NCBI RefSeq assembly: GCF_000153205.1
Contig: NZ_CH672427.1
Span: 1,900,541 to 1,964,540 of the forward strand
Length of the DNA: 64,000 nucleotides
DNA from: Nitrococcus mobilis Nb-231
Lineage (GTDB): Bacteria; Pseudomonadota; Gammaproteobacteria; Nitrococcales; Nitrococcaceae
Direction of reading: 5' to 3'
Part shown: piece after piece, positions 1-64,000 of the stretch
How the letters are laid out: every line of letters begins with the position of its first letter
Numbering within the stretch: the stretch's first letter is position 1
Made by a program: the position numbers and the translations under genes
The notes under the pieces: generated by a model
What the model was told of the DNA's origin: nothing
The model's input: only the letters and a program-made list of their open reading frames with translations
Databases searched by the model: none

Positions 1-1
1 C

Positions 2-439
2 CGCGATCTGGGTCCCGATACGGTGAACGCATCTCGAGGCCTCGTAGTCAACTGGCAGATTTCTCTGTTCGAAGGAACACTGGAAGACAACATCACCATG
101 GGGCGAGAAGGCATCCTTGCGGAGGACATCTTGTGGGCCTTGCGACTCGTGAACTTGCTTGAAGACGTCGAACAATTGCCACATGGCCTTGGGACCCCGG
201 TCGGATTGGGAGGCAAAAGCTTCACGCCTAGCCAGAAGCTGAGAATTCTCCTCGCCCGGGCCATCGTAACGCGTCCACCCCTCGTTATCCTGGGTGGCGC
301 ACTCGAGGAGATCTCCAGCAGGGTCCGCGAGGCGATTCTGCGGCACCTGTGCTCGCCGGATCAGCCGTGGTCAGTCCTGATTGTCACCACCCACCCCGAG
401 ATCAAGAAAATGTTGCAGTACTGCATCGAGGTGCGCTAG
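2..439 (+). CDS. C-terminal part of a degenerate ABC transporter ATP-binding domain (5' end outside window)
   Basis: The frame is open from the first bases of the window, so this is the 3' end of a longer gene. What remains is the second half of an ABC nucleotide-binding domain: a Q-loop region (VVNWQISLFEGTLEDNI), the segment before the signature, a Walker B region and the switch histidine (VTTH). The motifs are degenerate. The signature reads FTPSQ instead of LSGGQ, and the Walker B reads LVILGGALEE where the family normally has an Asp and a catalytic Glu. It is therefore probably a weak or catalytically dead half of a fused exporter/ATPase. Family call is firm; substrate and activity are unknown. 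Confidence 0.75.
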   Translation, partial: RDLGPDTVNASRGLVVNWQISLFEGTLEDNITMGREGILAEDILWALRLVNLLEDVEQLPHGLGTPVGLGGKSFTPSQKLRILLARAIVTRPPLVILGGALEEISSRVREAILRHLCSPDQPWSVLIVTTHPEIKKMLQYCIEVR

Positions 440-491
440 CAGGACCTGCTGTGGTGGGTACCGACCGCCCCCTTTAGCGCGCAGGCGCGGC

Positions 492-510
492 GGCGAGGGA
501 TCCCCTCGCC
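492..510. terminator. GC-rich hairpin after the ABC gene, terminator-like
   Basis: A perfect 8-bp stem (GGCGAGGG / CCCTCGCC) with a 3-nt loop lies 53 bp after the ABC stop codon. No T-run follows, so intrinsic termination is only a possibility. The rest of the 440-797 interval shows no supported gene. Confidence 0.35.
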
Positions 511-797
511 GGCTCCAGCGTGAAATCGTTTTTGCTGCACAGTAGAAGATAGTGGCCGCATCAGGATATCGCCTTCGAGCAGTATCCAGGCGCTCAGAGC
601 GCTGGGCAGGTAGGGGCCAAGGCAGCCGCGCAGTTGGGGATATCGAGGCCATGCCCATAGGCGAACACGGTCCAGATAAGGTATTCAGCGTGAAGGAGCC
701 CGCCGCCCCACGAGTAAACCGATCCGAAGCCGAGAAACACCGGCAGGAATTAAAAGCGTATCCCCTCGAATTGCCGCACGAGGAGGAGAAAAGCAAG

Positions 798-1229
798 ATG
801 CGATCACGACTTCTAACAGCCGTGCTGATTCTGTTGTTTGTGCCGTCAGCCGTTTTCGCGACCTCGCCGATCGGGCTGTGGAAAACCATCGATGACGAAT
901 CCGGCGAAGCCAAATCCATCGTGGAAATCTACGAGCAGGACAGCACGCTCTATGGCCGCGTGATCGAGCTGCTGAATCCCCCGCCGGACAATCCCAATCC
1001 CGTTTGCGAGAAGTGCGAAGGCGATCGAAAAGACGAGCCTATCGAAGGCATGGTCATTCTCCACGGAATGAAGCCGGACGGCGACGCCTGGTCAGGCGGC
1101 GCGATCCTGGACCCAGAAAATGGCAAGACCTATCGCTGCAAGCTCTGGGTGGAGAACGGCAAGCTCAAGATCCGCGGCTACGTGACGTTCTTCTACCGTA
1201 CGCAGGAGTGGTTGCCGGTGGAGCGGTAA
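798..1229 (+). CDS. DUF2147 family exported protein
   Basis: The 143-residue product has a clear N-terminal signal peptide (hydrophobic core LLTAVLILLFVPS ending at AVFA), so it is predicted to act in the periplasm. The mature part starts SPIGLWKTIDDE and contains the DUF2147 pattern: a lipocalin-like small domain with GRVIELLNPP, CEKCEGD and a C-terminal GGAILDPENGKTY segment. The start is fixed by a strong ribosome binding site, AGGAGG, about ten bases upstream; a longer frame upstream lacks one. The family has no established biochemical function. It is monocistronic here. Confidence 0.85.
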   Translation: MRSRLLTAVLILLFVPSAVFATSPIGLWKTIDDESGEAKSIVEIYEQDSTLYGRVIELLNPPPDNPNPVCEKCEGDRKDEPIEGMVILHGMKPDGDAWSGGAILDPENGKTYRCKLWVENGKLKIRGYVTFFYRTQEWLPVER

Positions 1230-1419
1230 CGATCACCGCGGTGGGGTAAGCCCGTATCCGCACCGCCAAATCCCGTTTGTTCTGATGCTGCCCCGGCAAT
1301 TCCCAGCCATGATAGTGGCCTCGAACCGACTCTGACTGGCTCCAAATCAGGTTCGGTTGGCTAGAGCAGCAAGTGGCCGAACGCACACCAACGCGGCGCA
1401 CGCGGTAGGACGCGCCTGG

Positions 1420-1938
1420 TTACATGACGCGAACCGCCTTCCAGAAGTGGGATTTCCAGTAGCCACTGTCGAGCCGGCTCATCGTTACGCCGGAACTCGT
1501 GGAGGCGTGGATGAAACGCCCGCCCTCGATGTAGATGCCGACGTGGCGTTTGCCCCAGCCTGTGTGAAAGAACACCAGGTCACCGGGGTGCAGCCGGTTC
1601 ACGCTGACCCGCGGGCCGGCGCGGGCCTGCCGCTCCGTGCTGCGGGGCAGATGGATGCCGAACCGCGAAAGGTAGGTCACATAGACAAAGCCGGAGCAGT
1701 CCGCACCCCGTTTGGAAGTACCGCCATACCGGTATTCGACTGCCCGCCATTCGGCAAGCTGGGTGTATAAGGCGCGGGCAATATCGCCGCCACCCGCCGG
1801 CATGCTCCCCGCCACCGCGGGCCGCTTCTCCGGGAGCTCTGCGCATCCCGCCAGGGCAAGTAGCAACGCGGCAGCGAACGCGAGCACGAACTCGAACCGG
1901 CACAATCGGTCTCCCGGGCCCTGTCGAGTCGGGTTCAC
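1420..1938 (-). CDS. NlpC/P60 family peptidoglycan endopeptidase, lipoprotein
   Basis: The predicted product is about 172 residues from a GTG start at 1938; an ATG-started longer frame reaches 2043. A hydrophobic stretch ends in the lipobox LALAGC, so it is probably a lipoprotein anchored to the outer membrane. The NlpC/P60 domain follows with the catalytic Cys in GADCSGFVY, the His in KRHVGIYI and a third polar residue in RFIHAS, the expected Cys-His-His triad. Members cleave the D-Glu-mDAP bond in peptidoglycan stem peptides. The GTG start is preferred because it places the signal peptide near the N-terminus. Confidence 0.85.
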   Translation of the reverse strand: MNPTRQGPGDRLCRFEFVLAFAAALLLALAGCAELPEKRPAVAGSMPAGGGDIARALYTQLAEWRAVEYRYGGTSKRGADCSGFVYVTYLSRFGIHLPRSTERQARAGPRVSVNRLHPGDLVFFHTGWGKRHVGIYIEGGRFIHASTSSGVTMSRLDSGYWKSHFWKAVRVM

Positions 1939-2424
1939 GCCGTCGGTGTCGGTCCGTGGCTGACCGGACCGGGAATGCTCTGTGAAGCGCGGCGCGGGGT
2001 TGCCCATATCCCAAAGGATGAGCCGTGCCGGCGGGCTTCGCAACTGTGCGTGCCGCTACGCACCATTCCGTCTCAATGGCCCCTTGAACCGGGCCAAGCT
2101 GACGGTGCGGGAGTTCGAGAAAGGGAATCGCACCCATTATGCGTGGAGTTTGTGGAGATTGCAGGACCGAGCCTGTTGAAAGCGAGCCTGTTGAAAGCTC
2201 GCAACGGTAGGGGTGCCATCGGGCAACCTCCCTAGACATGATGTTTTGAGCTGCCCTCGTAGCGGAGCACGTGGTTGCGTGGGCCTCGATTCATGGCACC
2301 CGGCAATTTCAACAGATTGGCGGCCCGCCAGTGGGCGTGTGGCGGGAAGCCCGGCGATCGACCTCTGAACAAAAGGGCATCATCGAAGAAATTCGGCAAT
2401 ACACGGATGCACCAGTAAGAATAT
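1939..2424. other. Gene-poor interval with a 15-bp tandem duplication
   Basis: No supported coding sequence. A perfect tandem duplication of GAGCCTGTTGAAAGC occupies 2169-2198. Confidence 0.5.
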
Positions 2425-2672
2425 TTATTGTCAGGTTTTGTTTTAATACATTGTGCGCGATACCCACGTCACTATGTGCCACTCACTGCGAATCGAGTTC
2501 TCCGGTGCGCTCTATCATAGGATGGCGCGCAGCAATGCATGCGAGAAAGCCAGCCGCAACGCCGCAATCGAACAAGGTAAGTTTGAGGGCCATCGGGGAA
2601 TACTTCGACTTGCGCTACGCCACGGCCAGCCGGATCGTCCGAGACGGAATATGGCAGAGCAAGATGTGACCC
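2425..2672 (+). pseudogene. Remnant of a REP-associated (Y1) tyrosine transposase
   Basis: Two separate pieces of the IS200-like REP-associated transposase family are visible in different frames. The N-terminal piece reads [17 protein letters not shown] from about 2480, matching the family opening LRIEFPGALYH. The C-terminal helix-turn-helix piece reads [19 protein letters not shown] near 2600-2650. The middle, including the HUH motif and catalytic Tyr, is missing. The AT-rich leader at 2425-2465 is also recognisable in a second remnant at 4575. It is an internally deleted, frameshifted fossil. Confidence 0.65.
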
Positions 2673-3283
2673 GAAAAATGGTTTCTCGCTTTAGCGGTTG
2701 TTATTGAATACCCGTAGACGGTAACCGCGGCGCACGCCGAGGGCATCGGACGGCCACGGTTGGGCCCACTGGAGTGGATCACGCGCACGCTGGCACCCTG
2801 ATAGGGCTCGCTGTTGACCCGTTCCAGCGCGGCAGCCCGCTCGCCCTCGCCCAATTGCCGGGCTCCGAAACCGTCGCCGAGGCGCTGGCGCTTTTGTAAT
2901 CGCAGATCGTGTTCCCTGGGCTTGCGAGCCCACGATAGCGGCAGCGCAATTCAGCCCAATCTACGGCCTCACCCCGTTGCCCCACAGCTCCACTAGCTCA
3001 CCGTTGTCAAGCGTGGACATTACGCCATAATAGATCACAAAAACCTAGTCGGGCCGGCGACGGCAGCGTATCTCCACAGCTCCGCCGCGCCAGACCATAA
3101 CGCCGGCGTGCAGATCGGCCTGCACGGCTCGCACGGACCCGATCCGCGCGACAGCGCAGCTAATGCCGCAGCAGATTGCCGAGTTCGAGGCCGATTCATG
3201 GTATTTCACCAGCCACACCCGCAAAAACCCTGGCGACAAGATCCACATCCAGGTGCTCTGCCACTGACCGCAGCCGCACGCCG
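2673..3283. other. Interval without a recognised gene; short orphan reading frame at its end
   Basis: A 34-codon frame at 3163-3267 (+) opens MPQQIAEFEADSWYFT and ends DKIHIQVLCH. It looks protein-like and its frame is open upstream, so it may be the 3' end of a decayed gene. I do not recognise the family. Nothing else here is supported. Confidence 0.35.
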
Positions 3284-4534
3284 ATGAGCGGTGTCGCGAT
3301 CGGGATCGACCTCGGCACCGGCGGCGCCCGGGCTGCACTTGTGGATCCCGATGCTTTGGTGCTGGCGACCGGGGCGGCGCCGATCGCGCCCACCCGGAAC
3401 CGCGATCCCGGAGCCTGGTGGCACGCTGTTGCCCGAGCGCTTGCCGCGCTGCGCGGGCGGGCGAGCCTGGCCGCCGCGTGCGCGCTTGCGATCGACGGCA
3501 CCTCGGGGACGGTGCTACCGGTTGATGCGGCGGGAAGACCGCTCGGCCCCGCCAGCCTCTACAACGATCCGGCCGATCCTGAGAACGTGGCATCTCTGGT
3601 GGACATCTTGCCGGCCACCAGTGCCGCGCACGGCGCCACCTCGCCGCTCGCCAAATTTCTGCACCTGCAGTATCTCCCTGGGCTCGCACGGATGCTGCAC
3701 CAGGCGGACTGGATCGCCGGGCGGTTCACCGGCCAGTTCGATGCCACGGATGAGAACAACGCGCTCAAGACCGGCTATGACCCGGTTTCGCGACGCTGGC
3801 CCAACTTTCTTTCCCGGCTCAGCGCCGATCCGGCGCGGTTGCCTTCCGTGCACCCACCCGGAACGCCGCTCGGGACGATCCTACCCGATGTCGCCGATAC
3901 GCTCGGCTTGCCGCGCCGAACCATTATTGCCGCCGGCACTACCGACGGCTGCGCCGCCTTCCTCGCCACCGGCGCGACCGAGATTGGTGAGGGGGTGACC
4001 TCGCTCGGCACCACGCTCACGCTGAAGCAGCTTTCCGATACGCCACTCTTTGCGCCGCAATTCGGCATCTACAGCCATCGGCTCGGCGATCGCTGGCTCG
4101 CGGGCGGCGCCTCGAACGTCGGCGGTGCTGTACTGGCGGCCCATTTCGAGCCGGCGGTGCTCGCGCGTCTCAGTGCGGCGATCGATCCAGCGGTCGAAAG
4201 CTCGCTCGATTATTACCCATTGCTGCGGCCAGGTGAGCGGTTTCCGATCGCCGATCCCGCGCTGGCACCGCGTGTAACCCCACGGCCGGATGATGACGCC
4301 GCGTTCCTGCATGGGCTGCTGGAAGGGATCGCGCGGGTGGAGGCGCTCGGCTACAACCGGCTGGCTGAACTCGGCGGCCCGCCGCTGGTCGCCGTGCGCA
4401 GCGTCGGCGGGGGCGCGCTTAATGCCACCTGGACGGTGATCCGAGCGCGGGTGCTGGGCGTTTCCATGCGACCCGCCGCCGCCGAGCAGGCGGCCGTGGG
4501 CGCCGCGCGCCTCGCGCTCGCTGCCCTCAGCTGA
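3284..4534 (+). CDS. FGGY-family sugar kinase, probable D-ribulose kinase
   Basis: The 416-residue product begins MSGVAIGIDLGTGGARAAL, the first phosphate motif of the FGGY/ASKHA fold. Further family motifs are AIDGTSGTV, the second phosphate motif AGTTDGCAAFLATGA and an adenosine-site segment SVGGGALNATW. It is about 70-80 residues shorter than classical XylB xylulokinases. Its length and the segments LDYYPLLRPGERFPIADP and GGASNVGGAVL match what I recall of the cyanobacterial/plant enzyme shown to phosphorylate D-ribulose. The reaction would be D-ribulose + ATP to ribulose 5-phosphate, feeding the pentose phosphate pathway. Substrate is inferred from family resemblance. The start is the first ATG consistent with the domain. 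Confidence 0.82.
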   Translation: MSGVAIGIDLGTGGARAALVDPDALVLATGAAPIAPTRNRDPGAWWHAVARALAALRGRASLAAACALAIDGTSGTVLPVDAAGRPLGPASLYNDPADPENVASLVDILPATSAAHGATSPLAKFLHLQYLPGLARMLHQADWIAGRFTGQFDATDENNALKTGYDPVSRRWPNFLSRLSADPARLPSVHPPGTPLGTILPDVADTLGLPRRTIIAAGTTDGCAAFLATGATEIGEGVTSLGTTLTLKQLSDTPLFAPQFGIYSHRLGDRWLAGGASNVGGAVLAAHFEPAVLARLSAAIDPAVESSLDYYPLLRPGERFPIADPALAPRVTPRPDDDAAFLHGLLEGIARVEALGYNRLAELGGPPLVAVRSVGGGALNATWTVIRARVLGVSMRPAAAEQAAVGAARLALAALS

Positions 4535-4574
4535 GGGGCGCCGTCAAAGCTTGCCAGCAAACGAGTGTATTTAG

Positions 4575-4680
4575 CGTCAGGTCTTGTTTCCCACACATTA
4601 AGCACGATCGCGGTGCGCTGTGCCATATGCTGGCGCGCAGCAATGTCTTTCAGGCAGCCAGCCGCAACTTGGTGTTGCAA
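4575..4680 (+). pseudogene. Second, shorter REP-associated transposase fossil
   Basis: The segment decodes as RGALCHMLARSNVFQAASRN, which lines up with [19 protein letters not shown] in the remnant at 2425-2672. The upstream leader also aligns (TCAGGTCTTGTTT versus TCAGGTTTTGTTT). It carries only about 20 recognisable codons and no catalytic residues. The remainder of the 4535-4952 interval shows nothing I can support. Confidence 0.5.
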
Positions 4681-4952
4681 ATCAAGCACCTCTCGGTGCT
4701 CGTGAAGTCGTAGCAGTCCTTACCATCCGCCGCAACGCTATTACGCCGTCGCCTAGCGATCCGTGCTACCGATATAGGCTCAATCCCGCTCGGGATTGTC
4801 GTTCCGCGGCTTGTTCACGTGCTTTGCCACCGGTCACTTGGTCAGCACCCCGGCGCCAGGCGTACCGTCTTGCGGGGTGCGTTGGGATCATCCAGGTCAG
4901 GATAAAGCCACGCCTCCCTAGAACGAGCCAGGCGATGCGGGACAATAGCGAC

Positions 4953-6329
4953 ATGTCCGCCGCTTTGCATAAACGAACACTCGCTATCGCGCTACCAATG
5001 ATCGTGTCCAACCTGTCAGTCCCGATGGTGGGCATGGTGGACACGGCGGTCGCCGGACATTTGCCGGATGTGGCCTATCTGGCCGCGGTCGCCGCGGGCA
5101 CGACGATCTTCAACTTCCTGTTTCTGGGACTGAACTTCCTGCGTATGGGCACCACCGGGCTCACCGCCCAGGCGCACGGCCGGGGCAATTTCAGCGCGGC
5201 GCGCAGCGTGTTGGCGCAGGCGCTGCTACTGGCGCTGGGGCTGGCGACCGTGCTGCTGATCCTGCAATGGCCGCTGCGCGAACTGGCGGTGGTGCTGATG
5301 GCGCCTGGCGAGCAGGCTGCAGGCTACGTCCGCAACTATTTCACGGTGCGTATCTGGAGCGCACCGATGGTGCTGGCTAACTATGCCCTGATCGGCTGGT
5401 TTTTGGGCATGCAGACGGCGAAGGCCCCGCTGGCGATGATGCTCACCATCAACCTGGTCAACACCGGCCTGGATGTCGCGTTCGTTTATGGCCTGGGCAT
5501 GCGTGTGGAAGGCATCGCGCTGGCCTCGGCGTGCGGCGAGACCGCTGGCCTGGTCGCGGGTTCGTGGCTGGCCTACCGCGTGCTGCGTGCCTATCCGGCA
5601 GCCTGGGAGGCGCGACGACTGCGTGACTTGCGCTCCTGGCTTGAGCTGATCACCGTCAACGGCAATATCCTGATTCGCACTCTGTGCCTGATGGTTTCGT
5701 TCGCGCTGTTCACGGCGCTGGGTGCGCGGCTGGGCGCGGTAGTGCTAGCGGCCAACGCTCTACTGCTGAATTTGCAAAACATGCTGTCCTATGGGCTGGA
5801 TGGTTTTGCCCACGCCGCCGAGGCGATCGCGGGCCGCGCCTGGGGGCAGCGTGCGCTCGTGTCCTTCCGCGCCGCGGTCAACACCGTGCTGATCTGGTCG
5901 TTGGGCATCGCCGGTGGTTTTACCCTGCTCTACTGGCTGGCCGGGCGCGGACTGATCAACCTGCTGACCGATCTGCCCGACGTACGCGCCGCCGCCTACG
6001 CGTTTCTGCCGTGGATGGTGCTGTCGCCACTGGTGTCGGTCTGGTCGTTCGTCTACGACGGCGTGTTCATCGGCGCGACCTGGGCGCGCGAGATGCGTAA
6101 CGCCATGCTCATCGCCACCTTTGGCGTGTTCGTGCCGCTGTCGATCTGGCTAATCAACCTATGGGGCAACCACGGATTATGGCTGGCGTTTCTAGCATTT
6201 TTGGGCGCGCGCGGTGTGGCTATGGCCGGCTGGTACCGGTGGCGCGTACAGCGGCCGGCGTCCGCATCCCCAGCAGGGAGCTCCACCGCCCGTGAAAACT
6301 TCAAAGCGGGAAATAAGGCGGGTGGATAA
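4953..6329 (+). CDS. dinF: MATE efflux family protein, DinF-type
   Basis: The product is 458 residues with about 12 predicted membrane helices and belongs to the DinF branch of the MATE superfamily, cation-coupled multidrug exporters of the inner membrane. Diagnostic segments are LPMIVSNLSVPMVGMVDTAV at the N-terminus, FLRMGTTGLTAQA, YGLDGFAHAAEA and VFIGATWAREMRNAM. All are close to E. coli DinF. The ATG at 4953 (MSAALHKRTL) aligns best with the family; an in-frame ATG at 4935 adds six residues. There is no adjacent lexA, so SOS control of the kind seen in E. coli is not supported here. Confidence 0.85.
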   Translation: MSAALHKRTLAIALPMIVSNLSVPMVGMVDTAVAGHLPDVAYLAAVAAGTTIFNFLFLGLNFLRMGTTGLTAQAHGRGNFSAARSVLAQALLLALGLATVLLILQWPLRELAVVLMAPGEQAAGYVRNYFTVRIWSAPMVLANYALIGWFLGMQTAKAPLAMMLTINLVNTGLDVAFVYGLGMRVEGIALASACGETAGLVAGSWLAYRVLRAYPAAWEARRLRDLRSWLELITVNGNILIRTLCLMVSFALFTALGARLGAVVLAANALLLNLQNMLSYGLDGFAHAAEAIAGRAWGQRALVSFRAAVNTVLIWSLGIAGGFTLLYWLAGRGLINLLTDLPDVRAAAYAFLPWMVLSPLVSVWSFVYDGVFIGATWAREMRNAMLIATFGVFVPLSIWLINLWGNHGLWLAFLAFLGARGVAMAGWYRWRVQRPASASPAGSSTARENFKAGNKAGG

Positions 6330-6343
6330 GCGAAGAGGCCGTG

Positions 6344-6565
6344 TCAGCTTGGGTCAGGTCGCCACGCGCGTCGGCGCCTCCGCCGCGACGCTACGGAGAC
6401 GCCGAAGCGCGCCGCAAACTGCTCCTGTGTCATACCGAGGCGCCGGCGCAGCGCCATTACATCCACCGGTTCCGGCCGGTAGATGCGACCGTGCGTTTTG
6501 CTGCCCTTGGCATGGTCGATGGCCTCTTCCAGGCCGGTCTTGATGCTATCGAATCCGCTACCCAT
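6344..6565 (-). pseudogene. NadS/HigA-like antitoxin, truncated in its HTH domain
   Basis: The first ~55 residues match the NadS-type antitoxin family: MGSGFDSIKTGLEEAIDHA followed by RPEPVDVMALRRRLGMTQEQFAARFGVSVA. Family members continue into the recognition helix (typically TLRHWERGDR). Here the frame turns into an arginine-rich tail and stops after 73 residues, instead of the usual ~95-105. This points to a frameshift within the helix-turn-helix. It lies 6 bp downstream of the toxin frame, as in toxin-first systems. DNA binding is probably lost; toxin binding by the N-terminal part is possible but unproven. Confidence 0.7.
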
Positions 6566-6571
6566 GTGAGA

Positions 6572-6996
6572 TCACCTCTTGATCCAAGCCCGCACCTGCA
6601 CCTGCACCTGCACCTGCACCTGCACCTGCACCTGCACCTGCACCTGCACCTGCACCTGCACCTGCACCTGCACCTGCACCTGCACCTGCACCTGCACCTG
6701 CTTGGACAGTTCGTTGCGCTCGGCCTTGCTCAGGTTGGCCTGCTCGTGCTTACCGAACAGGGTCAGCAGGTACAACGGCATCGCCTCGCTGCGGAAGTAG
6801 TAGATGACGCGGACCCCGCCACTCTTGCCTCGTCCGCCTCGGCGCCACCGGAGCTTACGCACCCCGCCGGTACCTTCCATCAGGTCACCCGCCCTCGGGT
6901 GCGCGGCGAGGTAGTCCATGACGTTCCGGCGCTTCTGATCGCTCAGCAGCTCTCCGCCCGGCGGATGAACTCCGGGACTTCGGCAATGGTTATCAT
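6572..6996 (-). pseudogene. RelE/HigB-like toxin with a frameshift and an expanded (Gln-Val)n tail
   Basis: The natural start is the ATG at 6996: MITIAEVPEFIRRAES. The frame then hits a stop near 6947, because one base appears to be missing where homologues read ESLLSD. The remaining frame carries the toxin core: MDYLAAHPRAGDLMEGTGG, RKLRWRRGGRGKSGGVRVIYYF and MPLYLLTLFGKHEQANLSKAE, the signature of RelE-like mRNA interferases paired with NadS antitoxins. After NELSKQV the C-terminus runs into about 18 Gln-Val repeats before ending RAWIKR. Both the frameshift and the repeat are unusual. A reading error in the assembly cannot be excluded. Confidence 0.72.
6592..6700. repeat. Hexanucleotide tandem repeat (GCACCT)n, about 18 copies
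   Basis: About 109 bp of perfect GCACCT repeats (AGGTGC on the minus strand) lie inside the 3' end of the toxin frame, where they encode alternating Gln and Val. Because the unit is 6 bp, copy-number change keeps the frame. There is no spacer structure, so this is a microsatellite and not a CRISPR. Confidence 0.95.
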
Positions 6997-7151
6997 AGAC
7001 TTGGGGTCTAATCCAATGGATTAGTTCCACGCCAGACCGCATATTGTCAGATTCGGGTTCATGGGCACGACCGCTGACACCCGCCGCCACGCGAGAAATG
7101 CCGCAGCGAGTAGATAATCTGCTTTCCTCCCCAATGATGAGGAATCAGACC

Positions 7152-7775
7152 ATGTATCCATATAGCAATGCCAAGCCGGCAGCACCGTGGAACAAGGGCA
7201 AAATCATTGGCCAGAAGCCGCCCCTGAAGGTGAGAGAGATCTGGGCGCTCCGCGTGCGCCTGCAACTGGCCCATCGGACTCGCGAGCTTGCGCTGTTCAA
7301 CCTGGCCATCGACAGCAAACTCCGAGGCTGTGATCTGGTGCGACTCCGCGTCCGCGATGTGCAGCCCGGCACGCAGGTCGCTCGGCGGGCAATCGTGATG
7401 CAGTCGAAGACGCAACGGCCGGTGCAGTTCGAGCTGAGTGAGCAGACGCGCGAGGCCGCCAGCGCCGGGATCGCAGAAGCACACTTGAGCGCAGACCAAT
7501 TCCTGTTCCCGAGTCGAATGACTCGCTCGCCTCACATCTCGACACGGCAGTATGCGAGACTCGTCGAGTCCTGGATGGCACAAATAGGGCTCGATCCGGC
7601 CGCATACGGCACACATTCGTTACGCCGCACCAAAGCGACCCTGATCTACCGCCGAACGCGGAACCTCCGAGCCGTTCAACTGTTGCTTGGCCACACGAAG
7701 CTGGAGAGCACAGTCCGGTATCTGGGAATCGAGGTTGATGACGCCCTCGAGATAGCTGAACAGACGGAAGTCTAG
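7152..7775 (+). CDS. Small tyrosine recombinase / phage-type integrase
   Basis: The 207-residue product is a minimal tyrosine recombinase that consists almost only of the catalytic domain. The catalytic residues are recognisable: Arg in SKLRGCDLVRLRVRDV, the H-x-x-R box in THSLRRTKAT, His in LLGHTKLEST and the nucleophile Tyr in VRYLGIEV. The usual arm-binding domain is short or absent. The ATG at 7152 has a GAGGA motif about ten bases upstream; an in-frame ATG at 7137 is an alternative. The gene sits between a decayed toxin-antitoxin pair and a broken regulator, so it probably belongs to accessory DNA. No attachment sites were identified. Confidence 0.85.
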   Translation: MYPYSNAKPAAPWNKGKIIGQKPPLKVREIWALRVRLQLAHRTRELALFNLAIDSKLRGCDLVRLRVRDVQPGTQVARRAIVMQSKTQRPVQFELSEQTREAASAGIAEAHLSADQFLFPSRMTRSPHISTRQYARLVESWMAQIGLDPAAYGTHSLRRTKATLIYRRTRNLRAVQLLLGHTKLESTVRYLGIEVDDALEIAEQTEV

Positions 7776-7964
7776 CCGTCGGAGCCGGTGAGGACCGTCC
7801 GTGCGATGGTCGCTCACCGACCCAATGCGGCCAAAGAAGAACTGGCGCTTTCACTCATGAGGAGAAGTTCACTCTGGCCACCGATCTGGTCGGAACCGCA
7901 CACGAGCGGGCTTTCCCTCTCGGTATACCTATTGGCTAAACCAACCGGCCGAAAGCAGGTATAA

Positions 7965-7984
7965 AAACCCGCCGAAGCGGGTTT
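7965..7984. terminator. Rho-independent-type terminator hairpin
   Basis: AAACCCGC-CGAA-GCGGGTTT is a perfect 8-bp stem with a tetraloop and A/T-rich flanks in both directions. It lies about 190 bp after the integrase gene and could serve either strand. Confidence 0.7.
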
Positions 7985-8025
7985 CCATTGGCTGCTTAGA
8001 GGAGAGTCTTACGACGCTTTACGAG

Positions 8026-8767
8026 TGATGCGACACTAGCCTGCACACGGTCGCGAGAGAGCGCGGTGTCGCCATTGGCGGGTTGGTGTTGTTTCGAGCC
8101 AAGTGCGATCCCGAATTCACGGCCGAAGATAAGCGTCCATTGACAAAATTGGTCCCTTTCATTACGCATGCGCTGGCCGCCGCGCCCGCCGGCGAGGTTC
8201 CGCTGGTGGACAGCGGATATGGGGGATTTATTATCGCCGATCTCAAAGGCAAGATACGCCGTCAGTCGGCGGAAGCGCGCCGGCTCCTGATTTTGAGCCA
8301 CCCAACCGACGATCATGGCCGGAATCCGCAGCACTGAACTGGAATTGCCTGCCCCGGTCGTAGAGCTTTGTCGGCGCCTGGCTGCGGTTTTCAATGGGCG
8401 CGACGCCTGTGCTCCGCCCACCTATCATTACCGTAATTGCTTGGGCGGCTTCACCTTTCGAGCCTACGTTTTGAATCCGGATGGACTGCCGGAAACCACG
8501 CCGGAAGCTGTGCCGCTGGTCGGCATTCATATTCGTCATCAGGAGCCGCAAACGGTGCGTATTGTTCGTCGGCTGGGGGACATGCCAGGCTTGTCGCAAC
8601 GTCAGATGCAGATCCGTCTGCTGCTGGCCACGGGCGTCCCCAATGCAATAATCGCCGGGCAGATGAACATGAGTTCGCACACGGTCGTCACCCACACCCG
8701 ACGGCTCTACGAAAAGCTGGAAGTGCACAATCGCTTCGAGCTGGTCGCTAAATTAACGGCAGTGTGA
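8026..8767 (+). pseudogene. LuxR-type transcriptional regulator, N-terminally truncated and frameshifted
   Basis: Two overlapping frames together form one regulator. The first (about 8026-8337) reads GLVLFRAKCDPEFTAEDKRPL and continues to the PAS-like GGFIIADLKGKIRRQSAEAR. The second (to 8767) ends with a typical LuxR helix-turn-helix: GLSQRQMQIRLLLATGVPN, then MNMSSHTVVTHTRRLYEKL. A frameshift between about 8315 and 8337 separates them. The N-terminus is lost and an in-frame stop lies just upstream. The helix-turn-helix part alone could still be translated from 8315. Confidence 0.7.
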
Positions 8768-8960
8768 GGCGCTGGTGCCGGTTGTGTCCGGTTGATTTCG
8801 GAGCCAAGACATTAGACAAAGTGCGAAAGATTCTGGACACTACCGCTTAAGGCGCGCGGCTTCGCTCAACTCGGTTTGTAGTTCTTCTTGCGACATATGT
8901 TTCACATCTGACCTGGTCGGGTAGAACCCAATTTTTTCAACGACCTTGTCGGACTACGGG

Positions 8961-10181
8961 TCAGTCGACAGGCGGCCATTTCACCGTTTCCCCCGGAATG
9001 ATCTCGCCGTCCCAGCCAACCACTGGCACACCCCCGTCGCGCGAGTGTCGGCGAATTGCAGCGGCAAGGTTCGACGGACGATAGGGCGTATCCGGTGTGT
9101 TGTCGTGGACGACCGTCTTAGCCCATCGCTCTAGAGTCGAGACATGAATCCGCTCGTTTATGAACACCGATCCCTCGGGGGGAATATTGCGCCGGTCGAG
9201 ACTGCGGAAGGTATCGCGAAACCAGTCGCCGATACCGGAGCCCTTCGGTATGCATTGGTTGACCAGTCGCTGGTATGGGAAGGCGACGCTGCCCTTGTAC
9301 AAAGCAGTTCGGCTGTCGATGCCGTCGCCCCTGATATCGGGTTTGACGTGCTCGCGGATGTATTCCTCGTCGAACGCCAAGCCGGTGTTGGCGGCAACGC
9401 GCTTGATCATCCACTCCAGCGCGATGTCGGACAACCCCGCATCGGCATAGGAGCCGCCGATATTCGAGTGAACGCCGCAGAACCACACCTGCTCGACAGT
9501 TTGCCCCTCAACCGGTGCGTCATCCTCTTTGCGAACCCACAGCGTCGGCGCGAATGCACTGCGTTTCTCATCGATGGCAACGGCATGCAAAGCGACGTCG
9601 ACTTTGCTGCTCAGCTGCACGTCGTGAAAGTAATACTTCTTCGCTAACCGCCGACCGAGGTCTCCGGGAATACCCAGTGATCCGACGGTGTCCCAGACAC
9701 CGACGCAGCGGATACCCACATCCGGGCGACGATTAATGCCCAGCTCGTCGATCCTCTCGCGCTTTTGCGCCAAGCTCAGGTGTTCTTCGCGGTACACCTC
9801 GAGCACCCGCCCCAGGTTGCGGCCGAGCTCCAACGGTGAGAGCAGCCCGGCAAGGGCAATGAAACCCACTAAGCTCCGCGCCGTATACGCACCACGGGAG
9901 AACCCGAAAACGTAGATTTCGTCATCGGAGTCGACGTTGTTGGCCAGGAAACGGTATCCATTGACCAAATTGGCCGTCAGGCCCTTACCCGATGCGCCGC
10001 CAAGCAGGCGATCGACCGGACCGTCGGTTCCCACACCCTTCTCATAGAAACACGTCTGGCTGACCCCGCCCGCCTGATTGCACACGGCGCGCAGCAGCTT
10101 CACGACATTGGTCGGCTTCTCCCCAGAGTCCGGAGTGTTCCAAGTACCGTCGAAGCATACAAGAAATCGACGCAGAGCCAT
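8961..10181 (-). CDS. DUF2235 alpha/beta-hydrolase (Tle1-like phospholipase family)
   Basis: The 406-residue protein starts MALRRFLVCFDGTWNTPD, the opening motif of DUF2235 proteins. The nucleophile elbow is GFSRGAYTARS (G-x-S-x-G), and HSNIGGSYADAGLSDIALEWM is the conserved C-terminal catalytic region. The fold is shared with type VI secretion lipase effectors of the Tle1 family, but no VgrG, PAAR or immunity gene is visible nearby. It lacks a signal peptide. An effector role is therefore only possible; an intracellular lipase or esterase is equally compatible. It is monocistronic, and the upstream region to 10256 is AT-rich and probably holds its promoter. Confidence 0.85.
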   Translation of the reverse strand: MALRRFLVCFDGTWNTPDSGEKPTNVVKLLRAVCNQAGGVSQTCFYEKGVGTDGPVDRLLGGASGKGLTANLVNGYRFLANNVDSDDEIYVFGFSRGAYTARSLVGFIALAGLLSPLELGRNLGRVLEVYREEHLSLAQKRERIDELGINRRPDVGIRCVGVWDTVGSLGIPGDLGRRLAKKYYFHDVQLSSKVDVALHAVAIDEKRSAFAPTLWVRKEDDAPVEGQTVEQVWFCGVHSNIGGSYADAGLSDIALEWMIKRVAANTGLAFDEEYIREHVKPDIRGDGIDSRTALYKGSVAFPYQRLVNQCIPKGSGIGDWFRDTFRSLDRRNIPPEGSVFINERIHVSTLERWAKTVVHDNTPDTPYRPSNLAAAIRRHSRDGGVPVVGWDGEIIPGETVKWPPVD

Positions 10182-10256
10182 TATGCATACCTATGCGCTT
10201 AGCACCTAATATATGTATATTTTACGGCATTTCTAATATGAGCTTAGAGCAAAGGA

Positions 10257-10440
10257 TGAGTGTAGAGGACCCGGATTAGCTCTGGTGCGAGTTCCCGACG
10301 ACATTAAAGGAGTTCGAGCGACGCTTCCCGGATGAGGCGGCCTGCCGGAGTATCTTACCGAGCTCTTCGCTGGGGCGGCGTGCCCAGCTCGTCTACGATG
10401 CCAGAGCACGCGCCTCTCGGGGGTTAAGCTCATTTTTGGT
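10257..10440 (+). pseudogene. N-terminal scrap of an IS1595-family transposase
   Basis: After an in-frame stop the segment reads FPTTLKEFERRFPDEAAC and, one frame over, ALRWGGVPSS. This matches the IS1595-family opening (FPDEEAC then YLFELRWP). It carries a nonsense codon and a frameshift, and ends before the zinc-binding region. It is a short fossil. Confidence 0.5.
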
Positions 10441-10462
10441 GTATGAGGGGAAATAGAAGAGG

Positions 10463-10576
10463 TAGCGTATCCTGCTGACTGCTCACGACCAAGATCACAG
10501 TCAGCAGAGAGGGTGGATACGCCATGAGCGAGTCTACGGTGGGTGCTCCTTCACGACCAGAGACCGCGCTCACTGG
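10463..10576 (+). pseudogene. 5' end of an IS256-family transposase gene, cut by an IS5-type insertion
   Basis: From 10497 the sequence CAGTCAGCAGAG...GTGGATACGCC leads into ATG at 10524 (MSESTVGAPSRPETALT). It matches the leader and start of the IS256-type remnant at 12243-12390 ([14 protein letters not shown]). It is interrupted at 10577 by the next element. A partial inverted copy of the leader lies just upstream at 10463-10484. Confidence 0.55.
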
Positions 10577-11419
10577 TAAGAGGCTGCTCACAATCTTCTA
10601 ATGAGCAGAACGAGGAACGTCAGATGGACGAACTGCAGACTGGTATTGAGCGTACGCTCGCAGTTCTTCCATAAGCGGCGGCATTTTTCCAGACAGCCGA
10701 AGGAGCGTTCCACGACCCAACGCTGGGGCAGCACGACAAAGGTGTGCGCTTCGTTGCGTTTGACCACCTGTACCGTCGCCTGAAGCTTCTTCTGTACGGC
10801 TTGCGCAAAAGGGCGCCCCGTGTAACCCCCATCCACCAATACGCTCTGAACCGACTGTAGATTCGATGCGCAGCGATCCATGGCCGCCAAGGCCCCTTTG
10901 CGGTCGGTCACATCGGCCGTGGTGATCCCGATGGCATGCGGCAACCCTTGGGTATCCACCGCAATAGGGCGCTTGATTCCCGAGACCTCCTTGCCCGCGT
11001 CATATCCCTTGTGTTCGGCGCTGTCCGTGTTCTTCACACTCTGTGCATTAACGATCAAAAAGCTCGTTGTGGCGCTACGCCCCTGTTTGGTACGGGCCGC
11101 GCCAACCTGATTTTTTTAACGCCTGCTCCAGCAGGCTGCCATCCTCTCCTCGCGGTTCGCTCCACTTGGCAAAGTAGAAATGAACCGTGCGTCACTTTGG
11201 AAACTCGCCTGGCAACATTCGCCACTGACAACCGCTTTTGAGTAGATACAGGATCGCGCAGAACACCTCGTAGAGATCCACCGTCCTCGATTTGGTGTGC
11301 TTGCGCGCACTCTCCAGTAAGGGTCTGATCTGTTCAAACTGCTCGCGCGTGATATCGCTTGAATATTGCTTCCTCATCCCCTCATTATCAGGAAAAGAGA
11401 GATTGTGAACAGGCTCTTA
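10577..11419 (-). mobile_element. IS5-family insertion sequence (IS1031/ISL2-like group), 843 bp
   Basis: The ends are imperfect inverted repeats: TAAGAGGCTGCTCACAATCT on the left and, read inward from the right, TAAGAGCCTGTTCACAATCT. The transposase stop codon lies inside the left repeat, as is usual for this group. The flanking trinucleotides (TAA and TTA) do not give a clean target duplication. On the left it interrupts an IS256-type 5' end. The right flank is unrelated, so a deletion or rearrangement followed insertion. Confidence 0.8.
10588..11377 (-). pseudogene. IS5-family transposase, two-frame gene with an extra nonsense codon
   Basis: OrfA starts at 11377 ([20 protein letters not shown]) and ends at a TGA where homologues have Trp in EFPKWRTVH. 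The frame then continues through SEPRGEDGSLLEQALKK to a TTAAAAAAATC slippery run. OrfB resumes in another frame (VGAARTKQGRSATTSFLIV) and continues to LLIRRL, with the DDE-type segments DGGYTGRPFAQ and VVERSFGCLEKCRRLW. A frameshift at the A-run is normal programming in this group. The additional nonsense codon suggests the copy is inactive. Confidence 0.75.
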
Positions 11420-11567
11420 GGCTTACCCTGCAGAAAACGCAGCTTGTAGCCCCCGTGTGCGAGGTCGAGGTGTACGGGTGCGCCGTTAGCATCGTCGCTG
11501 CCTACGCGTACAGAGGTAACCTGGCGGCCTAGCGTGATGCGGCGCTGAGGGAGCTTGAACGCCGAAA
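11420..11567 (-). other. Orphan coding-like fragment next to the IS5 element
   Basis: The minus strand reads ITLGRQVTSVRVGSDDANG and then APVHLDLAHGGYKLRF with no stop up to the IS border at 11419. It looks like the interior of a real protein cut by the IS, but I do not recognise the family, and no matching half exists on the other side. Confidence 0.35.
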
Positions 11568-12143
11568 TCAGCTACTGCCGTCGCGGCCAGATGCAGCGCC
11601 TGGTTCGGCGGACTCGCTACTCAGCCGCGGCCCACGGACGCCATCGAGGCTCAGAGGGCCGTTCCCGTCGCCCCGGCGGATGACGCTGAACGATCCGTCC
11701 GTCTCCAGGACGACGGCTTCGGCTTCATTCAAGGACGCAAGCCCGGCCGACCGGATCGCCGCCCGCACCTCGTCTTCGGCTACCCGCCCCCGCCGGAGGG
11801 CTGCGGGTAGAAACTCGCCGCGGTAAAGCAGCATAAGCGGTTCCCCCGTGACCCATTGCCGCACCCAACGCGCCCGGACGCTGGTCCATGTGACGGCGAA
11901 CTGAAGCCCGATAAGCAGAGCAAGGGCCAGTATCCCGTCGGCCAGGGAGACGTCCTTGCTCAGCAGCACAGTGGCCAGAGTCGAGCCGAGGGCGACCGTC
12001 ACAACCAAGTCAAAGGCGTTCATCTTGGAGAGCGTCCGATTGCCCGAGATCCGCAGCAAAACCACGAGCGAGACGTAGGCCAGCACCCCAACGACCAACG
12101 TCCGGATGAGGCTCTCCGAGCCGCTATATAGCATGTCTTCCAA
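11568..12143 (-). CDS. DUF421 (YetF/YcaP-type) membrane protein
   Basis: The 191-residue protein has three N-terminal hydrophobic helices (TLVVGVLAYVSLVVLL, FDLVVTVALGSTLATVLL and ADGILALALLIGLQFAV). The family motif RISGNRTLSKMNAFDLVVTVALGS lies between the first two. The soluble C-terminal domain has GEPLMLLYRGEFLPAALRRGR followed by EVRAAIRSAGL and the EAVVLETDGSFSVI strand. Function of the family is not established. The last ~30 residues are low-complexity. It is transcribed away from the group II intron. Confidence 0.82.
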   Translation of the reverse strand: MEDMLYSGSESLIRTLVVGVLAYVSLVVLLRISGNRTLSKMNAFDLVVTVALGSTLATVLLSKDVSLADGILALALLIGLQFAVTWTSVRARWVRQWVTGEPLMLLYRGEFLPAALRRGRVAEDEVRAAIRSAGLASLNEAEAVVLETDGSFSVIRRGDGNGPLSLDGVRGPRLSSESAEPGAASGRDGSS

Positions 12144-12242
12144 GTTATCCCTCCGCCGCCGAACGGTGATTAGGTGGAAGTCTTCGATATTAAACCATTG
12201 TGACTTCCTCGTAACTTCGCAGTGTTACCGTTGACGCCCCGT

Positions 12243-12390
12243 CTAATCTAGCTCTGCCTCCACCGCCTGAGCGATCAGATCCCGCGCGCCTCGGCGCAGC
12301 AGCGCATGGAGCGGCGCCGTGATCTCGGTCTCTGGTTGCGAAAGAGCGCGCAGCGTAGGCTCGCTCACGGCGTATCCATCCTCTGCTGAC
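12243..12390 (-). pseudogene. N-terminal fragment of an IS256-family transposase
   Basis: From a GTG at 12368 it reads [19 protein letters not shown] and then [20 protein letters not shown], the conserved N-terminus of IS256-type transposases, and stops at codon 42. The leader CAGTCAGCAGAGGATGGATACGCC is shared with the other fragment at 10497. The catalytic DDE domain is absent. Confidence 0.65.
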
Positions 12391-12391
12391 T

Positions 12392-12436
12392 GAACAATAA
12401 GAACAATAAGAACAATAAGAACAATAAGAACAATAA
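12392..12436. repeat. 9-bp tandem repeat (GAACAATAA), 5 copies
   Basis: Five perfect copies lie between the IS256 leader and the 3' end of the group II intron. In one minus-strand frame they encode an IVL repeat, which I regard as incidental. Confidence 0.9.
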
Positions 12437-12476
12437 GGTAGAGTAGAGAACAGGCTCTCGCCTGCCCTCCCTCATC

Positions 12477-12510
12477 AAACCGTGCATGCGATTTTCCCGC
12501 ACACGGCTTT
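12477..12510 (-). ncRNA. Group II intron domain V
   Basis: The minus strand reads AAAGCCGTGTGCGGGAAAAT followed by CGCATGCACGGTTT: a 34-nt hairpin with the AGC-type catalytic triad region, a GAAA-type loop and the bulged lower stem typical of bacterial domain V. A domain VI-like stem and CTACTCTACC 3' end follow. Confidence 0.8.
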
Positions 12511-12520
12511 CCGATGTTCT

Positions 12521-13159
12521 TCATGCCGAGGCATGCGCCGTTTTCCAGCCGGCTTCCATGGGAGGTTTGTATAGCCCGTAGCGCTCATACAGGTCTCGGC
12601 GCGGGAATTTGACCAGCCCCGCCATTCGATTCCTGACTTTGTAGCGCTTCCGCAAGTGGGTACGCAGCCGTTCTTCCGCGTGGTATCTGACCTTGCTCAT
12701 CCTGTCGGAGGAGTTCCGGTAGTGGAAGTAGTTCGCCCAGCCTCTCAGGCTGCGGTTCACGTTCGCCACCACGTCCCCCAGCGGAATGCAGGTCAGCTCC
12801 CGTTTTGTCAGTTCCGTCAGTTGCACCGTAATCTTCTTCACGGCCTTGTCCGACGGACGGACGTTCGGATACGGTTTGCCCGACTTCGCCCCCCGACTCA
12901 TCTGGATCGTGAGACCCAGGAAGTCGAAGCTCGCTTCGTTGGCGTCCACGATGTGGGTCTTAGCCTCGTTGAGGCTGAGGTCCAGCCGTTCCAGTACGTG
13001 GCGCACCACCTTCAGCGGTTCTTCCACACCCTTCTTGCACAGCACCACGAAATCGTCCGCATAGCGGACGAGGTGCGCACCTAGTTTCTCGCGCAGGCGA
13101 TGCCGTTGCCACAGCCGGTCCAGGATATGCAGGTAGGCGTTGGCCAGCAGCGGCGTTTT
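12521..13159 (-). pseudogene. Group II intron reverse transcriptase/maturase, C-terminal half
   Basis: From the element border it reads KTPLLANAYLHILDRLWQ, then the catalytic RT motif VRYADDFVVLC, the LSLNEAKTHIV and FDFLGLTIQ motifs, and the maturase domain ending in GIIM-type RSLRGWANYFHYRNSS. It has no own start upstream of 13048, because the N-terminal half lies beyond the inserted element at 15402-16098. The YADD aspartates are intact. Split by insertion, the enzyme should be inactive unless the element is excised. Confidence 0.85.
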
Positions 13160-14817
13160 GACACCCTGAACGCAAAAGGTAACTTTGGTCGGGGATCGTC
13201 ACATTGCCATTGGAGGGTGGCGGTTGGGTGCTGGCCGAAGGCGTAGTTGGTTGCGCCGGGATCGAGTGGCGGATGGTGATAGTATCATCATCAACCAAGA
13301 CCTCCTTAACCAGCAAGCGGACGATTCTCTGGCGGTCACTGATTTCCAAAGTCTCTGCCGATTCCCGCAGTCGCTGGAGGAAAGCGGTCAATGTTTCGGC
13401 CAAACGCAGGAACGACATGCGGTCGGCGGCCTGACTGAAGATTGCCTGCAGCTCGGATTTCAATCCCTGTTCGCGGGCCCGCAGTTCGGGCATGCGGCCT
13501 CGCAGTTCGTCCAAAGACACGAGGTCTTCCTGGTAGGCGGTCACCAGGCGGTCCATGCTTTTGCTCAGGCGCGTGAGGTCGCGTTCGACAGCGTCCTGGC
13601 GTTTCTTCGTCGGTTCACTCGCACGGGCCGCATCCAGGCGGCGGTCAAGCTCGGCGTTGATGAGCCCCGGATCGGCGATCAGCCGCATCACCTCCTGCCA
13701 CACGATGTGGTCGAGCAGGTCCTGGCGGATCGGGCGACTGTCGCACACGGATCCGCCGAGATGACGCCAGCCATCCGAACCCAGGCAGCGGTAATAGTGG
13801 ATTTTGCGTGCACTCGTGCGGGTCGACGCGCGGTAGAGCGCGTAGCCGCATTTGCGGCACGAGACCAAGCCCTGCACAAGGCTGGGCTCGATGGTCCGGC
13901 GCGGTGCGAAACGCTTGTTGTCGGCCAAGCGCTCGGCCGCCAAAGCGAAGGTTTCCTCGCTGACAAGGGCGGGGACCGGCACTTCGATCCATTCCTCGCG
14001 CGGCCGCTCATGTGCGCTGGTCTTCACCATGGACCGACCGACCCGACAGACGGAATGGCTTGGTCACCTTTTGCCTCGGCCCGACCTGTGTCTTGTTGAA
14101 GCAGGCGGTGCCCTTATAGGCGGGATTGCGCAACATCCCCCACACGACCGAACGCTCCCAACGGGTCACTCGCCGGCGAGTCGGAGGGCCCATCTCCCGC
14201 AACAGCCGGGCGATGGCGCCCATGCTCACACCGTCTACGGTGTATTTCTCACACACCAGCCGCACGACTGCCGCCTCGGCGGCATCCATCTCCTAACGCG
14301 CCAGCGTTTCGGGCATCTTGCGAATGTAGCGATAGCCGTAGGGCGCCCCGCCGAGCACGGAGATCTCGCCCGATTTGGCGCGCTGACGCTTGCCACGGCG
14401 GGAGCGTTCGAGAATCTGGGCGCGTTCGTACTCGGCGATCATCCCTTGGAATTGCAGCATGAGCTGATCTTCGGGCGTGGCGGAATGCGGCGCCTTGATG
14501 AAGATGGCTTCGACACCATGGCGGGCGAACTCTTCGGTCAGCAGAACCTGATAGGCATACTTTCTGCTCAGCCGATCCGGCGAGTGGATGAGCACTGCTT
14601 GGATTTGGCCCTCGGCCGCGAGGTCGCGCAGCCGCTCCAAGCCGGGCCGCAGCAGGCTGGCGCCGCTGAAACCTTCGTCCTCGATTATCCATTCATCGGG
14701 TACGGTGAACCCCTGCTCGCGGGCGAACTCGATCAATGCCGCGGTTTGGCTGGCGATCGTGTTCGCTCCCTTCTGTTGGTCGGAGGATACCCGGGCATAA
14801 ATCGCGGCGATCTTCAT
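13160..14817 (-). pseudogene. Large serine recombinase, copy 1 (nonsense codon and 2-bp deletion)
   Basis: The N-terminal resolvase domain starts MKIAAIYARVSSDQQKGA, with the catalytic Ser in YARVSS and Arg in SPDRLSRKYAYQ. A stop at 14293 follows METLAR where copy 2 reads ARYEIDAAEA. A 2-bp deletion near 14027 shifts the frame where copy 2 reads SVHGEKTSAHERP. The rest has the Recombinase domain, a zinc ribbon (CRKCGYALY ... YYRCLGSD) and a coiled coil. The last frame has no stop inside the element and continues through the terminal repeat (SYLLRSGCQ) into the intron, ending at 12960. The protein would normally be about 560 residues. Confidence 0.85.
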
Positions 14818-14971
14818 CGCTCCCCTCCCTTACGCACGGTCCCACACCGGCGACACGGACCCGCTCCGGTACCAAAATCCCATAGACCTGTTCCAGTTTG
14901 ACGGCGAGGAGACGGTCAAACGCATGCTCGAGACGGACGCTGCGATCACTGGCGCCGCGCCGGTCAGCCAT
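14693..14971 (-). CDS. Small ORF between the RHH gene and the recombinase (copy 1)
   Basis: The ATG at 14971 overlaps the 3' end of the upstream RHH gene by 8 bp, the arrangement of a coupled operon. The first ~50 residues (MADRRGASDRSVRLEHAFDR, then LLAVKLEQVYGILVPERVR) lie ahead of the recombinase start at 14817. The remainder overlaps the recombinase in another frame and may be fortuitous. Present identically in copy 2. Family and function are unknown. Confidence 0.5.
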   Translation of the reverse strand: MADRRGASDRSVRLEHAFDRLLAVKLEQVYGILVPERVRVAGVGPCVREGSDEDRRDLCPGILRPTEGSEHDRQPNRGIDRVRPRAGVHRTR

Positions 14972-15293
14972 TGCCGCCGGCTTCGTCGAGAAACGCGCGC
15001 AGCGCCCGACTGACCATGTCGCTGATCGTCGTCTCCTCGGCCGCAGCCCGCGTTCGAATCGCGTCGACCAAACTGGGCGGAAGCTTGAACGTCACGGCCG
15101 TCGTTGGCTCGGTCACTGGCACCGGCCGGCCGATTGCCTGGGCCGCCTCGATGTAGCGATAGGCCTGACGTCGGGACAGCGTGAATTGGCGCGACAACAA
15201 CACGGCAGCCTCCGCCACCTTCAGCCCACGCGCGAGCAACCCATAGGCCGCATTGAGACGTTGCGCCTTCTGCGTATCGGTCGATCGCGACAT
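14964..15293 (-). CDS. Ribbon-helix-helix DNA-binding protein of the element (copy 1)
   Basis: The 109-residue product has two parts. The first is an N-terminal helix-turn-helix-like region (RLNAAYGLLARGLKVAEAA then LSRRQAYRYIEAAQ). The second is a C-terminal CopG/ribbon-helix-helix domain (TAVTFKLPPSLVDAIRTRAA then TTISDMVSRALRAFLDEA). It is the first gene of the element, so a regulator of recombinase expression or an accessory end-binding factor is plausible. An AGGAGG motif lies about 17 bp upstream; an overlapping ATG at 15300 is in a different frame. Confidence 0.75.
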   Translation of the reverse strand: MSRSTDTQKAQRLNAAYGLLARGLKVAEAAVLLSRQFTLSRRQAYRYIEAAQAIGRPVPVTEPTTAVTFKLPPSLVDAIRTRAAAEETTISDMVSRALRAFLDEAGGNG

Positions 15294-15401
15294 ATGACAT
15301 ACGTATATTACCTCCTGAGACGCAAATCAAGCACAGAACGGGAACGGTCGAGCGGGATTGTCCGATCGAAGCCGAAGTTACCCTTTGCGTTCAGGGCGTG
15401 C

Positions 15402-16098
15402 TAACGCCGCCTTGCGGCGTCCCTCGGCTGCTACCTTGGCCGCCACCTACCGCCTTACGGGTTCCGCTTTCATCTTCGCCGATGACCGGAGCTTTGAGCC
15501 ATTGCTTGATCAGGGCGAGAATGCCCCCATCGACAATGCGCTCGGCCACTACGACCAACAACTTGGCGTGCGGGATGCTGTCAAAACATCTCGACAGGTC
15601 GGCATCGATGACTTGAGTGTGGCCGGCCCAAAGCGTATTGGCGATGTCGTCCACGGCATCGTGGGCCGATTTCCTGGGCCGGAATCCGTACGAGTTCGGA
15701 CAGAAGCCGGCTTCGAAGATCGGTTCGATGACGAGTTTCACCGCCATCTGCACCACCCGGTCGCGGATCGTCGGTATCCCCAGCGGCCGTAGACTGCCGT
15801 CCGCCTTGGGGATCATCACGCGCCGTACCGGTTGGGCTCGGTAGTTCTTCGCTTGCAGATCACGGGCCAATTCCCGCAATAGCCTGTCTACCCCTTCTCC
15901 GTGCTCGATGGCCCCGAAGCCGATCCCGTCGATGCCGGGACTGCCTCCGTTGGACCGGACAAGTCGCCAGGCATGACTGAGGATGTCTTCCCGGCTGACT
16001 TTGTCGTAAAGCGCATAGAAACGGTAGGCCGGTTCTCGCTTGGCCTTGGCATAGAGCTTCCTCTGGAGCGTCCTGATCGTAGCCGGGGTGGCTAGCAT
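15402..16098 (-). pseudogene. Group II intron reverse transcriptase/maturase, N-terminal half
   Basis: The likely start is MLATPATIRTLQRKLYAKAK at 16098. RT motifs 0-4 are visible: PGIDGIGFGAI, RRVMIPKADGSLRPLGIPT, FCPNSYGFRPRKSAHDAV, VIDADLSRCFDSIPH (motif A with its Asp) and GTPQGGV, where the frame meets the inserted element. Together with the C-terminal half at 12521-13159 it would make an enzyme of about 450 residues, the normal length. Confidence 0.85.
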
Positions 16099-16590
16099 TT
16101 CCGCAATCCCCTGATCCTCCGCCCTTCGGTTGCATGAACAAAGCAGGGTCCCTTCCCTCGGCGGGGGTTGTGTTGTCCCTTCGCCTCGAACGGTACTTCG
16201 AACCCCTCCGATTTCCATTTCGGGCCGAAGCGCTTTCGTTTCCTTATACGCATCGGTCGGTGGCCTCCCCACCCCCCGAAATGGATCTCCAGCACTGGAC
16301 AGCAAATCTTCGAGAACATGCCGACCCTGCTACCCCCGGAGTCGATGGCCGCTACTTCCGTTGTTCCGGCGTCCATCCAGCGGCCTTCCCCTTCTGTCCA
16401 CAGGGTCGGCTTCTCCAGTTCGTTTACGAGGCTACTCATGGGTTCACTTGCGTTACGGCCTGCTCTCTTGCTGTGCGGAAACTTACGACCCCGCGTTACC
16501 GCGACGCCGCTTCCTCATGCTACCGGGGCGTACGGACAACTCCCCGGACGGGACTTTAACCCGCTAGACTTACTGTTGTTACTGCGTACG

Positions 16591-16643
16591 GACAGACCAC
16601 GATTCAGTCTGTTAATCTCCGTCGAGAAACCGTGGTCTGTCCC
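16591..16643. repeat. Perfect 12-bp inverted repeat GGACAGACCACG near the intron 5' side
   Basis: GGACAGACCACG (16591-16602) and CGTGGTCTGTCC (16632-16643) flank 29 bp. A partial third copy of the motif environment (GTCCCTTATT twice in tandem) follows at 16643-16660. Such arms resemble hairpins mobilised by REP-type transposases, but no full element is present. Confidence 0.55.
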
Positions 16644-16654
16644 TTATTGTCCCT

Positions 16655-18080
16655 TATTATTCCGCGCTGCGCGACCTAGGGCTGATTCGGGAGACTGAGT
16701 GGCGCACGCTCACTCGTGCGGTGCTCGCCGATACCGCCCTCATGGGCCGGGTGCGCAAGCGCTACGCACCCCTTGGGCTCAGCGAGGATAAGCTCACCGA
16801 GGAGGCGGTGGCCGAACTGCACGCCGACTGGGCGGGCGCGGTGAGGCGAGAGGGTTTGTGCGCCGGGCCTTTGAGCGCATCCGCGATTTCCTGCGCGCAC
16901 TCGGTAATGCGCTGCGCGGGCGCGGCTTCCACACCGCCGATAGCGTCTTCCGCGCAATCGAGCGTGGCGAGGTGGGCGCCCGGCAGCCGCGCGATGCGCA
17001 AGGGCGGTTTGTAAGCCCACAGGCGGCTGGTAGCGCCATTGACCCGGCTGATCCTCGGGTTCGATTCCAGACTTCCGAAATAGCCGATGTCCTTGAATCA
17101 GCGAGTCGAACTGGCAATCTGCAACGAAAGGCCACGCTTGGGGCTGTGTCCGATTGGCTTGTTGGCGTTGCCAAGGAAAAGGCTGGGTTGGATCTGGCTG
17201 GCTTTGTTCACATCATAGACACCTCGGCAGTTCGCCATATCCGCAAGGTCCACGGCGATGCGGCCCGAGAAGAACCTCGCGGTCAAGTGGCCGTCACGGA
17301 TGAGGATCTGCTGCGCTTGCCGGAGTTGCTGTCTAGCCCGGATACAGTGATCTTCGGCACGAAGAATCGCCTTGGCCGCGATCAAGTGATCTATGTCAAG
17401 CGGCAAAAAGACGGTTCGACGTTATACCTTGAGGAGGTTAGAACAGGCCGGAAAAATCTGGCGGCGCAGTCGATGAGGAAGTATCCCGCCACGATGAATG
17501 CCGCCAGCATTTTGGAGACCCTCGATCCCAACGCCCGAAGCGATGGCGGGAATACCGTTACTATAGTGCCGGTGCCTGCGGATGCCAACCGCTTCTCCGT
17601 AATGGCGCGCCACGCCAACCCCGACATCCGCTACGCGCTGCGCGAGGATGTGACCGACCCGACCGCCCGTGGCGGCGCGCAGGCCCGTCAGCGCGCGGCG
17701 AGCCGCTGGTACGACGCCCAGCCGCTCGACCAGGCGATGCGCCTGCCCTTCCACGTCTTCGGCGGGATCAACGAGCGCAACGAATGGATTTGGGGGGCGA
17801 GGCTCCACGAGAAGTCCGCGCGCATCATCACCGAGGCGAAGTTCGATGCGGACGGGCGCTTTGCCTGGATCAACCCCACCCTTGAGCGGCGCTTACCCCA
17901 GTGGCAGAGCTCTTTTTGCGGCTGATGTTGCGCAACAATCGCAGCTGGACGCGGCCCGCGGGACGGGAGAAACTGGCCGAGGCGTTACGCTTTTACACAC
18001 AAACCGCCGCAACGGCACAGCCGGGGGCCGATCTGCTTGGCGAGACGGCACCGGCGCCCGAGCGCATCCTAGAGCTTGCG
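16655..18080 (+). pseudogene. Fragment of a phage/plasmid polyvalent protein with a PBECR-type nuclease domain
   Basis: The frame opens without a start (YYSALRDLGLIRETEWRTL), shifts near 16845, then continues RRAFERIRDFLRALGNALRG. Residues around 17190-17470 match the phage Barnase/EndoU/ColicinE5/RelE-like (PBECR) domain: HIIDTSAVRHIRKVHG, QVAVTDEDLLRLPELL, TVIFGTKNRLGRDQVIYVK and LEEVRTGRKNL. A polyvalent-protein C-terminal segment follows (MRLPFHVFGGINERNEWIW), and another frame carries LAEALRFYTQTAATAQPGAD. Both ends are lost. These proteins belong to phages and conjugative elements and may be injected with the DNA. Confidence 0.65.
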
Positions 18081-18093
18081 AGGCAACGACAGC

Positions 18094-18267
18094 ATGGCGA
18101 CGAAGAAGAGCAGCAAGACCTCCTTGCGCAACCCGCTCGCCGCACTCGCGGCGACCCACGACCACATGGCCAAGAGCGAGCCGAACGCGCTGAACCGGAT
18201 GGATCACAAGCGCGCGGCGAAGAAGGCGCGGGAGCTCGCGAGGGCGCAGCCCAAGCCGAAGGGCTAG
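18094..18267 (+). CDS. Small basic protein of unknown function
   Basis: The 57-residue product (MATKKSSKTSLRNPLAALAA, ending KKARELARAQPKPKG) is lysine/arginine-rich. A GAGG motif precedes the ATG by about ten bases. It directly follows the polyvalent-protein fragment and so probably belongs to the same phage or plasmid remnant. No family recognised. Confidence 0.5.
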   Translation: MATKKSSKTSLRNPLAALAATHDHMAKSEPNALNRMDHKRAAKKARELARAQPKPKG

Positions 18268-18665
18268 ATTCCGGCCCGCTCTGGTGGGCGGGCTCAGCAG
18301 CCGACTGGAGGGACAGCGGTGCATCTCTGGGCAAGCCCCCATCGTTCTGAGGCCGAAAACCTAAGCGCAGCGGCTGATATCCTGGCGTTCGGTTGCCGTA
18401 TGGCCGGAACCCACTGGTAACCCGAGCATGGTGCATCAGGGGCGCGGTTTCCTGATGGGGCCTTACTCCGGCCTGCAGTGGGTTCCGCGACCGATATAGC
18501 GCCAGGACGGTTGACGGGCCAAGCTGTAACAGGCTGTGTTGACGAACGAGTCGGGTCACGAGGCGTTACGGTCAGCCGGTTTCGCCGCCGCGTAATGCAG
18601 CGGTGCGCGGGGCCGCCCGGATGCTGCCATCATCGGTATAGCTCTTGATCAGCCTTGAGGAAAGC
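18268..18665. other. Interval without a recognised gene
   Basis: Only shadow frames are present. A ribosome binding site (GAGGAAAGC) for the next gene closes the interval. Confidence 0.5.
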
Positions 18666-19232
18666 ATGTCGGCAAAGCGTTTGACGGCGGAGCATAAGGC
18701 TTTTTTGGTTCAAGCGTTGGCGCAGTTCGAAACACCCAAAGAAGCGGCCGCAGCGCTCAAGGGCGAATACGGCGCTGCGATTTCTCCACAGGGCGCTGAG
18801 GTTTACGATCCAACTAAGCGCGCCGGCAGGCAGCTGAGTCAGCGCTGGTGCGAGCTGTTCTACGAAACGCGGCGGCGTTTCCTGAAGCGCCTAGAGGACA
18901 TACCGGAAGCGCACAAAGCTGTGCGTATCCGGCGGCTTGCCCATGCCTCACGGGTGTATAAGGCCCGCGGCAACTACCGCCATATGGCCGACATGCTCGA
19001 GCGGATCGCCAAGGAGGTCGGTGACGTATACTCAAATCGTCGCGAGCTCACCGGCAAGAGCGGCGGGCCGATGCGCATGGACTACAGCCATCTGACCGAC
19101 GAACAGCCCAATGCCAGGATCGCCCAGCTCCTCGGGGTCACCGGGTTGACCGTGCTGGGTGAAAAGGAGGGACGGAGCGCTAGCCCAAGTTTAACGTCCC
19201 CAAAAATAACTTCGCGATACTCAGAGAGTTAA
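18666..19232 (+). CDS. DUF2280 domain protein (phage small-terminase-like)
   Basis: The product is 188 residues from the ATG at 18666, preceded by GAGGAAAGC. The N-terminus MSAKRLTAEHKAFLVQALAQ is followed by ETPKEAAAALKGEYG, a predicted helix-turn-helix, and the DUF2280 core AGRQLSQRWCELFYETRRRF and IRRLAHASRVYKARGNY. DUF2280 proteins occur in tailed phages, often next to terminase genes. No large terminase follows, and the last ~30 residues look unrelated, so the 3' end may have been replaced when the neighbouring transposase arrived. Confidence 0.7.
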   Translation: MSAKRLTAEHKAFLVQALAQFETPKEAAAALKGEYGAAISPQGAEVYDPTKRAGRQLSQRWCELFYETRRRFLKRLEDIPEAHKAVRIRRLAHASRVYKARGNYRHMADMLERIAKEVGDVYSNRRELTGKSGGPMRMDYSHLTDEQPNARIAQLLGVTGLTVLGEKEGRSASPSLTSPKITSRYSES

Positions 19233-19288
19233 GATCGGCCGCGGCGGCGAGTGGCACTACATTACGTTCATTTTATAAATCAGCGGGC

Positions 19289-21126
19289 TCACACGATTGT
19301 TTTCTGCACGCCGCCCGGGGCGGGATCGGCCCCGAGGGCCTGATAGATTCGCGCCTGATCGGGCTCGGCGCGGGTGGCCTTGCGCACGTGCAGGGTGCGG
19401 CCATCGCCGCGGTTGAACGTGGCGGTGACCCGGCACTGGCCGGCGAGGGTATCGCGTAGCGTGCTCCAACGCTCGCAGATGCCGTGGGCGGCGAGGCAGT
19501 GGCGGATGAGCTGGACGAACTGATAGGCGAGCACGGTGATGAACAGGTGCCCCTCGGCACGCTCTTCCTTGTGATGGAAGATCGGGCGCAGGCCGAGCTC
19601 CGATTTCAGGCTTCGGAAGACCGCCTCAAGGTCGGTGAGCATGATGTAGGTGCGCCACATTGTCTTCTCGTCCCAGCCGGTCTCGTTGCTGCGCAGGCAA
19701 TAGACGCCCGGCTCGGTGACCAGAGAGCCTTTCACGGGCAGGCGCTGCCAGTGGATCGCACGGGCGCGCTCGCCGCTGTCACCGGCGATCACTTCAATGT
19801 GGTAGTGCTGGCCGAGGCCGCGGCTTTTCTCCTTGAGCCGCCCGATGCGCTCCCAGAGCTTGTCGATGCGCTTGGTGGTGCCCCGCCGGCTGAGTCCGGT
19901 CGCAAGCTTGTCGAGCCCAGCCTCGAAGCGGTCCATCAGGCGCCCGGCGATCGCTTGCTCCTTGCGCACGCGGCCCTCGGAGCGACAATACAGGCGCACC
20001 TCCTGGCCATCGGCCGAGGGCACTTTGAGTAGCTCCACGGCCTGCCCGCCGGCGTTGTCGAGGGTGATGGCCTCTTTAAAATCGACCGCGCGGCGGCGCT
20101 CGCGGCTGACCACCAGATAGCGGTAGCCCTGCTCGGCCAGCCAGGCGAGGTTGGCCTCGGTGGCCACCCCGCGGTCCATGACCACAAGCGCGCCGGCGGG
20201 CGCCGCGAGGCCGGTGAGCATCCCCTGGAGGGTCTGCGCCTCGGCCGCATTGCCAGCGAAGACCCGCGAGCGGCGCACAAAGCCGCAGCATCGAGCACCA
20301 GCGCCAGGGTGAGCAGCGGGCAGTCGCTGCGCCGCTCCTTGGAGTGGCCGTGGCGCGCGGCCGGATTGACCGGTGCCTCGCCCTCGAAGTAAGTGTTGGT
20401 CAGATCGTAGAGCGTGATTGTCGGGGCGAGCGCGAACAGATCGCTCACCCGGGCGAACAGATGCCCTTCGAGGGCCGCGCGGTGGCGCAGCAGGATATCG
20501 GAGGTACGGTAGAGCTGCATCGGGCTCATCGCCTCGAAGTCCACCTCCAGCAGCTCGCCGAGGCCGCTGCGCCGGGCGAGCCACTGATACGTCGCCCGCT
20601 CCGAGCCCGGGGCGGCCATGCGGGCAACGATCAGCCCCAGCGCCGCCGCACGTTGCGGGCCGGTCAGCCCCAGCGCTTGGAGCTGCTCCTCCAAGCCCGC
20701 CTGGCGCAGCGCCCACAGGGCGAGCTGCTCGACGCCCACCGAGCGCGGGCGCACCAGTGAGAGCGAGTCCACGTCCACCGACTGCACGTCACCCCCACCG
20801 CCGGGTACACCGCCAGCATCGGCCGGTGCCGGCGTACCGCCCTGCTCGGCGAGCAGCCGCGCCGCAATACGCTCGGCCTGGCGCTCGACGGCGAGCGGGA
20901 GGCCCTTCCCCTCCTCGTCGAACAGCGCCGCCTGGCCGCTGAGCCGTTGCTCGATGCGCGCACACAACGCCGACCAGTGTGCCTGCGCCACTGGGAAGTG
21001 CCGCCCCAGGTTCAACAGGGTGCGCTGGCGGACCTTACCGGCGCGCTGCTCGGAGCGCACCAGACGATACGTGACATACGACTCGCCGGTGGCCGTGCTG
21101 CGGGTCTGGGTGCGGCGGATGAACAT
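19289..21126 (-). pseudogene. IS1634-family transposase, single frameshift
   Basis: It starts MFIRRTQTRSTATGESYVTY at 21126. The first frame runs to about 20290 (PTITLYDLTNTYFEGEA, then CPLLTLALVLDAA). The second frame continues GFVRRSRVFAGNAAEAQTL to the end, with the catalytic-region segments VVMDRGVATEANLAWL and DLEAVFRSLKSELGLRPIFHH. Total would be about 610 residues, normal for IS1634-type enzymes. One frameshift near 20282-20295 breaks it. I could not identify convincing terminal inverted repeats. Confidence 0.8.
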
Positions 21127-21470
21127 GCCCGCGAGGCTAGCGTGGGCGGGCGCTCCGCACAAGGGATAACAATAAATATTATGGCACCACATCCAGCGCG
21201 CCACCCTCGCCACTATACGAATCAATAACTTCTCTTCGCATACACGCCCAAATCAGCCCGAAATCAGGCAGAGAGCGTTAAAGATGGGCTAGCAGCCGCC
21301 ACAATTGAGGAGTCGCGGATTAGGAGCCTCTTTGCGGTGAAGCATGACCGCCTAGCATGCAGCTAGCAGCAGCACGATCCTTGGCAGCGCTGATCGCGGA
21401 AGCCGGGCGGAACGTGGCGAACGGGATCGAGCGTCAAGCTGCATACTATCACCCGGCTATGGGCTAACTC
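21127..21470. other. Interval between the transposase and the phased-repeat region
   Basis: AT-rich near 21160-21250; no supported gene or clear inverted repeat. Confidence 0.45.
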
Positions 21471-21559
21471 TCGCCAATTTTCGCCACCGCTCGCCAGATG
21501 TTCGCCACGCCGAAAGCCAAGCGTAGCAACCGTTTTCGCCGGATTCGCCGCTTTCGCCA
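21471..21559. repeat. Seven TCGCC(A) direct repeats at one-helical-turn spacing
   Basis: TCGCCA starts at 21471, 21481, 21491 and 21502, and TCGCC(A) again at 21536, 21545 and 21554. Spacings within the two blocks are 9-11 bp, so all copies would face one side of the helix, as in iterons or recombinase/regulator arm sites. It sits between a transposase and a tRNA gene. Confidence 0.6.
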
Positions 21560-21738
21560 AGCCACGGCGCTCATATCGCATGTGGAGCTTACTGGTCAGG
21601 CAGGACGGAGCCGAACAACACCTGTTGATAATGTTGGTGTGGGTGGCGGCCACTCGGTTCGTTTGCGGTTACGCCTCTACATAGGCTCTACATGAAAAAT
21701 TATACTGAGTAATACGTTGCAGTAAGCCACTGTTTTTA

Positions 21739-21815
<77 letters not shown>

Positions 21816-21942
21816 GGTGAGGTGTGGTTTGTGGAAACTCCGCAGGGCGCAAGTATAACCCTTGCCAGGGAGCTTGACCTAGTAGCGCGTTGCGTAAGGG
21901 GCATACGGAACCCGGGAAGAGAGTGACTGGTCCTGCTTCCGC

Positions 21943-21984
21943 TGCGTGGGCGACAAGTCCCGAACTAGGACTTACCGCCACGCA
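21943..21984 (-). terminator. Long hairpin downstream of rpoD
   Basis: TGCGTGGGCGACAAGTCC and GGACTTACCGCCACGCA form a nearly perfect 17-18 bp stem with a 7-nt loop, about 45 bp after the rpoD stop. No T-run follows, so it may be a transcript-stabilising hairpin or a Rho-assisted terminator. Confidence 0.5.
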
Positions 21985-22029
21985 ACGCTTCGAGTGCTTG
22001 CGGCAATAACCACGTCCCGGCAAATGATT

Positions 22030-23859
<1,830 letters not shown>

Positions 23860-23980
23860 AATGGGTCTATTGGCTGGCTTAATGAGATTGTACGGTGTCA
23901 TAGGCTTATAAATACTATTAAGTGTTAAATATAACCTATTGAGTTCGCATGTCTACTCTGGTAGATATAACGGCTTTGTC

Positions 23981-25726
23981 TTAGGAGTGCCGCTTGAGGT
24001 GCACCCACTCTTGCCACTCTGCGGCGGTCAATTCGCCTCGCTGCAATCGTTCATTTAAGTATTGCAGACGCTTGCGGTGCAGCAATGCGCGCACCCGCGC
24101 TAAGGCGTCCCGAAACTCCGCTTCCATCCCAAAATCCGGAACCATAGGGTCCCACGTTGCAAGTTTCCACAGCGCCGTTGCATGCTCACTATCGTGATAA
24201 CGCTCCAGCAACGCACCACTGCTGATATGCGGTTCCATGTGAATCAACTCAAGTAGTTGCACTAACAGCGGCAAACCTGGGATCGTTAAATCCCGCAGGC
24301 TGTCAACTTCATCGTCATCGACCAACTGCGCCAACGCCGGACGGTGCAAAAGCAACGCCAGCGCCAAGCGCACCGGCGTGCGCCGCACCGTCGGCATCCC
24401 GCCCAGCCGTCGCGCAGAACGCGGAACCGACTTCAATCCAGAGCGCTCACCCGTACCGACGCAAGCTTCGATATAATCGGGCTCCAGCTGCGCCAGCCCC
24501 GCCAACCGCTCGATCAGCATACGCCGGAACACGTCCACCGGTAGCCGTTGCAGCAGCGGTAACGCCTCGTCCACCAAGCGGGCCCGCCCATCGATGCTGG
24601 TCATATCCACGCCGACGGTTAGCCGCTCAAGTAGAAAATCCGATAACGGTTGCGCCTCGCGCAGTACAGCCGCTGTCGCCGCCTGCCCGTGCGAGCGCAC
24701 GAAACTATCCGGATCCTCACCCTCGGGAAGGAAGAGGAAACGCGCCTGGCGCCCGCCCTGCAGCCCAGGCAATGTGTTCACCAGCGCCCGCCACGCAGCT
24801 TGACGACCCGCTGCGTCGCCATCGAAGCAAAATATCAAATCGCGAGTTAAGCGGAACAACCGCTCAACCTGAGTCGTGGACGTAGCCGTACCCAGCGTGG
24901 CCACTACGCGTGGCAGGCCATATTGCGCCAGGGCCACCACGTCCATATAACCTTCTACAATCAGAATATCGGTCGGTCGCCGGTCCGACTCAAGAACCTT
25001 GTCGAGGCCGTAAAGTTCTCGCCCCTTGTGAAAAATTGGGGAATCCGGAGAATTCAGATACTTAGGCTGCCCCTCCCCGAGCGAGCGCCCACCAAAGCCG
25101 ATTATACGTCCCCGCTGATCGCGAATCGGAAACATAATCCGATCGCGGAACCGATCATAGGTTCGCTTGCCTTCTCTCTGAACAAGCAGCCCAACGGCCA
25201 CCAAATCGTGATGCTCGGATATCGCCCGAGCGAGGTGGTTCCACCCAGGCGGAGCAAAACCGAGCTCAAAGCGCGCCGCGATTTCGGCATTGAGTCCGCG
25301 AGCTTCGAGATAGCCCAACGCCCGCCGACCCTGCGGGTGACGGTGCAACCAATGTCGATAGAGCTCCGCGGCCCGGCCAACCACCCGGTAGAGCTTCTCG
25401 TGCCGCTCAACCTTTTCCTCGCGCGCCGCCGCCGGGAGCTCCAAGCCGACCCGCCACGCAAGCCGGCTCACCGCCTCCCGAAAATCCATCCGCTCGTATT
25501 CCATCAGGAAGCGGATGGCGGTGCCATGCGCACCACAACCGAAACAATGATAAAATTGTTTAGTTTGGCTGACGGTAAAGGAAGGCGTTTTCTCGCCGTG
25601 AAAAGGACACAGGGCGTGATGGTTATTTCCCGTTCGTTTCAGCTGCAGACGCTCGCCGATGACATCGACGATGTCGGTTCGACTGAGCAGCTCATCGATG
25701 AAACGCTCGGGTATTTTTCCGGCCAT
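23981..25726 (-). CDS. dnaG: DNA primase
   Basis: The 581-residue product begins MAGKIPERFIDELLSRTDIV. The CHC2-type zinc finger is CPFHGEKTPSF...FYHCFGCG. The TOPRIM catalytic core has EGYMDVVALAQYG and the acidic FCFDGDAAGRQAAW. A C-terminal helicase-binding domain follows (about residues 430-581). It synthesises RNA primers at the replication fork with DnaB. The ATG at 25726 fits the family N-terminus; an AGGAGG lies somewhat far upstream (about 19 bp). Confidence 0.96.
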   Translation of the reverse strand: MAGKIPERFIDELLSRTDIVDVIGERLQLKRTGNNHHALCPFHGEKTPSFTVSQTKQFYHCFGCGAHGTAIRFLMEYERMDFREAVSRLAWRVGLELPAAAREEKVERHEKLYRVVGRAAELYRHWLHRHPQGRRALGYLEARGLNAEIAARFELGFAPPGWNHLARAISEHHDLVAVGLLVQREGKRTYDRFRDRIMFPIRDQRGRIIGFGGRSLGEGQPKYLNSPDSPIFHKGRELYGLDKVLESDRRPTDILIVEGYMDVVALAQYGLPRVVATLGTATSTTQVERLFRLTRDLIFCFDGDAAGRQAAWRALVNTLPGLQGGRQARFLFLPEGEDPDSFVRSHGQAATAAVLREAQPLSDFLLERLTVGVDMTSIDGRARLVDEALPLLQRLPVDVFRRMLIERLAGLAQLEPDYIEACVGTGERSGLKSVPRSARRLGGMPTVRRTPVRLALALLLHRPALAQLVDDDEVDSLRDLTIPGLPLLVQLLELIHMEPHISSGALLERYHDSEHATALWKLATWDPMVPDFGMEAEFRDALARVRALLHRKRLQYLNERLQRGELTAAEWQEWVHLKRHS

Positions 25727-25801
25727 GGCCCGGTTGTCGATTAACCTCCTCGGCGCGTAACAAGCCCGTCCCGGAACATGCACGAGCGTTGACCGGGTAC
25801 A

Positions 25802-26254
25802 TCATACGCTCGACAAACGCCCTTTCACACGGGCACTAACAACGCTCAATTCGGCTCGGCCTTGTACCTTGGGCTTGAGTAGCCCCATGACCTTGCCCAT
25901 GTCTTTGATGGACCGGGCTTGCGTCTCGGTGATCGCCGCATCGATGAGCTGGTTGACTTCGGCATCCGAGAGCGGCAGCGGCATGAACTCGCTGATGCAT
26001 TCAATCTCGGCCTGCTCCTTCTCGGCCAGATCCTGACGCCCGGCGTCGCGGTATTGCGCGTAGGACTCGCGTCGCTGCTTGAGCATTTTGCTAAGAACGG
26101 CCAGAACATCGCCATTCGAGAGTTCGCGTCGTTCATCCACTTCACGTTGCTTGATGGCCGCCATGACCATGCGTAACGTGCTGAGACGCACCTTGTCCGC
26201 GGCGCGCATCGCGGCCTTCACCGCTTCATTGAGTTGGTCTTTCAGCTCGCTCAT
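25802..26254 (-). CDS. GatB/YqeY family protein
   Basis: The 150-residue product (MSELKDQLNEAVKAAMRAAD then RLSTLRMVMAAIKQREVDER) ends with the helical YqeY domain (QLIDAAITETQARSIKDMGK). YqeY resembles the tail domain of the GatB amidotransferase subunit and may bind tRNA, but its role is unproven. A GTG at 26266 would add four residues. It lies between rpsU and dnaG, its common place in gammaproteobacteria. Confidence 0.9.
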   Translation of the reverse strand: MSELKDQLNEAVKAAMRAADKVRLSTLRMVMAAIKQREVDERRELSNGDVLAVLSKMLKQRRESYAQYRDAGRQDLAEKEQAEIECISEFMPLPLSDAEVNQLIDAAITETQARSIKDMGKVMGLLKPKVQGRAELSVVSARVKGRLSSV

Positions 26255-26287
26255 TTGGGAGGGCACCAGGTGGTCCGCTGCACTCGA

Positions 26288-26503
26288 TCAATAGAAGCGC
26301 TGCCGGCGTAGTTGCTCGCGCTGCAAACGTTTGAGATGCCGCTTGACGGCAGCCGCCTGCTTGCGTTTACGAACTTGTGTTGGCTTTTCGTAGTGCTCCC
26401 GACGGCGTATCTCGGAGAGAATCCCAGCCTTCTCGCAAGAGCGCTTGAATCGACGCAGAGCGACCTCGAAGGGCTCGTTTTCGCGCACCTTCACCTGTGG
26501 CAT
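26288..26503 (-). CDS. rpsU: 30S ribosomal protein S21
   Basis: The 71-residue basic protein [20 protein letters not shown] ... [20 protein letters not shown] is a full-length bacterial S21. It binds the 3' end of 16S rRNA in the 30S platform and helps translation initiation. It is the first gene of the macromolecular synthesis operon. A promoter should lie in the 170-bp gap shared with the divergent tsaD. Confidence 0.97.
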
Positions 26504-26673
26504 GTAGCTAAACACCTCCTCTTGGCTAGCTGTTGTACTATCCGTTTTGATTTAGACTCAAGAAAACCGAACTTGTGGGACAAACGCGTAATAGTAATCA
26601 ACATGCCGGCTATTTGCAAAACCAAATAACAGCTGCATTCAAACACCCGAGGCCAATGGAGAACCCCACCCCA

Positions 26674-27699
26674 ATGCGTGTACTGGGTATCGAGACCTCT
26701 TGCGATGAAACAGGCGTAGCGGTCTATGACGGCCAAGCTGGCCTGCTCGCTCATCGCGTCTACAGCCAGGCCGACTCGCATGCCCGCTATGGCGGAGTTG
26801 TACCGGAGATCGCCTCACGCGATCACATTCGCAAGCTGCTGCCGTTGCTCGACGAAACGCTACAGGCCTCGGCCACTGAACGCTTGGCGCTGGGCGGCGT
26901 CGCTTATACGCGCGGCCCCGGCCTGGCCGGAGCCCTCCTGGTTGGCGCGGCTCTCGCGCGCAGTCTCGCCTACGCATTAGGCATCCCGGCACTCGGCATC
27001 CACCACATGGAGGCCCATCTGCTGGCCCCCATGTTGGAGGAACCTCCACCGCGCTTTCCCTTCCTCGCGCTACTGGTCTCCGGGGGCCACACCATGCTCG
27101 TCCAAGTCGCCGGTGTCGGCCGCTACCGGCTGCTCGGTGAGTCCCTGGATGATGCGGCAGGCGAGGCCTTCGACAAAGTTGCCAAACTGCTGGGGCTCGA
27201 TTATCCGGGCGGTCCTGCATTGGAGCAGCTGGCAAAACAGGGTGATCCGGATCGGTTCCGCTTCCCGCGTCCCATGACCAACCGCCCGGGGCTGGATTTC
27301 AGCTTCAGCGGCCTCAAAACATACACGCTCAACACCCTACGCGGCGCCGCTGAATTCGATGATCAAATACGCGCCGATACGGCACGGGCGTTCCAGGACG
27401 CGGTGATCGATACACTCTATCTAAAGTGTCGCCGAGCGCTTAGGCAAACAGGGGCGAAGCGTTTGGTGGTGGCGGGCGGAGTGAGCGCCAACCGCAAGCT
27501 ACGCGAACGCTTGGCACAGCTCGCTCGAACGTCGGGGGCCCGAATTTACTACCCGCGCATCGAATTCTGTACCGACAACGCCGCCATGGTTGCCTATGCA
27601 GGCTGGCTGCGGCTCTCTGCCGGAGAACACGATTCGCTCGCCTTTGATGTCACAGCGCGTTGGCCACTGCCCGAGCTGCGCGAACCGCCGGCGCGCTGA
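26674..27699 (+). CDS. tsaD: tRNA N6-threonylcarbamoyladenosine transferase
   Basis: The product is 341 residues from [19 protein letters not shown]. The metal-binding histidines are in [11 protein letters not shown], and the ATPase core has [11 protein letters not shown] and [12 protein letters not shown], with [14 protein letters not shown] and [18 protein letters not shown] near the C-terminus. TsaD with TsaB/TsaE transfers threonylcarbamoyl to A37 of ANN-decoding tRNAs. It is divergent from rpsU, a widely conserved gammaproteobacterial arrangement. An in-frame ATG at 26656 is an alternative start. Confidence 0.96.
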
Positions 27700-27726
27700 G
27701 CCGGCACTCGAGCGGCGCCACCAATC

Positions 27727-28323
27727 CTAAAGCCCGATTTTCTTCTCCTTGCCGGCGACGAGATTAGCGATGTTGCTCCGGTGACGCCAATAGAGCACGA
27801 GCGTCATGATCGCCATGGTGCCGGCCAAGACCGCGCTATGTGTTGTCCACCATAGGAAACTGGGCGCGAGCAGAAACGCCATCAGCGCGGAGAACGATGA
27901 CAAACGTGTGAGCATCGCCACGAGCAACCAGCTGCCGCCGGTCAGGGCCGCCGCCATCCAGGACCAACCCAGCAGCACCCCCAGGCCCGTCGCCACTCCT
28001 TTGCCGCCGCGAAAGCCAAAGAAAAGCGGGTAAAGATGGCCTGCAAAGGCCGCCAACCCCACCACAGCGATAGCAGCCATATCGTCGGTAACCGCCCGCG
28101 CAATGAGCACCGGGAGCGTGCCTTTGAGAAAATCGCCCACCAGGGTCAAAGCGGCGGGCAGACGCCCACCGATCCGCAGAACATTGGTCGCGCCCGGGTT
28201 GCCCGAGCCCTCGCCACGGGGATCCGGTAGCCTCAACGCCCGGCATACTACAACCGCCGTAGAAACGGAGCCAAGCAAATAGCCGAATACGGCAAACCCG
28301 ATAGTCAGTGCGATCGATGACAT
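27727..28323 (-). CDS. plsY: Glycerol-3-phosphate acyltransferase PlsY
   Basis: The 198-residue inner-membrane protein has five or more helices. The PlsY signature motifs are YLLGSVSTAVVVCR, GSGNPGATNVLRIGG and FFGFRGGKGVATGLGVLLG. It transfers an acyl group from acyl-phosphate to glycerol-3-phosphate, the first step of phospholipid synthesis in organisms using PlsX. It is convergent with tsaD and divergent from folB. The ATG at 28323 matches the family N-terminus better than the one at 28359. Confidence 0.94.
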   Translation of the reverse strand: MSSIALTIGFAVFGYLLGSVSTAVVVCRALRLPDPRGEGSGNPGATNVLRIGGRLPAALTLVGDFLKGTLPVLIARAVTDDMAAIAVVGLAAFAGHLYPLFFGFRGGKGVATGLGVLLGWSWMAAALTGGSWLLVAMLTRLSSFSALMAFLLAPSFLWWTTHSAVLAGTMAIMTLVLYWRHRSNIANLVAGKEKKIGL

Positions 28324-28438
28324 GGCCGCTATTGCAATCGCTCCAACTGTGCGGGTCAAGTCGGCGTGATTGGAGATGCCCGCTCAGTATCGATATAGTT
28401 GCAAACAGTAACACGCGGCAATACGCGCGGGGGGTGTG

Positions 28439-28801
28439 ATGGATTATATTTTCCTGCGCGAGCTTCGAGTCGAGACTGTGATCGGTGTCTATGACTGGGA
28501 GCGGCGCATCCGTCAAACGCTCATCTTCGACCTCGAGCTAGGCACCGACGTGCGGCGTGCGGCAACCTCCGGGAAGCTCGCCGACGCCTTGGATTATTCC
28601 ACCGTTGCCAAGAGCATCAGTCAGTTCGTGGTGGCCGGTCAATTTTATTTGCTGGAAAGTCTCGCCGAAGGCGTTGCTACGCTCGTGTTGGAGCGTTTCC
28701 CGGTATCGTGGCTGCGCCTGAGTGTCGGCAAACTGCATGCACTGTCAAACGCTCGAATCGCCGGCGTCACCATCGAGCGGGGCAAACCGGGAGCGAAATG
28801 A
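28439..28801 (+). CDS. folB: Dihydroneopterin aldolase
   Basis: The 120-residue product MDYIFLRELRVETVIGVYDW ends GVTIERGKPGAK. The catalytic Glu and Lys regions, VIGVYDWERRIRQTL and YYLLESLAEGVA-type helix followed by LSVGKLHAL, are conserved. It cleaves 7,8-dihydroneopterin to 6-hydroxymethyl-dihydropterin in folate synthesis. Its 3' end overlaps folK by 4 bp (ATGA), so the two are translationally coupled. A GTG directly precedes the ATG at 28439. Confidence 0.94.
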   Translation: MDYIFLRELRVETVIGVYDWERRIRQTLIFDLELGTDVRRAATSGKLADALDYSTVAKSISQFVVAGQFYLLESLAEGVATLVLERFPVSWLRLSVGKLHALSNARIAGVTIERGKPGAK

Positions 28802-29289
28802 AACGCGCCTACGTCAGTATCGGCAGCAACATCGATCGCGAAACTAATGTCCGTTCGGCCATCGCGCAATTGCGCCGTCGTTATGGCCGCCTTATTATCT
28901 CGCCGATCTACGAAAGCGAGGCTGTAGGCTTCGTGGGTGCTGCGTTCTACAACGGCGTAATCGGCTTGTGCACCAATGCCGATGCACTGACCCTGAACGC
29001 CGAGCTTCGGGCGATCGAACGTGCGCATGGACGGCGGCGGAATGCGGCCAAGTTCTGCTCGCGCAGCCTCGATCTGGATCTACTCACTTGGGGCGATGCC
29101 GTGATGCAGCACCCGGAGTTAATTCTGCCGCGCCCCGAAATACTTGAACAAGCCTACGTCTTGCGGCCACTGGCGGACATCGCAGGCGATGTCCGCCACC
29201 CCTTGGATGGTCAAACCTTGCATGCGCTCTGGCTGCAACTCAAACCCAGTGCTCAGGCCATGCGCGTTGTCGAGCTCGCGCTCGACTGA
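28798..29289 (+). CDS. folK: 2-amino-4-hydroxy-6-hydroxymethyldihydropteridine pyrophosphokinase
   Basis: The product is 163 residues beginning MKRAYVSIGSNIDRETNVRS. HPPK motifs seen are ISPIYESEAVGF, FYNGVIGL, RAIERAHGRRR and SRSLDLDLLTWGD, with the metal-binding D-x-D. It transfers pyrophosphate from ATP to the FolB product. The overlap with folB confirms the start at 28798. Confidence 0.95.
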   Translation: MKRAYVSIGSNIDRETNVRSAIAQLRRRYGRLIISPIYESEAVGFVGAAFYNGVIGLCTNADALTLNAELRAIERAHGRRRNAAKFCSRSLDLDLLTWGDAVMQHPELILPRPEILEQAYVLRPLADIAGDVRHPLDGQTLHALWLQLKPSAQAMRVVELALD

Positions 29290-29297
29290 GAAAGATC

Positions 29298-30518
29298 ATG
29301 CGCCGATCAACACATCGTGCGCCCTTGCCCAAACCGGACCCAAGCGCCGCTGAGCATAGCGCCCGCTTAGCCGAGCGAGTCCGTGCGGCCATTGGGCGAG
29401 CAGGTGGTCGACTGCCGTTCGACCGCTACATGGCGATCGCTCTCTATGAGCCCGGACTCGGGTATTACAGCGCGGGGCAGCGGCGCTTCGGCCCGGCCGG
29501 GGATTTCACCACGGCGCCGCTGATCTCGGAGCTGTTCGCTCGGACGCTGGCCCAACAAGTCGCGCAGATACTAACAGCGCTCGACGGTGGGGTGGTGCTG
29601 GAGCTTGGTGCCGGAACCGGCCATATGGCCGCGGATCTATTGAGCGAGCTGGAACGTCTCGAACACCTGCCCGAGCGTTACCTCATCCTGGAGGTCAGCG
29701 CCGCCTTGCGCCAGGAACAGGCGCAAACCATCGCCCGTACCGTACCCAAGCTGCGCTCGCGCGTGGAATGGCTCGATCGGTTACCGGAAACGCCGCTGCG
29801 GGGGGTTATCCTGGCCAACGAGGTAATCGATGCCTTACCCGTAAAACGGTTCCAGATAAATTCCAACGGCGTGCAGGAACAGGTGGTGACGCTCGGAGAA
29901 GATGCGACATTGACCTGGGCGCTCGCTCCGGCGGACCCCAAGCTCGACACGGCGGTGGCGAATATCGAAGCGGAGCTGGGCAGGCGGCTCCCCCCCGACT
30001 ATGTCTCCGAGTGGTGCCCCCGACTCGCCCCGTGGATCGCGAGCCTTGCCGGAGTGATGGAGGCCGGAGCAGCGTTATTTGTCGATTACGGCTATCCAAG
30101 GGCCGAGTATTATCATCCGCAACGGCACATGGGAACGCTGCTCTGCCATTATCGTAACCGCGTCCATGATGATCCGCTGGTGCTGCCCGGTCTGCAGGAT
30201 ATTACCGCTTTCGTCGATTTTACGCTCGCGGCCCGGGCCGGCATCGAAGCCGGGCTGGAAGTGCTCGGGTTTACTACGCAGGCGCATTTTTTGATCGGTG
30301 CCGGCTTGCCTCACCTGCTGGAGGCCGAGACGGCACGCGCTCCCGAGCAGGCCGTACACCTTACCCAGCAGGCCAAGGCACTGCTCTTTCCAGGCCAAAT
30401 GGGCGAGCGCTACAAAGTGCTGGCTCTAGGCCGTGGCATCCCCACGCCACTGAGCGGCTTCAGCTGGATCGATTTCAGCAACCGCTTGAGCTGTCGTTAC
30501 AGCGTAACCACAAAGTAA
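29298..30518 (+). CDS. SAM-dependent methyltransferase, MidA/NDUFAF7 family
   Basis: The 406-residue protein shows the family opening PFDRYMAIALYEPGLGYYSA, then GDFTTAPLISELFARTLA, the SAM-binding GGVVLELGAGTGHMA, and ILANEVIDALPVKRF. Its mitochondrial homologue NDUFAF7/MidA methylates an arginine of a complex I subunit; the bacterial role is unproven. It follows folK by 8 bp and is probably cotranscribed. Confidence 0.88.
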   Translation: MRRSTHRAPLPKPDPSAAEHSARLAERVRAAIGRAGGRLPFDRYMAIALYEPGLGYYSAGQRRFGPAGDFTTAPLISELFARTLAQQVAQILTALDGGVVLELGAGTGHMAADLLSELERLEHLPERYLILEVSAALRQEQAQTIARTVPKLRSRVEWLDRLPETPLRGVILANEVIDALPVKRFQINSNGVQEQVVTLGEDATLTWALAPADPKLDTAVANIEAELGRRLPPDYVSEWCPRLAPWIASLAGVMEAGAALFVDYGYPRAEYYHPQRHMGTLLCHYRNRVHDDPLVLPGLQDITAFVDFTLAARAGIEAGLEVLGFTTQAHFLIGAGLPHLLEAETARAPEQAVHLTQQAKALLFPGQMGERYKVLALGRGIPTPLSGFSWIDFSNRLSCRYSVTTK

Positions 30519-30542
30519 ATTGTATAGTTACCCATTTCGAAG

Positions 30543-31649
30543 ATGTTAGGGGGCGGCACAGACAAGCTGGTGACCGACGAACGCAAACCAATCGTACTCG
30601 TGGTTGACGATCACCGTTTCTCACGAACGGTCCTCAGTCGCATCCTCAACGCCGCAGGGTATCGCGTCGAAGTAGCGAAAAGCGCCCCGGAAGCGTTGGA
30701 GCAGATACGCCACTGTGAACCGGATGCCTTCATCCTCGATACGGAAATGCCGGGGATGGACGGCATCGAGCTTTGCTGGCGACTACGCGAGCAGGCGCGT
30801 TTTCGGATCACTCCCATCCTGGTCTGCACTGCCAACGAAGACCGTCATCTACTACGCTCAGCTTTTACCGCGGGCTGCGACGACTTCCTGGTCAAGCCTC
30901 TGGAGCCGCTGCTGGTGGTCGCCCGATTAGGCGGTCTTATTAAAAAATTCGACTACTATAAGCAGCTTGAGCGCGTCCGTGCCGATTTGGCACGCTACGT
31001 CTCGCCGCGGATCCGCAAGGTCATCGAAAGCCGCGCCGAAGACCCGAGTGCCCTGCCACTACCACAGCAACGCGAGGTATGCGTTCTTTTCTCTGATATT
31101 CGCGGCTTCACGGCGCTTTCGCAGTGTATCGAACCCACCGAGCTGTTCCGGGCTGTCAGCCAACACCTCGGGACCCAAGTGGAATGCGTCTACGCCCATC
31201 ACGGCTATGTTGACAAGTTCAGCGGCGATGGCGTGATGGCGATCTTCGACGGTGAGGAAATGACCCATGACGCCTGTCGCTGTGCCTTGGACATTATGGA
31301 GCGGGTCGGCGCTTTACCGCCACTGAGCGACAGCAACTCGGTACCGGTCGGCGTTGGTATCCATGCCGGCCCGGTAGTGATCGGCAATATCGGTAGCGGC
31401 GATCATCTCGATTACACGGCCGTCGGCGAGACGGTCAACGTGGCGGCACGGCTATGCGGCCACGCCGATCCCATGGACGTCATCGTCTCGCAAGCGGTGC
31501 ATGAAGCGGTACGATCGAGCGCGGATTTCGCCTTCGGCAAAGGCGAATCCGTGCTCATCCGGAGTCTCACCGCACCCGTGACCTTATATCATCTGCGCCG
31601 CCATACCGCCCGCAGAAGCGATTCCGTAGCCAAACGAAACAACCATTAA
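30543..31649 (+). CDS. Response regulator fused to a class III adenylate/guanylate cyclase
   Basis: Residues ~17-135 form a CheY-like receiver (VLVVDDHRFSRTVLSRIL, phosphoacceptor in FILDTEMPGMDGIEL, switch Lys in FLVKPLEP). After a short coiled linker comes a class III cyclase domain (~180-350). It has the metal aspartates in VLFSDIRGFTALS and YVDKFSGDGVMAIF, and the transition-state residues in VGETVNVAARLC. Lys in VDKFSGD and Thr/Asp in HLDYTAVGE suggest ATP as substrate, hence cAMP. No partner kinase is adjacent. Confidence 0.9.
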   Translation: MLGGGTDKLVTDERKPIVLVVDDHRFSRTVLSRILNAAGYRVEVAKSAPEALEQIRHCEPDAFILDTEMPGMDGIELCWRLREQARFRITPILVCTANEDRHLLRSAFTAGCDDFLVKPLEPLLVVARLGGLIKKFDYYKQLERVRADLARYVSPRIRKVIESRAEDPSALPLPQQREVCVLFSDIRGFTALSQCIEPTELFRAVSQHLGTQVECVYAHHGYVDKFSGDGVMAIFDGEEMTHDACRCALDIMERVGALPPLSDSNSVPVGVGIHAGPVVIGNIGSGDHLDYTAVGETVNVAARLCGHADPMDVIVSQAVHEAVRSSADFAFGKGESVLIRSLTAPVTLYHLRRHTARRSDSVAKRNNH

Positions 31650-31666
31650 TATCCAAAATATCCAAG

Positions 31667-32458
31667 ATGAGCTACTTACATGCCTTTTGGTTGGCGCTGG
31701 TGCAGGGTCTGACCGAGTTTTTGCCCATCTCGAGTTCCGCCCACCTGATCCTCATGCCGCACTTGTTCGATTGGCCGGATCAAGGCCTGTATTTCGATGT
31801 TGCCACGAATACCGGCACTTTGCTTGCCGTACTGCTCTACCTGCGCCAGGAAGTACGAGAGCTGCTGCTTGCTTGGCTAGGCTCGTTCCGCAACGGCGCA
31901 ACGAACCGAGATGCCCGGCTCGCCTGGGCGGTCGTCTGGGCCACGGTACCCGTTGGAGCCGCCGGTCTACTCGCGGCCAGCCATGCTGAGCTGCTGCGAA
32001 CTCCGCTGGTGATCGCAACAACCTCGATCGGTTTCGGACTGCTGCTCTGGATAGCGGATCGCAGCCGCGGCCGGCGTAGCGTCTACGAGATCCGCGCTGC
32101 CGATGTGGTGGTGATTGGCTGCGCGCAGGCACTCGCCTTAATCCCGGGAACCTCGCGCTCGGGCATCACCATGACGGCTGGGGTATTCCGAGGTTTATCA
32201 CGGCAAAGCGCCGCCCGTTTCTCCTTTCTGCTGGCGATTCCGGTAAGCCTGCTTGCTGGCGGTCTTGATTTAGTGCACTTCATCACTCATCCGCAGGCAC
32301 TGCCATGGGGAATTTTCGGTTTTGCCGTACTCGTGGCCTTCATCAGCGGCTACGCCTGCATCGCGCTGTTTCTACGCCTGATCGAGCGGATCGGCTTCAC
32401 GCCCTTCGTGATCTACCGCGTAGCTCTGGGTGCCGTCTTGCTTCTACTTTATTTATAA
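31667..32458 (+). CDS. uppP: Undecaprenyl-diphosphatase
   Basis: The 263-residue polytopic protein has the UppP/BacA motifs LVQGLTEFLPISSSAHL near the N-terminus and LIPGTSRSGITMTAG centrally. It dephosphorylates undecaprenyl pyrophosphate to recycle the lipid carrier of peptidoglycan synthesis; overexpression classically gives bacitracin resistance. It follows the cyclase gene by 17 bp and is convergent with cca. Confidence 0.95.
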   Translation: MSYLHAFWLALVQGLTEFLPISSSAHLILMPHLFDWPDQGLYFDVATNTGTLLAVLLYLRQEVRELLLAWLGSFRNGATNRDARLAWAVVWATVPVGAAGLLAASHAELLRTPLVIATTSIGFGLLLWIADRSRGRRSVYEIRAADVVVIGCAQALALIPGTSRSGITMTAGVFRGLSRQSAARFSFLLAIPVSLLAGGLDLVHFITHPQALPWGIFGFAVLVAFISGYACIALFLRLIERIGFTPFVIYRVALGAVLLLLYL

Positions 32459-32500
32459 TAATAACTTAATGAATCGACCGCCCCATCCGAGCCCTGTGGC

Positions 32501-33733
32501 TCAGAGCCGCGGCCATCGTCGGCGCACATCTGCCACTGCCTCGATACGCCCGCGCTGCAAGGCCTGACCGATCTCCCGGCCCTGCAAGCCTTGCTCGAGC
32601 AACGGCTGTATCGGCACCGCCGCAGCCGCCCGATACGCCTCGGTAAGGTAACGCGCCGACGGATAGTCACGATGCTCGAAGCCAGCCCGCCCTCGTGCAT
32701 CGGCCTCACACGCCGCCAGGAACGAAGGCAGCTGCTCCGGGCGGCGGAATGCATCCAACGCCTCTAATAAAGCCACAACCGTTGCCGGCCGCAGCTCCAG
32801 CGCACGGTGACACTTGAGGTGATAGCGGGCAACCCGCTTTGCCAGATCACGACAAGCACGCGGAACCCGAAGACGTGCGCAAACCGCCTCCACCAAGAGA
32901 ACCCCCCGCTCCTCATGCCCCCTGTGCCGTGGGAGTTCCGTGGCGGGTGTGGTCCCTTTACCTAAATCGTGCATCAGCACCGCAAAACGCACCGCCAACC
33001 GATCCGAGAGCTGCACCGACAGGTCAAGGGCAAGCAGGACATGCACCCCGGTATCCACCTCGGGGTGAAAATCCGCCCGCTGCGGAACCCCGAACAAGCG
33101 GTCTAGCTCCGGCAATAGCCGCTGCAATGCCGTGCTCTCGCGTAACACTCGGACGAAGGCCGAAGGCGTCGGCTCCATCAGTGCGCGGGCGATCTCTTGC
33201 CATACCCGTTCCGGCACCAGGGCATCGACCTCCCCAGCCGCCACCATCTCCCGACACAGCTCCAGTGTCTCCTGCGCAATGGTGAACCCCAGATGCTCAA
33301 GCCGAGCGGCGAAGCGGGCAAGGCGCAGAATACGCACCGGATCCTCGCGGAAGGCAGGCGAGACATGGCGCAGAATACGCGCCTCGAGATCCCGCCGACC
33401 GCCGAACGGGTCGATGACTCGGCCGTGCTTATCTTGCGCTAAGGCATTGATCGTAAGATCACGCCGTTGCAGATCTTGCTCCAGCGTCACCGCAGGACTG
33501 GTATAAAAGGTAAAGCCATGATACCCGCGGCCCACCTTGCGCTCGGTTCGGGCAAGCGCATACTCTTCACCGGTCTCTGGATGAATAAACACCGGAAATT
33601 CTCGCCCTACCGGGCGGAAGCCACGAGCGATCAGCTCCGCCGGCTCGGCACCCACGACCACCCAGTCCCGCTCTGTGACCGTTAGTCCCAGCAGGCGATC
33701 GCGCACGGCACCACCGACCAAATAAGTTTCCAT
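32501..33733 (-). CDS. cca: Multifunctional CCA-adding tRNA nucleotidyltransferase with HD domain
   Basis: The 410-residue product has the class II polymerase beta motif [41 protein letters not shown] and [20 protein letters not shown]-terminal HD phosphohydrolase domain follows ([14 protein letters not shown]). It builds or repairs the 3' CCA of tRNAs; HD-containing gammaproteobacterial enzymes also have phosphatase and phosphodiesterase activity. The length matches E. coli Cca. Confidence 0.94.
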
Positions 33734-33864
33734 AAATTACAGTCTACCGAACCCCCTCATCTGAGCGCGCAGGTTGAGCTGTGGATCGCATCATCGTCCG
33801 TAAGCCTTGCCTCACTGCGCCGAGCCTGGCTGGTGAGCACGGTCATCAGGGATGCGACAACCAC

Positions 33865-34824
33865 CTAATCCCTCCCTGCCGTTCGGCGAAAATCATCGTA
33901 ACGTCGCTGGGCGCGCCGCCGGCCGATGTAGCCTGGCACTATGGCCTCTACGGCCGCCGCATGGATTCCGAGCCTGGCCAAGCCATCATCGCTACAAATA
34001 TTATCGACCTTGCTCGAAAGGTAGTTGTCGTAGCTATACGGTTTACCTGGAACGCGCTCGAGGAGACGCGCCTGACGCTGCGACCAGGCTTCGTTGAGCC
34101 CGATGATGAGACGCCTTACACCAAGCAGCGTGGCGACATAATCCACCAACTCGCGCAGCGTGAAGACCTTGGGACCACAAAGCTCATAACACTGCCCGAA
34201 GGTCGCCTCATCCTCTAACGACTGCACGAAGGCTTTGGCCACATCGCCGACGTAAACGGGCTTAAGCCGCAGCCGCGGCGTGGGCAACAGCAACACCGGG
34301 AAGAATTGCAACAGCTGCGCAAAACGACTGAGGAAACTGTCTCCCGGACCGAAAATCACCGAAGGTCGAAACACGGTAACCGCCAAATTCTCGCTGTGGG
34401 CCGCTTTCACCACACATTCGCCGGCGGCCTTGGTTTGTTGATAGCGGCTGGCGGCATCCGGCGCGGCGCCCAGAGCGCTCATATGCAACAGGCGCCCAAC
34501 ACCGGCCGTCCGGCAAGCGGCTATGACATGCTCCGGGAGTTTTACGTGGGCATCTTCGAAACGATGTCCCGCGCCCCGGCCTTCGTTCAACACGCCGACC
34601 AGATTGATCACAGCCTGGCAACCCGCGAATTGCTCGGTCAACCTCTCTTGATCGTAGCCGGCCACCTCGATGAGCTGGAGATTCGGGATGGGTAGCAGCT
34701 GCCGGTTGCGCTCGCGATTGCGGGTCAAGACGCGTAACCTTACCCGAGTATTGGCGAGATGACCGGCAATGTGGCGCCCGACGAACCCGGTACCTCCGAG
34801 CACGCAAATGGTTTCGACTCGCAT
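33865..34824 (-). CDS. NDUFA9-like NAD(P)-binding protein, atypical SDR family
   Basis: The 319-residue product begins ETICVLGGTGFVGRHIAGHL (Rossmann G-x-x-G-x-x-G), then VINLVGVLNEGRG, LLHMSALGA, SRYQQTKAAGE (replacing the usual YxxxK by YxxTK) and VFRPSVIFGPGDSFL. This matches the complex I NDUFA9-type subfamily of epimerase-like proteins. In bacteria the role is unproven; quinone- or lipid-linked functions have been suggested. It lies 131 bp upstream of cca on the same strand, with no gene between. Confidence 0.85.
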   Translation of the reverse strand: MRVETICVLGGTGFVGRHIAGHLANTRVRLRVLTRNRERNRQLLPIPNLQLIEVAGYDQERLTEQFAGCQAVINLVGVLNEGRGAGHRFEDAHVKLPEHVIAACRTAGVGRLLHMSALGAAPDAASRYQQTKAAGECVVKAAHSENLAVTVFRPSVIFGPGDSFLSRFAQLLQFFPVLLLPTPRLRLKPVYVGDVAKAFVQSLEDEATFGQCYELCGPKVFTLRELVDYVATLLGVRRLIIGLNEAWSQRQARLLERVPGKPYSYDNYLSSKVDNICSDDGLARLGIHAAAVEAIVPGYIGRRRAQRRYDDFRRTAGRD

Positions 34825-35153
34825 GTCTGCTTACTCCAGTGCTGTATCAGCCTCGCTACCAACGGCGCGGCGTGATCTTATTTTACGCTACATTAATAGC
34901 GCCACTTAGCGGTTGCCGCTTAGTGGACTCTATAAGAGGATCAGCCGACCGGGCTCAGCCTCCGTTGCGGTCGCGTCGGTTTTTCGGTGGTGCCCCTGTC
35001 GATCGCGATGGGCAAGAACGGCTGGCCCACCGGCACGAGGCAGTCTCCGGTGGGTGGAATTCGGACGGACGCTTCTCGGTTGAATACGTGCTAGCAGTCG
35101 ACCGCTAACATCCCTGGCGCTCACCGGATAATTCACGCTGCTCGGGCAACGCC
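34825..35153. other. Interval without a supported gene
   Basis: A plus-strand frame (34839-35108) contains a lipobox-like LIAPLSGC, but nothing else supports it. I leave it uncalled. Confidence 0.4.
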
Positions 35154-35441
35154 TCACTCATGCACAATCGGTTTTTCCGTAAACAGAAATTCCCTTAACT
35201 GCTGATCAAAAACCGGATCTTTACGTCGAATCCACTCGAGGACCATAGCAGCATGCTCTTTTTCTTCATCTCTATTGTGAGCTAATATTGCTTTTAATTC
35301 TATATCCTTACAAGCAGCAACCCGTTGGTTATACCAATCGGCCGCCTCCAATTCTTCCATTAAAGAAACAATAGCGCGATGCATATCACGCGTCTCATCA
35401 GAAAGCTCTTCAATTGGCTCATGGTAGCCTTCACTCGCCAT
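35154..35441 (-). CDS. Encapsulated-ferritin-like (EncFtn) protein without targeting peptide
   Basis: The 95-residue protein has the two-helix EncFtn pattern: HRAIVSLMEELEAADWYNQR and AILAHNRDEEKEHAAMVLEW. Residues E29, E30, E32, W36, E60 and H63 correspond to the ferroxidase-site set described for Rhodospirillum rubrum EncFtn, so iron oxidation at a dimer interface is plausible. The chain ends FTEKPIVHE. The usual C-terminal encapsulin-targeting peptide is absent, and no shell gene lies in the window. A strong AGGAGG precedes the ATG. The name is by family; cytosolic iron storage or detoxification is inference. Confidence 0.82.
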   Translation of the reverse strand: MASEGYHEPIEELSDETRDMHRAIVSLMEELEAADWYNQRVAACKDIELKAILAHNRDEEKEHAAMVLEWIRRKDPVFDQQLREFLFTEKPIVHE

Positions 35442-35919
35442 AATTAACCCTCCTATTACAGGTTGTAAAAATTAAATACTCTATTTATTTGACAAAAAAT
35501 AAAATTAATATTGCGGATATATTACAATCAATAAAACCCAACTAATTACTCATGTACCACATACCACGAAAATAAATAAACACTATACATAATCCAAAGA
35601 TTACAAGCAATTCTAGTGCTCCTCACGCAGTTTCATCGATAGACCTTCCCCTCTATGCAGCGCTTTACGATCTTGCCAGAAAGCCAGCGGGCTGACCGAA
35701 TCCTGTTAATCTCCGAAACTTCCAGACGATTCACGCAACAAGGTCAGCCACTGGCGGATAGCACAGATCCAATTATCAATAGACGAGATTAAACACGTTT
35801 GAACGTGGCCCAATACCAGCCATTCTACCCGCCTCCGAAACGCGCGTTGCGCAACTGTGTACGCGCCAATATTTGCCATAATAGCCTAGGATTTGCTGGA
35901 TCGCTGGCGAAGGCAAGCA
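35442..35919. other. AT-rich intergenic region between EncFtn and TauE genes
   Basis: The first ~150 bp are much more AT-rich than the surroundings and probably hold the EncFtn promoter (minus strand). No coding sequence is supported. No operator could be named with confidence. Confidence 0.45.
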
Positions 35920-36720
35920 GTGCACAGTTATCTTTTCTATTTGGCCACAGGGGCTTGCGCCGGTTTGGCGTCGGGGCTGTTCGGCATCGGCGGCGGGCTG
36001 ATCCTCGTTCCGGCCCTACTGTTCGTTTTCACCGCTCACGACATACCCGAGTCGATAGCAATGCATCTCGCGGTCGGCAGTTCGCTCGCAAGCATCGTAG
36101 CCACTTCCGCCTCCTCCGTCAGTGCCCACGCTTTCTTCGGCAGCGTGCTGTGGCGTGTCTTCAAGCCCATTGCGATTGGATTGCTCATCGGAGCACTGCT
36201 TGGGGCGCAAATCGCAGGCCTGCTCTCCGGGCTTATCCTCAAACGGATTTTTGCTGTATTCATGCTGATTACGGCGGCGCAGATGGCCTTTGCTCGCCAA
36301 CCGCTCGCATCATCTCGACGCTTGCCCGGCAAATACGGGTTAGTGGGCGCCGGCCTGATAATCGGCTCCGTGTCGAGCTTGGTTGGCATCGGCGGTGGCA
36401 GCCTAATGGTTCCTTATTTGAGTTGGTGCGGAACGCAAATGCGCCAGGCGGTCGGCACCTCGGCTGCCGCCGGTTTTCCGATCGCCATAGCCGGCACCAC
36501 GGGTTTCATCCTTGCCGGCTGGAGCGAGCCGATCCTACCGAGCGCCACCACCGGTTTCGTATACTGGCCGGCCGTTGGCGGCATTGTGGTGGCAAGCATA
36601 CTAGTCGCTCCAATAGGAGCGAGGCTCGCTCATCTCCTGCCCGCCAAGGTACTCAAACGGATATTCGCGGTGTTTCTGCTAGTGGTTAGCGCGCAGTTCT
36701 TTATGGAAACGGGCTATTAG
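35920..36720 (+). CDS. TauE/SafE family sulfite exporter-like membrane protein
   Basis: The 266-residue product has about eight hydrophobic helices and two copies of the TauE glycine motif: SGLFGIGGGLILVPALL near the N-terminus and SSLVGIGGGSLMVPYL in the second half. Members export sulfite, sulfoacetate or related organosulfur anions. In a likely thiosulfate oxidiser, sulfite export is attractive but unproven. The GTG at 35920 (with AAGGC upstream) is preferred; a TTG at 35893 is possible. Confidence 0.85.
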   Translation: MHSYLFYLATGACAGLASGLFGIGGGLILVPALLFVFTAHDIPESIAMHLAVGSSLASIVATSASSVSAHAFFGSVLWRVFKPIAIGLLIGALLGAQIAGLLSGLILKRIFAVFMLITAAQMAFARQPLASSRRLPGKYGLVGAGLIIGSVSSLVGIGGGSLMVPYLSWCGTQMRQAVGTSAAAGFPIAIAGTTGFILAGWSEPILPSATTGFVYWPAVGGIVVASILVAPIGARLAHLLPAKVLKRIFAVFLLVVSAQFFMETGY

Positions 36721-37031
36721 CTTAACGCCGCCCGAGCTGGCAGCAGAAACAGTCTATTATTGTCAACGTGCCGCGTCCGTTGAAACGGCCTGATTTAAAC
36801 CAACAAGCCTCCAAAATTCCATTGACGATTCAAGGAAATAAACAAGATTCTGAGCTCGGCACCCAATTGCGGGTACTGTGTCAGCACGGCGCACCGCACA
36901 TGCAGGCAGTTCTTGATCTTTTTTGGTTTTCATCAGACCCTACTATTTGAAGCACAGTGCGCGACAGATCGCACGACCTGGGCTCGGCCCACGTCACCTG
37001 CGTAAGCATCGCAAGGATGCAGGTTGCATTT
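36721..37031. other. Interval without a supported gene
   Basis: One 60-codon plus-strand frame at 36768-36950 has no recognisable features. I see nothing else. Confidence 0.4.
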
Positions 37032-37580
37032 ATGATCAGCACCATTTCCTCCACCCCGATTCCGACCACCGCATACACAGCCACACCCACACGGGGGAAT
37101 TCGGTGCAGCACACCGCCACCGAGCGCGACGCCGCGCAGACCGAAACGGCGGCGCGCATCCGAGAGCTGCGGGCGACCGACCGCCGCGTGCGGGCACACG
37201 AGGCGGCGCACTTGGCCGCCGCGGGCGCGCTGGCTCGAAGCGGCGCAAACTTTACAATGGTGCGCGGGCCCGACGGGCGCAGCTACGCCGTGGGCGGAGA
37301 GGTGTCGCTCGACGTCTCGCCCGGTCGCTCGCCCGAAGAGACTCTTGCCAAAGCGCAACAAATTCGCGCGGCCGCGCTCGCGCCCGCCGACCCCTCGACC
37401 CAGGATTTCGCCGTCGCCGCGCAAGCCGCTCAAATGGCGCAGCAGGCGCAGCAGGAAGCCACTGCAGGCGGCGCATCCGAGACCATCACGGAACGCGGTA
37501 CGCACGAGAAGATCGCCAGTGCGCTCGCCGACTTCGAGACCCGCGAGCCGGCAGGCACACGGATCGATCTTTTCTCCTGA
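37032..37580 (+). CDS. SprA-related putative zinc metalloprotease-like protein
   Basis: The 182-residue product has the SprA-related family core: RRVRAHEAAHLAAAG (an HExxH-like HEAAH zinc motif), FTMVRGPDGRSYAVGGEVSL, and ETLAKAQQIRAAALAPADPS. The N-terminal 40 residues are Thr/Pro-rich with no signal peptide, and the C-terminal third is Ala/Gln-rich. The family is annotated as a predicted metalloprotease, but activity is not established. In-frame ATGs at 36957 and 37017 are alternatives. Confidence 0.75.
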   Translation: MISTISSTPIPTTAYTATPTRGNSVQHTATERDAAQTETAARIRELRATDRRVRAHEAAHLAAAGALARSGANFTMVRGPDGRSYAVGGEVSLDVSPGRSPEETLAKAQQIRAAALAPADPSTQDFAVAAQAAQMAQQAQQEATAGGASETITERGTHEKIASALADFETREPAGTRIDLFS

Positions 37581-37761
37581 GCCTCGCGCGCCGATCGCTC
37601 AAGTAGCGTCAATGCCAGAGTGCTGGCAGCCTTACTGTAGACGTCGGTGTAGGCGGCTAGCAGGCAAAGTCCAAATCATCCGGCTTCTTCGCGGTATCCA
37701 GGTACCGCCTTGTTCCGCTACGATCACGCAGTCAAAGGAATGCCTGAGCGGCACAGAGACG

Positions 37762-40555
37762 ATGGCAAGAAAGCAGCAGGCGGCAACCCAGAGCAAACCC
37801 CGACGCGCCTCGATCGGCGAAGGCTGACGGACCACGGACGAGATCGAGCGCCGGCGGCGGCGGGCGGAATCGGAGGGTTTGCGGGTCCGCGCCGATGCCG
37901 CACAGGGCGCTTTCTTCGGTGACTATATCGTGGGCTCGCGTGAGGGTCACAGCTACCGGGTGGAGTTCCGCTCTTCGGAGCAGCCGATCAACTCCTGCGA
38001 CTGCGTGGATTACGAGGTCAACGGCCTCGGCACCTGCAAGCATATCGAGGCGGTCCGCCAACATCTGCGAGGCAAACGCATGTCGACGCAGCGGAGCGTC
38101 ACCGAGGTTTACCTGGACCGCTGCGATCAGTACGGAGAAGGCCCGAGAATCCGGGTGCTATGGGCAGACCAACTGCGCACCGATGACCGCGTCAGCGAAG
38201 TAGTGCGGCCGTTTTTCGGCGCCAGCGATGTGCTGCTCGGTGAGCCGGCGGATGCGCTGCCCGCGCTCGACCGCGCAGCCCAAGAAGCGGGACTCGGTCT
38301 GGAACGGGTTCGACTCTCCGAACACATCACGCCATGGATCAAACGGCTGCAGCGCCAACGCCGCCGAGCGTCGGGCCGCAGACACCTACTCGCCGACGTC
38401 GCCGCAGGCAAGCAGAACCTCGACGTGCTGCGCTACCCACTCTACGCCTATCAGCAAGAGGGCATGCTGCATCTGGCCTTTAAGGGCCGCGCCATCCTAG
38501 CGGACGAGATGGGCCTCGGTAAGACCGTGCAGGCCATAGCCGCGTGCGAGCTGCTGCGCCGGCTGCGGGGGGGTGGAGCGCGTGCTGGTGATCAGCCCCG
38601 TGTCCCTAAAAACCGAGTGGGAAGAGCAGATCGCCCGGTTCACCACTTTGCCGGCCCAGGTGATCATCGGACGGCGCAGCGAGCGGCTGCGTCAATACCG
38701 CCAGGGCCGCCTTCTTCAATCTCGCCAACTATGAGCAGGTTCGCTACGACGGCGAGGACATACAGCGCCTGCTGACACCGGATATCATCATCCTGGACGA
38801 AGCGCAGCGGATCAAGAACTGGCAGACCAAGACCGCCGAGGCGGTCAAACGCTTGTCAAGCCCGTACGCTTTCGTTCTGACGGGAACGCCGCTGGAAAAT
38901 CGCATCGACGAAATCTACTCCATCGCCCAAGTCGTGGACTCGCATCTGTTCGGGCCGCTGTTCCGCTTCAAACGCGACTTCCATGAGCTCGACGAGAAGG
39001 GCCGGCCGGTGGGCTACAAGAATCTCGACGCACTGCACCGGCGCTTGCGCTCGGTGTTGCTGCGCCGGCGCAAGGTGGATGTGGAGGACGAGCTGCCCGA
39101 GCGCACGATCAACACCTATTTCGTTCCCATGCATGAGGAACAACGCGCACGTTATGAGGAATACAGCGCCAAAGTCGCGCGTCTCATGCAGGCGGCACGT
39201 CGGCGCCCTTTCTCGCCCGACGAGTTCCAGCACCTCCAGCAACAACTCGCCTGCATGCGCATGCTCTGTGACACACCCTATATCCTAGACCAAGAGTGTC
39301 GGGTATCACCCAAACTGGAAGAGCTGGGCCGAATCCTCGACGAACAACTCGCCGAACCTGAAAGCAAGATTGTCGTTTTCTCCGAGTGGACACGCAGGCT
39401 CGAGCTGGTCCGCGAACATGTGGAGACGGCCGCATTCGGTTACGCTCTGCACACGGGGAAGGTGCCGCAGGAGCGGCGCCGCCAGGAGATCAACCGCTTC
39501 AAACAGGATCCAGCCTGCCGCCTTCTGCTCTCCAGCGATGCCGGCGCCACCGGCCTCAACCTTCAGGCCGCCAACGTGGTGATCAATCTCGATCTGCCCT
39601 GGAGCCCGGCCCGGCTCGAGCCGCGTATTGCCCGGGCTTGGCGCAAGCACCAGCGGCGCCACGTGAGCGTGATCAATCTGGTCTGCGAGGACAGCATCGA
39701 GCACCGCATCCTGCATCTGCTGGAGCAGAAACGCTCGCTCGCCGAAGGGGTGCTGGAGGGGACGGGTGAAACCGCAATGGCGCCGCCCTCCGGGCGCAGG
39801 ATGCTCATCGGACGGCTGGAATCGCTCATGCAAACCCGACTCGCGGAGCAAGTGCCGGCCACGGAACAAGCGCCGCCCACGACTGTGGGCTTGGAGGACT
39901 TGTCGCGCGAGTTGGAGGCGCGCCACCCGCAGGGTTTGGAGGCCATGGCCGTATACGGTACCGAACGGGAATGCCAGACGGTACTGGCCGTCGTCCACGG
40001 CGACCCCGAAGCGCGCCGCAGCGAACTCGCCGCCGCGGTGGCCCGCATCAACGACCACCCGGAGGTCGAGGTCGTGGACCGCGCCACTATGGCCACGATC
40101 CAGCGCTTAGTCGAGGCGGGCGTCCTTTCCATGAACGCGCCCCAGCGGACCCTCCACGGTACACTGGCGGGCCCGACGCAGCCCGCCGGCAACTTGCGGC
40201 AGCGCCGGCTCGAGGCGGCTCGCCAGCGGTTCGCCGCCGCCGAGCGCAAGCTGGGCATGGCCCGCCATCTCGCCGAGGGCGGCTTCGAACACGAAGCCGC
40301 CAGCGCATTGGCCGAAGCTCTAGAGGAGGCGCTCGGCGCCCTCGGAGACAGCAGCCGCACAAAACTCCCCATCCCGACCCCTTGGCTTACGTCCGCTCGA
40401 CGCTCGCCCCACTGGCCGGACTCGGCGACAACACGCTCGCCCTATTGGCTATCCTGTGAGAAGGGGACGCCGGCGCGCCGCTGGCTTCTGTCGCGACCGT
40501 CACCGAGGCCATCGAGTGGATCGGCGCGAGCCTTGAGCGCCAGGTACTGGAGTAG
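37762..40555 (+). pseudogene. SWIM/SNF2-type DEAD-box helicase gene, multiply disrupted
   Basis: The pieces form one SNF2 ATPase. The N-terminal SWIM zinc finger is SCDCVDYEVNGLGTCKHIE. Walker A is LADEMGLGKTVQAIAA, motif II is IILDEAQRIKNWQ, and later motifs are VLTGTPLENRIDEIYSI, LLLSSDAGATGLNLQAANVV and LEPRIARAWRKHQ. Lesions are a TGA at 37825 where Trp is expected, a frameshift in a G-run near 38572, another near 38705-38715, and at least one near 40370 before the C-terminal AYVRSTLAPLAGLGDNTLA. The 572-codon frame from 38853 could still yield a fragment without Walker A. Confidence 0.82.
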
Positions 40556-40927
40556 CTCGCCGATGGGGTAGGTAGGCCTGCCGCCGGTCAAAGGCCGCGA
40601 GCGCGCTAAGCATTCTTGCCGTAGACACCGTCTTGTATACCGCAGTCACGCCATTCCATACATTTGAAACGCTTTTTTAGCCGAACCAAAACCAGCCCGA
40701 CCAATATTCATATGTGACCCCTGCCTCTCATCCATCAGCCGCTTTCACTTTCAAGCTGGCCGATCCAAGCAATTGATTAATATATAATTAACCGCGCTTT
40801 TTTTGTTACGCCCCAACAGGAAAAAAACCATCTTCGAACTATACTATCTAATGTAGGAGTCGTTGAAAGAACAGGGATCGTGCAAATTATTTTCAGATCG
40901 ATTTATGCGAATAGGGAGGCGGCGGAA
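40556..40927. other. Intergenic region upstream of a CsbD gene
   Basis: No coding sequence. AT-rich around 40775-40810, probably carrying the promoter of the following gene. Confidence 0.45.
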
Positions 40928-41215
40928 ATGCACAGAGACGAGATGATGTACAGTAATCAGGTCCACGACGCGTGGCACAACATGAGCGGCAACTGGCATA
41001 TCTTCAAGGGGAGGTTGCGGCAGCGCTGGGGGGAGTTCACCCACGAGGATCTGGATCATCTTGCCGGGGGGTTTTATGAAGAGCTCGCCGGAAAGCTCCA
41101 GAAGGTCTATGGCATCAGTAAGGAGGAGGCGGATCGGCAGATCAAAGAATGGTTAGAGAATGATCATGATCCGCATGTCTGGAGCACCAGCGGAACCGAG
41201 TATTCAGACATTTGA
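40928..41215 (+). CDS. CsbD family stress-response protein
   Basis: The 95-residue product has the CsbD core HNMSGNWHIFKGRLRQRWGE and the helix ELAGKLQKVYGISKEEADRQ. CsbD-like proteins are small, hydrophilic and usually induced by general or osmotic stress; their mechanism is unknown. A GGGAGG motif lies about ten bases before the ATG. A paralogue is at 51577-51831. Confidence 0.85.
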   Translation: MHRDEMMYSNQVHDAWHNMSGNWHIFKGRLRQRWGEFTHEDLDHLAGGFYEELAGKLQKVYGISKEEADRQIKEWLENDHDPHVWSTSGTEYSDI

Positions 41216-41522
41216 CTCTGCAGACTCTGCGTAAGGAGCAACTCCAAATAGAGTGTGAGAGTGAGTGGCAAAACTTTTCTTGCCTTGACGGGTGGGGGGA
41301 TACGCAAAAGCAAACCTCCCCCACCCGAGGCAAAGCCTCTTCCACGAGTTTTTCTGTAGCAATCCTACATACACTACTGCAGTGAAGCGTCTATCCACCG
41401 ATAGGCACACTTTCCATTCAAGCTCATTGTCGTTGGAAGAGGTTGTTTCGGTACACACCAGGCGGGATCTGGCATAATTATTTGTTTGCTTGCCAATCAA
41501 GTGACGTTGGATCCCTGCGAGT
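41216..41522. other. Hairpin-rich spacer between csbD and metG
   Basis: An imperfect G/C stem (CGGGTGGGGGG at 41289 with CCCCCACCCG at 41317) is followed by a GAGGCAAAGCCTC hairpin at 41327. The arrangement could terminate csbD transcription. No gene is supported. Confidence 0.45.
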
Positions 41523-43559
41523 ATGACGCGAAAGATACTGGTTACAAGCGCTCTTCCCTATGCCAACGGCCCGATCCATCTAGGTCATTTGGTCGAATAC
41601 ATCCAAACGGACATCTGGGTTCGCTTCCAGAAGCTGCAGGGTAACGAGTGCTACTATGTCTGCGCCGACGACGCCCACGGTACGCCCATCATGCTCAAAG
41701 CCCGCGAGCAGGGCATCACGCCGGAGGAGCTCATCGAACGTTTCGGAACCGAGCATCAGGCGGACTTCGCAGCGTTTCTGATTGAATTCGACAACTACTA
41801 CACCACCCACTCCGCAGAGAATCGCCACTTCGCCACCCTGATCTACGAACGCCTACGCGATGCCGGCCACATCGAGCGTCGCGAGATCACCCAAGCCTTT
41901 GACCCGCAAATGAACATGTTCCTACCGGACCGCTATATCAAGGGCACATGCCCGCGTTGTGCGGCATCGGACCAATACGGCGATAACTGCGAAGTCTGCG
42001 GTGCCAGCTACTCTCCTGGCGAACTCAAAGACCCTGTTTCCGTACTCTCCGGCGTGCGCCCGGTCGAGCGGACCTCGGAACATTTCTTCTTCCGGCTCCA
42101 AGACTTCGAGAGCATGTTACGCGAATGGGCCAATCCTGCGCACACTCAGGAGGAGGTAGCGAACAAGCTTAAAGAGTGGTTCGATGAAGGCCTGAAATCC
42201 TGGGACATCTCCCGCGATGCACCCTATTTCGGATTCGAAATCCCGGATGCACCCAATAAATATTTTTACGTATGGTTGGATGCGCCGATCGGCTACATGG
42301 CCAGCTTCAAAAACCTCTGTGACCGCACGGGCCTTGACTTCGATACCTTTTGGCTCCCGGGCTCGGAGGCCGAGCTGTACCATTTTATCGGCAAGGACAT
42401 TGTTTACTTCCACGCCCTGTTCTGGCCGGCCATGCTCGAGGGCGCCGGATTCCGCAAACCGACCCGGCTTTTTGCCCACGGTTTCCTCACCGTCAACGGC
42501 CAGAAAATGTCCAAGTCTCGCGGCACCTTCATCACGGCCCGCACATACCTACACCACCTGAACCCCGAGTACTTGCGCTACTACTTCGCGGCCAAGCTCG
42601 GCAGCGGGGTGCACGACCTCGACTTGAATCTGGAGGACTTCGCGCAGCGGGTGAACGCGGATCTGGTCGGCAAGCTGGTCAACATCGCCAGCCGCTGCGC
42701 CGGCTTCATTGAAAAGCGCTTTGCGGGGCGGCTCTCAGCAACTCTGGCGGCACCGGCACTCTATCGCAAATTCACTGCTCAGGGGGCTCAGATCGCCGAG
42801 CTCTACGAGAAGCGCGAATATGGGCGGGTTGTGCGCCAGGTCATGGCGCTTTCCGACGAAGCCAATCAATACATCGATCAGCAAAAACCGTGGCTGCTTG
42901 CCAAACAAGCAGATCAGGCCGATCAAGTCCAAATGATCTGCACCATGGGCATCAATCTGTTCCGCCTGCTAACAGCCTATTTAAAGCCCATACTGCCGCG
43001 GATGGCGCAGCGCGCCGAAGCCTTCCTCAACCTGCCGGCGCAAAATTGGGACGATGCCAGCCGACCCTTACTCGACCACACCATTAATGCGTTTACGCCA
43101 CTCATGACCCGGGTCGACAAGGCTGATATCGAACGCATGATCGAGCAGTCTCAGGAGACCTTAACTCAAGGGGGCATCTCTGCAATGACCGGGCCGAGCG
43201 CCGCTACATCGTTCACACTGGAACCGATCGCCGAGCCGATCGACTATGAGCAGTTCGCTCGGATCGACTTGAGGATTGCACGCATAACCGAAGCGCGGCT
43301 CGTCGACGGGGCCGAGCGGCTGCTGCGCCTTAGCTTGGATCTCGGCGGCGAGCGGCGTATGGTGTTCGCTGGTCTAAAAACCGCCTACGATCCCGCCGAT
43401 CTCGAGGGACGCCTAACCGTGGTGGTGGCGAATCTCAAGCCCCGCAAGATGCGCTTCGGCGTCTCCGAAGGCATGCTCCTAGCCGCCGGACCCGGCGGTA
43501 AAGAGCTTTGGCTGCTGGAGCCTGATGCGGGAGCCCAACCCGGCATGAGGGTGCGATGA
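41523..43559 (+). CDS. metG: Methionyl-tRNA synthetase
   Basis: The 678-residue product has the HIGH-type motif [18 protein letters not shown], the zinc-binding CPRC/CEVC pair in the connective domain, and the KMSKS loop [13 protein letters not shown]-terminal EMAP/Arc1p-like tRNA-binding domain ([20 protein letters not shown]) makes it the dimeric long form, as in E. coli. It charges tRNA-Met. Next to rnfB and nth, a common gammaproteobacterial neighbourhood. Confidence 0.97.
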
Positions 43560-43608
43560 TACGGTTCTTCGCTCCGCTCCGCTCCGGTCGACGCCGGCCG
43601 GATAACGC

Positions 43609-44442
43609 GTGAGTTTCGGCATGCTTACTGCGTCCGCCACAGCCCTCACCCGCCTCGCTGCGGCAGCCGGCTGGCTGTTCGGCTGGAGGACCCGCCGCCA
43701 CGGCAAGCCGCGACCCGATGCCGAGCAAATCGACGCGATCCTGCCGCAAACTCAATGCGGGCGCTGCGGCTATTCCGCCTGCCGCCCTTATGCAGAGGCG
43801 ATCGCCCGCGGGGAAGCGGACATCAATCAATGCCCGCCGGGTGGAGAGCTCACCGTGCACGCGCTCGCTGAGCTACTCGGGCGCAAGCCCAAGCCCCTCA
43901 ATCCTAAGCACGGCACGCTCCCACAGGAGCCGACCGTTGCCTGGATCGACGAGACGGCATGCATCGGTTGTACGCGCTGCATTCAGGCCTGCCCCGTAGA
44001 CGCTATATTGGGTACGGCCAAGCAGATGCATACTGTGATCCGCACCGAGTGCACAGGCTGCGCGCTCTGCATCGCGCCCTGCCCGGTGGACTGCATCCAT
44101 CTGCGGGCGGTAACACAGGATATCGACGCCGCCCAAACTCGTCCCGATCAAAACCCGGCTGCGGCGAACATTTCTTGTAGCAAGCCCCAACTCCAGAGCT
44201 GGGAGCAACTCCGAGACAAGGCTGATCGCGCGCGCGAACGCTACGAGTACCGCCTGACCCGCCTCGCCAGGGAACGCGACGAGCGAGAGCAACGGCAACA
44301 ATCCAAGAAAGCGATACCCGGGCGTGACCTCGGCAACATCGATAAAAAAGCGGTGATTCAGGCGGCCGTGGCTCGGGCGCGACGACGCCAAGCGGCCTTG
44401 GCCACCGCCCGCGGCACATCCTTGCCCCCCCGCCCGAAATAG
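43609..44442 (+). CDS. rnfB: RnfB/RsxB-type ferredoxin subunit
   Basis: The 277-residue product has a short hydrophobic N-terminus, then the 4Fe-4S domain [19 protein letters not shown]...CPPGG (C-x2-C-x4-C-x16-C). Two CxxCxxCxxxCP ferredoxin clusters follow: [16 protein letters not shown] and [16 protein letters not shown]. The Arg-rich C-terminal tail is typical of the group. RnfB passes electrons in the Rnf/Rsx complex, but no other rnf gene is in the window, so this may be the stand-alone form found near metG and nth. GTG at 43609 or ATG at 43621 may be the start. Confidence 0.88.
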
Positions 44443-44458
44443 AACGGCTCGCCCACGG

Positions 44459-45103
44459 ATGAACCGTCAGAAACGCACTGCCATTTTCCATCGCCTAAAG
44501 ACTGCAAACCCGGCCCCACGCACCGAGTTGTGCTTCAGAACACCATTTGAGCTACTCATCGCCGTCATACTCTCGGCCCAGGCCACCGACCGCAGCGTCA
44601 ACAAAGCGACCGAGCGGCTGTTCGCTGTTGCCGATACGCCCGGCGCCATGTGGGCGCTGGGTGAGCCGCGCCTCAAGGAATACATCCAGACCATCGGGCT
44701 GTTCAACACCAAAGCTCGCAACATCATCGAATGCTGCCGCATCCTGCTGGAGCGGCATCAGGGCCTCGTGCCGAACAATCGCCATGACCTCGAAGCGCTG
44801 CCTGGAGTAGGGCGTAAAACCGCCAACGTAGTGCTCAATACCGCGTTTGGCCAGCCCACATTGGCCGTGGATACGCACATCCTGCGAGTCGCCAACCGCA
44901 CCGGACTCGCCCGAGGCCATACCCCGCGGCAGGTGGAAGACAAACTGACACGGTGGATACCGAAGGAATACCTGCAGGATGCTCATCATTGGCTGATCCT
45001 CCATGGTCGCTATGTCTGCACCGCACGCAAACCGCGCTGCGCCGCGTGTGTGATCTATGATCTCTGCGAATTCGAGGATAAAGCGGCCTACGCAAGGAAT
45101 TAA
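44459..45103 (+). CDS. nth: Endonuclease III
   Basis: The 214-residue product has the helix-hairpin-helix LEALPGVGRKTANVVLN with the catalytic Lys, the catalytic Asp in AVDTHILRVANRTGLA, and the [4Fe-4S] loop CTARKPRCAACVIYDLC (C-x6-C-x2-C-x5-C). It is a bifunctional DNA glycosylase/AP lyase that removes oxidised pyrimidines. It follows rnfB by 16 bp. Confidence 0.96.
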   Translation: MNRQKRTAIFHRLKTANPAPRTELCFRTPFELLIAVILSAQATDRSVNKATERLFAVADTPGAMWALGEPRLKEYIQTIGLFNTKARNIIECCRILLERHQGLVPNNRHDLEALPGVGRKTANVVLNTAFGQPTLAVDTHILRVANRTGLARGHTPRQVEDKLTRWIPKEYLQDAHHWLILHGRYVCTARKPRCAACVIYDLCEFEDKAAYARN

Positions 45104-45526
45104 ACGCCCCTCCTGCCACCCGATGGAATCATCCAGTAGATTTCGTTGTCCTATTAATTAGGGCGAGATCTTTTTCGAACCATCGGCTTTCAGGAAGGCA
45201 AGACTGGGGCTTGATAGCGGCAAAGCCTATCCAAGGATAGCGGACGTCGGAAGCGCCCACTTTATCGAGCAATGCGCCAAGGATGCGGTAGGCACGGCTC
45301 GACTCACGCGGTTAAGTGCATCTCAGCAAGCGATAGGCAATTACCGTCTCGGAAAAGACTCGCCCACCTCCTCTTTTTTCCGGCAACCAACGGTATCATT
45401 ATGGAGTGGATGCAATGCACCGTGTTGCCATAACCTCTTTCGAGCAGAGTCACAGCGCGGCCCGAGCACAGGCGTTGCTTTCTAAATTAATGAGCGATCA
45501 ACCAACACGCTGGCAGATGCGTTGCA
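45104..45526. other. 423-bp interval without a recognised gene or RNA
   Basis: Only short frames are present. It contains a possible RNA-like segment around 45190-45300 with CCTATCCAAGGATAG, but I cannot assign a family. Confidence 0.4.
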
Positions 45527-45988
45527 ATGTTTTTCAGCCAAGACCGCAGTGAGCTCCGCCGCTTCTACCTGGAGGCGTGGCACAAGGCCCGAGCCGGTTT
45601 ACCGATGGCACCGCTGGAGCAGATGGTCGCCGCTGTGGTGGCCGAGCACCCCGAGTACCAGCCTCTGCTGGAGAACGAAGAGCGGGCCTTAGAGCGCGAC
45701 TACCGGCCCGAACACGGCGAGACCAATCCATTTCTCCACATGGCCCTGCACATCGCTGTGCGGGAACAGGCTGCCGCCGATCGCCCGCGCGGCGTGTATC
45801 GCATCCACACCGCGCTGAGTGGGTATTTCGGTGGTCGAACCGAGACGGAACACCGTATGATGGAGTGCCTTGCCGAGACTCTATGGCATGCTCAACGCTA
45901 TAATGTGTTGCCCGATGAGGCCGCCTATATGGCCTGCCTGGAAGCACTGGCACGGCGAATTCTCGGCAACCGCAATGACAAGCTTTAG
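45527..45988 (+). CDS. DUF1841 family protein
   Basis: The 153-residue product MFFSQDRSELRRFYLEAWHK has the family segments NPFLHMALHIAVREQAAADR and HRMMECLAETLWHAQRYN. The histidine-rich helices suggest metal binding, but function is unknown. Frequently found close to nth in gammaproteobacteria and betaproteobacteria. Confidence 0.85.
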   Translation: MFFSQDRSELRRFYLEAWHKARAGLPMAPLEQMVAAVVAEHPEYQPLLENEERALERDYRPEHGETNPFLHMALHIAVREQAAADRPRGVYRIHTALSGYFGGRTETEHRMMECLAETLWHAQRYNVLPDEAAYMACLEALARRILGNRNDKL

Positions 45989-46132
45989 CGGCCATCGAGG
46001 CATTCAATTATCGTATATATTAATGGTGACATCGGTGAGCCATTTGATCGTACGCGCTGGCGTGCGGAGACAAAACACGCACGATTTGTTTAAGGTCGCC
46101 GTAACCAAAGCAATTTAGATAGGCACCTTCCG

Positions 46133-46447
46133 ATGGAAATTCAACCGAAGTTCACGATCGGGCAGCTGGTTCACCATACGCTATTCGATTATCGGGGCGT
46201 GATCGTCGACGTCGACCCCGTATTTCAAGGCACCGAAGAGTGGTACGAGATGATGGCAAGGAGCCGCCCACCAAAGGATAAACCTTGGTATCACGTACTC
46301 GTACATAATGCCAACCATGGCACATACGTCGCTGAGCGCCATCTGGAGCCGGACGAAAGTGCAGAGCAGATCAATCATCCGGCCTTGAACGAGATCTTCG
46401 ACCGCTTCGTCGAGGGCCGTTATTATCGTTCCAGGGGCACCCACTGA
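46133..46447 (+). CDS. hspQ: Heat shock protein HspQ
   Basis: The 104-residue product has the HspQ motifs FTIGQLVHHTLFDYRGVIVD, DPVFQGTEEWYEMMARSRPP and KPWYHVLVHN...TYVAERHLEPD. HspQ is a small hemimethylated-DNA-binding-like (YccV) protein that acts as a Lon specificity factor in enterics. Length is normal. Probably monocistronic. Confidence 0.92.
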   Translation: MEIQPKFTIGQLVHHTLFDYRGVIVDVDPVFQGTEEWYEMMARSRPPKDKPWYHVLVHNANHGTYVAERHLEPDESAEQINHPALNEIFDRFVEGRYYRSRGTH

Positions 46448-46631
46448 GCCCACATCGTTACCCACAACTCGACTCTTGCATGGCACGTGTAGCTTCGAGC
46501 GCGAGCACAAAATCGCGACCGCGTTGCAGCCCGATCCATATTGTCTGTGGACCCGGAAAGCCATCACCTTTGCGGTTCAGGAATCCGCTGAAACCGGCCA
46601 CCCTGCGCACCCTCTGATCGAGTGGGGGTGG

Positions 46632-47340
46632 TTATTCGGGCGGCGGTTTACGTTTGGCGACGATGTAGATGGCTTCCCACTCCTTCTCGGCAAAGACCAC
46701 ATCACACGGCATTTCCGAGCATTCGCGGCCCAGCAGGGTCAGATACAGCACCCGCCAAGCGATGATCATGTAGAGGGCCAGTGTCGGCTCCAGGCGCTCG
46801 AGCTTCTCGAGCTGCAATTCCTCAACCTTGCAGCCCGATTTCAGGATGCGAAAATAAATCTCCACTTGCCTGCGACAAAGCTAGCATTGCAGCAGTTCGC
46901 CGGCCTGCTCGGCCGTGTCCACCGGTAAACGGCTCAGTAACAGCCACTCGATGGGCTCAGCTCCGGCGGGCGGATCCAGCTCTTGCGCCAGCAACGCGCT
47001 CATTTCGACATCGGGTGGTTGGTGGTTGCTGCAAAACGGCGCCTTGAGCGTAACCCGTACCGAGCGCAGGCTCTGGGCGATGCGCCTTACGCTGTCCGCT
47101 CTTGAGTATATCGAACTCGATCCGATCGAGCTCGGGGGCCTCATCGAGGGCTTGGCGCAACGTTCTGTCGTCGCTGAGCTTGCGATCGTGCTGGCCACGA
47201 GTCAGTCACTCGGCCGCGGGCCTGTTCGCCTCTCGTTCGACGAAGATTTCGTAGACATGATGTCTAAATTCTCCCTATTACCCAAAGAAACAGACGGAAT
47301 TGGAGTTGTCGGCGTACAAAACGGGCGTGCGCCCTTGAGC
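46632..47340 (-). pseudogene. Tn5/IS50-like IS4-family transposase fossil
   Basis: Pieces in several frames follow the IS4/Tn5 order. Reading on the minus strand: VYEIFVEREANRPAAE near 47230; RQALDEAPELDRIEFDIL; KAPFCSNHQPPDVEMSAL and PIEWLLLSRLPVDTAEQAGE near 46900-47060; then EIYFRILKSGCKVEELQLEK and LYMIIAWRVLYLTLLGREC to 46632. The YREK-type region is partly preserved in the last piece. Two stops and several frameshifts make it inactive. The 5' and 3' ends are missing. Confidence 0.72.
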
Positions 47341-47467
47341 TCGCGACTTCTCGGGCACTTGCGTGCAGAATCTCCGCCGTAGCGTTTCCTCCACTTCATG
47401 CCGCAGAATAGCGTCATGCCGCGCCGACACCCGGCATCTGAGTTCTCATCGACGAGAGGATAAGAAC

Positions 47468-48832
47468 ATGCCCGATCGCGCGCACCGGGGGCGGTTGCCG
47501 CTGGATGAGCTGCGCGCCGGCGTGGCGGCCGGCACGCTTCATACCGTGATGCTCGCCATGGTCGACATGCAGGGGCGATTGCAGGGCAAGCGTCTCACCG
47601 CCGAGCACTTCCTCGACGAGGTGGTCGAGCGCAAAGCGGAGGGCTGTTGCTACCAGCTCGCGGTGGATGTAGAGATGAACACCGTACCCGGCTACCGACA
47701 CGCCTCCTGGTCCACGGGCTACGGCGATTTCGTGTTCGCACCGGACCTCACCACCCTGCGGCGCATCCCTTGGCACGCGGGCACGGCGCTGGTGATGAGC
47801 GATTTGGAATGGGCGGACGGCGCGCCGGTGGTGGTCTCGCCCCGGCAGATTCTGCGCCGCCAGATCGAGCGCTTGGCCGAGCGCGGACTCATCGCCTTCG
47901 CCGGCACGGAGCTTGAGTTCATCGTCTTCCGCGAGAGCTACGAAGAGGCCTGGCGCAAAGGTTACCGTGAGCTCACCCCAGCCAATTTCTACAACGTGGA
48001 TTACGCGCTGCTCGATACCGCACGCCTGGAGCCGCTGCTGGCACGCATCCGCAATGGGATGCAGGGAGCGGGGCTGCCGGTAGAGGACTCCAAGGGCGAG
48101 TGCAATCTCGGCCAACACGAGATCAATTTCCGCTACCGCCCGGCACTGGAGACGGCCGACGGCCACGCCATCTACAAAACCGGCGCCAAGGAGATCGCCG
48201 CGCAGGAGGGCTATGCACTCACCTTCATGGCCAAATTCAATGAGCGCGAAGGCAACTCCTGCCATATCCACCTCAGCGTGCGCTCGGCGGACGACACGCC
48301 GGTGATGGCCGAGGGCCATGCGCTGTCCGCGCTCGGCGCACACTTCGTCGCGGGTCTACTGGCTGGACTGCGCGAGCTGACACTGTTCTTCGCGCCCAAC
48401 ATCAACTCCTATAAACGCTATGTGGCCGGCAGCTTCGCCCCCACGGCCGTGGCCTGGGGGCGCGATAACCGCACCTGCGCCCTGCGTCTGGTCGGGCACG
48501 GGCCGTCGCTGCGCATCGAAAACCGAGTGCCCGGTGGGGACGTGAATCCCTACCTGGCGCTCGCGGCCATGATCGCCGCCGGCATCCACGGTATGGACCA
48601 CAAACTTACGCTGGAATCCGCGTTCACCGGCAACGCCTATCAGGCCGACAAGCCGTGGGTACCGCACACCCTTGGCCAGGCCCGGGAGCTGTTCGCCGGC
48701 TGCGAGCTGGCCCTGGAGGCGTTCGGCGCCGAGGTGGTCGAGCATTACCTGCACATGGCGCAGGTGGAGTTGGAAGCCTTCGAGGCGGCGGTAACGGATT
48801 GGGAACGTTACCGGGGGTTCGAACGGCTCTAG
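47468..48832 (+). CDS. Glutamine-synthetase-like ligase (gamma-glutamyl-amine ligase type)
   Basis: The 454-residue product belongs to the GS superfamily: FAGTELEFIVFRESYEEA, ECNLGQHEINFRYRPAL, EGNSCHIHLSVRS, then RIENRVPGGDVNPYLALAAM. It lacks a tight match to the ammonia-using GlnA pattern and resembles the PuuA/GlnA3-type enzymes that ligate glutamate to an amine using ATP. The amine is not determined. The ATG at 47468 follows a GAGAGGATAAG ribosome binding site. It is the first gene of a tight three-gene unit with an ALDH and an iron ADH. Confidence 0.85.
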   Translation: MPDRAHRGRLPLDELRAGVAAGTLHTVMLAMVDMQGRLQGKRLTAEHFLDEVVERKAEGCCYQLAVDVEMNTVPGYRHASWSTGYGDFVFAPDLTTLRRIPWHAGTALVMSDLEWADGAPVVVSPRQILRRQIERLAERGLIAFAGTELEFIVFRESYEEAWRKGYRELTPANFYNVDYALLDTARLEPLLARIRNGMQGAGLPVEDSKGECNLGQHEINFRYRPALETADGHAIYKTGAKEIAAQEGYALTFMAKFNEREGNSCHIHLSVRSADDTPVMAEGHALSALGAHFVAGLLAGLRELTLFFAPNINSYKRYVAGSFAPTAVAWGRDNRTCALRLVGHGPSLRIENRVPGGDVNPYLALAAMIAAGIHGMDHKLTLESAFTGNAYQADKPWVPHTLGQARELFAGCELALEAFGAEVVEHYLHMAQVELEAFEAAVTDWERYRGFERL

Positions 48833-48850
48833 CGCGAACCGCCGACGGGA

Positions 48851-50254
48851 ATGACGGAGAACACTGTGACCGGAACCCTTCGCATCGTCAGTCCCGTAGA
48901 CGGCTCGATCTATGCCGAGCGGGCGTTGGCCGAGCGCACCGAGGCCCTGGCAGCAGTGGGAGCTGCCGCTAAAGCACAACGGGGATGGCGGATGACCCCG
49001 CTCGCCGATCGCCAGCGGATCCTCTCCGCCGCGGTGGACCGATTCATCGCGCAGCGCGAGGCCATTGCCGCGGAGCTCGCCTGGCAGATGGGTCGGCCCG
49101 TGCGTCAGGGGGGCGGCGAGGTCGACGGCTTCGAAGAGCGCGCCCGCTACATGATCGAGGCGGCCCCGGCGGCGCTCGCGAATATTGATCCCGGCGCGAA
49201 GCCGGGCTTGCGGCGCTATATTCGTCGCGAGCCGGTGGGAGTCGTATTCACCCTAGTGCCCTGGAACTTTCCCTACCTGACGGCGGTGAACTCCGTCTGG
49301 CCGGCGCTCGTTGCCGGCAACGCCGTGATCCTCAAGCACGCCCAACAAACCGCGCTTTGCGCCGAACGCCTAACCAGAGCACTCGCCGAAGTCGGTCTGC
49401 CCAAGGGCGTGTTCCAGGCGCTACACTTGAGCCACGCCACCGCCACGGCGGTGATGCAGCACGAGGCCGTGCGGCTGGTGTGCTTCACCGGCTCGGTACG
49501 CGGCGGTCGGGCAGTACAGCGCGCCGCCGGCGCGGGCTTCGCCGGCACGGGGCTTGAGCTGGGCGGCAAGGATCCAGCCTATGTGCGCGCCGATGCGGAC
49601 CTGACAACGGCTGTCACCGGCGTCGCCGAGGGCGCCTTTTTCAACGCCGGGCAATCGTGCTGTTCGCTGGAGCGAGTCTATGTACACGAGTCGGTCTATG
49701 ACGGGTTCGTGGCCGGGTTGGTGGCCGAGGCGCAGCGGCTGGTGCTCGGCAATCCGCTGGATCCGGCTACCACACTGGGTCCCATGGTCCGTCCTGCGGC
49801 GGCGGCCTTCGTCCGCGCGCAGATCGCCGCGGCGGTGCACTCAGGCGCTCAGGCGTTGATCGACCCCAAGTCCTTTCCGGCCGATGATCCCGAGGGCGCC
49901 TATCTGGCACCCCAAGTGCTGGTCGATGTAGACCACGGTATGCGCGTGATGACCGAGGAGAGCTTCGGCCCGGTGGTCGGGGTGATGCGAGTGCGCTCGG
50001 ACGCCGAGGCGGTGCGTCTGATGAACGACAGCGAGTTCGGCCTGAGCGCCTCCATCTGGACGCGCGATGTAACGGCGGCCGAACGGATCGGCGAACGGCT
50101 GGAGACCGGCACCGTATTCATGAACCGCTGCGATTATCTGGATCCCGCGCTCGCTTGGACGGGTGTCAAGCACAGCGGGCGCGGGTGCACACTCTCGGCG
50201 CTGGGCTACGAACCGCTTACGCGGCCCAAAAGCTTTCACTTGCAGGTGGAATGA
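48851..50254 (+). CDS. NAD(P)-dependent aldehyde dehydrogenase family protein
   Basis: The 467-residue product has the ALDH motifs FTLVPWNFPYLTAVNSVWPA, GLELGGKDPAYV with the catalytic Glu, and FNAGQSCCSLERVYV with the nucleophilic Cys. MTEESFGPVVGVMRV lies near the C-terminus. It oxidises an aldehyde to the acid. Starting 18 bp after the GS-like gene, it is almost certainly cotranscribed with it. By position it would act on a (gamma-glutamyl-)aminoaldehyde. Confidence 0.9.
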   Translation: MTENTVTGTLRIVSPVDGSIYAERALAERTEALAAVGAAAKAQRGWRMTPLADRQRILSAAVDRFIAQREAIAAELAWQMGRPVRQGGGEVDGFEERARYMIEAAPAALANIDPGAKPGLRRYIRREPVGVVFTLVPWNFPYLTAVNSVWPALVAGNAVILKHAQQTALCAERLTRALAEVGLPKGVFQALHLSHATATAVMQHEAVRLVCFTGSVRGGRAVQRAAGAGFAGTGLELGGKDPAYVRADADLTTAVTGVAEGAFFNAGQSCCSLERVYVHESVYDGFVAGLVAEAQRLVLGNPLDPATTLGPMVRPAAAAFVRAQIAAAVHSGAQALIDPKSFPADDPEGAYLAPQVLVDVDHGMRVMTEESFGPVVGVMRVRSDAEAVRLMNDSEFGLSASIWTRDVTAAERIGERLETGTVFMNRCDYLDPALAWTGVKHSGRGCTLSALGYEPLTRPKSFHLQVE

Positions 50255-50319
50255 CGACGGTGCAGCGCACTTCGGCACCATGCGCACTGCGCGATACGTG
50301 CCGGATTCGGGAGGACAAT

Positions 50320-51504
50320 ATGGCCGTAAACGGTTTCGATCCTGCAACCATCACCGCTGATTGGGGTTTCCCCAACCGCGTGCTGGTCGGCCCAGGGCGG
50401 CTCGCCGAGCTACCGGGGCTGTGCCGGGAGCTCGGTATCGCCCGGCCGTTGCTGGTGACGGACGCCGATCTACGGGCACTGCCGATGATCGAGGATACCC
50501 TGAGTGCACTCCGGAACGCGGGTCTCGCCGCGGCGCTGTGCGCGGAGGTTCAAGGTAACCCGGTGGAAGCCAACGTCGACGCCGGTGTCGTGGCTTATCG
50601 GTCCGGCGGTCACGATGGCGTGGTGGCCTGCGGCGGCGGCAGCGCGCTCGACGTAGCCAAGGCCGTGGCGTTGATGGTGGGGCAACGCCGGGCCATCTGG
50701 GATTTCGAGGATGTGGACGAGAACTGGCGACGGGCGAATGCCGAAGCCATTGCTCCCGTAATCGCCATCCCGACCACTGCGGGCACCGGTTCCGAGGTGG
50801 GACGAGCGGCGGTGATCATTAATCCGGCCGACCACCGCAAAGTCATCGTCTTCCACCCCCGCATGCTGCCCCAAGCGGTCATCCTGGACCCCAAGGTAAC
50901 CGTAGAATTGCCCGCACCGCTCACCGCCGCCACCGGCATGGACGCCTTTGTACACTGCTTCGAGGCATGGTGCGCATCGGGCTTTCACCCGCTGGCCGAC
51001 GGCCTCGCGTTGCAGGGCATGCGGCTTATCGCCGACGCGCTGCCCCGCGCCTACCGCGACGGTGGCGATCTACAGGCGCGTACCCATATGCTCGCCGCCG
51101 CCAGCATGGGCGCGCTCGCCTTCCAGAAAGGGCTGGGCGCGGTGCACGCCATCGCCCATGCGGTGGGTGCGCTGTACGGCACGCATCACGGCCTGACCAA
51201 TGCGGTGATCCTGCCGTACGTGATGCGCTTCAACCGGCATGCGATTACCGCCCGCCTGGAACCCGTGGCTCAAGCGCTCGACATTGGAAGCGGCTCGTTC
51301 GAGGCGGTGCTGGAGTGGGTGTTGCGCTTGCGCGAACGCCTAGGGATCACTCCTACGCTAGCGGGACTGGGTGTAGACGCCGACCGGGCGGAAGAAATCG
51401 GCCGGCTGGCCGAACTCGATCCATCCGCGGCAGGTAACCCGCTACCGGTCACAGCCGAAGACTTGCAGCGGGTGTTTATCGAAGCCGTACACGGGCGGAT
51501 CTAA
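50320..51504 (+). CDS. Iron-containing alcohol dehydrogenase
   Basis: The 394-residue product has the group III ADH features: VVACGGGSALDVAKAVAL (cofactor binding), IAIPTTAGTGSEVGRAAVI, and the metal ligands Asp and His in MDAFVHCFEAW, AVHAIAHAVGALYGTHHG. It interconverts an alcohol and an aldehyde with NAD(P). The ATG at 50320 has GGAGGAC directly upstream. It is the third gene of the unit, 65 bp after the ALDH. Confidence 0.9.
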   Translation: MAVNGFDPATITADWGFPNRVLVGPGRLAELPGLCRELGIARPLLVTDADLRALPMIEDTLSALRNAGLAAALCAEVQGNPVEANVDAGVVAYRSGGHDGVVACGGGSALDVAKAVALMVGQRRAIWDFEDVDENWRRANAEAIAPVIAIPTTAGTGSEVGRAAVIINPADHRKVIVFHPRMLPQAVILDPKVTVELPAPLTAATGMDAFVHCFEAWCASGFHPLADGLALQGMRLIADALPRAYRDGGDLQARTHMLAAASMGALAFQKGLGAVHAIAHAVGALYGTHHGLTNAVILPYVMRFNRHAITARLEPVAQALDIGSGSFEAVLEWVLRLRERLGITPTLAGLGVDADRAEEIGRLAELDPSAAGNPLPVTAEDLQRVFIEAVHGRI

Positions 51505-51576
51505 CCCCCCGCACTCATGCACCCAAGCCTTGCCCACCCAGCAGAGCTCAGCGTTATACGCAAGCCCTTTCGAGAG

Positions 51577-51831
51577 TCAGGATAATGGACTTGCAGGAGG
51601 ATTTGGGCTGCTGTCGGTATCTTGCGGGGCATTCCTTAGCCGGTACCATTCCCTGAGCTTCTCGTCAGCCTCCTTCTTGCTGATTCCATAGGCCTTTTGG
51701 ATCTTCCCGGTCAGCTCTTCCTCATAGCCCTCAGTGAGGTGATCCAGATCCTGGTTGGTAAGCATTCCCCACTGCTGCCGGACTTTGCCCTTCAAGATAT
51801 GCCAATTGCCACCGATCTGATCGCGAAACAT
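51577..51831 (-). CDS. CsbD family stress-response protein, second copy
   Basis: The 84-residue product has IGGNWHILKGKVRQQWGMLT and ELTGKIQKAYGISKKEADEK, clearly paralogous to the protein at 40928-41215. The C-terminus is Ser/Pro-rich. A GGAGA motif precedes the ATG. It faces the alcohol dehydrogenase gene and lies downstream of the ATP-grasp gene on the same strand. Confidence 0.85.
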   Translation of the reverse strand: MFRDQIGGNWHILKGKVRQQWGMLTNQDLDHLTEGYEEELTGKIQKAYGISKKEADEKLREWYRLRNAPQDTDSSPNPPASPLS

Positions 51832-51998
51832 TTTGGGTCTCCGTCATGCATCTGTGACTGGCTTTGCGAAGTATGAAACCTCAGGAAAGCACTGTACTTT
51901 TAGTATAGTAAATTTGCCGCTTTGCTCAGCACGAGGCATGGCTTAACCGGCCGTTGCCGTATCGCAAGGCTCGGGCCGAGCGATTCACTCCGAAGGGG

Positions 51999-53297
51999 CT
52001 AGCCGTAGTTCGTGGGCAGCACCTCCGAGAATTGGAAATCCAGCAACTGCATGGTCTCGCGGAACTTCTCGTGCAGCTCCTGCTCGCTCTCGCCACCGAG
52101 GAACAAATCGGCGATCTCATAGCTGTAACTGTCCTGGGCGCGGAGCTCGGAGAGTTGCATGCCCTCCTCCACGTAGACGTGTACGACCAGCTCGGGGTGA
52201 TGACGCTTGATGGCCTCGATCTCCGCCGCCGAGGGCACCCGGTTAACCACTGCATTGCCGTAGACCCTAGGCATGAACTTCGCCGCCATGGGGAAGCGGC
52301 CCTCTGGGTGCGGAAAATCCGGACGGCGGACCAGCGCGATATCGATGGCCACCTCGTGGTGGGAAGCGCCCGTGGCCATCTGGAATATGGGGCAGTGCGA
52401 TTTCGAGATCCGCGGATTGATCTCCAGCAACCAGATGTAGTCGGTCTGCGGATCCCAGAAGAACTCCATATTGAACGGGGTCTGGTTCAGACCGATATGC
52501 TTCAAAATTCGCTCGGCATAGGCCCGCATGCGGTTCTGGATGCCATCGGGTAGCTGCGAGGGGTATTGATAGCTGAGAAAGCTGACGTTGTTGGAACCCC
52601 GCAGGGAATCGATCACAGCGTAGGTCACCACATCGCCCTCGTGGACGTATCCCTCCAAGGTGCAGAGATGGCCGCCGATCAGGCCCTCGGCGAGCACGGT
52701 GGCCCCATTGCCGTGCGCCGGTAGCGCCGAGCGGTTCTCGCAGTGCTGCAGCATGTAGTCGAAAGGCTCGGCGAAGACGTGGATATTCTCGCGAATAGTG
52801 GCCATAGCCTCGCGGTACCGATCCTCATTGTCGATGCGAAAGCCCAGATACGAGGAGAAGGCCGTGGTGGGCTTGAGCCAGAAAGGGTAGTCCAGCTCCA
52901 GGTCACGCACCGGATCGTCGCTGTAGGGGTCGAGCCCCTGAAAAGGCGGCGTACACTCCGGCACCGCCTCTTGGTGGGCGATGCGGCTCCAATACTTGCT
53001 CTCGCAGTAGAGCACGCTCTCCAGCGTCGGCGAGGGCAGACCCCACTCCCGGCGCAGGATCGGCAGCATCGAAGTGGTGGGAAAATCCCAATGGCCAATG
53101 ATCGCGTCCACGCTCGGCGCCTCGGTGAGCGTCCGGCGAGCCTCCGCCATGATCTCCGCCATCGGATAGGAAGGTGGGTTGACCATGGTCTCGTAGGAGA
53201 CGAGGCCGTGGAATTCGTACTCGGCGGCGTTGTGTACGGTCTGGAGCTCGCGCAGGTTGAACTCGTCCAGGCCAATCACGAACACGTGCTTGGTCAT
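51999..53297 (-). CDS. ATP-grasp domain protein, unknown substrate
   Basis: The 432-residue product starts MTKHVFVIGLDEFNLRELQT. An N-terminal Rossmann-like region precedes the ATP-grasp fold, with FWLKPTTAFSSYLGFRI (nucleotide-binding Lys), TLEGYVHEGDVVTYAVIDS and the Mg-binding FNMEFFWDP...WLLEINPRISKSH. This is a carboxylate-amine/thiol ligase or carboxylase-type enzyme forming an acyl-phosphate. It is not biotin carboxylase proper. It faces the GS-ALDH-ADH unit, which suggests, but does not show, a shared pathway. Confidence 0.82.
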   Translation of the reverse strand: MTKHVFVIGLDEFNLRELQTVHNAAEYEFHGLVSYETMVNPPSYPMAEIMAEARRTLTEAPSVDAIIGHWDFPTTSMLPILRREWGLPSPTLESVLYCESKYWSRIAHQEAVPECTPPFQGLDPYSDDPVRDLELDYPFWLKPTTAFSSYLGFRIDNEDRYREAMATIRENIHVFAEPFDYMLQHCENRSALPAHGNGATVLAEGLIGGHLCTLEGYVHEGDVVTYAVIDSLRGSNNVSFLSYQYPSQLPDGIQNRMRAYAERILKHIGLNQTPFNMEFFWDPQTDYIWLLEINPRISKSHCPIFQMATGASHHEVAIDIALVRRPDFPHPEGRFPMAAKFMPRVYGNAVVNRVPSAAEIEAIKRHHPELVVHVYVEEGMQLSELRAQDSYSYEIADLFLGGESEQELHEKFRETMQLLDFQFSEVLPTNYG

Positions 53298-53593
53298 AAA
53301 ACGAACCTCTATCGTAGCGGCGCTCGACTAATAAAAGCATAAACACCGATTTTGCTCGGGTCGATCCAGTCTCCGACAGACGCTGAGTTCACTCGCCTCC
53401 CCTAAAGAAGCTTTGATTTAGTCCGCTCATGCTCCGGGCTATTCGTCAAACTTACGGATCAGCATGAGCAGACACAAAATTACAGAACATCACAATGTCG
53501 CCATCGAGCGGCCTGTGCAAGCAAAGGGTGCAATATGGCGACAGGGTCGCGTACCCAATTTGAAACGAAACTTGACCCTCACATTGGTGCTTT

Positions 53594-55248
53594 GACACCC
53601 TGAACGCAAAAGGTAACTTTGGTCGGGGATCGTCACATTGCCATTGGAGGGTGGCGGTTGGGTGCTGGCCGAAGGCGTAGTTGGTTGCGCCGGGATCGAG
53701 TGGCGGATGGTGATAGTATCATCATCAACCAAGACCTCCTTAACCAGCAAGCGGACGATTCTCTGGCGGTCACTGATTTCCAAAGTCTCTGCCGATTCCC
53801 GCAGTCGCTGGAGGAAAGCGGTCAATGTTTCGGCCAAACGCAGGAACGACATGCGGTCGGCGGCCTGACTGAAGATTGCCTGCAGCTCGGATTTCAATCC
53901 CTGTTCGCGGGCCCGCAGTTCGGGCATGCGGCCTCGCAGTTCGTCCAAAGACACGAGGTCTTCCTGGTAGGCGGTCACCAGGCGGTCCATGCTTTTGCTC
54001 AGGCGCGTGAGGTCGCGTTCGACAGCGTCCTGGCGTTTCTTCGTCGGTTCACTCGCACGGGCCGCATCCAGGCGGCGGTCAAGCTCGGCGTTGATGAGCC
54101 CCGGATCGGCGATCAGCCGCATCACCTCCTGCCACACGATGTGGTCGAGCAGGTCCTGGCGGATCGGGCGACTGTCGCACACGGATCCGCCGAGATGACG
54201 CCAGCCATCCGAACCCAGGCAGCGGTAATAGTGGATTTTGCGTGCACTCGTGCGGGTCGACGCGCGGTAGAGCGCGTAGCCGCATTTGCGGCACGAGACC
54301 AAGCCCTGCACAAGGCTGGGCTCGATGGTCCGGCGCGGTGCGAAACGCTTGTTGTCGGCCAAGCGCTCGGCCGCCAAAGCGAAGGTTTCCTCGCTGACAA
54401 GGGCGGGGACCGGCACTTCGATCCATTCCTCGCGCGGCCGCTCATGTGCGCTGGTCTTTTCACCATGGACCGACCGACCCGACAGACGGAATGGCTTGGT
54501 CACCTTTTGCCTCGGCCCGACCTGTGTCTTGTTGAAGCAGGCGGTGCCCTTATAGGCGGGATTGCGCAACATCCCCCACACGACCGAACGCTCCCAACGG
54601 GTCACTCGCCGGCGTGTCGGAGGGCCCATCTCCCGCAACAGCCGGGCGATGGCGCCGATGCTCAGACCGTCGACGGTGTATTTCTCAAACACCAGCCGCA
54701 CGACTGCCGCCTCGGCGGCATCGATCTCGTAACGCGCCGGCGTTTCGGGCATCTTGCGAATGTAGCGATAGCCGTAGGGCGCCCCGCCAAGCACAGAGAT
54801 CTCGCCCGATTTGGCGCGGTGACGCTTGCCACGGCGGGAGCGTTCGAGAATCTGGGCGCGTTCGTACTCGGCGATCATCCCTTGGAATTGCAGCATGAGC
54901 TGATCTTCGGGCGTGGCGGAATGCGGCGCCTTGATGAAGATGGCTTCGACACCATGCGGCGACTCTCGTCAGCAGAACCTGATAGGCATACTTTCTGCTC
55001 AGCCGATCCGGCGAGTGGATGAGCACTGCTTGGATTTGGCCCTCGGCCGCGAGGTCGCGCAGCCGCTCCAAGCCGGGCCGCAGCAGGCTGGCGCCGCTGA
55101 AACCTTCGTCCTCGATTATCCATTCATCGGGTACGGTGAACCCCTGCTCGCGGGCGAACTCGATCAATGCCGCGGTTTGGCTGGCGATCGTGTTCGCTCC
55201 CTTCTGTTGGTCGGAGGATACCCGGGCATAAATCGCGGCGATCTTCAT
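53594..55248 (-). pseudogene. Large serine recombinase, copy 2 (5-bp deletion)
   Basis: The start is identical to copy 1 (MKIAAIYARVSS). Near 54955 five bases are missing relative to copy 1, which shifts the frame after RKYAYQVLLT. From about 54896 downstream the frame is intact (MLQFQGMIAEYERAQILERS, ARYEIDAAEAAVVRLVFEKY, the zinc ribbon and coiled coil), repairing the two lesions seen in copy 1. The frame leaves the element through the terminal repeat and stops outside, at 53490. Confidence 0.85.
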
Positions 55249-55402
55249 CGCTCCCCTCCCTTACGCACGGTCCCACACCGGCGACACGGACCCGCTCCGG
55301 TACCAAAATCCCATAGACCTGTTCCAGTTTGACGGCGAGGAGACGGTCAAACGCATGCTCGAGACGGACGCTGCGATCACTGGCGCCGCGCCGGTCAGCC
55401 AT
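55124..55402 (-). CDS. Small ORF between the RHH gene and the recombinase (copy 2)
   Basis: Same sequence and overlap arrangement as 14693-14971. No family recognised; only the first ~50 residues precede the recombinase start. Confidence 0.45.
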   Translation of the reverse strand: MADRRGASDRSVRLEHAFDRLLAVKLEQVYGILVPERVRVAGVGPCVREGSDEDRRDLCPGILRPTEGSEHDRQPNRGIDRVRPRAGVHRTR

Positions 55403-55724
55403 TGCCGCCGGCTTCGTCGAGAAACGCGCGCAGCGCCCGACTCACCATGTCGCTGATCGTCGTCTCCTCGGCCGCAGCCCGCGTTCGAATCGCGTCGACC
55501 AAACTGGGCGGAAGCTTGAACGTCACGGCCGTCGTTGGCTCGGTCACTGGCACCGGCCGGCCGATTGCCTGGGCCGCCTCGATGTAGCGATAGGCCTGAC
55601 GTCGGGACAGCGTGAATTGGCGCGACAACAACACGGCAGCCTCCGCCACCTTCAGCCCACGCGCGAGCAACCCATAGGCCGCATTGAGACGTTGCGCCTT
55701 CTGCGTATCGGTCGATCGCGACAT
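55395..55724 (-). CDS. Ribbon-helix-helix DNA-binding protein of the element (copy 2)
   Basis: The 109-residue protein is identical to the one at 14964-15293 as far as I can read it. The single base difference noted between the DNA copies here (position 55443, C for G) is silent. A role in recombinase control is inferred from position only. Confidence 0.75.
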   Translation of the reverse strand: MSRSTDTQKAQRLNAAYGLLARGLKVAEAAVLLSRQFTLSRRQAYRYIEAAQAIGRPVPVTEPTTAVTFKLPPSLVDAIRTRAAAEETTISDMVSRALRAFLDEAGGNG

Positions 55725-55857
55725 ATGACATACGTATATTACCTCCTGAGACGCAAATCAAGCACAGAACGGGAACGGTCGAGCGGGATTGTCCGATCGA
55801 AGCCGAAGTTACCCTTTGCGTTCAGGGCGTGCTGCCGCCTCCCCTTGCAAGCGTTGG

Positions 55858-56088
55858 TTAGGCGATTTTCTCAGCCACGTTCCTCCCAGCAGTAGGAGGT
55901 GGCAGAGGTTTGCCTTCCTGCTTCATAAGCTCAATCCATTCATCAACGATATTACAAAGCTCTGCGTAGACTTGCGCTTCATCGTCGCCATGACAACATG
56001 GGCCGATGACGCCTGGACACTGGCCAACGAAGCTTTCGTCTTCGTCGGACCATTCCACAATCTTGATATACCGAGCACTTTCTTTCAT
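55858..56088 (-). CDS. hicB: HicB-family antitoxin, short form
   Basis: The 76-residue product has the HicB-type partial RNase H fold: YIKIVEWSDEDESFVGQCPG and GDDEAQVYAELCNIVDEWIE. It stops without the C-terminal helix-turn-helix or ribbon-helix-helix found in longer HicB proteins. It overlaps hicA by 4 bp and is expected to neutralise HicA. Its stop codon is 25 bp from the end of the serine-recombinase element. With no own DNA-binding domain visible, autoregulation may need another factor. Confidence 0.8.
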   Translation of the reverse strand: MKESARYIKIVEWSDEDESFVGQCPGVIGPCCHGDDEAQVYAELCNIVDEWIELMKQEGKPLPPPTAGRNVAEKIA

Positions 56089-56279
56089 TGCTGTGACTCT
56101 TGAATCCTTCGTCTCACCTCACGTTCTCGATATGGTTTGGCATTTGCGCCAAGTTTTCCAAACAGAGTAACGCGCATACCTTTGGGATGCTCAAAGCTTC
56201 TATGACTTCCCTTGCCACCTCGATTGATGAAGCCCGCTCTCTTCAGATCCCGGATCAGTTCGCTTATCTTCCGAGGCAT
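56085..56279 (-). CDS. hicA: HicA-family mRNA interferase toxin
   Basis: The 64-residue dsRBD-like protein MPRKISELIRDLKRAGFINR continues GGKGSHRSFEHPKGMRVTLF, with the catalytic His in GKGSHRSF. HicA cleaves mRNA when unbound by HicB. Gene order is toxin first, then antitoxin, with coupled translation. The upstream 115 bp form a nested inverted repeat. Confidence 0.88.
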   Translation of the reverse strand: MPRKISELIRDLKRAGFINRGGKGSHRSFEHPKGMRVTLFGKLGANAKPYREREVRRRIQESQQ

Positions 56280-56288
56280 GTTTTAGCC

Positions 56289-56403
56289 TGAAGTTCCGCC
56301 AGTTGGCGCGCAAATCATTGAAATTATTGGCTCATGAACTTTGTAGCGATGTAATGACATATACAATAATTTCAGTAGGTTAGCGTCGCTTCGCGGAACT
56401 TCA
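56289..56403. repeat. 115-bp nested inverted repeat in the hicA upstream region
   Basis: The outer arms are TGAAGTTCCGC (56289-56299) and GCGGAACTTCA (56393-56403). The inner arms are TGAAATTATTG (56319-56329) and CAATAATTTCA (56364-56374). The two arm pairs have nearly equal spacing on each side. Either a MITE-like element with ~41-bp imperfect ends or a composite operator. It begins 10 bp before the hicA start. Confidence 0.75.
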
Positions 56404-56700
56404 AATTAATCTCTAAATGGCGGAGGTTGGCCCTGCTGGCGCGTTGCCCGCCCGTGGTGGACTCGTGCGGGGAAGATCGCACCGGTTTTATGAGCGCGAT
56501 GGGGGCCGCCGGCGAGAAGCCGAGCTGCGCATGTAAGACATAGTGACGTCATACAAGATGATGCCAACGCATCAAAACCCCTTTGGTTTGGGCCGCGGAT
56601 GCCCGAAAAACGCCGGCGCCAACTACACTCACCGTGTTATAGCAACAAGGCTACGCAGTGGTGCCATTGCCAACAGAATCGAACAGCCAAGAGGACGATT

Positions 56701-57369
56701 ATGCAACGATCCCGGGGCGCGGCTTTGCCGCTCACGGTCATAGTGCTGTTCGCGGCCGACGTGCCGGCGGCGGCGCCTGATGCGGCGGCGATCACAAACC
56801 ACGGCGACGAGCGCGGCGCCGCGCCCTGTACGAGTTGCCACGGTGGCGATGGCGGCGGGCAGACGGCAAGCGGGTTTCCACGGCTGGCCGGGCTCGATGC
56901 CAGCTATCTGTACAAACAGCTGAATGACTTCGCCTCCGGCGCTCGGGACAACGCCGTGATGCAGCCGATCGCCAAAGCGCTCAGCGAAGATGAACGCAAG
57001 GCGCTCGCCGATTACTACAGCCAGATGCCGGTGCCGGCGGCTGCGGCGAAGCCGCAAGGACCCATGCCGGCGCACGACAGCCGCAGCGCGGCGCTGGCCA
57101 TCCGCGGTCTGTGGACGCAACAGCTACCGGGCTGCGTGCAGTGCCATGGCCCGCAGGGGCTTGGCGTAGGTGAGCATTTCCCGCCCTTGGCCGGCCAGCC
57201 GGCGGTGTATATCGCCAATCAACTCCGGGCCTGGAAGCAAGGAGCGCGCCGTAACGACCCGCTGAGGCTGATGCAGCATGTGGCCAAGACACTCGGTGAC
57301 AGCGACATCCAGGCCGTCGCCAAATGGTTCGCCGCGCAACCGCTCGAAGCGACCGGAGACACGCCATGA
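56701..57369 (+). CDS. tsdB: Diheme cytochrome c, TsdB-like electron acceptor
   Basis: The 222-residue product has a signal peptide (LTVIVLFAADVPAAA) and two CxxCH haem sites, APCTSCHGGDGGG and PGCVQCHGPQGLG. Each heads a c4-type domain with a distal Met region (NAVMQPIAKAL and LRLMQHVAKTL). It acts in the periplasm. It overlaps the tsdA-like gene by 4 bp (ATGA), matching the tsdB-tsdA order where TsdB takes electrons from thiosulfate dehydrogenase. Alone it could also be read as a generic c4 cytochrome. Confidence 0.82.
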   Translation: MQRSRGAALPLTVIVLFAADVPAAAPDAAAITNHGDERGAAPCTSCHGGDGGGQTASGFPRLAGLDASYLYKQLNDFASGARDNAVMQPIAKALSEDERKALADYYSQMPVPAAAAKPQGPMPAHDSRSAALAIRGLWTQQLPGCVQCHGPQGLGVGEHFPPLAGQPAVYIANQLRAWKQGARRNDPLRLMQHVAKTLGDSDIQAVAKWFAAQPLEATGDTP

Positions 57370-58358
57370 AGATCGCGCCCCGCTTGCCGCATGCCCTCGC
57401 AGCCAGTGCCGGCCTATGCCTGCTCGCGGTCAGCCCGGCACAATCTTCCCCAGCATCGACACCCACCACCGGGGCCGGCAGCACCGCCGCAGCGGCGACC
57501 CCCAACAGACCGGCCCGAGCGAGGACACACGCCGATACAGCCTCGACCTTCACGCCCCCGGCTGAGAAGGACATTCCACAAGGTCCGATGGGTGAGATGA
57601 TCCGCAAGGGCCTGGCAATCTTCGTGGACACGCCAACTCACGCCGGAGACTATGTCGGCGACGGGCTGTCCTGCAGCAACTGCCACCTGGATGCCGGCCG
57701 CCGCCCTAATGCGGCACCGCTGTGGGCGGCGTGGCTGCGCTACCCACGCTACCGCAGCAAGAACGAGCACGTGAATACCTTCGTCGAGCGCCTGCAAGGC
57801 TGCTTCAAATACAGCATGAACGGCAAGCCCCCGTCGGCCGACGCGGCGGTGCTCGTTGCCCTGCAAGCCTATGCGTATTGGCTCGCCACCGGCGCGCCGA
57901 CCGGTGTGGACCTAGTCGGCGCGGGCTTTCCCAAGCAAGGCTTCAAACCACCCCAGCCGCCGGACTATGCGCGCGGCCAGCAGGTGTACCAGGAGCAGTG
58001 CGCGCTGTGCCACGGCGACACCGGGCAAGGCCAACGCGTGGCCGGGCGCCACGTATTCCCACCGCTGTGGGGAGCGGATTCGTTCAACTGGGGCGCCGGT
58101 ATGCAGCAACTCGACAATGCCGCCGCCTTCATCAAGGCGAACATGCCCTTGAGCCGCGGCGGCACGCTAAGCGACCAGGCGGCCTGGGACGTGGCCTATT
58201 TCATGAACAGCCACGAGCGCCCGCAGGACCCACGCTTTACCGGCTCGGTCGCCGAAACGCGCAAGCGATATCACGCCACGCCGATGTCGCTGTACGGCGT
58301 CGAGATCAATGGCCACCTGCTCGGCTCGACACCGACAGCCCGCCGCGACAACAAGTGA
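57366..58358 (+). CDS. tsdA: Thiosulfate dehydrogenase (tetrathionate-forming), diheme
   Basis: The 330-residue product has a signal peptide and a low-complexity Ala/Thr linker. The TsdA pattern then follows: GDGLSCSNCHLDAGRRPNAA (haem 1), PRYRSKNEHVNTFVERLQGCF and KYSMNGKPPSADA. The Cys in LQGCFKYS matches the axial Cys ligand of haem 1 known from Allochromatium vinosum TsdA. CALCHGDTGQG is haem 2. It oxidises thiosulfate to tetrathionate in the periplasm, passing electrons to TsdB. It is the clearest physiological marker in the window. Confidence 0.88.
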   Translation: MKIAPRLPHALAASAGLCLLAVSPAQSSPASTPTTGAGSTAAAATPNRPARARTHADTASTFTPPAEKDIPQGPMGEMIRKGLAIFVDTPTHAGDYVGDGLSCSNCHLDAGRRPNAAPLWAAWLRYPRYRSKNEHVNTFVERLQGCFKYSMNGKPPSADAAVLVALQAYAYWLATGAPTGVDLVGAGFPKQGFKPPQPPDYARGQQVYQEQCALCHGDTGQGQRVAGRHVFPPLWGADSFNWGAGMQQLDNAAAFIKANMPLSRGGTLSDQAAWDVAYFMNSHERPQDPRFTGSVAETRKRYHATPMSLYGVEINGHLLGSTPTARRDNK

Positions 58359-58407
58359 GCGCAACTCATCATCGGCCGGCACGTCGCCGGATCCGCCGCG
58401 CCCGCAC

Positions 58408-59772
58408 TCACAATGCGGCCCGGCGCAGACGCCGCGCGTTGGTGATCACCGACACCGAGCTCAGACTCATCGCGGCGGCGAGCGCCTGGGCCCGCTCGGC
58501 GAGCGCGGAGATCGTGATGTTCGCCTCGGCCATGGACGCGGCGTTGCCGGCGAGCACCGCCCGACCTTCAACCGTACCGCGTACGCCGCGGCCACCTGGG
58601 CGACGATGCGTGCAAGCAGCGTCTCACCCCCCACGTGGGTCGCGCGCATCACGAAGCCACCGTTACCGTTGACGGTCCCGCCGGTCACCGGGTCGCCAGC
58701 CGTCTTTTCCACCGGCACCGGCTCACCGGTGACCATGGATTCGTCCACACTCGAGCGCCCTTCGAGCACCTCACCGTCTACCGGCACTTTCTCGCCGGGG
58801 CGCACGCGCAGCCGATCATCCCGTTGCACCTGTGCCAGATCGATCTCCTCATCGGTGCCGTCAGAGCGGATACGCCGCGCCTTGGGCGGCACCAAATCCA
58901 GCAGTGCCTTGATGGCGCCCGAGGTGCGCTCACGGGCGCGCTGCTCGATCAGCTGCCCAACCAGCACGAGGGTGATGATGACGGCCGCCGCCTCGAAGTA
59001 CAGCGGCACCCCACCGCCGTGCCCCAGGAAAGCCGCGAGCAACGCGGCAGGAAAAACGAGAGCGAACAAGCTGAACAGGAACGCCACACCAGTACCGAGC
59101 CCGATCAGTGTCCACATATTGAAGTTCGCGCCCTTGAGCGACTTCCAGGCACGCACAAAAAAACCGAGCCCCCATAGCAGACGACCGGAACGGTGAGCAC
59201 GAGCTGCACTCAACCGTAGGCCGTGCCGAGCCAACGCTGGAAATGCACCCCCGGCAGCATATCGCTCATGGTGATCAACAGCAGCACGGCGGTGGGCGGC
59301 ACGGCGACCCACAACCGTCGAGTGAAGGCCACGAATTCCGCGCTGGGACCTTCCGCGGCACTGGCGGTGCGCGGCTCGAGGGCCATACCGCACTTCGGGC
59401 AATCGCCCGGCTGGTCCTGCACGACCTCGGGATGCATCGGGCAGGTGTATTCGACCCGGCGCTGTGGCGTTTCGGGTTCGAGCGCCATGCCGCATTTGGG
59501 ACAATCGCCTGGACCCTGCTGGCGCACTTCCGGGTCCGTGGGGCACGGTATACATCCCACCCGAGCCCGCGGTTTGCACAGCCTTCGGTCGCGCTCGACC
59601 TTCCAGGAAACGCTCGGGTTCGGCCAAGAATTTCTCACGGCAACGCGCCGCGCAAAAATAAAATGCCGTCCCATGATGCTCCGCCGTATGCTTCGTCGTG
59701 GCGGGATCGACATTCATGCCGCAGACTGCGGTCCTTAACCGACTTGCGCTCGCTTGCAACACCCGCTTGCAT
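58408..59772 (-). pseudogene. Copper-type P1B ATPase gene with YHS and heavy-metal-binding N-domains, catalytic core deleted
   Basis: The N-terminus holds a YHS domain ([32 protein letters not shown]) and two CPMHPEV...[12 protein letters not shown] repeats. Membrane helices follow, then the actuator domain with TGE ([20 protein letters not shown]). The frame then jumps to a C-terminal [15 protein letters not shown]. The CPC metal site, the DKTGT phosphorylation motif and the nucleotide-binding domain are all absent. At least three frameshifts occur (near 59730, 59548 and 59215). It is a non-functional copper exporter. Confidence 0.85.
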
Positions 59773-59844
59773 TTTTGCTCCTCACCCCAGGTCGTGGTGA
59801 CAGCCGGTTTTGGCCTGCTATTCGCCTCTTGCCATACGCTGCTC

Positions 59845-60309
59845 TCATTTCGGCTCCGGTGCTGCGAGCGAGGCCAGAATCGGGCATTCGGCGGCCGGGC
59901 CTTCGCCCGAGCAACTGGCCGTGAACTCGGCCAATCCGCGCCGCATCCGCTCCAGATCACGGATCTTGGCTTCGACCTCGCGCAAGCGCGCTTCGGTAAT
60001 ACGCCTCGCCTCCGCCGCCCTCGCTCCGGCGCGGTGATGCAGCGAGAGCAACTCGCCGATGTCCTCCAGCGAGAACCCCAGCGCCTGCGCCCGGCGAATG
60101 AAGAGGAGACGCCGTTCGGCCACTTCCCCATACAGCCGGTAGTTGGCCGCGCTGCGCGCGATGGGCGCAATCAAACCCAGGCGTTCGTAATAACGCAGCG
60201 TCTCCGTAGCGACGCCGACCCGGTGGGCCAAAGCGCCGATTCTCACAGCGCGTGCTGTGTCCACGGTAACGCTTACAGCAGCCGATGTAGTAGTGGGCGA
60301 CTCGTCCAT
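59845..60309 (-). CDS. MerR-family heavy-metal-responsive regulator
   Basis: The 154-residue product has the MerR helix-turn-helix [20 protein letters not shown] and [18 protein letters not shown], a dimerisation coiled coil, and a C-terminal [13 protein letters not shown] with two Cys, the metal-binding pattern of the CadR/PbrR/ZntR-like group. It lies 72 bp upstream of the broken copper ATPase in the same direction, so it probably once controlled it. The N-terminal ~20 residues are atypical, and the start may lie internally. Confidence 0.85.
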
Positions 60310-60328
60310 GGTAGAATTAAACTTTACA

Positions 60329-60341
60329 CATTACTGTAATG
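60329..60341. promoter_or_regulatory. Palindrome CATTACTGTAATG upstream of the MerR gene
   Basis: A 6+1+6 dyad lies 20 bp before the MerR start codon in an AT-rich segment. The position suits an autoregulatory operator. This is an inference from symmetry and location only. Confidence 0.4.
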
Positions 60342-60455
60342 CCAAGAGATTTCCGGCGGCGATCCGAACGGCAACGCCCTTCGCCGCGGCGCAAGCACGC
60401 TCCGCGGGCGCAGGCTATTGCAGTACTGCCGATTGACGGCGGATGCAGAGGGCTT

Positions 60456-61841
60456 TCAGCGCGTCGGATCGCACCACCCGCCGATGCGGGCCGTCATGGC
60501 CTGGGCTTCAGCCGGCCCCCAACTGCCGGGTTCGTAGGCGTAGACCGGTGTTTCCGCCGCGAGCGCGGGATCCACGATCCGCCAAGCGGCCTGTACGCTG
60601 TCGCTGCGGGCAAACAACTCCTGGTCCCCCTTGAGCGCGTCGCCGATCAGGCGCTGGTAGGGCGGCTCGTCGGTCGAAGGATCGCTCGCCACATCCAGCT
60701 CGGTCTGCTGGCCGGCCATGATGTCACCGGGCTGCTTGGTGCGCGCGCCGATCGCGATCTCGATGCGCTCCGGTCCCAAGCGGAAACGCACGTGATTGGT
60801 GTTGGTAGTGACGGGCTCGTTGAAAATATCGTGCGGCAGACGGCGCAGGCGGACCAGGACCTCCTGGGCGCTTGCCGCGAGCTTCTTGCCGGTGCGAATG
60901 AAAAACGGCACGCCGGCCCAGCGCCAGTTATCGATATGCAACTGCAAGGCGGCGAACGTCTCTCGGGTGGAGCTGGGCTTCACACCCTTGATCTTGCGAT
61001 AACCGGTATACTGACCGCGCACCACCTCCTGGGCCGAGAGCGGGCGTATGCCGCGCAGCAGCTTGGCCTTTTCGTCGCGCAGCGACTGCGCATCACTCGC
61101 CGCCGGCGGCTCCATGGCCAGAATGGCGAGCACCTGGAGCAGATGATTCTGCACGACATCACGAATCGCGCCGACCTCGTCGTAGAAGGCGCCACGATCC
61201 TCCACACCGAAGGACTCGGCCAGGTTGATCTGCACGCTCTCCACATAGGCGCGATTCCAGAACGGCTCAAGGAATGTGTTGGCGAAGCGGAAGTAGAGCA
61301 GATTCTGCACCGGCTCTTTGCCGAGAAAATGATCGATACGGAAAACTCGCTCCTCCGGGAAAAAGCGCAGCAGCGTCCGGTCAAGCGCTTGCGCCGAGGC
61401 AAGGTCGCGGCCGAACGGCTTCTCCACTACGACCCGCGCCGTCTTGGCCAGGCGCACCTTGTGCAAGGACTCGATCACACTGGGAAACAGGCTCGGTGGG
61501 ATCGCCAGGTAGCAAAGCGGTCGCTTGCGGCCTTCGAGCCGACGCTGCAGCTCGGTAAAAACCTGATCGTCGCGGTAATCACCGTCGATGTAGTCAAGGC
61601 GCTCCAGCAGGCGCGCCAAGGCGTCCGGGTCGTCGTTCTGACCGTAGTCCTGGAGACTGGTCCGGACTCGCTCACGCAGCCGATCGGCATCCCAGCCGGA
61701 TTTGGCGACACCGATCACCGGCACACCAAGCTCACCGGCCGCCTCGAGCCGGGCCAAGGCCGGAAAGATCTTCTTGTAGGCGAGATCACCGGTGGCGCCG
61801 AAGAGGATCAATGCGTCCGACTGCCCGCTGCGCGCTCCCAT
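60456..61841 (-). CDS. zwf: Glucose-6-phosphate 1-dehydrogenase
   Basis: The product is 461 residues from [20 protein letters not shown] (NADP-binding G-A-T-G-D-L). The substrate-binding [19 protein letters not shown] contains the catalytic His-Lys region, and [11 protein letters not shown] and [11 protein letters not shown] follow. It catalyses the first step of the oxidative pentose phosphate pathway. It lies just downstream of the tal-pgi gene on the same strand; an ATG-started longer frame to 61922 adds a doubtful extension. The long plus-strand frame over it is a shadow. Confidence 0.94.
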
Positions 61842-62203
61842 CTCAGCCCTCCCGCTTGGCGGCATGGCCGCCGAGTTCGCCAACTTTGGCCGAGCAGCGC
61901 CCATTGCCGAGCGAGGCCGCACGCCGGGTGGCGAAGCACCCAGGCAGCGTGCTCAGCCGCATGGCCAGTGTGGCACCCCGGGGGCGGTCCCTGCGAGCGG
62001 CTCCAATCAGCGTGAGTTGCATCAAGGGAATCTCGAATAACTCCCGAATTCCGTCACTCCGACCTACGCCGGAATCTATTCTCCCTTTTGAAACAGAAAG
62101 ATGGACCCCGACCGCCGGATCGGTGGCTGGGGCAGGCTTCGCCGAGATGACGGAGCGGATAAAGTTTTTTGAGGTCTCCATCACTCATTCTCCGAACGGT
62201 TGT
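61842..62203. other. Interval between tal-pgi and zwf
   Basis: A short palindrome-rich segment lies at 62050-62095 (CACTCCGACCTACGCCGGAAT). A 113-codon minus-strand frame has no recognisable features. No gene is called. Confidence 0.4.
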
Positions 62204-64000
62204 TTATGAGCGAATGCCTGCCGTGCTCAGCAGATCCCCGAGTGTAACCCGGAATACGCGCCGCCCTTGCTCTTCAAGCGCGTGGAAATCGCCGGCGGCC
62301 TGGGCTTGGAAGAGTTGCCCGAACGTATAGGGACGGCCGGGAATCTCCAAATCAGGCTGAACCTCGTCGATCACCTGTATGCAGACACCGTTGGCACGCC
62401 CGCCTTTGTGTAGCTGTCCGGTGGAGTGCAGATAACGCGGACCTAGACCCAGCGTGGTGGCCACCCGTAACCGATCACGCAGAGCCGTGCGCGCGCGCTG
62501 CAGCTGCGCGTAGGGCTCCGAGTCCGTGGCCACGTAGGCCTGAATTGCAAGGTAATCGCCGGGCCGTACCGCTGCGAGCGCTTGCTTGGCGCTCGCAGCG
62601 GGAATGGCGGGGAGGCCCTGCGCAAGCATCTTGCCCGCCGCCTTCTTCGCGGCTTCGACATCGGGTTGGTCGAACGGGTTGATGCGCAGCACTTGCCCCG
62701 CGATCGCGACCGCGAACTCCCAGCGAAAACACTCGGCGCCGATGCCGTAGGGGTCCATGTAGGGAAGACGGATAATCGGATATCCTTGCTCGGCCAGCAC
62801 ATCGAAACTGTCCGTCGCGCCGAGGCTCACGAAAAAGCGGTCTTCACCGTAGACTTCGGGCGGGCCGAGCGGCTCGTCCGCGACGGGCAGAATGCCCACA
62901 CCGTGCTTGCCGGTGGACTCGGCGATCAGCTGTTCCAGCCAGCCACCAAAGCACGCGAGCTGCGCAGGCATGAGCAGCGTCAACTTGTCGCGGCCCTGCT
63001 GAGCGGCATAGCCAAGCGCCGCACCGAGCTGGACGCCCGGGTGCCGTTCGGCCGGTGTATCGGGCTTGCAAGCCGCGATCATCTGTCCCGCGCGGGTCAG
63101 CAGCTCCTCGACGTCCACCCCCAGCAGCGCCGCGGCCACCAGACCGAAGTGAGAGAGCGCGGAGTAGCGCCCCCCGATATCGGGATTGTTGCAGAAGATC
63201 TGACGGAACTTGCGCTCCCGGGCAAGCTTATCGAGCTCGGAGCCACGATCGGTGATCACCGCATACTGCGCCGGATCGGCCACCCGGGACCAAAAATAAT
63301 CGAGGTGACAGCGGGTCTCGAGCGTACCGCCGGACTTCGATGCGAACAGGAACAGCGTCCGATCGAGCGGCAGCTCGTCGGCGGTTTGGTGCACGGTGCG
63401 CGGATGGCTGCTGTCGAGCACGCGCAACTCGAGCCCGCCGGCGCCGGCGAAAGCGTGCTGGAGCACCAGCGCAAACAGGCTCGATCCGCCCATCCCGCAC
63501 CAGAGCACATGAGTCAGACCCGCAGCGCGCACGCCTTCGACAAAAGTTTGCAGACGCGGCACTTCGTCGAGCATCTCGCCCGGCGCATCGAGCCAGCCCA
63601 AGCGGTTGCTGATCTCACTCGGATCCGGCTGCCAGAGCGTGTGATCGCGGCGCCAGATACGCTCGACGGCCTGTTCCTCTGCCAGCGTCTCGATCTGCCG
63701 GCGCACACCGACTTCGAGCGCCCCTAGGTCGTCTTGCTCATAGCCGCTCGCCTCCCGCAGCTGCGCCAGCTTCTTTTCGATCCCCGCGAGCAGTTTGTGA
63801 TAGGAATCGCTGAACTTCCGCTTGCCCTCCTCCTGTAACTCGTCTGCGAGCGCCGTGGTGTCGACACCGGCCTCGTTGATGGCCTCAAGCGTACGCTGCG
63901 CATCACCGCCGTCGGCATCGAGCAACTCGCCCACCGTGCCGCTCTTAGCAAAGGCAAATAGGGTTTCTTCGGGCAGGGTCGCAATCGTATCGGGGGCGGC
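62204..64000 (-). CDS. Bifunctional transaldolase / glucose-6-phosphate isomerase (C-terminal part; 5' end outside window)
   Basis: The frame is open to the window edge. The first residues seen (APDTIATLPEETLFAFAKSG then DADGGDAQRTLEAINEAGVD) are the C-terminus of a transaldolase. A linker leads into a full phosphoglucose isomerase domain: LWCGMGGSSLFALVLQHAFA, LFLFASKSGGTLETRCHLDY and SALSHFGLVAAALLGVD, to the end LLSTAGIRS. The fusion couples two enzymes of hexose/pentose interconversion and sits with zwf, as in some sulfur oxidisers and other autotrophs. The missing transaldolase N-terminus, including the Schiff-base Lys, lies beyond position 64000. Confidence 0.9.
   Translation of the reverse strand, partial: AAPDTIATLPEETLFAFAKSGTVGELLDADGGDAQRTLEAINEAGVDTTALADELQEEGKRKFSDSYHKLLAGIEKKLAQLREASGYEQDDLGALEVGVRRQIETLAEEQAVERIWRRDHTLWQPDPSEISNRLGWLDAPGEMLDEVPRLQTFVEGVRAAGLTHVLWCGMGGSSLFALVLQHAFAGAGGLELRVLDSSHPRTVHQTADELPLDRTLFLFASKSGGTLETRCHLDYFWSRVADPAQYAVITDRGSELDKLARERKFRQIFCNNPDIGGRYSALSHFGLVAAALLGVDVEELLTRAGQMIAACKPDTPAERHPGVQLGAALGYAAQQGRDKLTLLMPAQLACFGGWLEQLIAESTGKHGVGILPVADEPLGPPEVYGEDRFFVSLGATDSFDVLAEQGYPIIRLPYMDPYGIGAECFRWEFAVAIAGQVLRINPFDQPDVEAAKKAAGKMLAQGLPAIPAASAKQALAAVRPGDYLAIQAYVATDSEPYAQLQRARTALRDRLRVATTLGLGPRYLHSTGQLHKGGRANGVCIQVIDEVQPDLEIPGRPYTFGQLFQAQAAGDFHALEEQGRRVFRVTLGDLLSTAGIRS

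Follow-up and report, generated by a model that had tools for sequence, protein, structure and literature searches.

A compact element that lies twice within a 64,000-nucleotide stretch of the Nitrococcus mobilis genome (the whole stretch that was analysed, hereafter the window) raises the question of what kind of mobile DNA it is, where it inserts and how its recombinase would carry it there. The earlier note on this DNA had described a 2.24-kb serine-recombinase element with matching inverted ends, and such an element is real: the two window copies are identical in 2229 of 2248 aligned columns, and its ends are inverted with one mismatch. What that reading lacked were the reverse transcriptase (RT) gene as target, the probable attP nature of the ends, the 2-bp core, the stopless gene of the large serine recombinase (LSR) and the broken LSRs of the window copies (Table 1). 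The flanks of copy 1 are the two halves of one group II intron RT gene, and the 5′ and 3′ RNA domains of that intron are both present. The window copies, whose recombinases are broken, belong to a real, mobile, cargo-free LSR element family. We consider it likely that this family specialises in mobile DNA of other kinds, chiefly group II introns, and that it moves by way of a circle and integrates over unequal cores.

Table 1. Features of the two element copies and of the interrupted intron in the window
Feature	Position	Strand	Remarks
Group II intron RNA RF00029	12438..12511	-	
RT gene, 3′ part with maturase domain	12521..13157	-	GIIM; part of RVT_1
Core TT, copy 1, low-coordinate side	13158..13159	.	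position set by uninterrupted homologues of other copies
Element copy 1 (L001)	13160..15400	- (recombinase strand)	2,241 bp; basis: ends and flanks
Putative attP half-site (inverted end), copy 1	13160..13185	.	
LSR gene, copy 1	13160..14817	-	broken by a stop and a 2-nt deletion; lacks a terminal stop within the element
ORF2, copy 1	14693..14971	-	92 aa; overlaps RHH end and LSR start; N-terminal part conserved in relatives
RHH (CopG-like) gene, copy 1	14964..15293	-	109 aa; Pfam RHH_1 21.1 bits, cut-off 20.5
Left-end segment, copy 1	15308..15400	-	LSR C-terminal tail and stop, in frame only in the predicted circle
Putative attP half-site (inverted end), copy 1	15375..15400	.	
Core CT, copy 1, high-coordinate side	15401..15402	.	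unlike TT of the other side
RT gene, 5′ part, target of copy 1	15403..16305	-	RVT_1
Group II intron RNA D1-D4 (RF02005)	16323..16557	-	
Core TT, copy 2	53592..53593	.	
Element copy 2 (L006)	53594..55831	-	2,238 bp; basis: copy alignment, ends
LSR gene, copy 2	53594..55248	-	broken by a substitution cluster with a 5-nt deletion
ORF2, copy 2	55124..55402	-	
RHH gene, copy 2	55395..55724	-	
Left-end tail segment, copy 2	55739..55831	-	
Core CT, copy 2	55832..55833	.	

Genes, copies and relatives of the element

Gene calls and domain matches bear out the layout of RHH gene, small ORF and recombinase that had been read from the window; in the recombinase sense the order is RHH, then ORF2, which overlaps both neighbours, and then the LSR gene with 552 codons inside the element. 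The LSR carries the Resolvase (PF00239), Recombinase (PF07508) and zinc ribbon (PF13408) domains, all above their cut-offs, and matches the PHROG 95 integrase. It is a large serine recombinase by this domain set, and catalysis on att sites is predicted for it. DUF4368 gave no match in the LSR at E 0.1. The RHH protein matches Pfam narrowly above the cut-off, and ORF2 has no family match in Pfam, NCBIfam or PHROGs; its N-terminal part can be aligned in 11 hand-chosen relatives with the pattern F-D-R....L..VY.ILVP, and weakly in L052 and L044, the latter a relative without a recognisable RHH. The annotated records examined carry the label “recombinase family protein” or leave the gene unannotated, and among viral contigs no LSR relatives were found.

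The element had been described as present twice, which is true of the window only, because the 3.62-Mb genome holds six full copies, one copy ended by an N run and one 76-bp remnant. The 22-bp end pattern, searched across the whole genome at up to three mismatches, gave 14 matches (13 exact and one with two mismatches); the reversed-pattern control gave none at the same threshold. The copies in this genome are about 99% alike, two of them (L002 and L003) being identical across 2,235 bp. The LSR frame is open from its start in L002, L003 and L005 and is broken, as assembled, in L001 (copy 1), L004 and L006 (copy 2); unbroken LSRs are hence present in the genome outside the window. The autonomous mobility that the earlier note had proposed has to be divided accordingly: mobility is well supported by near-identical copies at several sites and by uninterrupted homologues of six target sites, and the window copies themselves are probably not autonomous, since their LSRs are both broken. 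A search of four other genomes of the genus returned one 34-base match, in one genome. The 76-bp internal remnant (L008) is an older relic of the family, as is a solitary diverged element end (L022, G000:C1:1261821; 55 bp at 85%).

Relatives were gathered by similarity to the LSR or to the element, not by target, and came from rhizobia, other Proteobacteria, a Syntrophobacteraceae MAG and actinobacterial plasmids. We tabulated 36 loci, 32 of them with a readable end; sequence pairs and copies in the counts below are not independent. Plasmid records of 53% identity or more numbered 14 (H21-H34); nine of them were sampled, leaving out H26 and H27 (apparent near-copies of sampled ones), H31, H32 and H34, and nine plasmid matches of lower identity were taken in. 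L041, which retains no LSR, was found via its RHH end; L109-L111 are identical to one another, and G849, which shares its coordinates with G461, was counted once. Relatives with both ends measure 2,173-2,249 bp in 19 of 21 cases (the shorter ones are L034 with 1,585 bp and L039 with 2,028 bp), so that no larger constant cargo is seen, and the picture of a small LSR element that has matching ends and no cargo holds. Prevalence is low: at strict E-values, matches occur in 4/369 genomes of the class (own genome included), 2/398 of the phylum (own genome included) and 2/397 of a rhizobial order (its centre included). Among the titles and abstract beginnings listed from the open-licence PMC literature none describes such elements, and neither do the accessible portions of PMC9203015 and PMC4853749.

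Borders and core dinucleotides

The borders and the core dinucleotide, which the earlier note had left to alignment, were fixed with uninterrupted homologues of the target sites. When the flanks of a copy are joined and compared with such a homologue, exactly 2 nt are left at the junction in six copies (L003, L036, L037, L028, L035 and L002), and apart from this 2-bp core no target DNA was lost or gained at insertion. The homologues were two same-genus orthologues of a PHA-synthase-like gene (gene name by reading) for L003, uninterrupted RTs for L036, L037, L028 and L035, and an unannotated Cupriavidus stretch for L002; small alignment gaps of about 5 nt (L036), 26 nt (L037) and about 35 nt (L003) lie away from the core. 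The spans first given for the window copies, 13160-15401 and 53594-55832, were nearly right and are refined to those of Table 1, flanked by 2-bp cores. An alternative border at CCC/GGG with a 3- or 4-bp duplication outside it was ruled out, as the uninterrupted homologues place the border 4 bp further out. Searches for empty sites found none for copy 1 and partial matches only for L005.

The element sits between the half-sites GGNNNN and NNNNCC with the 2-bp core in the middle, and G stands at position -6 in 45 and at position -5 in 38 of 49 target half-sites. The terminal inverted repeats are most likely attP half-sites: the 22-bp ends, CCCTGAACGCAAA[A/G]GGTAACTT, inverted over 21/22 bp, form an imperfect palindrome when joined, as expected of attP. 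The element shares with the LI integrase, as described in the available text of PMC3783163, a half-site about 25 bp long and a centre of 2 bp.

An LSR integrative element is expected to have identical cores at both junctions, with the core setting the orientation. Across 24 copies, the two junction cores are equal in 7 and different in 17, the difference being a single base in 13 and both bases in 4, a count made without L026 and L027 (two 5′ halves; the right core of L026 is read one base off), without L007, L024, L030, L031, L038 and L041 (one end unreadable) and without L044, L045, L051 and L052 (other end sequences). When offsets from -8 to +8 were scanned, the identity of 7/24 at the chosen place was exceeded only at -6 (17/24) and +6 (19/24), because GG/CC is present in both arms; these two offsets were excluded as the core by the uninterrupted homologues. 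Orientation relative to the RT is the same in 13 copies and opposite in 11 (L026, L027 and L033 are outside this count of 24). In L028, L035 and L037, whose junctions are unequal, the native core matches exactly one of the two; in L002 and L036, whose junctions are equal, it matches both. The orthologue core of L003 agrees with neither junction, having one base in common. Within a genome, AA occurs at one junction or more in five of the six full copies of N. mobilis (the exception being L005, whose right end is another allele), and AT occurs in all three copies of genome G461.

We propose that ligation proceeds despite unequal cores, so that one junction would keep the native dinucleotide, the other would receive the incoming one, and orientation would be free. 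A heteroduplex core, tolerant of mismatch and then replicated, would explain the unequal junctions; L003, whose native core matches neither junction, speaks against this. The coupling sequences of Tn916-type elements are alike in that non-identical junction bases are carried from donor to target via heteroduplex, and differ in that Tn916 has a tyrosine recombinase and a longer overlap.

The cores could instead have become unequal after integration by an orthodox LSR with strict core matching, either by mutation or by homologous recombination that swapped flanks between copies. Such a history would agree with the equal cores that known serine recombinases require in the portions available of PMC11607074 and PMC3783163, the latter allowing efficient exchange only with parallel alignment of the cores and the former recording at most trace recombinants from unequal sites in the enzymes studied, and flank swaps do happen, as in L026 and L027 with their two 5′ RT halves. 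We nevertheless judge it unlikely, since L028, L035, L037 and L003 have unequal cores though both flanks of each align to one uninterrupted gene, which leaves no flank swap there; the copies of N. mobilis, 99% alike, differ in their cores in five of six full copies; and free orientation (13:11) would be unexpected. Ligation over unequal cores stays our preferred account of the junctions.

The recombinase frame and the left-end tail

In 17 of the 25 full-length elements that have both ends, the LSR frame is open from its start to the right end; in the remaining eight the first stop comes at most 189 codons from the start. The frame has no terminal stop at the right end in any of the 25; read backwards from there, it is open for 281-596 codons in 24 and for 57 in L033. 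In a predicted circle with one core, whose junction would read GTTCAGGG-N4-NN-N4-CCCTGAAC, the LSR frame of these 17 runs on past the junction into the left end; this stretch is 32 codons long in 13 of them, 36 in two, and 24 and 20 in one each.

This left-end tail might be non-coding, conserved as att site and as promoter of the RHH operon, with the LSR ending at whatever stop the host supplies; its first part is the terminal repeat, and it lies directly upstream of RHH. That reading, to which we give only a small chance, does not sit well with the pattern of change in the tail outside the repeat, where codons with a single difference are synonymous to non-synonymous as 316:153 in the LSR frame (13 sequences) and as 120:461 and 27:540 in the other frames. 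With 12 sequences, 0.70 of such codons are synonymous in the LSR frame, compared with 0.29 after the columns are shuffled, none of 500 shuffles reaching as high. A test of variable third positions is weaker and to that extent favours the non-coding reading (p 0.18 for 13 sequences; without L040, 0.04, or 0.01 by minimum changes). These tests were made without L026, a sister of L025, and without L033 and L034, which have deletions; the shuffle test also omitted L040. Further against a non-coding tail, 24 of 30 loci have the stop of this frame at codon 30, the 12- and 15-nt length differences in the tails of L048, L049 and L033 keep the frame, and distant relatives have long open tails: 88 codons in L044 (1,897 bp), whose predicted circle of 1,899 nt forms one frame from stop to stop, and 51 and 101 codons in L052 and L051, whose end sequences are different and whose borders were placed by eye. 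The tail therefore shows a coding signature in the frame that the predicted circle would join to the LSR. Translation that runs on from the LSR through attP would account for the tail most simply, and the LSR gene appears to be whole only in the free-circle form of the element.

In the cycle that we envisage, the LSR would excise the element as a circle and thereby rejoin its own gene across attP, and integration would follow by attP x attB. Each integration would remove the natural C-terminus of the LSR and put a chance host-derived peptide in its place, and the exchanged C-terminus could serve as an integration-dependent switch. The RHH protein is probably the repressor of the operon, and ORF2, to guess from its size and place, is a candidate directionality factor. 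Against the circle, sequence searches of the own genome and of viral contigs found no circle or tandem copy. The search for the circle junction in the own genome gave only 2-mismatch matches, the same as the control pattern, and a match in a viral contig was ruled out as a circle junction, being a palindrome in a contig without an LSR.

Group II intron targets and known systems

Three of the seven copies in the own genome (L001, L002 and L005) lie in RT genes, and six of its 11 RVT_1 matches are the halves of the RTs that these copies split. Of the other relatives with a readable end, 23/25 have an RT on every readable side, the exceptions being L033, with an RT on one of two sides, and L048, with none (a DUF4158 gene adjoins it). 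The distant relatives L044, L045, L051 and L052 (36-40% identity) are in RTs too, L045 with one clear side. Within the RTs, in window copy 1 as elsewhere, the element has entered at the codon that separates GG[x] from SP(L)LAN; judged from the sequences, insertion favours the RT motif QGG[x][x]SP(L)LAN, with the core on the variable codon before SP. The target GG and CC occupy, in the RT, the first and second bases of a Gly codon and, on the other side, of a Pro codon, and are immune to synonymous change. Specialisation on RTs is opposed by the four of seven own copies that lie outside them, by L048, by one side of L033 and by the second branch of the LSR tree.

That tree has 37 rows. In its main clade 22 of 23 rows are labelled RT, the own row among those so labelled because three own copies are in RTs; the second branch is mixed. 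The RT label requires four changes on the tree against a shuffled mean of 9.7, with none of 500 shuffles as low. In the second branch inverted ends surround the LSR in six of 11 checked loci (L045, L053, L055, L056, L057 and L104). Mesorhizobium sophorae has three second-branch LSR genes in one genome (L104, L107 and L108); of these, L104 apparently interrupts the part coding for WVVERTFAWL in what we take, from its motif, to be an IS5-like transposase gene, and L108 perhaps lies in another such gene.

Common descent from a single LSR entry into one group II intron, followed by joint spread, might be suspected from the rhizobia that make up most hosts and from some loci that are near-copies, and is highly improbable given Rfam D1-D4 types 2, 3, 4 and 6 among five interrupted introns, insertion in both orientations, three identical copies in three different RTs of genome G461, the existence of uninterrupted close RT relatives and the own copies outside RTs.

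We lean, with little more than even confidence, towards a fuller reading in which the family, made up of minimal elements, is parasitic on other mobile elements via codon-invariant bases in the DNA of a conserved protein motif, its LSR ligates unequal 2-bp cores, and its gene is circularly permuted across attP, so that the full-length enzyme would exist only in the circle and the C-terminus would be swapped for a random host peptide at each integration, a self-editing, integration-dependent switch. If so, a serine recombinase that joins unequal cores would be a naturally occurring enzyme with which to study what licenses ligation, and there would be a small integrase whose target rule is simple (DNA coding for QGG..SP) and whose orientation is free. 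The element would also offer a direct, testable case of integration altering a recombinase’s own C-terminus, and a layer of parasitism in which DNA elements exploit retroelements at codons that those cannot change.

Two features are unorthodox for serine recombinases in an element of otherwise known kind. The LSR has the Resolvase, Recombinase and zinc-ribbon domains of the serine integrases (LI integrase, TP901-1, SprA, phiC31, Bxb1), and its sequence matches in the PDB are TP901-1 integrase, SprA (YokA) and TnpX. Unlike those integrases, the element has unequal cores in 17/24 copies, an LSR gene without a terminal stop, no phage or cargo, and a protein motif of another mobile element as its target. 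The TndX-like multi-targeting LSRs (Tn5397, Cp36) likewise move to several sites and recognise a motif rather than one gene; as far as the accessible text of PMC10083194 goes, DUF4368, absent from the element LSR, occurs in 63% of their clade, and one example has a conserved TT core, whereas the element core is not conserved. Mycobacteriophage BPs offers by analogy a precedent for an attP inside a gene that is shortened on integration, which in the excerpted account of PMC4557955 trims the protein’s C-terminus by 33 residues; the gene there is the repressor, whereas in the element it would be the recombinase itself, its tail replaced by host-derived codons. A catalogued DDE insertion sequence or an IS607-type transposon, suggested by the small size and short inverted repeats and, for IS607, by a serine transposase, is hardly credible for an element that holds RHH, ORF2 and LSR only and has terminal inverted repeats, as IS607 elements have neither these nor target duplications in the part of PMC6188088 available, their enzyme is itself small, and the element LSR scores 40 against the NCBIfam IS607 cut-off of 110.

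Several minor observations concern the surroundings of the copies. L026 and L027 are flanked on both sides by 5′ halves, which come from two different RTs and stand in inverted order, a pattern that would fit recombination between two insertions. Another RT of the own genome (G000:C1:1712875-1714730; L061, L069) is split in the corresponding region of the RVT_1 model (positions 138/138) by about 1.2 kb of DNA without a match to the element, and at L007 (829-1183) group II intron RNA matches lie 316 bases upstream of the element copy, with another stretch between. In the left flank of L004 (G000:C1:3137797-3138009) about 157 bp resemble a MITE or another short repeat, with roughly 12 further occurrences elsewhere in the genome at 94-99% identity. 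In the window, a tRNA gene lies at 21742-21815 on the - strand, and beside copy 2, at 55832-56100, a HicB-like ORF is followed by GCCTAACCAACGCTTGC, which we take to resemble the end of an integron attC site.
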